DNA from: a virus
Length of the DNA stretch: 23,847 bases
IMG/VR virus record: IMGVR_UViG_3300010883_000473
Span: 1-23,847 of that record
Strand: one strand, 5' to 3'
Under the pieces are notes generated by a model. It did not search any database. It saw only the letters and a program-made list of their open reading frames with translations, and had not been told where the DNA came from. Shown here one piece after another: positions 1 to 23,847 of the stretch. The first letter of the stretch is position 1; each line of letters begins with the position of its first letter. The position numbers and the translations under genes are program-made.

Positions 1-588
1 TCCGAAGACATGGGTGCGATCGTCATGCATGGAGACAGGATCAGACAGGCAACAGGCGCACACGTTGCCTTCATTCACCACAGTGGCAAAGACAAGGCAA
101 TGGGGGCACGAGGCCACAGCAGCCTGAGAGCAGCAACAGACACCGAAATTGAGGTGGTGCCGGGGGAAGACGCGTCGTGCGCCAGTGTCGTTAAGCAAAG
201 AGAGTACGAATCCGGCCAAGAATATACGTTTTCCCTGCTTCAGGTGAAGGTTGGAACGAATACCAGAGGCAAGGAGATAACGTCATGCGTTGTCGAGGCA
301 TCTGATGCGCCGGCACCCAAGCAACGCAATAAGAGGGTCGGTGGCAAGAACCAGAAGACAGTCCTCAAGGCTCTCAAACACGCAGTCAGCGCAGAAGGCA
401 CACCCAAGCTGACGGGGGTTGACCTTCCACCCCTGCCATACGTCACCGAAGACGCGCTCAGAGCAGCCGTCTATAGGAAGCTGGCAGGTGACGAAAGACA
501 CAAGGCAAGCAGGTTCAGTGAGGCACTCGATTCGCTCATAAATGATGACCATGTTAATCGTGATGGAGAGAGAATATGGGTGTGTTAA
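1..588 (+). CDS. RepA-like AAA ATPase (replicative helicase-type), 3' part only
   Basis: The reading frame is open from base 1, so the gene begins upstream and only the last 195 residues are present; the ATG at base 10 is internal. The visible N-terminal part (GAHVAFIHHSGKDKAMGARG, then SSLRAATD) is the conserved end of the RecA-fold core of RepA/AAA_25-type phage ATPases, where a His-His-Ser and a G-R/H-SSLRA-D stretch follow the Walker B strand. Walker A and B themselves lie outside the window. After about residue 100 a basic linker (PKQRNKRVGGKNQKT) leads to a C-terminal domain of about 90 residues that looks like the winged-helix tail usual in these proteins. The family is expected to load at or unwind phage replication origins in the cytoplasm. 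The gene is followed directly by a repeat-rich gap that could be its target. Family assignment is good; exact role (helicase or primase-helicase partner) is inferred. Confidence 0.75.
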   Translation, partial: SEDMGAIVMHGDRIRQATGAHVAFIHHSGKDKAMGARGHSSLRAATDTEIEVVPGEDASCASVVKQREYESGQEYTFSLLQVKVGTNTRGKEITSCVVEASDAPAPKQRNKRVGGKNQKTVLKALKHAVSAEGTPKLTGVDLPPLPYVTEDALRAAVYRKLAGDERHKASRFSEALDSLINDDHVNRDGERIWVC

Positions 589-603
589 ATAGGTTCCCGT
601 TTA

Positions 604-702
604 CACCGAAAAGCCCGTTTTACCACCGAACGGGAAAAACGGTATATCCGGGAATTTAACACCGAAAACACCGAATTACCTTTAGGTATTCGGTGTTCGG
701 TG
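604..702. repeat. Cluster of six CACCGAA 7-mers (iteron-like)
   Basis: CACCGAA occurs in direct orientation at 604-610, 624-630, 660-666 and 669-675, and inverted (TTCGGTG) at 689-695 and 696-702. The first two sit inside longer imperfect direct repeats that begin CCCGTTT (596-610 and 614-630). CCCGTT 614-619 can also pair with AACGGG 629-634. Isolated CACCGAA copies occur in nearby coding sequence (141-147, 444-450) and sporadically elsewhere in the window, but nothing approaches this density. Clustered short repeats next to a RepA-type gene are typical of replication iterons or of operators for a late/early switch. Which of the two applies cannot be decided from sequence alone. Confidence 0.7.
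660..702. promoter_or_regulatory. Long bulged inverted repeat upstream of the 190-aa gene
   Basis: Bases 660-680 pair with 685-702 to give about 18 base pairs with a TTTA loop (681-684), interrupted by an AA bulge at 667-668 and a one-base T bulge at 676-677. Both arms are built from CACCGAA units, so the hairpin may simply be two direct and two inverted protein sites. There is no T-tract after it, so it is not a standard intrinsic terminator. It lies 45 bases before the ATG at 748. Confidence 0.55.
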
Positions 703-747
703 CAAAACCGGTACGAAAGATAAAACGGTTAGGAAGGAAAACAGAAA

Positions 748-1320
748 ATGAGAGCAAGAAAACCAGATCGGATTATTGAACCTGGCGTCGTGGGAAGCGA
801 CGTTGCCGAAGCAGTCTATCGGGCAACACTGCCTCTCGATGAAGTCGCACACAAAATGGAAATGAAGTGGGGGATCGATCGGCTGGAAAAATTGGTCACA
901 CCAGACCTCGCTGCGAAGTTCGGGGTAGCCAAGGCACATCTCGACAAGGCCATTGACGACAACGACCCGGCAATGGTCGTTCAGAAAGCATCTGCCCTCA
1001 TACGCGGATGGCATGCCCTCGACCAGTATGCGACCAGCCAGGGTGCGCCCATCATATCTGAGGTGGCAGCGGCAGCGGTGTGGAACTGGCAAGATCCGGT
1101 GTCTGGAGAAGCCTTCGCCATTGCCGTGGACGAGGCGTCGGCCAGGACAGTGGGAAGTGAATTAGACGTCACGGTCTACACGCTCGACGAGATCGCCAGG
1201 ATTTTAGCCCACGAAAGGATGAAAGTGGTCAACCTGGCTAAGAAAGTCTTCCCCAATAGCAGGGTCAAGAAAGTGACAAATACCAGAAATACCCCTTTGA
1301 ACGACTCCATTCCATTTTGA
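748..1320 (+). CDS. Uncharacterised phage protein, 190 aa
   Basis: No function is recognised. The start at 748 is supported by an AGGAAGG Shine-Dalgarno sequence about ten bases upstream. The protein is soluble-looking, with no signal peptide or membrane segment. The central part (about residues 45-90) is helical, with a WHALDQYA stretch near residue 90, followed by a Trp-rich strand region near residue 110 (VWNWQDPVSGEAFAIAVDE) and a short helix-rich segment (TLDEIARILA) at about 143-152. The C-terminus is basic and then ends NTPLNDSIPF. Similar proteins occur, as far as I recall, as unnamed genes beside DUF6456 or terminase genes in phages of Alphaproteobacteria. Position after the iteron-like gap and ten bases before the next gene suggests co-transcription with it. 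A DNA-related or regulatory role is possible but unsupported. Confidence 0.8.
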   Translation: MRARKPDRIIEPGVVGSDVAEAVYRATLPLDEVAHKMEMKWGIDRLEKLVTPDLAAKFGVAKAHLDKAIDDNDPAMVVQKASALIRGWHALDQYATSQGAPIISEVAAAAVWNWQDPVSGEAFAIAVDEASARTVGSELDVTVYTLDEIARILAHERMKVVNLAKKVFPNSRVKKVTNTRNTPLNDSIPF

Positions 1321-1329
1321 AGGATTAAC

Positions 1330-1839
1330 ATGGCTAAGAAAAAGAAGAAGGCAGTTTTCACGACAGATCGTGGCACAGACGAGGCTAGGGCGCATGGGGA
1401 GTTCGTTGAGGTACCCACCGCCACAACTGGGGTAGTTGCCATCAGGAGCGTCACCGCAGACCCTCTGACGACGTATTACAGGCGCAAGGCAGTGACTCAC
1501 GACCAGTTCCTGGCGGGTGAGCGGTTTGGGGATGACTTCCGAAGGGCTGGCCTCGACGCCTCACCATCCCAGACTAGATACGGTGCAGTCGGTGGTGGGG
1601 CATCAGATGAATATCTGGAGCGGGTTAACGACACCAAAAAACGGGTCAGAAGAGCCGTTGCATACGTTGGGTGGCCTATGTCTTCCATAGTCGAGCATGT
1701 CGCAGGTCAGTGCCACACTGCGGGGTCTTGGAGCTTTGTCGCCGGCAGTAAAAGGCCAGACCACGACGGCATGGTGGCCCTGAGACTCGCACTCGATAGC
1801 CTTGTAATTCACTATAAAATTAAAGTTGTATATAGGTAG
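1330..1839 (+). CDS. DUF6456-like protein
   Basis: The 169-aa product begins MAKKKKKAVF, a very basic N-terminus. From about residue 55 it follows the DUF6456 pattern known from Alphaproteobacteria: an AGERFGDDFRRAGLDAS segment, a variable Gly-rich stretch, a helix with VNDTKKRVRRAV, a small hydrophobic segment with a Cys/His pair near residue 135, and an ending of MVALRLALDSLVIHYKIK, which is the family's characteristic closing helix. The family has no established biochemical function; in phages it sits near the terminase small subunit, as here, and a DNA-binding or transcription-related role has been suspected. The start is supported by AAGGAT eight bases before the ATG, and the gene is ten bases after its neighbour. 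It is the last gene before a terminator. Family call is from motif memory, function unknown. Confidence 0.7.
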   Translation: MAKKKKKAVFTTDRGTDEARAHGEFVEVPTATTGVVAIRSVTADPLTTYYRRKAVTHDQFLAGERFGDDFRRAGLDASPSQTRYGAVGGGASDEYLERVNDTKKRVRRAVAYVGWPMSSIVEHVAGQCHTAGSWSFVAGSKRPDHDGMVALRLALDSLVIHYKIKVVYR

Positions 1840-1882
1840 GGCTTCACGCCATGTGATGTCGTCTCTATGGTTTTTTTATGTT

Positions 1883-1896
1883 GAGCCAACTGGCTC
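1883..1896 (+). other. Small hairpin in the gap before terS
   Basis: GAGCC (1883-1887) pairs with GGCTC (1892-1896) around a four-base loop. It stands between a run of seven T (1871-1877) and the terminator at 1919. It might be an mRNA processing or stability element; it lacks its own T-tract, so it is not called a terminator. Confidence 0.35.
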
Positions 1897-1918
1897 TTCA
1901 TCCTCCCTGTTAAAATCC

Positions 1919-1947
1919 ACCCCGGCAAGGCGTCGGGGTTTCTTTTT
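1919..1947 (+). terminator. Rho-independent terminator after the DUF6456-like gene
   Basis: ACCCCG (1919-1924) pairs with CGGGGT (1934-1939), with a further GC/GC pairing inside the loop, and is followed by a T-rich tract (1939-1947, one C inside). It would end transcription of the early/replication genes just before the packaging genes. The GGGG at 1948-1951, directly after it, may serve as the weak ribosome binding site of the next gene. Confidence 0.7.
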
Positions 1948-1960
1948 GGGGTAATCTCAT

Positions 1961-2407
1961 ATGGCAAAGCCCACAGTCAGAACAGAGGCAATGATCGAAG
2001 CAATTCTCATTGGTCTGGGCAATGGCCGCTACGAAAATCATTTGTGCAAGGAATTGGGTGTTAACCCGGCAACCGTAAGGGACTGGAAGCGTAAGGACGC
2101 TGACTTGAGGGAGAATGTGCGAGAGGCACGTTGTGACGGCATCTTGACTCGTCTTGAAGTTGACAAGCTGGCACTTGAGAATGCTGTAACACGCGACGAA
2201 ATATTGAAGGCCGACAAATGTTTGGCCCACTCACGGTGGGAAGCAGAGAAGCTGCTGAAGGACTTCCAGCCCATCCAGAAGCAAGAGGTATCCCATGTGG
2301 GGCCTTACGTTGTGGGCTGGGAAGACGACAGCCCAGTCGTCGGACCAGACAAGATTATACCCGACAGCGTGTTGGATGACATGACGAAGGATGATGTCGC
2401 CAACTGA
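1961..2407 (+). CDS. terS: Terminase small subunit (TerS)
   Basis: The 148-aa protein has the layout of Sf6-type small terminases: an N-terminal helix-turn-helix (about residues 8-45, ILIGLGNGRYENHLCKELGV then NPATVRDWKRKD), a helical oligomerisation region rich in Arg/Glu (about 45-95, ENVREARCDGILTRLEVDKL), and a short acidic tail that would contact the large subunit. TerS rings recognise the pac or cos DNA and hand it to TerL for packaging. The ATG at 1961 follows a terminator, with only GGGG nine bases upstream as ribosome binding site. TerL lies 1.1 kb downstream instead of adjacent, separated by a repeat-bearing gap, an HNH gene and a dioxygenase gene, all on the same strand, which supports the call. 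Confidence 0.8.
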   Translation: MAKPTVRTEAMIEAILIGLGNGRYENHLCKELGVNPATVRDWKRKDADLRENVREARCDGILTRLEVDKLALENAVTRDEILKADKCLAHSRWEAEKLLKDFQPIQKQEVSHVGPYVVGWEDDSPVVGPDKIIPDSVLDDMTKDDVAN

Positions 2408-2413
2408 TACCGG

Positions 2414-2440
2414 GGCGATGTGTGGGGATGTCGGTGATGT
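2414..2440. repeat. Three phased GGNGATGT direct repeats after terS
   Basis: GGNGATGT is found at 2414-2421, 2424-2431 and 2433-2440, a spacing of 10 and 9 bases, close to one helical turn. A further GATGATGT is at 2390-2397, inside the end of terS. Helically phased sites next to terS are the arrangement expected of a TerS-binding site. Confidence 0.45.
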
Positions 2441-2520
2441 TGGTTGCCGTTGTCGTATGCCGCGCCTCGCGCACGGGAATGGGTGAGAAGGTCAGCACAT
2501 AACGTGAACACAATACGAAT

Positions 2521-2553
2521 AGCCCAGCATTATCAGTAAGTTGCTGGGTTTTT
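2521..2553 (+). terminator. Rho-independent terminator after terS
   Basis: CCCAGCA (2523-2529) pairs with TGCTGGG (2542-2548), extended by one G-T and one A-T pair at the base, with a 12-base loop and a run of five T (2549-2553). It would isolate terS transcription from the HNH-dioxygenase-terL genes and implies a promoter between here and 2762. Confidence 0.65.
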
Positions 2554-2666
2554 GGGCAAAAGTTTTCCATAATGGATATTATGCGGGAATGTCCCAGCTA
2601 TACAATAAAATCAATGGGTTACATCGTAGGCTGGAATAAAAATAATTTATTTTCCCCTATATGGGA

Positions 2667-2682
2667 GGGGGGGGGTACCCCC
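2667..2682. repeat. G9-TA-C5 palindrome
   Basis: Nine consecutive G (2667-2675), then TA, then five C. The last 12 bases, GGGGGTACCCCC (2671-2682), form a perfect palindrome. It is followed by two copies of CCGGAT (2681-2686 and 2692-2697). This is the most G/C-homopolymeric spot in the window and lies 80 bases before the HNH gene. It could be a cleavage site or protein site for packaging. Confidence 0.45.
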
Positions 2683-2761
2683 GGATTTTCGCCGGATCTG
2701 GCTTCTCGATGGGTCCACCACCCAAACCCGACACATATTCCAGAAATAGAAGGTGTACACT

Positions 2762-3049
2762 ATGGCAAGGGACAGGGGCTACGCCAAGGAGTACCGGGAA
2801 TACCATGCCAAGCCATCACAGGTGGAGCGCAGGGCTGGCAGGAACGCCGCCAGGGCGAAATTGGTAGAGGCTGGCAGGGTCGGCAAGGGTGACGGCAAGG
2901 ACGTTGACCACAAGGACCGCAACCCCACGAACAATGGGGTTGGCAACTTGCGGGTGCAGAGTGTCGCTCAGAACCGTGCCAGGAACAGCAATCGGACGAA
3001 TACCAAGGGCGGTTTGCTTGCTGGTAAACGGAAATCTTTACTGGGGTAA
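2762..3049 (+). CDS. HNH endonuclease
   Basis: The 95-aa product carries a compact HNH motif: Asp49-His50 in KDVDHKDRNP, Asn54, Asn57-Asn58, then GNLRV (Asn62) and Asn71, the spacing usual for small phage HNH nucleases. The N-terminal half is very basic (YREYHAKPSQ, RRAGRNAARAK) and would bind DNA. The ATG at 2762 is preferred over the in-frame GTG at 2753 because AGAAGG at 2748-2753 sits eight bases before it. HNH proteins encoded next to terminase genes are known to be needed for specific DNA packaging in several phages, where they act with TerL at the cos site. That role fits here, with a candidate site just upstream. A free-standing homing endonuclease is the alternative. Confidence 0.8.
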   Translation: MARDRGYAKEYREYHAKPSQVERRAGRNAARAKLVEAGRVGKGDGKDVDHKDRNPTNNGVGNLRVQSVAQNRARNSNRTNTKGGLLAGKRKSLLG

Positions 3050-3055
3050 TGTGAT

Positions 3056-3490
3056 GTGCGCTTGGTTATCCCTGATGTTATCACGCCTACGGAAGCTGTC
3101 GGAATAGCGGAGAGCGTTGATTATATTGACCTTGGCGGTGATTTATTCACTGGGATTATTGCTAAAATAAGGGAATACGCGCCGATAAGCATTGACCCTC
3201 CATCGTATGGCAGGGTTGAGCGGCGGCGTGAGGGTCATCCTTGGCATTCGGATACTGGTGCGAATGGTCACATGGCCTGGTGTGAATACAGTGCGGGGAT
3301 TTTATTGACGGATCCACATTCGTTTACGGGTGGTGGGTTTTTCTTTCAGTCGGATCCTACGGAGCCGGTATTTCATTACTGTGATTTGATTTTATGGTCG
3401 TCTGGTCCAGAGAACGCGCACAAGGTGTCGTCCAATAGCGGGGGTCGCATTTCTTTAATCATGTTTTTCGGGGGATCGAAAAATGGCTGA
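3056..3490 (+). CDS. 2-oxoglutarate/Fe(II)-dependent dioxygenase, compact
   Basis: The 144-aa protein has the complete metal and cosubstrate signature of the prolyl-hydroxylase-like 2OG-Fe(II) oxygenase superfamily: His64-Ser65-Asp66 (H-x-D, in HPWHSDTG), a distal His122 (ENAHKV), and Arg131-x-Ser133 (GGRISL) at the spacing expected for 2-oxoglutarate binding. The strand pattern between them (YSAGILLTDPHSFTGGGFFF) matches the double-stranded beta-helix core. It is short for the family and lacks extra N-terminal helices. The only start in frame is a GTG at 3056, six bases after the HNH stop codon, with a weak GGGG upstream. The end overlaps terL by eight bases, so it belongs to the packaging transcript. 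The substrate is unknown: DNA base, virion protein or host protein are all possible. Confidence 0.75.
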   Translation: MRLVIPDVITPTEAVGIAESVDYIDLGGDLFTGIIAKIREYAPISIDPPSYGRVERRREGHPWHSDTGANGHMAWCEYSAGILLTDPHSFTGGGFFFQSDPTEPVFHYCDLILWSSGPENAHKVSSNSGGRISLIMFFGGSKNG

Positions 3491-4814
3491 TGCCAACGTA
3501 ATCACGATTCCTTATCGGCCCAGGCCGTTGCAGAAGGTATTCCACGATAATTGCCGGCGGTTTTCGGTTGCGGTGTGTCACCGGCGTTTTGGTAAGACGG
3601 TTATGGCGATTAACTGGCTGCTTCGTGAGGTTTTGACATCAAAGCACAAGAGGGCGCAGGGAGCATACATTGCGCCCACTTATGGTGCTGCAAAGCGTAT
3701 TGCTTGGATAATGTTGAGGGATTATGCGGGTGTGCTGCCTGGTGTGAAGTTTAACGAGGCTGAGTTGCGTTGTGACTTCCCTGACGGGCAGCGTATTTGG
3801 TTACTGGGGTCTGAAAACCCTGATGCATTGCGTGGAATGCGGTTGGATGCTGCGTGTTTAGATGAATACGCTGACATGAATAGTCGGTTATTCCCTGAAA
3901 TTGTACGACCCGCGCTTTCTGACTTTGGTGACGGCAAGTGTTTGTGGATTGGAACGCCGCGTGGTGAGAACCAATTCAAGGAAATCTACGATACTGCGAA
4001 GGAGCGTATGGGGGCTGGCGACCCTGAGTGGTTTGCCATGTTGTTCCCTGCGTCTGAGACTAATGTCTTGGCACCGAAGGAGTTGGATGCTGCCCGTGCG
4101 ACAATGGATGAGTCGCAGTATTTGCAGGAATTCGAGGTTTCTTGGGCTGCTGCCTTAATTGGGGCTTATTACGCGTCGCAATTAGACAGCATCGACCTTG
4201 CCGGCCAGATCGGCAGGGTTCCTTGGGAGCCTAATTTGCCGGTGACAACGGCATGGGATTTAGGGATGGCCGATTCAACGGCCATATTTTTTGTTCAGCA
4301 AGCCCGTGGGGAGAAGTATCTCCGGGTAATTGATTATTATGAGGATACAGGCGAGGGTCTACATCACTACATTAAGGAATTGAAGGCTCGGCCATACATT
4401 TATGGTGACCATTTGTTCCCCCATGATGTCATGGTGCGGGAATTGGGTTCCGGCAATAGCCGTTACGAGACTCTTATGAACCTGGGGGTAAGACCCACAG
4501 TTGTACCTAAGCTATCCGTCCAAGACGGTATTGAAGCAGTGCGAGGCTTGATCCCCAGGTGCTATTTCGATCGAGGTACTTGTTCTGAGGGGTTAAAGCA
4601 CCTTCGGCACTACCATCGGCAGTTTAACGATCGCACAGGGGATTGGAAGGACAAGCCAAACCACGACAAGTCTTCACATGCCTGTGACGCCTTCAGGTAT
4701 TTGGCTGTTGGATTGCGTGACGGCGACGGCGGCGAATACCGCCATGCAGCCCGGACGGGCCGCATGGGCGATGGTCGGCCAGTTGTTGTGGCATCGGATA
4801 CGAAGATTGGTTGA
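3483..4814 (+). CDS. terL: Terminase large subunit (TerL)
   Basis: This 443-aa packaging motor has both expected domains. The ATPase domain shows a Walker A CHRRFGKT (residues 32-39), Walker B CLDE (125-128) and the coupling motif GTPRG (157-161). The RNase H-like nuclease domain shows the acidic residues Asp259 (AWDLGMADS) and Asp402 (HACDAFRYL), with Asp284 or Asp315 as the likely third. It pumps DNA into proheads through the portal and cuts concatemers. The start at 3483 is set by GGGGGAT seven bases upstream and overlaps the dioxygenase gene by eight bases. It is shorter than T7 gp19 (586 aa) but normal for other podovirus terminases. No defect is seen. Confidence 0.93.
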   Translation: MADANVITIPYRPRPLQKVFHDNCRRFSVAVCHRRFGKTVMAINWLLREVLTSKHKRAQGAYIAPTYGAAKRIAWIMLRDYAGVLPGVKFNEAELRCDFPDGQRIWLLGSENPDALRGMRLDAACLDEYADMNSRLFPEIVRPALSDFGDGKCLWIGTPRGENQFKEIYDTAKERMGAGDPEWFAMLFPASETNVLAPKELDAARATMDESQYLQEFEVSWAAALIGAYYASQLDSIDLAGQIGRVPWEPNLPVTTAWDLGMADSTAIFFVQQARGEKYLRVIDYYEDTGEGLHHYIKELKARPYIYGDHLFPHDVMVRELGSGNSRYETLMNLGVRPTVVPKLSVQDGIEAVRGLIPRCYFDRGTCSEGLKHLRHYHRQFNDRTGDWKDKPNHDKSSHACDAFRYLAVGLRDGDGGEYRHAARTGRMGDGRPVVVASDTKIG

Positions 4815-5337
4815 GGTCGTCAGGGCGACATATGCCGATACGGTATTCATTGCACGGCGCATGCGTGAGATGGATGCAGAAGAGATATTCCCGTTAATGT
4901 GGAATGGCCGACCTGAAGATTTAGCCGCCGGCATATGCGCTGCCGGGGGGATTGCCAATGTCTCTCTCAGCAATGGGGTTCCCGTTGCTGCCTGGGGGGC
5001 TTGTTACATCCGACCCAATGTTTGGTCGGTGTGGATGTTTTCGACAGATCGTTGGCCTGAAGTGGCATTGACGGTTACGCGGAATATCAGGAAAGAGATG
5101 ATGCCTTCGATGATCGATTCCGGTGCGGTTCGCGCTGAGTGTTGGTCTATGGAAGGCCATGACGTTGCACATCGCTGGTTGGGGGTTCTCGGCGCGGTGC
5201 GGGAATGTTCAGTAGAAGATTACGGTTCAAACAGAAAAACTTATTTTTGCTATTCATGGACACGCTCTCGTTTGGAGCGTGATGGAGGTTTTAGTCATGT
5301 GTCTGCCATCAGCCCCAAAGCCACCACCGGCACCTGA
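4807..5337 (+). CDS. T7 Gp13-like GNAT-fold protein
   Basis: The frame extends upstream to an ATG at 4678, but that part lies inside terL; similarity to the family starts at a TTG at 4807 (product about 176 aa, MVEVVRAT), while an ATG at 4771 is the main alternative. The body follows the Phage_T7_Gp13 family (formerly DUF2833), a degenerate GNAT acetyltransferase fold: helix FIARRMREMDAEEI, strands GVPVAAWGACYI and WSVWMFSTDRWPEV, the helix before SGAVRAECWSMEG, then HDVAHRWLGVLGA and the closing YSWTRSR. No clear acetyl-CoA P-loop is seen, so catalysis is doubtful. In T7 gp13 is needed for virion assembly. Here it follows terL (8-base overlap) and its last 41 bases overlap the next gene. Confidence 0.75.
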   Translation: MVEVVRATYADTVFIARRMREMDAEEIFPLMWNGRPEDLAAGICAAGGIANVSLSNGVPVAAWGACYIRPNVWSVWMFSTDRWPEVALTVTRNIRKEMMPSMIDSGAVRAECWSMEGHDVAHRWLGVLGAVRECSVEDYGSNRKTYFCYSWTRSRLERDGGFSHVSAISPKATTGT

Positions 5338-5503
5338 GCCACCTGAGCCACCCCCAACGCGGGATGACCCTGTGATTAATATGGAGGCTACGGCGAAGCG
5401 TAAGCGTTTGCTGGCGATGAAGGGCCGCAGGTCTACGATTCTGACTAGCTCTTCCGGCGACACTGAAGATGCAAATGTCGGCAAGACGACCTTGGGGGCT
5501 TAG
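5297..5503 (+). CDS. Small Met-Cys proline-rich virion-module protein 1
   Basis: The 68-aa product begins MCLPSAPKPPPAPEPPEPPP, so 14 of residues 4-26 are Pro, then a basic stretch and a C-terminal motif GRRSTILTSSSGD...ANVGKTTLG. The start at 5297, not the in-frame ATG at 5279, is set by GGAGG at 5284-5288, eight bases upstream. It is the first of three adjacent genes (see 5506 and 5733) that share the Met-Cys start and the C-terminal STILTG-type motif. Proteins of this type are found next to portal genes in other podoviruses and are presumed to be minor head or connector-associated components; no biochemical role is established. Confidence 0.75.
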   Translation: MCLPSAPKPPPAPEPPEPPPTRDDPVINMEATAKRKRLLAMKGRRSTILTSSSGDTEDANVGKTTLGA

Positions 5504-5505
5504 GC

Positions 5506-5730
5506 ATGTGTATTACGCCAAGTCGCCCTGCCCCTGCCCCTGCCCCTGCCCCTGCCCCTGCTGCTGCCCCGGCCCCGGCCCCTGCCCCGGCTGCTGGGGA
5601 CAACACGATTGTTTCTGGCGGCTCGGAGAAAAAACTCAACAAGGCCAAGGGGCGTAGGGCGACTGTCCTGACCGGATCTCGTGGTGACCTTGACACTGCC
5701 AACATCGGCAAAGCCTTGTTGGGAGAGTAG
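5506..5730 (+). CDS. Small Met-Cys Pro/Ala-repeat virion-module protein 2
   Basis: The 74-aa product begins MCITPSR, continues with a Pro-Ala repeat (residues 8-29, encoded by 5527-5592), and ends with GRRATVLTGSRGDLDTANIG then KALLGE. Over the last 27 residues it matches 16 of protein 1 (5297), so the two are paralogues. The ATG lies two bases after the previous stop codon, with GGGGGC upstream. The Pro-Ala tract would be an extended, flexible spacer. The long minus-strand frame across this gene is only the mirror of the repeat. Function unknown. Confidence 0.75.
   Translation: MCITPSRPAPAPAPAPAPAAAPAPAPAPAAGDNTIVSGGSEKKLNKAKGRRATVLTGSRGDLDTANIGKALLGE
5527..5592 (+). repeat. CCTGCC hexanucleotide microsatellite (Pro-Ala codons)
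   Basis: Five exact CCTGCC units plus CCT run from 5527 to 5559, followed by degenerate units using GCT, CCG and GCC to about 5592. In frame it encodes Pro-Ala. Such an array can gain or lose units by replication slippage without shifting frame. Confidence 0.8.
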
Positions 5731-5732
5731 AC

Positions 5733-5933
5733 ATGTGTGTAAGCCCACAAAATAAAGGCCAGTCATCCGGTGCAAAACCAAAGCCCGGATCCCTTGGCTA
5801 CAGGCTTGACCAGGGTCAGCGTGTCGCACAGGCCACCGCCGGCGGTGGCACCGATGGGTCAACCATTTTAACTGGCACACCAAGAAATTCAGGGGTCGAT
5901 GCCCTTCTCAAGACAACCCGGTTAGGGGTATAG
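5733..5933 (+). CDS. Small Met-Cys virion-module protein 3
   Basis: The 66-aa product begins MCVSPQNKGQSS and ends GTDGSTILTGTPRNSGVDAL then LKTTRLGV. The STILTG plus final LG pattern aligns with proteins 1 and 2, but the middle has no Pro run; instead it is Gly/Gln-rich (YRLDQGQRVAQATAGGG). The ATG is two bases after the previous stop codon and uses GGGAG in the end of gene 2 as ribosome binding site; the portal start is one base after its stop. It is the most diverged of the three. Function unknown. Confidence 0.72.
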   Translation: MCVSPQNKGQSSGAKPKPGSLGYRLDQGQRVAQATAGGGTDGSTILTGTPRNSGVDALLKTTRLGV

Positions 5934-5934
5934 G

Positions 5935-7557
5935 ATGGAAAACAGCGAAATCTTTAGGCGGTTTGAATTGCTCCAAAATGGTCGGGGTGTTTGGGAATCG
6001 CATTGGGAAGAGATTGCAGAACGTGTATTGCCTCGATCGGCTGAGTTCACGGGTGAACGTGAGCAGGGCGACAAGCGCACAGAAAAATTATACGATGCAA
6101 CAGCAGCCCTAGCACTTGAGAGATTTGCCGCTGCCGTTGAAAGTCTTTTGACCCCCCGTGGTGCGAAGTGGCACACGATGCGGTCAACCAATATCGAATT
6201 AAATAAAGACGATGATGTTCGCATGTGGTTTGACGGTGTTAGTGAGTCATTGTTTTCACATCGGTATTCACCCAAAGCCAACTTCGCCGGACAGATCCAC
6301 GAATCTTATATGAGCCTGGGCGCATTTGGCACGGGCTGCACGTTTGTTGACGAGCATCCAGTTCGCGGCAGTATCTACCGGGCTTGCCACCTTGCAGACA
6401 TCTTCATCGCTGAAAACGAACACGGCATGGTCGATACGGTCTTCCGCAGATTTGAGGTTACGGCCCGACAGGCACTGAGAATGTTTGAAGACGGTGCCTT
6501 GTCTGACGATCTACAAAAGGCTGCACAGGAAAAGCCAGACTCAAAGATTAAGTTGCTGCACGTTGTCATGCCCCGCACAGATCGGGACACGACAAAGGGT
6601 GGCCGTAAAAACGCGCCTTGGTTTGGCGGCTACTTTGAAATGGCAACAAAACACATGATCTCTGAGGGTGGTTTTGACACGATGCCTTACATCGTTTCAA
6701 GATACGTTACCGGCCCCCGTGAAACGTATGGCCGCTCACCTGCAATGACGATCCTCCCCGACATCAAGATGATTAATGAAATGTCGAAGACCGTCATCCG
6801 CGCAGGTCAGAAGGTTGTCGATCCCCCTCTGCTGGTTGCAGATGAAGGCGTGATGTTCCCCATTAATACCAATGCAGGACAAGTTACCTTTGCCCGCATG
6901 GATGGAAGGTCACAACCCCCAATTCAGCCTCTTTACACTGGCGCAAGAGTTGACATCGGCTTTGAAATGATGGAGCAGCGCAGGAAGGTCATCAACGATG
7001 CCTTCTTGGTGACACTTTTCCAAATCTTGGTCGAGACACCGACCATGACGGCGACAGAGGTGTTGCAACGCGCACAAGAAAAGGGTGCTTTGTTGGCTCC
7101 GACCATTGGTCGGCAGCAAACAGAGATGCTGGGGCCGCTCATTGAGCGTGAATTTAGTATTTTAGATTTGCAAGGTCTGATCCCTCCCTTGCCCCCAGCG
7201 TTAATTGAAGCAGGTGGCGAATACGAGGTTGAGTATGTATCGCCATTGACGAGAGCAATGAAGGCCGAAGAAGGCGTTGGCATTCTACGCACCCTTGAAA
7301 TGGTGCAGCCCATTGCAGCCGTGGATCCCGGTGTTATGGATAACTTCGACACCGATGAAATCACACGAACCCTGGCCGACACCAACGGCGCACCGCAACG
7401 TATCTTGCGTAATCAAAAAGACATCGATGCCAAGCGTGAGCAAAGGGGTCAACAGGAAGCCCTACAACAAATGGTCCAGAGCGCACCCGACGCAGCCGAT
7501 GCTGCATTGAAGGTCGCCCAGATCGCAGACATGGGGCAACTCGGCCCGTCACAATAA
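5935..7557 (+). CDS. Portal / head-to-tail connector protein
   Basis: The 540-aa protein is the T7 gp8-type portal (Head-tail_con family) and is almost the same length as T7 gp8 (536 aa). Typical parts are the N-terminal ENSEIFRRFELLQNGRGVWE and EEIAERVLPR, a LESLLTPRG-like helix (AAAVESLLTPRGAKWH, about residues 66-81), a YGRSPAMTILPDIKMINEM clip/wing motif (about 264-282), the Pro-rich VVDPPLLV, and a TATEVLQRAQEKG helix near 368-380. Twelve copies form the ring at the head vertex through which TerL pumps DNA and to which the tail tubular proteins attach. The gene begins one base after the upstream stop and precedes the scaffold and capsid genes, as expected. Confidence 0.92.
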   Translation: MENSEIFRRFELLQNGRGVWESHWEEIAERVLPRSAEFTGEREQGDKRTEKLYDATAALALERFAAAVESLLTPRGAKWHTMRSTNIELNKDDDVRMWFDGVSESLFSHRYSPKANFAGQIHESYMSLGAFGTGCTFVDEHPVRGSIYRACHLADIFIAENEHGMVDTVFRRFEVTARQALRMFEDGALSDDLQKAAQEKPDSKIKLLHVVMPRTDRDTTKGGRKNAPWFGGYFEMATKHMISEGGFDTMPYIVSRYVTGPRETYGRSPAMTILPDIKMINEMSKTVIRAGQKVVDPPLLVADEGVMFPINTNAGQVTFARMDGRSQPPIQPLYTGARVDIGFEMMEQRRKVINDAFLVTLFQILVETPTMTATEVLQRAQEKGALLAPTIGRQQTEMLGPLIEREFSILDLQGLIPPLPPALIEAGGEYEVEYVSPLTRAMKAEEGVGILRTLEMVQPIAAVDPGVMDNFDTDEITRTLADTNGAPQRILRNQKDIDAKREQRGQQEALQQMVQSAPDAADAALKVAQIADMGQLGPSQ

Positions 7558-7572
7558 AGCATTGGGGGATCA

Positions 7573-7839
7573 ATGGCAAAACCACAGCAGAACAAAGTTC
7601 AAGCAGAAATCATGCAAGCGTATCGAGAGATATTTTTGCATACGCCTCAAGGTCAAATCATTTTCAAGGATATGTTGAAATCGAGCGGCCTATTTAATAT
7701 CAGCGGTGTTCGTCCAGATGGTGAATTACAGCATATGGAAGGTGGCCGCGATATGGTGCGCCGGATCATAACGATCCTCGCATTAGACGAAGACCAAATC
7801 ACAAAAATTGCAATAGGAGACACAGTCAATGCCGAATGA
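7573..7839 (+). CDS. Bbp19-like head-module protein
   Basis: The 88-aa product resembles the Bbp19 family, named from Bordetella phage BPP-1: an N-terminal helix (AEIMQAYREIFLHTPQGQII then FKDMLKSSGLFN) with the typical Y-R-x(4)-TP-x-G core, a short loop, and a second helix (GGRDMVRRIITILAL) replacing the usual E-G-R-R/N-V. The family occurs between portal and scaffold genes but has no established role; a minor assembly factor is likely. The start has GGGGGAT seven bases upstream. The last eleven bases overlap the scaffold gene, which suggests translational coupling. Confidence 0.65.
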   Translation: MAKPQQNKVQAEIMQAYREIFLHTPQGQIIFKDMLKSSGLFNISGVRPDGELQHMEGGRDMVRRIITILALDEDQITKIAIGDTVNAE

Positions 7840-8641
7840 TGCAGAAGAGTCCGTCCTTGGGGCGGGTAACTCAGAAGCAGGGGATGATACCTGGAATTCT
7901 GGGCTTACAGATTACGATGATTTAGTCACCGCCAAGGGCTGGAGTGGCCCCGGTGACGTTCTCGAAAGTTATGTAAATTTGGAAAAGGCCGTTGGCGCAG
8001 ACAAGGTTGTCCTGCCAACTTCTGGCACCGACTTGTCGGAATGGGAAGGCTGGTCGAAACTTGGCACCCCGGATGAGGCCGCAGGATATGAATTGGCCGC
8101 GCCCGAAGGTTTTGAGGGATACGACCAAGGGCTTTCCGATTGGTTCCGCGAAGCGGCGTTTGACTCCAAGATACCAGCGCCAATGGCGCAGCGGTTGCAT
8201 GACAAATTTGTTGAGCGCATGGGCGGTCAGTTTGCAGATAACGCACAGGCTAACCAAGACCAACAGACACAGTGGGAAGGTGATCTCCACAAAGACTTTG
8301 GCCCTGCTTTTGATGAGCGTGTTGCACAGGCTCGGTCGGCCATTCGGGAATTCGGTTCGCCGGAACTTCAGGATCTGCTGGTTAAGTCTGGTCTTGGGTC
8401 ACACCCTGAACTTGTCAAGGCTTTTTCAAAAATCGGCATGTCATTAGGCAGTGGGCCACAATTTAAAGATGCTGAAGGATCCGGCCAATTTGGAACCACG
8501 CCAGACCAGGCGCGGGAACAGATTGCAACGATCCGCAGTAACCCCGGCCTTTACGATGCCGGCCACGCAGAACATAAGGTGCTAAACGAGAAGTTGACGC
8601 GCCTGACAGAATTGGCATATGGCACAGATGTCATACGCTAA
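7829..8641 (+). CDS. Capsid scaffolding protein
   Basis: The 270-aa protein is acidic, hydrophilic and rich in Gln, Glu and Asp, with long predicted helices (about residues 115-180, DKFVERMGGQFADNAQANQD through to the REFGSPELQDLL segment) and a short basic/helical C-terminus (KLTRLTELAYG). An N-terminal part with GLTDYDDLVTAKGWSGPGDV then ESYVNLEKAVG matches the start of scaffold proteins of T7-like and other podoviruses, where a residue pattern K-G-W followed by L-x-S-Y-x-x-LE-K is common. It lies directly before the major capsid gene, as scaffolds do, and overlaps the Bbp19-like gene. It would fill the prohead and leave on DNA entry. Confidence 0.8.
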   Translation: MPNDAEESVLGAGNSEAGDDTWNSGLTDYDDLVTAKGWSGPGDVLESYVNLEKAVGADKVVLPTSGTDLSEWEGWSKLGTPDEAAGYELAAPEGFEGYDQGLSDWFREAAFDSKIPAPMAQRLHDKFVERMGGQFADNAQANQDQQTQWEGDLHKDFGPAFDERVAQARSAIREFGSPELQDLLVKSGLGSHPELVKAFSKIGMSLGSGPQFKDAEGSGQFGTTPDQAREQIATIRSNPGLYDAGHAEHKVLNEKLTRLTELAYGTDVIR

Positions 8642-8650
8642 TAACTCGAT

Positions 8651-8706
8651 GGGCAACCCGTAAGGGTCCATCAAAAAACGTACAGGGTCCGATTCCGGGC
8701 AACCCT
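8651..8706 (+). promoter_or_regulatory. Structured leader before the major capsid gene
   Basis: The 108-base gap before the capsid ATG contains nested repeats: GGGCAACCC at 8651-8659 and 8697-8705, AGGGTCC at 8663-8669 and 8684-8690. Two hairpins can form: ACCC-GTAA-GGGT (8656-8667, a GNRA-type loop), and AGGGT+CCG pairing with CGG+ACCCT (8684-8706, loop ATTC, bulge GCA). Only TTTCC follows the second, so it is a poor terminator. An mRNA processing or stability element for high capsid expression is the likely use. Confidence 0.45.
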
Positions 8707-8749
8707 TTCCACCATACTTTTGTTTTAACCAACGCAAGGAGAATTGACT

Positions 8750-9631
8750 ATGTCAGTTCAAATTACTAATGCGTTCGTTGAGCAGTACAAAGGTAATGTC
8801 GAACATCTCGTTCAGCAGAAGGGTTCCCGCCTTCGTGACTGTGTCTCTGTAGAGTCCGTCACGGGCAAGAACGCCTACTTTGAACAGATCGGCTCTACCG
8901 CTGCTCAAGTTCGTACTTCGCGTCATTCGGATACGCCGCGTATGGACACGCCGCATTCCCGTAGGCGTGTTTCTCTGGCAGACTACGATTGGTCTGACCT
9001 TATTGACGATGAAGATCGCATCCGTATGTTGATCGACCCCACCGGCCCGTATGCAAAAGCAGCGGCAATGGCAATGGGTCGGGCAATGGATGATGTCATC
9101 ATCGCCGCTGCTGACGGCACCGCCTACACGGGCGTTGCTGGTGGAACTTCCACGGCATACGATACTGCTATGACGGTTGATGTCCAGGTTGGCATTTCGC
9201 CAGCCGCAGACACCGGCTTGAATGTTGGGAAACTTCGTTCCGCAAAGCAGTTGCTCGATGCCAACGAAGCTGAAGATGACGATCGTTATTGTGTCATCAA
9301 TGCTTTGCAGCTTAAAAACCTATTGGCTGAGACAGAAATCACATCCAGTGATTATGCTGTTGTCAAAGCCTTGGTTCATGGTGAAGTGGATACCTTCCTC
9401 GGATTCGATTTTAAGCGCACTGAGCGTATTGGAACGGATGCCAACTCAGATCAGAAGGTTCTGTTTTGGCAAAAAATGGGCATGAAGTTGGCCCTCGGCA
9501 AGGAACCCCAAGTGAAAATCAGTGAGCGTGATGATAAAAATTACGCGACTCAGGTCTTCACCTCAATGTCACTCGGTAGCACCCGCATGCAAGAAGAGCT
9601 TGTCGGTTTTATCGAATGTGACCCATCGTAA
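8750..9631 (+). CDS. Major capsid protein
   Basis: The 293-aa product has features of the HK97-fold capsid proteins of short-tailed phages: N-terminal arm (MSVQITNAFVEQYKGNVEHL), E-loop-like strand region, the spine helix near residues 95-115 (GPYAKAAAMAMGRAMDDVII), a P-domain near 155-175 (NVGKLRSAKQLLDANEAED), RYCVINALQLKNLL, and a basic strand (GFDFKRTERIG). The start is ATG 8750 with a perfect AAGGAG at 8736-8741 and eight bases of spacing; the in-frame TTG at 8744 is too close to it. Position after the scaffold, the strongest ribosome binding site in the window and a structured leader all fit the most abundant virion protein. Its gene order (Bbp19, scaffold, capsid, decoration) is like that of BPP-1. 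Confidence 0.85.
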   Translation: MSVQITNAFVEQYKGNVEHLVQQKGSRLRDCVSVESVTGKNAYFEQIGSTAAQVRTSRHSDTPRMDTPHSRRRVSLADYDWSDLIDDEDRIRMLIDPTGPYAKAAAMAMGRAMDDVIIAAADGTAYTGVAGGTSTAYDTAMTVDVQVGISPAADTGLNVGKLRSAKQLLDANEAEDDDRYCVINALQLKNLLAETEITSSDYAVVKALVHGEVDTFLGFDFKRTERIGTDANSDQKVLFWQKMGMKLALGKEPQVKISERDDKNYATQVFTSMSLGSTRMQEELVGFIECDPS

Positions 9632-9645
9632 AGGAGGACTGAATC

Positions 9646-10140
9646 ATGGCTGTTACTACTGAAAAGTCCACCGAATACACAAACGCCACTGCTACTCCGG
9701 TTGTTAATAACAACACCACGGAACAGCATGGGCGTGTGCGTATTGCGTTTTTTACCCACACCCAAAGCGGTGCTGGTGATGCAACCTCTAGCGTAGCCCT
9801 GTGCAAATTGCCACCTGGCCGTGTTCGGGTTCTTGCCTCACTATCCCGTGCCTATGTTAACTGGACTACCAGCAGTGCGACATTGGATTTGGGTTGGGAT
9901 GCTCACACGAACCTGTCTGGCACAGCGGTTGTCGCTGACCCGAATGGTTTGATCGATGGCCTTGCTGTCGATACCGTGGGTTTCCAAACGCTGGAAGGTG
10001 CCGTTGCGGCAAACCTTCTGACGGGTGGGACGTATGTTTTGGAAAGCAAGGATGGCGTCGTCATCCGTGCGACTAGCCAAGACACTGCCATTGCCTCTGG
10101 CGATGACCTTGTCGGCTACATCTGCTACGTCCTAGACTAG
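9646..10140 (+). CDS. Probable capsid decoration (cement) protein
   Basis: The 164-aa product is beta-rich with little helix: VRIAFFTHTQSG, VALCKLPPGRVRVLASLSRA and then LDLGWDAHT, VDTVGFQTLEG, GTYVLESKDGVVIRA. A PPGRVRVLASLSR-type strand followed by a conserved LDLGW-x-AH occurs in proteins encoded right after the capsid gene in other alphaproteobacterial podoviruses. A jelly-roll cement protein, by analogy with the BPP-1 head module, is a reasonable inference. Start and ribosome binding site (AAAGGAGG, nine bases before the ATG) are very strong, in line with high copy number. It is the last gene before the terminator at 10151. Function is inferred from position and fold. Confidence 0.6.
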   Translation: MAVTTEKSTEYTNATATPVVNNNTTEQHGRVRIAFFTHTQSGAGDATSSVALCKLPPGRVRVLASLSRAYVNWTTSSATLDLGWDAHTNLSGTAVVADPNGLIDGLAVDTVGFQTLEGAVAANLLTGGTYVLESKDGVVIRATSQDTAIASGDDLVGYICYVLD

Positions 10141-10150
10141 CCTTGGTAAT

Positions 10151-10192
10151 GGGGGGCGGCAGCGTTATGCGCCGTCCCCTATTTCTTCTTTA
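10151..10192 (+). terminator. Rho-independent terminator after the capsid genes
   Basis: GGGGGCGGC (10152-10160) pairs with GCCGTCCCC (10171-10179) through nine base pairs including one G-T, around a ten-base loop, followed by TATTTCTTCTTT. It is placed where T7 has T-phi, right after the capsid gene, and would raise head transcripts over tail transcripts. Confidence 0.8.
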
Positions 10193-10203
10193 GGAGATAT
10201 TAA

Positions 10204-10758
10204 ATGGCAACAACTTTCGTAGAAATAGCCAACAGGGCCATCACCTTTCTTGGCGGCGACCCGATCACGGCTTTGACCGATGATACGAAAGAGGGCCGGT
10301 CTTGCAATCGTCTGTATGAGCAAACCCGCGACCAGTTGCTGCGCGATCACCACTGGAATTTTGCCATTAAACGCGCTTCCATTGCAGCCAATACCACGGC
10401 ACCGCTTTACGAATACACCAATGCCTATGACTTCCCCGATGGGTGCTTGAAGATCATTGACGTTGAGGCGACAGAGGAATGGTTTGTCGAAGGTCGGCAG
10501 ATCGTCACTGACCAGGGTGCGCCACTGAAAATCGTTTACATTAACCGGGTTACTGACCCCAATTTATTTGACGCAAAATTCATTGAAACATATTCGATGA
10601 GACTTGCCGCAGACATCGCCTATGACATTACAGCGTCACAGACTGTCGCGGCACAGGCCGAACAGAAGTTTGCCGCATTGATGCAAGCTGCACGGCTGGC
10701 TGATGCTCAAGAGAGCATGGAAGCAAAGTCATTGTCTTGGTTAGAGTCGAGGCTTTAA
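10204..10758 (+). CDS. Tail tubular protein A (gp11-like)
   Basis: The 184-aa product starts ATTFVEIANRAITFLGGDPI and contains RSCNRLYEQTRDQLLRDHHW with NFAIKR, the pattern of the T7 gp11-type tubular A/gatekeeper family (T7 gp11: 196 aa): helix, conserved N-R-x(5)-R-D-x-L-L-R-x-H-x-W-N-F, then a beta region with YDFPDGCLKIID and a closing helix with MRLAADIAYDI. It forms the first ring of the tail below the portal. The start has TAGGAGATATTAA upstream, five to nine bases away, and the stop is followed immediately by tail tubular B. Confidence 0.85.
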   Translation: MATTFVEIANRAITFLGGDPITALTDDTKEGRSCNRLYEQTRDQLLRDHHWNFAIKRASIAANTTAPLYEYTNAYDFPDGCLKIIDVEATEEWFVEGRQIVTDQGAPLKIVYINRVTDPNLFDAKFIETYSMRLAADIAYDITASQTVAAQAEQKFAALMQAARLADAQESMEAKSLSWLESRL

Positions 10759-13197
10759 ATGAGTCGCGTCACAACAATCCAAACCAACTTCACTGCCGGC
10801 GAATTGTCGGAGGAGTTGTTTGGTCGTGTTGATATTTCAAAATATGTTAATGGCGCGGAAACAATAGAAAATTTTATTGTCCATCCACACGGCGGCATTT
10901 CACGCAGACCCGGTACGCGATTTGTAAAGGAAATAAAAACCAGCGCAGCTAAAACGCGCTTAATCCCATTTGAATTTTCGACAACACAGGCATATGTGAT
11001 TGAATTTGGAAACCTGTATTGCAGATTTTACAAAGACAAGGGTTCAATCCTTGAGGGGACAAATGCAATCACGGGCGCGACAGCCGCAAACCCCGTTGTC
11101 TTAACGGTTAGCAATTCATATACTAATGGCGATGAAATTTATATATCATCTGTTGTCGGAATGACTGAGTTGAACGGAAAATATTTTAAGGTTGCCAGTG
11201 TCTCTGGTTCCAGTGTCGCGCTTACAAATGTTGACGGCACCAACATTAATGGGTCTGCTTACACGGCGTATTCAAGTGCGGGAACCACGGCACGGGTTTA
11301 CACGCTGACGACAACCTTTGCCACCGCCGACCTTCCACAATTACAGTTCGCGCAGTCTGCCGACATTCTTTATATTTCCCACAGTTCGTACGCCCCAAAG
11401 AAGATGAGCAGGACTGGTCATACGTCTTGGACAATCACAGACATCGCATTCACAGATGGGCCATATCAAACAGAGAACATCACGGCGACCACATTAACAC
11501 CTGGGGCCGCGACAGGTTCCGGCGTGACGTTTACGGCATCTGCGGCAACGGGCATCAATGGCGGCGACGGCTTTCAAGCCGCTGACGTTGGCCGGTTGAT
11601 CTCTGTGGGACATCAAGCAACAAAGTGGGCCGCATCAACAGCATATGCTTTGGCAGCTATAGTAAGAAATAGCGGCAACGTCTATGAATGCATTAAGGCA
11701 GGGACATCGGATTCAAGTGGCGGTCCCTCCGGCGAAGGCGATGAAATTGTCGATGGCGGGGCAACGTGGAAATACTTACGCGATGGGGGCATCCAGTGGG
11801 GTTACGGGACAATCGCGTCAAGAGCATCTACAACTGTTATCACAGTTAACATAGTATCGGCATTAGGGGGAACGTCGGCAGAAACAAAGTGGCGGCTGGG
11901 GGCTTGGTCGAATCAAACGGGTTGGCCGGGAGCCGTTGCATTCTACGAACAACGCCTATTTTGGGCCGGGTCTGTAGATCAACCACAAACAATATGGGGT
12001 TCAAAGTCGGGCGATTACGAAAACCACACACCGGGGACGTTGGATAATGACCCCGTGATCTACACACTGGCAACAGACCAGGTCAACGCCATCAGGTGGC
12101 TTTCACCTGGCAAGGTCATGGCCGTTGGCACCGTTGGCGGCGAGTTTGTTATTTCCGGTTCGACCACTGCTGATCCCTTAACTCCGACAAATGTCAGGGT
12201 CGTAAGAGAGGGGACGCGGGGGTCGTCACAACATAAGCCTGTGCGGATTGACAATGTCGTCATGTTTATCCAGCGGCAACAGCGCAAGATCAGAGAATTT
12301 ATATATGCCTTTGAGAGCGATGCATACCAATCACCTGATTTGACGATCCTGTCACCTCAAGTGGCTAAGGGCGGCGTTACGGAAATCATATTTCAGCAGG
12401 AGCCAAATGCCATCATCTGGGGGATTAAGGCGGATGGACAACTGGTCGGCCTCACATACTTGCGTGACCAGAAGGTTGTTGCGTGGCACCGGCACAAGAT
12501 TGGCGGTTCGTTCTCTAGCACGGCGTGGGGTATTGTTGAATCCCTTGCCATTATACCTGGAACTGGTGAAGATGAACTGTGGATGATTGTCAAGAGAACA
12601 ATCAACGGCGTAACCCGGAGATATGTGGAATTTCTGGAAAGTACGTTTGACGCTGACGAGGGAATGGTTAAATCGGGCGCATTCTTCGTTGACAGCGGAT
12701 TAACCTACTCAGGATCTGCCACAGCGACCGTGAGCGGCCTTGACCACCTTGAAGGTGAAACCGTACAGATATTGGGCAACGGCAACGTCTACCCCGATCA
12801 GGCGGTCGCCTCTGGTGGCCTTTCGGCTATATCTCCGACAATTACCACGGGGCAGATCGGCCTGGGGTCTACAGCACTTGTGAAGACGCTCCGGCCAGAG
12901 GCTGGGGCCGATGACGGGGCTGCACAGGGTAAGACGAAGCGGCCATTTGAATTGACTGTCAGATTTATGCAGACGCTGGGTGCGAAGGTCAGTACAAATG
13001 GGACTGACTACGACACCATTCAATTCAGGTCTGGGTCGGATCCTATGGATTCATCGCCGCCATTGTATTCTGGCGACAAGAAAATAAAACTAAGAGGTGG
13101 ATGGAACGAAGAGGGGCAGACTTGGATTAAACAAGACCAGCCCCTGCCCATCCATGTCACTGCAATTATCACCAGGTTGGTGACAAATGATGGGTAA
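10759..13197 (+). CDS. Tail tubular protein B (gp12-like) with embedded carbohydrate-binding-like module
   Basis: The 812-aa product starts with NFTAGELSEELFGRVDISKY (residues 10-29), then ENFIVHPHGGISRRPGTRF (37-55), the signature of tail nozzle proteins such as T7 gp12 (794 aa), whose ring tip completes the tail. The rest is mostly beta sheet, with FYEQRLFWAG then WGSKSGDYENH (about 395-420) typical of the central part. Inserted at about residues 288-342 is KWAASTAYALAAIVRNSGNV through GGATWKYL, a small module with Trp and Cys (YECIKAG) that resembles carbohydrate-binding inserts in many phage tail proteins. The ATG follows the previous stop with no space, so translation is coupled to tubular A. 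Confidence 0.87.
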   Translation: MSRVTTIQTNFTAGELSEELFGRVDISKYVNGAETIENFIVHPHGGISRRPGTRFVKEIKTSAAKTRLIPFEFSTTQAYVIEFGNLYCRFYKDKGSILEGTNAITGATAANPVVLTVSNSYTNGDEIYISSVVGMTELNGKYFKVASVSGSSVALTNVDGTNINGSAYTAYSSAGTTARVYTLTTTFATADLPQLQFAQSADILYISHSSYAPKKMSRTGHTSWTITDIAFTDGPYQTENITATTLTPGAATGSGVTFTASAATGINGGDGFQAADVGRLISVGHQATKWAASTAYALAAIVRNSGNVYECIKAGTSDSSGGPSGEGDEIVDGGATWKYLRDGGIQWGYGTIASRASTTVITVNIVSALGGTSAETKWRLGAWSNQTGWPGAVAFYEQRLFWAGSVDQPQTIWGSKSGDYENHTPGTLDNDPVIYTLATDQVNAIRWLSPGKVMAVGTVGGEFVISGSTTADPLTPTNVRVVREGTRGSSQHKPVRIDNVVMFIQRQQRKIREFIYAFESDAYQSPDLTILSPQVAKGGVTEIIFQQEPNAIIWGIKADGQLVGLTYLRDQKVVAWHRHKIGGSFSSTAWGIVESLAIIPGTGEDELWMIVKRTINGVTRRYVEFLESTFDADEGMVKSGAFFVDSGLTYSGSATATVSGLDHLEGETVQILGNGNVYPDQAVASGGLSAISPTITTGQIGLGSTALVKTLRPEAGADDGAAQGKTKRPFELTVRFMQTLGAKVSTNGTDYDTIQFRSGSDPMDSSPPLYSGDKKIKLRGGWNEEGQTWIKQDQPLPIHVTAIITRLVTNDG

Positions 13198-13202
13198 TCC
13201 AT

Positions 13203-13826
13203 ATGTGTGAGCCGGTTACATTAGGCACCGCCGGGTCGGCGGCAATGGCGGGGACGGTAGTGTCTACGGGGGCCACTATCGCCGCGTTCGCCCCAGCCAT
13301 TGCGCCAACCACGGGCCTATTCGGCGTTGGCGGCACCTTCAGTGCCATGCAGACGTTTAGTACACTCTCGACAATGAGCAGCCTTTTCGGTGGCCTCTAT
13401 TCGGGAGCAGCCGCATCGGCCAATGCAAAATACCAAGCCAATATGCACGAATATCAGGCGAAGGTTGACGAAAACAATGCCATCATGGAAGAACGTGCAG
13501 CAGAATACGATGCAGACATTATTGACGCAAGGAAACAGCGTTATTTGTCTTCCAAGCAAGCCAACAGCGGGAAGAATGGAACGGTCATTGCCGATGGCTC
13601 AAACCTCGCAACGACCATCAATTCATACGAAGAGTTCACGGCAGAACGCCTCGCACGTTTGTATCAGGGTGATGTAGCAGCATCGGCACTGAGAACAGGG
13701 GCGAAGACGCAGGGGTTTGCCGCAAAGAATGCCCGTAAGAACGCAAAACGCTCTGAGTATGGAAGCTACATCAACGCCGCCACGACAATTACCAAGGGCG
13801 CGTATAAGGGGGGCTTGTTAGCATAA
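13203..13826 (+). CDS. Internal virion protein (gp14-like)
   Basis: The 207-aa product starts MCEPVTLG with a hydrophobic, Ala/Gly-rich N-terminal third (about residues 9-75, including FAPAIAPTTGLFGVGGTF) that can insert in membranes, then a charged helix (NAKYQANMHEYQAKVDENNA), and a conserved glycine turn (SGKNGTVIADGSNLATT), ending with a basic C-terminus. This matches T7 gp14-like ejection proteins (T7: 196 aa), which form the outer-membrane part of the DNA ejection tube. The equivalent motif in relatives reads GVDVGSGS. It starts six bases after tail tubular B, like T7 gene 14 after gene 13. It shares the Met-Cys start with the three small proteins upstream of the portal. Confidence 0.75.
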   Translation: MCEPVTLGTAGSAAMAGTVVSTGATIAAFAPAIAPTTGLFGVGGTFSAMQTFSTLSTMSSLFGGLYSGAAASANAKYQANMHEYQAKVDENNAIMEERAAEYDADIIDARKQRYLSSKQANSGKNGTVIADGSNLATTINSYEEFTAERLARLYQGDVAASALRTGAKTQGFAAKNARKNAKRSEYGSYINAATTITKGAYKGGLLA

Positions 13827-15346
13827 TGCCCGTTGCACCAGGATACCTTCGCCAAAGTGGATTACCCAAGTCAAGCGGTCAGCGCGGTCTTCCGTCTGTT
13901 CAGGTAAACGACAGCATCGGCCAGTCCCTCACTCAGGCTGGCGGCTTCATGGGTGCCATTAGCGACCAGATGAGGGAAATACAGTCGGGCAGTGACCTGT
14001 CTCAGGCACAAGTTAACGCCACCCTCAAACTTTCAAAACTTGAAACGTCAATGTCCACAATGGATGGGTCGCCTGACGTTATCAACGAACACTTCGCAAA
14101 CAATAAAGAAATCATATTTGAGGAAGCCGCATCTCACATTGCCGACCCACGGGTTCGCAAGAAATTTGCTGATAACTATGGTGTGTTGTCGGCGCAGTCT
14201 CAGGTAAAGATTCAGTCTGCCGGCGTGAAGCGTAAATTTGACCGTGCAGAGGGCGACCTTCACATTGCATTGGATCAGTATGCCCGTGGCATTGCAATGG
14301 TCAAGGGTAAGCCCACCAAGGTCGATGTAGACACGGCAATGCGAATGGGCCTTGCCGACATCGACCGTGCCGTCAAGAGCGGCGTTATCAAGGCAGATGT
14401 CGCAGCCAAGAGGGCAATCAAGTATGTAACACACCTGGCAGACAACGCCGTTGTCGGTTGGCTAAATGATCCAGCGGGAGGGACAACCCGTTCTAAGTTA
14501 CTGGAAATGGAAGCCGGTAAATTTGCAGACAAAGACATTCAGAAGTATTGGGGGATCATCGGCTCTGATGAACGTAAGAAGGCTGGGTTAATCTCCCGCG
14601 CCATTACGAACATATCCCGTAGCCTCGCCTTCAACGACAAGAAGGATGCGAAGGAAAAGGCTGCATTGGTGACGGCATCAAAGCAATCCTTGCTGGAATA
14701 CTATACAATAGGGACAAGCCAAGACAGGAAACACGCCATTGTAGCAGAGGCTGCTAAAAACCCTGAGTTTAACCCCAATGCTTATAATCAAATGGTAAAG
14801 GACTTGTCTGGCCTCAGTGAGCGATTCGACGACCCAAAAAAGAAGACACAATTACAGTTACGGATAATGAGAACCCCACACGAGGTGACCGACGAAGACA
14901 TCGTTGCCGCTGGGTTTTCTGGCCCGACCACATCCGCTTTTCTTAAACTTAAAAACACTGAAGACAGTGCAAGGACAAAACGTGCCAAGGAGATGCTTTT
15001 AAGGCACCCAGTGTTCATTCCCAAAAACCGGGCCGACAAGCGCACCAACGCCCTTGGCGTGGAACAGGCAGAGGTCTGGACGACAGTCCTTGAAGAGATG
15101 ACTGAAGCCGAAGACAAGGGAAAGTCTTACGACCCCGTTGCCCGCACCAAGGAACTGATTAAAGAATTTGAAGAAAAGGGCAAGACCCCGGATGGAGAAA
15201 AAGCCACTGCTCAAACCGAATTGCGTAATTTGGGTATCACTAAGGCAGAAGATGTGGAAGTGTGGATTACCAAGAACATAACAGAGTACAAGTTGACCAC
15301 GTCCAGAGTTAACCAAATCAGGGCGTGGGGAGCAAAGGCATTTTAA
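13826..15346 (+). CDS. Internal virion protein / ejection protein, 506 aa (gp15-position)
   Basis: The ATG overlaps the previous stop by one base (TAATG). The product is helical and highly charged, with many Lys/Glu/Asp, no signal peptide and no clear enzymatic motif. It contains an N-terminal Pro/Gly tail (about residues 1-25), a long helical middle (LSQAQVNATLKLSKLETSM, HIADPRVRKKFADNYG, IHPADVAAK-type segments) and a charged C-terminus with EEMTEAEDKGKSYDPVA and ITEYKLTTSRVNQIRAWGA. Length and helix content fit the gp15-like central ejection protein, shorter than T7 gp15 (747 aa). The only evidence is context and composition, so function is inferred. The stop overlaps the next start. Confidence 0.65.
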   Translation: MPVAPGYLRQSGLPKSSGQRGLPSVQVNDSIGQSLTQAGGFMGAISDQMREIQSGSDLSQAQVNATLKLSKLETSMSTMDGSPDVINEHFANNKEIIFEEAASHIADPRVRKKFADNYGVLSAQSQVKIQSAGVKRKFDRAEGDLHIALDQYARGIAMVKGKPTKVDVDTAMRMGLADIDRAVKSGVIKADVAAKRAIKYVTHLADNAVVGWLNDPAGGTTRSKLLEMEAGKFADKDIQKYWGIIGSDERKKAGLISRAITNISRSLAFNDKKDAKEKAALVTASKQSLLEYYTIGTSQDRKHAIVAEAAKNPEFNPNAYNQMVKDLSGLSERFDDPKKKTQLQLRIMRTPHEVTDEDIVAAGFSGPTTSAFLKLKNTEDSARTKRAKEMLLRHPVFIPKNRADKRTNALGVEQAEVWTTVLEEMTEAEDKGKSYDPVARTKELIKEFEEKGKTPDGEKATAQTELRNLGITKAEDVEVWITKNITEYKLTTSRVNQIRAWGAKAF

Positions 15347-17742
15347 TGGCAGATCTTGACGATTCCTACGGTGCTACTTTAGCCCTAAACGACAACCCCC
15401 CGCCGCTTGACCCCATCAGCGCACCTGCGACAGATGACGGCCCCAGCTTACCAGAGGGCGGCACTGTGCCTGGTGCCTCATATAGGTATGACCCTGCGAC
15501 CCACTCCATTGTCGCTGTCCCTGACATTGCATCCATGCTGCGTCCGGCAAAGATTGCATCTGATGGCAAGCAAGGGTCTGCTCCGGCACCGTATGGCGTT
15601 GGCAACTATCTCGATAATGTTGCGACAACTGTCGGCGACATTCCGGGGATGGTTATGAGGGGCGGTGCAACGGGCATTGCAGAACTCTTATATTCGTCTG
15701 GGATATTGGACAAATCACAAGTCACCAAGGCCCGTGAATTTTTAAAGACGTTATCGGAAAAGGCAAAAGACGAAGGCGTAAACCCCGTTGTCAATGCCAT
15801 TGGTGAGGGTGTGGGACAGTTCCTCCCCGCGTTTCTCCCCGTATTTTACGGTTTACGTGCATTACAGGTCATTAACCTGGGGCGCATCGGTGCCAGTCTT
15901 ATTGCAGAGGCCGTCAGTGGGGCGTTTTCGTTTAACCCCGATGAACCAAACATCGCCAAAATAGCACTGGAACACGTTGACCAAAAGGAACTGCTTGGCG
16001 TTGTCACGAAGTTGATGGCGACAGACCCTGCCGATGGTGACGCAATAAACCGCATACGCAACGGCATCCAGGATATGGCCATCGTTGGTGCGTTTGACGG
16101 CTTGGTTCACGCTGTTCCGAAGGCTTGGGCAGCGGCGAGGGGTCGTGTGGCAGAAGGCAAGTCGCCTATTCAAATGGGTGGCAGTATCGAGAATGTCGGC
16201 CCTGGGGGGAAGGTGCCGGGGGATCCTGTGGATCTTTTATTCAGAACCTATTATGGGGGAGCAAATCTCACCCCATCAGCGTCAAAAAAGATAAAAAAGA
16301 TAATGAGTGAGGCTGGAGGAAAAACTTGGAAGGAGATGGAAGCAGCCCTTCTTTCCAATGACGGGTTGAAAAATCGGATTAGAGATGTTGTGTCTGGGGT
16401 GAAAGAAACCCGATCAAAGGGGAGGTGGCCGGCCAAGATTGACCTTACAACAGTCGATGGGGTGTTTTCCGCGTTGCGACAAAAACTTGGAGCAACATTC
16501 GATGGCAAGGGGTCGAATTCGAAGTATATGCACACGGCTGATGGCACAGCGTACCGGGTCAGCGACCACAAGTCTGCCACAAGGAGATCCGACCAGTCGG
16601 ATCTGTTTATCGAGGTCTACCCAGAAGATGATGGCATGAAGATTGTTGCTGGTGATAATGAAGTGATGCTCCCCTGGGGCAGCAAGGAACTGACGAGCAG
16701 GGATGGGCTGCAAAAAATAATTGACGCTATCCAACCGACTGGGGGTAAGGTTCCGGGGGAGCGTAGGGGTATTCAGTTCCCCCGTGAAAAAACAGATACT
16801 AATTTACGTGCGCGGAATCTTCGTCGGATCTCAATGGAGGTCGATCCTGGCGAAGGATCCCCCTGGGCCGCTAAGTACGGCAAGGCATACGGCGCCCTGG
16901 AAGAGAGTGACAAGTATCTCATCAATGAATCGGTGACCGCGAAAGCAATCGAAATCGCCAGTCGTCGTGAAGGCATTACTCTAACCGGCAATGTCCACGG
17001 TACTGGTGGCTGGGAACTGTACCAAAACCCGACGACCGTGCAGCAGACTTTTGCGTCGAAGGAAGCCGCAACTAGAACAGCCGCCCGACTGGGACTTATG
17101 CTTAATCAGACAGAAGTTTGGGTAAATTCTGCCAAACCATTGACTAAAAACCCCACACATTACGGGATCGACATCATTGAGGGCGGCACAAGTAATTTGC
17201 GTGACAGCAACAAATTGCGTGAATTGTTCACCCGCATAACCGAAGCCGACCCATCCGGTATGGTTCGCGGTTACCAGCCCGTGGAGTTCGATAACGGGGC
17301 CATCGGCATCCGTATTATTATTGATAAGGATACGATGAAAGGCTTTTCAAAGGCCAACAAGACTAACCTTAATGTTGCGGGGGACACGGTGAAGAACTTT
17401 TTCGATAAAACAATGAATGACATTGTGTCAAAACTTGACTATGATGTTCGTCTCGATTTGCAGGAGATTGAATTAACCAAATTGCGGAACGATTGGAAGG
17501 AGCATCCCAATGGGCAAGGTTTTAAGTCGTACCTACATAACAAGGCCGGAACAGATGCGAACGCTGAAGGCGGGACCGCTTTCGATCTTGATGGGCAGGA
17601 ACTTGAGAAATACTTCTCAGGACTCCTCAGAGGACTCCTCAGAGGCTCCAAAGGCGCAGCCAAAGGCACAGCCAAAGGAAGCACCAAAGGCGCAGCCAAG
17701 GGTAAAATAGCCAAGCCTCGCGCCTCCAAGGGAGGCGGCTGA
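15346..17742 (+). CDS. Large internal virion (ejection) protein, 798 aa, with Lys-Gly tail
   Basis: The start used is ATG 15346, overlapping the previous stop (TAATG) with GGGAG upstream; a GTG at 15325 in frame is less likely. After a Pro-rich N-terminus there is a hydrophobic helical region (about residues 90-195: GNYLDNVATTVGDIPGMVMR, GQFLPAFLPVFYGLRAL, GRIGASLIAEAVSGAF) with a FNPDEPNIAKIALEHV motif found in internal proteins of marine podoviruses. At about 392-430 is KYMHTADGTAYRVSDHKSA, reminiscent of accessory domains of large polyvalent phage proteins. The last 35 residues are KGAA/KGTA/KGST repeats, histone-H1-like and probably DNA-binding. Two adjacent in-frame A_AAA_AAG heptamers lie near residues 314-318. 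It is presumably ejected with the DNA. Confidence 0.65.
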   Translation: MADLDDSYGATLALNDNPPPLDPISAPATDDGPSLPEGGTVPGASYRYDPATHSIVAVPDIASMLRPAKIASDGKQGSAPAPYGVGNYLDNVATTVGDIPGMVMRGGATGIAELLYSSGILDKSQVTKAREFLKTLSEKAKDEGVNPVVNAIGEGVGQFLPAFLPVFYGLRALQVINLGRIGASLIAEAVSGAFSFNPDEPNIAKIALEHVDQKELLGVVTKLMATDPADGDAINRIRNGIQDMAIVGAFDGLVHAVPKAWAAARGRVAEGKSPIQMGGSIENVGPGGKVPGDPVDLLFRTYYGGANLTPSASKKIKKIMSEAGGKTWKEMEAALLSNDGLKNRIRDVVSGVKETRSKGRWPAKIDLTTVDGVFSALRQKLGATFDGKGSNSKYMHTADGTAYRVSDHKSATRRSDQSDLFIEVYPEDDGMKIVAGDNEVMLPWGSKELTSRDGLQKIIDAIQPTGGKVPGERRGIQFPREKTDTNLRARNLRRISMEVDPGEGSPWAAKYGKAYGALEESDKYLINESVTAKAIEIASRREGITLTGNVHGTGGWELYQNPTTVQQTFASKEAATRTAARLGLMLNQTEVWVNSAKPLTKNPTHYGIDIIEGGTSNLRDSNKLRELFTRITEADPSGMVRGYQPVEFDNGAIGIRIIIDKDTMKGFSKANKTNLNVAGDTVKNFFDKTMNDIVSKLDYDVRLDLQEIELTKLRNDWKEHPNGQGFKSYLHNKAGTDANAEGGTAFDLDGQELEKYFSGLLRGLLRGSKGAAKGTAKGSTKGAAKGKIAKPRASKGGG
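17620..17702 (+). repeat. Tandem 12-base repeats encoding the Lys-Gly tail
   Basis: Two perfect 12-base copies of GGACTCCTCAGA (17620-17631 and 17632-17643) encode a duplicated GLLR, followed by four 12-base units beginning AAAGG (about 17650-17700) that encode KGAA, KGTA, KGST and KGAA. The units differ by one or a few bases, as expected of slippage or recent expansion, and the frame is kept. Confidence 0.75.
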
Positions 17743-20720
17743 TGGCGATTGACCAAACTGCTACTATCATTAATCCTCAAGCCTCGACAAATCTGCCGGG
17801 GCTTTTTGATGGGATGATGGCACCCACGACACCCGCTGACGCAACACCTGCGCCTATCACAAACACGGAAGTCCCCGTGCCACCAGAGGCGATCGAGACA
17901 CCCACACCCACTGACGGACCCCCAGAGGGAACGCAGGTCGCAGGGATTGGCGGGATTGGCTCAAAACTGCTTAAAGAGATCCTCGGTAAAACTGGCATGC
18001 CACCCCAAATGGGCAGCAAAACCAAGATGCCAAGTGTCGGCGATGTCATTAAAGACGGCGACCCCGCTGGGTTAATGAATAACCACGTTATCGTCAGAGA
18101 GGCCACCACAGCAGAGGTTGACGAATTTAACAGTCTAATAGGCAAGACAGAGGGTGCGCCCTCCCCCACCTCGGCCCAGAAGGCCCAGGGAATACCTGTC
18201 GCAGAGTTTAACTTAAACAACATCACTGGCCCTGACGAACTCAAGGCAACCATCGACAGCATCTCAGAGATGTGGAAAACACAAGCCCACAAGGCTGGCC
18301 GTGGCAAGATGTCTCAGAAAGAGACAATGAAACTTGCGACAGACATGGGCTTCGACAAGACCGTTGAGAGGCTGCTACGCCGCACTGAGGGTGACGCATT
18401 CAACGCAGAACAGATCACGGCATCCCTACAGGCCATAGCCACATCGGGAATGGAACTCAACAGGCTGGCGAAGATCGCAAGCACGAGTGTTGACAGCCGC
18501 GACCTTCTGAAGTTCCGACAGCACCTCTCGTTCCACAGTGCCTTGCAAATACAGATGAAGGGCGCACAGATTGAAGCTGGTCGCGCACTGGGGGCATTTA
18601 AGATTCCCCACGGCGTTGGCCCTGACGTAGACGTTAAAGCCATCCAAGACCTGATGACAGAATTCGGTGGCGAGAAATCAGTCCGCGACATGGCGAAGTC
18701 ATACCTCGACCTGCCATCAATGGCCCAGAGAAACAAGTTCACTTATGGCGCTTGGGACAAGGTCAAGGGGACATGGTTTGAAGTTTGGATTAATGGCCTT
18801 CTGTCTTCACCGGGTACGCATGTCGTCAACATGACCGGCAACACCATATTCCAGTTGATCCAGATCCCTGAGAAGTTTGGGGCTGGTTTGATCGGGCTTG
18901 CCCGCGAGTCGTTTGGATCTAAGGCAGATCGCGTCTACCTGGGGGAAACGACAGCAGACTTATTCGGCGCGATCCAAGGCTTCGGAGATGGATTACGGAC
19001 ATTTGCCATTGCAATGAAGACGGGCCAGCCCGTGCGTGACGTTGCCTCAAAGATCGAGGGCGCACAGCGTAAGATGATTACTGGAGATAACCTCTTACCG
19101 GATTCTTTGTCGGGAACCCAGAGTGGCGAGATACTCAGTAAGGGCATCGACTACATGGGGACGGTCATTGGCTTACCCGGCAGGGCGTTGATGTCTGAAG
19201 ACGAGTTCTTCAAAGCTGTTGCCTATCGCCGCTCTTTGAATTCCTTGGCGTATCGTAAGGCCACCAAGATGCGCCGTGACGGTGCGACACAGGATCAGAT
19301 TGACGATGCAATGGAAGACATCTTCGCTGGTCGTGACAAAGACATTGTGGCGCAGTCTGAGGAATTTGCCCAGTATGCGACCTTCACCAATCCTGTAACT
19401 GGTGCCACAGGCCAACTCGGCGTTGTCCTTCAGTCAACGGTCCTTGGCCGCATGATGGTTCCGTTTTACAGAACCCCTGTCAACATTTTCAAGGCTGGCG
19501 CAGAGCGTTCACCCTACGGGTTTGTTAGGGCCATTGCCAATGCCAAGGATCCTATTTTGAGGGACACTCTAATTGCCCGTGCGGCAATGGGGACTTCGGT
19601 AATGGCGTGGGCCGGCAGTTCATACGCCGAAGGCAAGTTGACGGGCAGTGGCCCATCTAATGCCACCCTTCGCAAGCAGATGGAAAGCCTTGGCTGGAAA
19701 CGGTGGTCGATGGTTTCCGTTAAGGAAGGCGTGGAGACTCCCCGCTGGTTGCAGGTCGGCCATCAAATGATATTGCACCCCGATGACGTTGAATACGTCA
19801 GCTACGAGCGCATGGAGCCTGTGTCACTGATTCTCGCAATCGCAGCAGACGTCACCGAAAGGTTTCGCTGGCCCACGGCCACACAAGAAGAAGGCGAACA
19901 CATCGTCATGTCTGCAATGGGCACGGTATTTGACTACATGAAGGAACAGACCTTTATGAAGGGGGTTGCAAACATTGCCGATGTTATGTCAATGCGTTCA
20001 GGTGGTGCCCGCCAACAGGGCGTGTCGAGGGTTATCCAATCCTTGGTCGGTTCTCAGATTCCTTATTCGTCATTGCTTGCAAACATCGAGCGGCTGCGCG
20101 ACCCCAAGATGAGTAGCATCATATCTGATCGCAACGAGGCACCAGGTCTACGCGACCTGTATGCCGGCCTAAAGAAGATGGAAGACCGCACACCCTTTGG
20201 CGAACAGAAGGGGCCGTTGCTCAGAGACAGGTTTGGCAATCCCCGCATCTCAAAGAATGCGTCAATCAGGGAGACACTCCTGCCGCCATTCATTGCAGAC
20301 ATATTTGGCGACGACATTAAGAAGATCGAGGCTGACCCAGTGATGGTTGCCGTTGTCTCTGCCGGGGTGCCACTGCAGATGCCAAACCGGAAGATCAAAG
20401 GTGTCCCACTGACGGCTGAAGAATATGATGTTTTGGTAAAGCTGTCGGCCAACCTGCCAGGGAAAGATCCACGCGGAAAGCCATACCCATCATTTTACAC
20501 GGAACTCAAGGAAATCGTAAACAGTAAATCGTTTAAAAACGGGAACAAGGCCGACCAACAAACCCTGATTAAGTCGGTGGACTCAGACTACAAGGCCGAT
20601 GCACTCGACCTCATCCTTTACAGTGAAGACCCAAAGTACGCCATCTCATTTGCTGATTTGCGGGAGAAGGTCGCACATCAACAGAAAATTATTGACAGTG
20701 TCGGGAGACAAATCCAATGA
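17742..20720 (+). CDS. Large internal virion (ejection) protein, 992 aa (gp16-position)
   Basis: The start overlaps the previous stop (TGATG). The first 60 residues are Pro/Thr-rich and disordered. Recognisable patterns of the large internal proteins of podoviruses are FEVWINGLLSSPGTHVVNMT with GNTIFQ (about residues 346-370), ALMSEDEFFKAVAYRRSLN (about 481-499), and FTNPVTGATGQLGVV then MMVPFYRTPVNIFKAGAERS (about 545-592). The C-terminal 300 residues are helical with a basic end. I see no lytic transglycosylase Glu motif or other hydrolase signature, unlike T7 gp16 (1318 aa). It would be the largest ejection protein. The function is inferred from order and motif memory; domain names are not known to me. 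Confidence 0.65.
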   Translation: MAIDQTATIINPQASTNLPGLFDGMMAPTTPADATPAPITNTEVPVPPEAIETPTPTDGPPEGTQVAGIGGIGSKLLKEILGKTGMPPQMGSKTKMPSVGDVIKDGDPAGLMNNHVIVREATTAEVDEFNSLIGKTEGAPSPTSAQKAQGIPVAEFNLNNITGPDELKATIDSISEMWKTQAHKAGRGKMSQKETMKLATDMGFDKTVERLLRRTEGDAFNAEQITASLQAIATSGMELNRLAKIASTSVDSRDLLKFRQHLSFHSALQIQMKGAQIEAGRALGAFKIPHGVGPDVDVKAIQDLMTEFGGEKSVRDMAKSYLDLPSMAQRNKFTYGAWDKVKGTWFEVWINGLLSSPGTHVVNMTGNTIFQLIQIPEKFGAGLIGLARESFGSKADRVYLGETTADLFGAIQGFGDGLRTFAIAMKTGQPVRDVASKIEGAQRKMITGDNLLPDSLSGTQSGEILSKGIDYMGTVIGLPGRALMSEDEFFKAVAYRRSLNSLAYRKATKMRRDGATQDQIDDAMEDIFAGRDKDIVAQSEEFAQYATFTNPVTGATGQLGVVLQSTVLGRMMVPFYRTPVNIFKAGAERSPYGFVRAIANAKDPILRDTLIARAAMGTSVMAWAGSSYAEGKLTGSGPSNATLRKQMESLGWKRWSMVSVKEGVETPRWLQVGHQMILHPDDVEYVSYERMEPVSLILAIAADVTERFRWPTATQEEGEHIVMSAMGTVFDYMKEQTFMKGVANIADVMSMRSGGARQQGVSRVIQSLVGSQIPYSSLLANIERLRDPKMSSIISDRNEAPGLRDLYAGLKKMEDRTPFGEQKGPLLRDRFGNPRISKNASIRETLLPPFIADIFGDDIKKIEADPVMVAVVSAGVPLQMPNRKIKGVPLTAEEYDVLVKLSANLPGKDPRGKPYPSFYTELKEIVNSKSFKNGNKADQQTLIKSVDSDYKADALDLILYSEDPKYAISFADLREKVAHQQKIIDSVGRQIQ

Positions 20721-23671
20721 CCGTATCTTCAACAACGACATCAGTGTCCTATACCGGCAACGGGTCAACCACAGCATTTGCTGTGACGTTCCCCTTCCTC
20801 GGAACTGCGGCTGCATCGGAAATCACGGTGGTGGAGAGGGTGATTGCCACGGGCGTGGAAACGACTAAGACATATACCACACACTACACAGTGTCTGGGG
20901 GGAGTGGATCCACGGGGACGGTGACTGCCGGCACAGCCCCTGCAACCACTGTCCAGTGGCACATCAGACGCAACACCACCACCACGCAGACCAGTGACTA
21001 TGTCACCAACGACCCCTTCGCCGCAGATACGATTGAAGACAACCTCGATCGGCTGACGATGACCGGGCAGGAGCGCGACGGTGATATTGCCCAGGCTTTC
21101 AAATACCCCAACACATATACAGGCGGTGCATCTGTCACCTTCCCTGAACCTGTGGCTGGGGGGTTCATAACATTCAACGCCGCTGCCAATGCTCTCACGA
21201 CATCGACAACGGCTGCTGGGCAGTGGCTTGGCGGTAACGGCACGGTATCCCTGCCTTATTACACATTCTCTTCCGACCCAGACACTGGGTTATACCGGAT
21301 TGGTGCCAATAACATTGGCGTGGCAACCAATGGTGTGAAGCAAGTCGATGTCACGACCACTGGCGTTGCAGTCACCGGGACAATTTCCGGTACTGCGATC
21401 ACGGGGTCTGGCATCTTATCCATTGACGATACGACCACTTCGACAAGTGCCACGACAGGTTCTGTCCACACTGATGGCGGACTTGGCGTAGCCGGGGCTG
21501 CATTTTTCGCGGGGACAGCTAAAATAGTAGGTGTTACCACACATGGCGGGGACGTTCTCTCTGATACGGATAGCACGGATTCAATCGGCTCAAATGCCGT
21601 CCGCTGGCTCAAGGGTTGGTTTGACTCTCTCGTTACCACTGGCAACATTGACGTTGCGGGCAACCTCACCGTCACTGGCGACTTGACCGTTAATGGCACG
21701 ACCACCAATGTTGACACGACCAATATGGTTGTCTCAGACACACTCATCAAAATAAACGATGGCGCAACGTCTAACATAAATGACATGGGCCTCCTTATGG
21801 AGCGTGGTTCTACTGGTGATAACGTCTTCGTGGGTTGGGACGAGAGTGGAGATTACTTCGCCGTTGGCACGACCACTGCTGATGGGGACACCACAGGCAA
21901 CATTTCCTACACGCTCGCCCAAGCTAGGCTGGCTGGCCTTAACCTTAGTGGAACCTCTGCTGATCTTGGCACAGTAACCACTATCGACATTAACGGCGGC
22001 ACGGTAGATGGCGCAGTGGTCGGCGGTGCTTCCGCTGCTGCCGGCACGTTCACCACGTTGGGCGGCACAGCCATCTCAGCCTCGACCTCTCTTGCTCTCG
22101 CCACTGGCGCGACTGTCACAGGCATCCTCGATGAGGACGCAATGGGGACGAACAGCGCGACACAACTTGCTACGCAACAGTCCATCAAGGCATACGTTGA
22201 TAGCAGCGTACCTGAGAATGGTATCAAGTTCGCTTTTGAAAGCACGACCACCGATGCCGACCAGGGCGTTGGTAAGGTGTGGCTAAATCACGCAACGCCC
22301 TCCAGCGCGACAGTCCTATACATAGATGATGTTGAGGCTGGCGGCGTGAGTGTCAATGCTTGGGCCGATAGCATGGACAATAGCGTAAACGCGGTTTCGC
22401 GGGGGGTGATTTACATTGCCTCCTACGGCACGACAAATGCGCTCCTTGTCTTTAATGTGACGGGTGCTGTTACGAGCGCATCCACTTATTCAAAGGTGGC
22501 AGTCACCCACGTTCTCACTGTCGGCACTATCTCTGATGGCGACAGCATCGGCGTGACGTTTGTTGCGGCGGGTGCCGATGGCACGGGTGACGTAGTTGGC
22601 CCTTCATCAGCAACGGACAACGCAGTTGCTAGGTACAACACCACCACCGGTAAGCTCCTGCAAAACTCTGGTGTGACTATAGATGATAGCGGTAACCTTG
22701 CGGCGACCAGTCTGGACGGTATCCTTGGCTCTGGCACCCCTGCTGCTGCGACAGTGACCCAACTTACGTCGGGCGGTGTAATTGTTTCGGACACCGACAG
22801 TACAGATGATTTAGGTACTACCGGGGTGCGGTGGGCTAATCTCTTTGTCGATGCAATTACGGCAACTGACCAGATAACAGCTACCGGGTTCACCGGCACC
22901 TTGGACGGCATACTTGGCTCTGGCGCTGCTGCTGCGGCAACTGTGACGACGTTAGTAACAAGTGGAATTGTGTCTGTCGATGACACCACAACATCAACGT
23001 CAGCGACGACAGGCAGTATTCACACTGATGGCGGACTTGGCGTAGCAGGTACGGCGTTTTTAGCGGGTGCAACGACTCTTAATGGCGGGGCCAACGATGC
23101 TGTTGGCGTTACGATTACGGGTTCCCGAAATTGGGAACTCCGCGCGGGACTGCCCGGTGTGTCTAATGGTTATCTCTCTTTTCAGGATGCGACTGCCGAT
23201 ACCAGTCGGATGTATATAACCGATAGCGGAACGGTCCATGTTGTAGGCACGTTCACGGCTGGGACTAAAACATTCTTGATTCCACACCCTCTGGATGCAA
23301 AAAAATCAACACACAACTTGGTGCATAGTTCTATAGAAGGTCCACAAGCTGACCTGATTTACAGAGGGTCAGTCGATCTGGTCTCTGGAAGTGCAACCAT
23401 CAACATTGACACCGATGCTGGGATGACGGCGGGAACATTTGTCGCGCTATGTGACGATGTGCAGAGCTTTACGTCAAATGAGGCCGGATTTACAGCCGCA
23501 AAGAGCAGCGTATCAGGGAATGTCCTCACGATTACTGCCGAGGCTGGTGACTGCACAGACACAATCTCTTGGATGGTAATTGGGGAGCGCAAAGACGCTC
23601 ACATGATTGCATCTGATCTGACAGATTCTAGCGGTAAGATCATCGTAGAATCTGTTATGCCATCTTTGTAG
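20717..23671 (+). CDS. Tail fibre protein with T7-fibre N-terminus
   Basis: The 984-aa product overlaps the previous gene by four bases (ATGA). Residues 5-140 are the phage T7 tail-fibre N-terminal domain: SVSYTGNGSTTAFAVTFPF, VETTKTYTTHYTVSGG, then DYVTNDPFAADTIEDNLDRL, which docks on the tail. The shaft is a Thr/Ser/Gly-rich beta structure with repeated modules (see 21419 and 22973) and a VSDTLIKINDGATSNINDMG...GLLMERG...VGWDESGDYF block (about 337-385) common in marine phage fibres. The C-terminus (TKTFLIPHPLDAKKSTHNL, HSSIEGPQADLIYRGSVDL) resembles receptor-binding tip domains starting with K-x-F-x-IxHPLD. No peptidase S74 chaperone motif, hydrolase residues or C-type lectin variable region is seen. 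It fixes host range. Confidence 0.88.
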   Translation: MTVSSTTTSVSYTGNGSTTAFAVTFPFLGTAAASEITVVERVIATGVETTKTYTTHYTVSGGSGSTGTVTAGTAPATTVQWHIRRNTTTTQTSDYVTNDPFAADTIEDNLDRLTMTGQERDGDIAQAFKYPNTYTGGASVTFPEPVAGGFITFNAAANALTTSTTAAGQWLGGNGTVSLPYYTFSSDPDTGLYRIGANNIGVATNGVKQVDVTTTGVAVTGTISGTAITGSGILSIDDTTTSTSATTGSVHTDGGLGVAGAAFFAGTAKIVGVTTHGGDVLSDTDSTDSIGSNAVRWLKGWFDSLVTTGNIDVAGNLTVTGDLTVNGTTTNVDTTNMVVSDTLIKINDGATSNINDMGLLMERGSTGDNVFVGWDESGDYFAVGTTTADGDTTGNISYTLAQARLAGLNLSGTSADLGTVTTIDINGGTVDGAVVGGASAAAGTFTTLGGTAISASTSLALATGATVTGILDEDAMGTNSATQLATQQSIKAYVDSSVPENGIKFAFESTTTDADQGVGKVWLNHATPSSATVLYIDDVEAGGVSVNAWADSMDNSVNAVSRGVIYIASYGTTNALLVFNVTGAVTSASTYSKVAVTHVLTVGTISDGDSIGVTFVAAGADGTGDVVGPSSATDNAVARYNTTTGKLLQNSGVTIDDSGNLAATSLDGILGSGTPAAATVTQLTSGGVIVSDTDSTDDLGTTGVRWANLFVDAITATDQITATGFTGTLDGILGSGAAAAATVTTLVTSGIVSVDDTTTSTSATTGSIHTDGGLGVAGTAFLAGATTLNGGANDAVGVTITGSRNWELRAGLPGVSNGYLSFQDATADTSRMYITDSGTVHVVGTFTAGTKTFLIPHPLDAKKSTHNLVHSSIEGPQADLIYRGSVDLVSGSATINIDTDAGMTAGTFVALCDDVQSFTSNEAGFTAAKSSVSGNVLTITAEAGDCTDTISWMVIGERKDAHMIASDLTDSSGKIIVESVMPSL
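21419..21514 (+). repeat. Tail-fibre module copy 1
   Basis: Residues 235-266 of the fibre (SIDDTTTSTSATTGSVHTDG then GLGVAGAAFFAG) match 28 of 32 residues in copy 2 (22973-23068). A 26-base stretch is identical at DNA level (21467-21492 and 23021-23046), while the Ser/Thr codons before it differ mostly at synonymous positions. It is followed by SDTDSTDSIGSNAVRW (residues 282-297), itself repeated at 691-706. Confidence 0.85.
22973..23068 (+). repeat. Tail-fibre module copy 2
   Basis: Fibre residues 753-784, SVDDTTTSTSATTGSIHTDG then GLGVAGTAFLAG, are the second copy of the module at 21419-21514. It is preceded by two copies of LDGILGSG (residues 666-673 and 729-736). Confidence 0.85.
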
Positions 23672-23682
23672 GAGAGTAGAAA

Positions 23683-23847
23683 TTGGCTACTGTTAAAGAC
23701 GTATCCGCAAAACTAAACACGCACGAAGCTGTCTGTGCTGAGCGCTGGAAGGAAACCATCGAGCGCATTAAGCGTTTGGAGATGGTTATGATCGGCTCTG
23801 CGGGGGCAGTGATTCTTCTTCTCGTTGGGATGCTCTGGAAAATTTAA
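23683..23847 (+). CDS. XhlA-like / holin-like small membrane protein, TTG start
   Basis: A 54-aa frame, MATVKDVSAK and onward, starts at TTG 23683 and ends at TAA 23845-23847. The TTG is set by AGGAG at 23670-23674, eight bases upstream and overlapping the fibre stop codon. Residues 10-33 form a charged amphipathic helix with heptad-like Glu/Arg/Leu/Ile spacing (ERWKETIERIKRLEM) and residues 35-52 a single membrane segment (VMIGSAGAVILLLVGMLW) followed by Lys-Ile. This layout is that of haemolysin XhlA-like proteins and some phage holins, which sit next to lysis genes after the fibre. It is probably the first lysis gene; the endolysin would lie beyond the window. A membrane-bound virion or superinfection protein is the alternative. 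Confidence 0.65.
   Translation: MATVKDVSAKLNTHEAVCAERWKETIERIKRLEMVMIGSAGAVILLLVGMLWKI

Follow-up and report, generated by a model that had tools for sequence, protein, structure and literature searches.

The window, by which we mean the whole stretch of DNA analysed here, is a virus record of 23,847 bases (IMGVR_UViG_3300010883_000473) whose start falls inside a helicase gene. Positions 1–588 (+ strand) hold the 3′ part of this primase-helicase gene, the 5′ end being cut by the window start, and encode the end of the RecA/AAA_25 core and a C-terminal domain. The product matches phrog_2850 (6e-21), phrog_906 (DNA polymerase/primase) and AAA_25 (4e-5). An earlier note on this DNA had called the gene RepA-type; given these AAA_25-type primase-helicase matches, the name is apt if it refers to the RSF1010 RepA helicase but not if it refers to a plasmid iteron-binding RepA. 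Full-length relatives combine a primase domain (Prim-Pol or, by a weak match, TOPRIM-like) with the AAA_25 helicase and the C-terminal domain, and in some the N-terminal part is without any family match; from these relatives, the primase part of the window's own gene would lie outside the window. AAA_25 matches in 12 full-length relatives range from 1e-32 to 1e-47, and none of the 12 has a D5, DUF927 or Primase_Cterm match. The helicase of one relative (L012) has RSF1010 RepA as its sole PDB sequence match (1g8y, E 2.6e-4, residues 268–436). The 1g8y and AAA_25 matches identify a RepA-like RecA-fold core, only the end of which is contained in the window.

The C-terminal 98 residues (residues 98–195, encoded at 292–585, + strand) are modelled by AlphaFold2 as a winged helix-turn-helix (wHTH) domain (pLDDT 84.9, m07abfef9c93a), which we propose as the reader of the iterons described below. 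Structural neighbours of the modelled domain are wHTH domains, including the CAP, MCM and ORC winged helices, at Z values of 8–9 that sit close to the tool's stated background, and no Foldseek E-value for wHTH reaches significance by itself (best 0.024). The fold was therefore assigned from the topology together with the many wHTH neighbours at Z 8–9. A PDB sequence search with the C-terminal profile gave no relevant match. The predicted recognition helix H3 comprises residues 165–181 (model residues 68–84) and its codons occupy 493–543 (+ strand).

An array of the 7-mer CACCGAA starts 16 bp past the helicase stop codon. A position count confirmed the six copies at 604–702, four direct and two inverted, that had been reported earlier: iterons 1 (604–610), 2 (624–630, 20 bp after iteron 1), 3 (660–666) and 4 (669–675) are on the + strand, iterons 5 (689–695) and 6 (696–702) on the − strand, and no further one-mismatch copies lie within the array. 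The window as a whole contains 13 copies against 3.5 expected (shuffle maximum 8, 100 shuffles). The seven copies outside the array are scattered singles, as the same reader had observed, and there is no second CACCGAA cluster in the window of the kind that had been named as a reason for doubt. Within the 250 bp past the stop codon the top 7-mer count is six, where shuffles average 2.07 and reach a maximum of 3.

Folding divides the array into two palindromic blocks. The first (590–658) carries iterons 1 and 2. The second (660–702) consists of two iterons, a short CTTTAG core at the dyad (680–685, + strand) and two inverted iterons, and forms a near-perfect hairpin around ACCTTTAGGT, with outer arms 660–666/696–702 and inner arms 669–675/689–695; since all four of its copies are arms of one hairpin, they are not independent. 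A long AT-rich stretch is not seen. The core is the proposed opening or start site, a proposal that draws on the enrichment of CT(W2-5)AG and the inverted flanking words (see below). Downstream of the array follow a gene for a protein of unknown function (748–1320), a DUF6456 protein (1330–1839; Pfam 2.7e-10, above the cut-off), and terminase, head-tail and head genes.

Relatives of the helicase C-terminal part were fetched from IMG/VR and the DNA past their stop codons was examined. A clustered 7-mer with at least five copies within 300 bp downstream of the helicase gene is present at 150 of the 165 viral loci that have at least 200 bp downstream (the searches overlap and some contigs were fetched twice; the non-redundant set at < 90% identity has 60 members). 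Within 2.5 kb, at least five copies are found at 156 of the 165, and the other nine have four. In upstream control stretches at least five copies occur in 1 of 133 and four copies in 20 of 133. At some loci other sequence intervenes between the helicase gene and the array. Bacterial genome contigs, including Novosphingobium olei and several other Alphaproteobacteria, have at least five copies at 24 of 37 loci, and in some of them the C-terminal domain of the helicase looks different. Nearly all relatives carry their repeated 7-mer in direct and inverted copies, and more than 30 different words are used, among them CACCGCA, TACCGCA, GCACCGA, AACGGTG, CGGGACA, CCGGACA, CCAGACA, GGAGACA, TGCAACA, CGTAACA, GTATAAA and CTACAAA. 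Thus the layout is conserved across the helicase relatives but the word is not. The persistence of the cluster in relatives, which the earlier note had set as a check, is borne out for the cluster and not for its word, so that a search based on CACCGAA would have missed it.

In the cultured Roseobacter phages CRP-821 and CRP-811, whose genomes are complete, the word is present in 10 and 11 copies, respectively, in this one cluster only. The paper on these phages lists the helicase as a core gene, and in the parts of its text covered by a word look-up no description of the array was found (PMC12629253). Microcystis phage Mae-JY30 and Caulobacter phage GB2A encode related helicases and have no cluster of at least five copies in the stretches read; the arrangement is therefore not universal in the wider superfamily. 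A DNA-level search of phage records gave no match. Seven loci (L206–L209, L212, L226 and L228) encode AAA_25 helicases with a different-looking C-terminal domain and still have a word array directly downstream, in several cases with a CTAAAG or similar core. A second cluster of 4–5 copies of the same word is found upstream of the helicase stop codon at L057:4757–4789, L193:6392–6435 and L170:2494–2537, those of L057 and L193 lying inside the helicase gene, no more than 310 bp from its end; these clusters are possibly a second binding array.

A CT(W2-5)AG core is present in 61 of 97 arrays compared with 62 of 460 control stretches, and a CTWWAG-type core is absent from about a third of the arrays. 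Word copies lie on both sides of the core within 45 bp at 51 loci, and at 49 of these the closest copies on the two sides of the CTWnAG core are inverted relative to each other. The distances from the core to the nearest inverted copies are mostly 2–6 or 12–17 bp, about one helical turn apart, and direct copies are often 9–10 bp apart, a geometry compatible with proteins that sit on one defined face of the helix. An ungapped palindrome score was also tried; because it separated arrays (median 8) from controls (median 6, maximum 13) poorly, the core motif and the orientation of the flanking words were used instead.

Word similarity was compared with helicase identity in 12-residue windows by partial Mantel analysis of 57 non-redundant loci, with the rest of the fragment controlled. 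Over the RecA core the partial correlation stays close to zero; it shows a smaller peak at about residues 109–123 and is highest at residues 163–174 (partial r 0.359, permutation p 0.0005); none of 2000 permutations, which leave the relatedness among loci in place, reached this peak (maximum 0.21). Winged helices normally contact bases through the N-terminal half of the recognition helix. The covariation peak coincides with the N-terminal half of H3, where residues 166, 167, 169 and 170 give the strongest signal. Analysis of 28 disjoint nearest pairs recovered the same peak positions and is no more than suggestive (partial r 0.28, p 0.07), and at the 19 loci that share the downstream gene family of the window the partial correlation at the helix is small (r 0.165, p 0.027).

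Individual pairs of word and helix motif illustrate the relationship. In three loci the word TACCGCA is paired with KHKWT(N/S)F or NHKWTSF. CACCGCA occurs with KHKSTAF, CGCAACA with KKRATW and CGTAACA with KKRVTW. The window (word CACCGAA) has an SRF motif, which is also present at loci with GCACCGAA and ACCCGAA. The helicases of CRP-821 and CRP-811 are 96–100% identical over residues 401–600 and about 70% identical in the C-terminal 100 residues, and one of the two phages has the word GTATAAA, the other CTACAAA. From the sequence comparisons and the predicted fold we infer that the C-terminal domain of the RepA-like AAA_25 helicase would be the reader of the word.

We conclude that the array is probably a replication origin, which the helicase itself would recognise through its C-terminal domain. 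An origin had been suggested before, and comparison now argues for it through the linkage to the helicase, a geometry that is kept while the word changes, and the covariation with the recognition helix; replication itself is what we infer from these. An inflection of GC skew, which had been put forward as a sign of an origin, was not seen at the array in the window. In two complete circular relatives the skew tracks the gene strand and not the array. GC skew thus gives no information on an origin here.

We propose the following mechanism. The upstream product would be a primase fused to a RepA-like (RecA-fold, SF4) hexameric helicase with a terminal winged-helix domain, and this domain would read CACCGAA. 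Several helicase subunits would occupy the word copies in both orientations, and pairs of inverted copies would set two helicase assemblies face to face around the CTTTAG core. The core would then open and each assembly would be loaded on one strand, followed by unwinding and priming. Binding, core opening, self-loading and a bidirectional start are putative steps of this scheme.

The evidence favours an origin over an operator, a terminator or an RNA element. The operator, an alternative raised in the earlier note, has lost ground. In this reading the array would control the transcript that follows it, and the helicase C-terminal domain or a neighbouring product would bind there. The array directly precedes gene 748–1320, its inverted and direct sites are typical of operators, and the word correlates with the identity of the downstream gene (r 0.49), as expected from shared ancestry. 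However, across 59 loci the array is kept although the ORFs that follow it belong to 24 families, a sigma-70 scan found no promoter-like site in 500–900, and the downstream product shows a weak partial correlation with the word (0.105, p 0.09, 19 loci); the covariation points to the upstream helicase instead. We consider an operator unlikely.

The strong predicted folding of the array region (z = −6.1 as RNA, 585–750; −4.4 as DNA) would fit a transcription terminator or a structured RNA element, for instance a small RNA or a riboswitch-like leader, but such an identity is very improbable. A T-run follows the palindrome in just 2 of 97 loci and mismatches in the arms show no G-T enrichment (G-T 10 versus A-C 18), and thus neither a terminator nor an RNA stem is indicated. 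The stem sequence is set by the word, copies of which also occur as direct repeats. There is no Rfam match near threshold, a terminator scan of the window region gave no terminator-like site, and a tRNA scan found nothing. A packaging (cos/pac) or recombination site is the least credible identity, since although the terminase genes of the window lie within 3 kb downstream of the array, the array comes after the helicase gene and its word covaries with the helicase. In CRP-821 and CRP-811, moreover, the terminase genes are at 28–30 kb and 30–32 kb of the record and the arrays at 3.3 and 4.4 kb, although this distance shrinks to about 3 to 5 kb on a circular record.

The proposed origin recalls several known systems. 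RSF1010 RepA shares a homologous helicase core with the family described here; in RSF1010 a separate RepC binds the iterons and a separate primase does the priming. The phage P4 alpha helicase belongs to SF3, and the pRN1 helicase is of a different family from the AAA_25 family here; the pRN1 origin is not known to have iterons. P4 alpha unites primase, helicase and winged helix in one protein that binds origin repeats (PMC4234260). A P4 alpha-type C-terminal winged-helix DNA-binding domain is predicted here as well (by pLDDT 84.9 and wHTH topology), whereas in place of the SF3 helicase domain there is an AAA_25/RepA-like core, joined to a primase domain of Prim-Pol type or, by a weak match, of TOPRIM type. 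In pRN1, the Prim/pol-helicase ORF904 has a C-terminal winged helix and an essential stem-loop lies directly after its gene (PMC4234260).

In SaPI/PICI the origin directly follows the 3′ end of rep, and Rep recognises it with its C-terminal domain (PMC7581432, PMC6092414), and Cch2 of SCCmec binds repeats downstream of its own gene (PMC7581432). Our array resembles both in lying 3′ of a helicase gene with short iterons in sets; an origin directly 3′ of an initiator helicase gene is a likeness by position alone. The SaPI/PICI and Cch2 helicases are, however, of the DUF927 or D5/Primase_Cterm type, while the one here is AAA_25 (RSF1010-RepA-like) and not SF3-like. In PICI origins an AT-rich stretch separates two sets of iterons, where we find a short core of the CTWWAG type at the dyad, accompanied by inverted copies. 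As the DUF927, D5 and SF3 helicase types were not found, we do not assign the array to the SaPI/PICI or P4 systems. In the PLE satellites of Vibrio cholerae the DNA-binding domain of the initiator RepA covaries with the origin iterons, and the origin-directed nuclease Odn may select for change (PMC8263062). PLE RepA binds DNA through a RepA_N domain and its iterons are about 30 bp long, unlike the 7-mer array here. By analogy, selection by an origin-directed nuclease is a possible cause of the fast word turnover in our family. We found no description of the arrangement for AAA_25/RepA-like helicases in the open-access papers searched, and we claim no priority.

We lean towards a broader view in which, in a large phage family, the SF4 RepA-like primase-helicase serves as its own origin-recognition protein and loader, and the word has been replaced dozens of times as the recognition helix changed, leaving a natural catalogue of paired readers and words; origin-targeting satellites or nucleases may have driven this. 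If this is true, the design in which a helicase reads its own origin, already known for other helicase families from SaPI/PICI, P4 and SCC elements, extends to SF4 RepA-like helicases of tailed phages. It would also allow the origins of uncultured phages to be located by a rule that needs no fixed sequence. The many pairs of word and recognition helix would be material for a DNA recognition code, and they make the cause of the fast diversification of origin words directly testable.

Two further features of the window, read by eye, lie downstream. Between the DUF6456 and small terminase genes, a CCCCG...CGGGG inverted repeat followed by TTTCTTTTT (1915–1950) resembles an intrinsic terminator. 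At 2640–2690, upstream of the large terminase and immediately ahead of the HNH gene, an AT-rich stretch is followed by GGGGGGGGGTACCCCC and could be a cos-like site.
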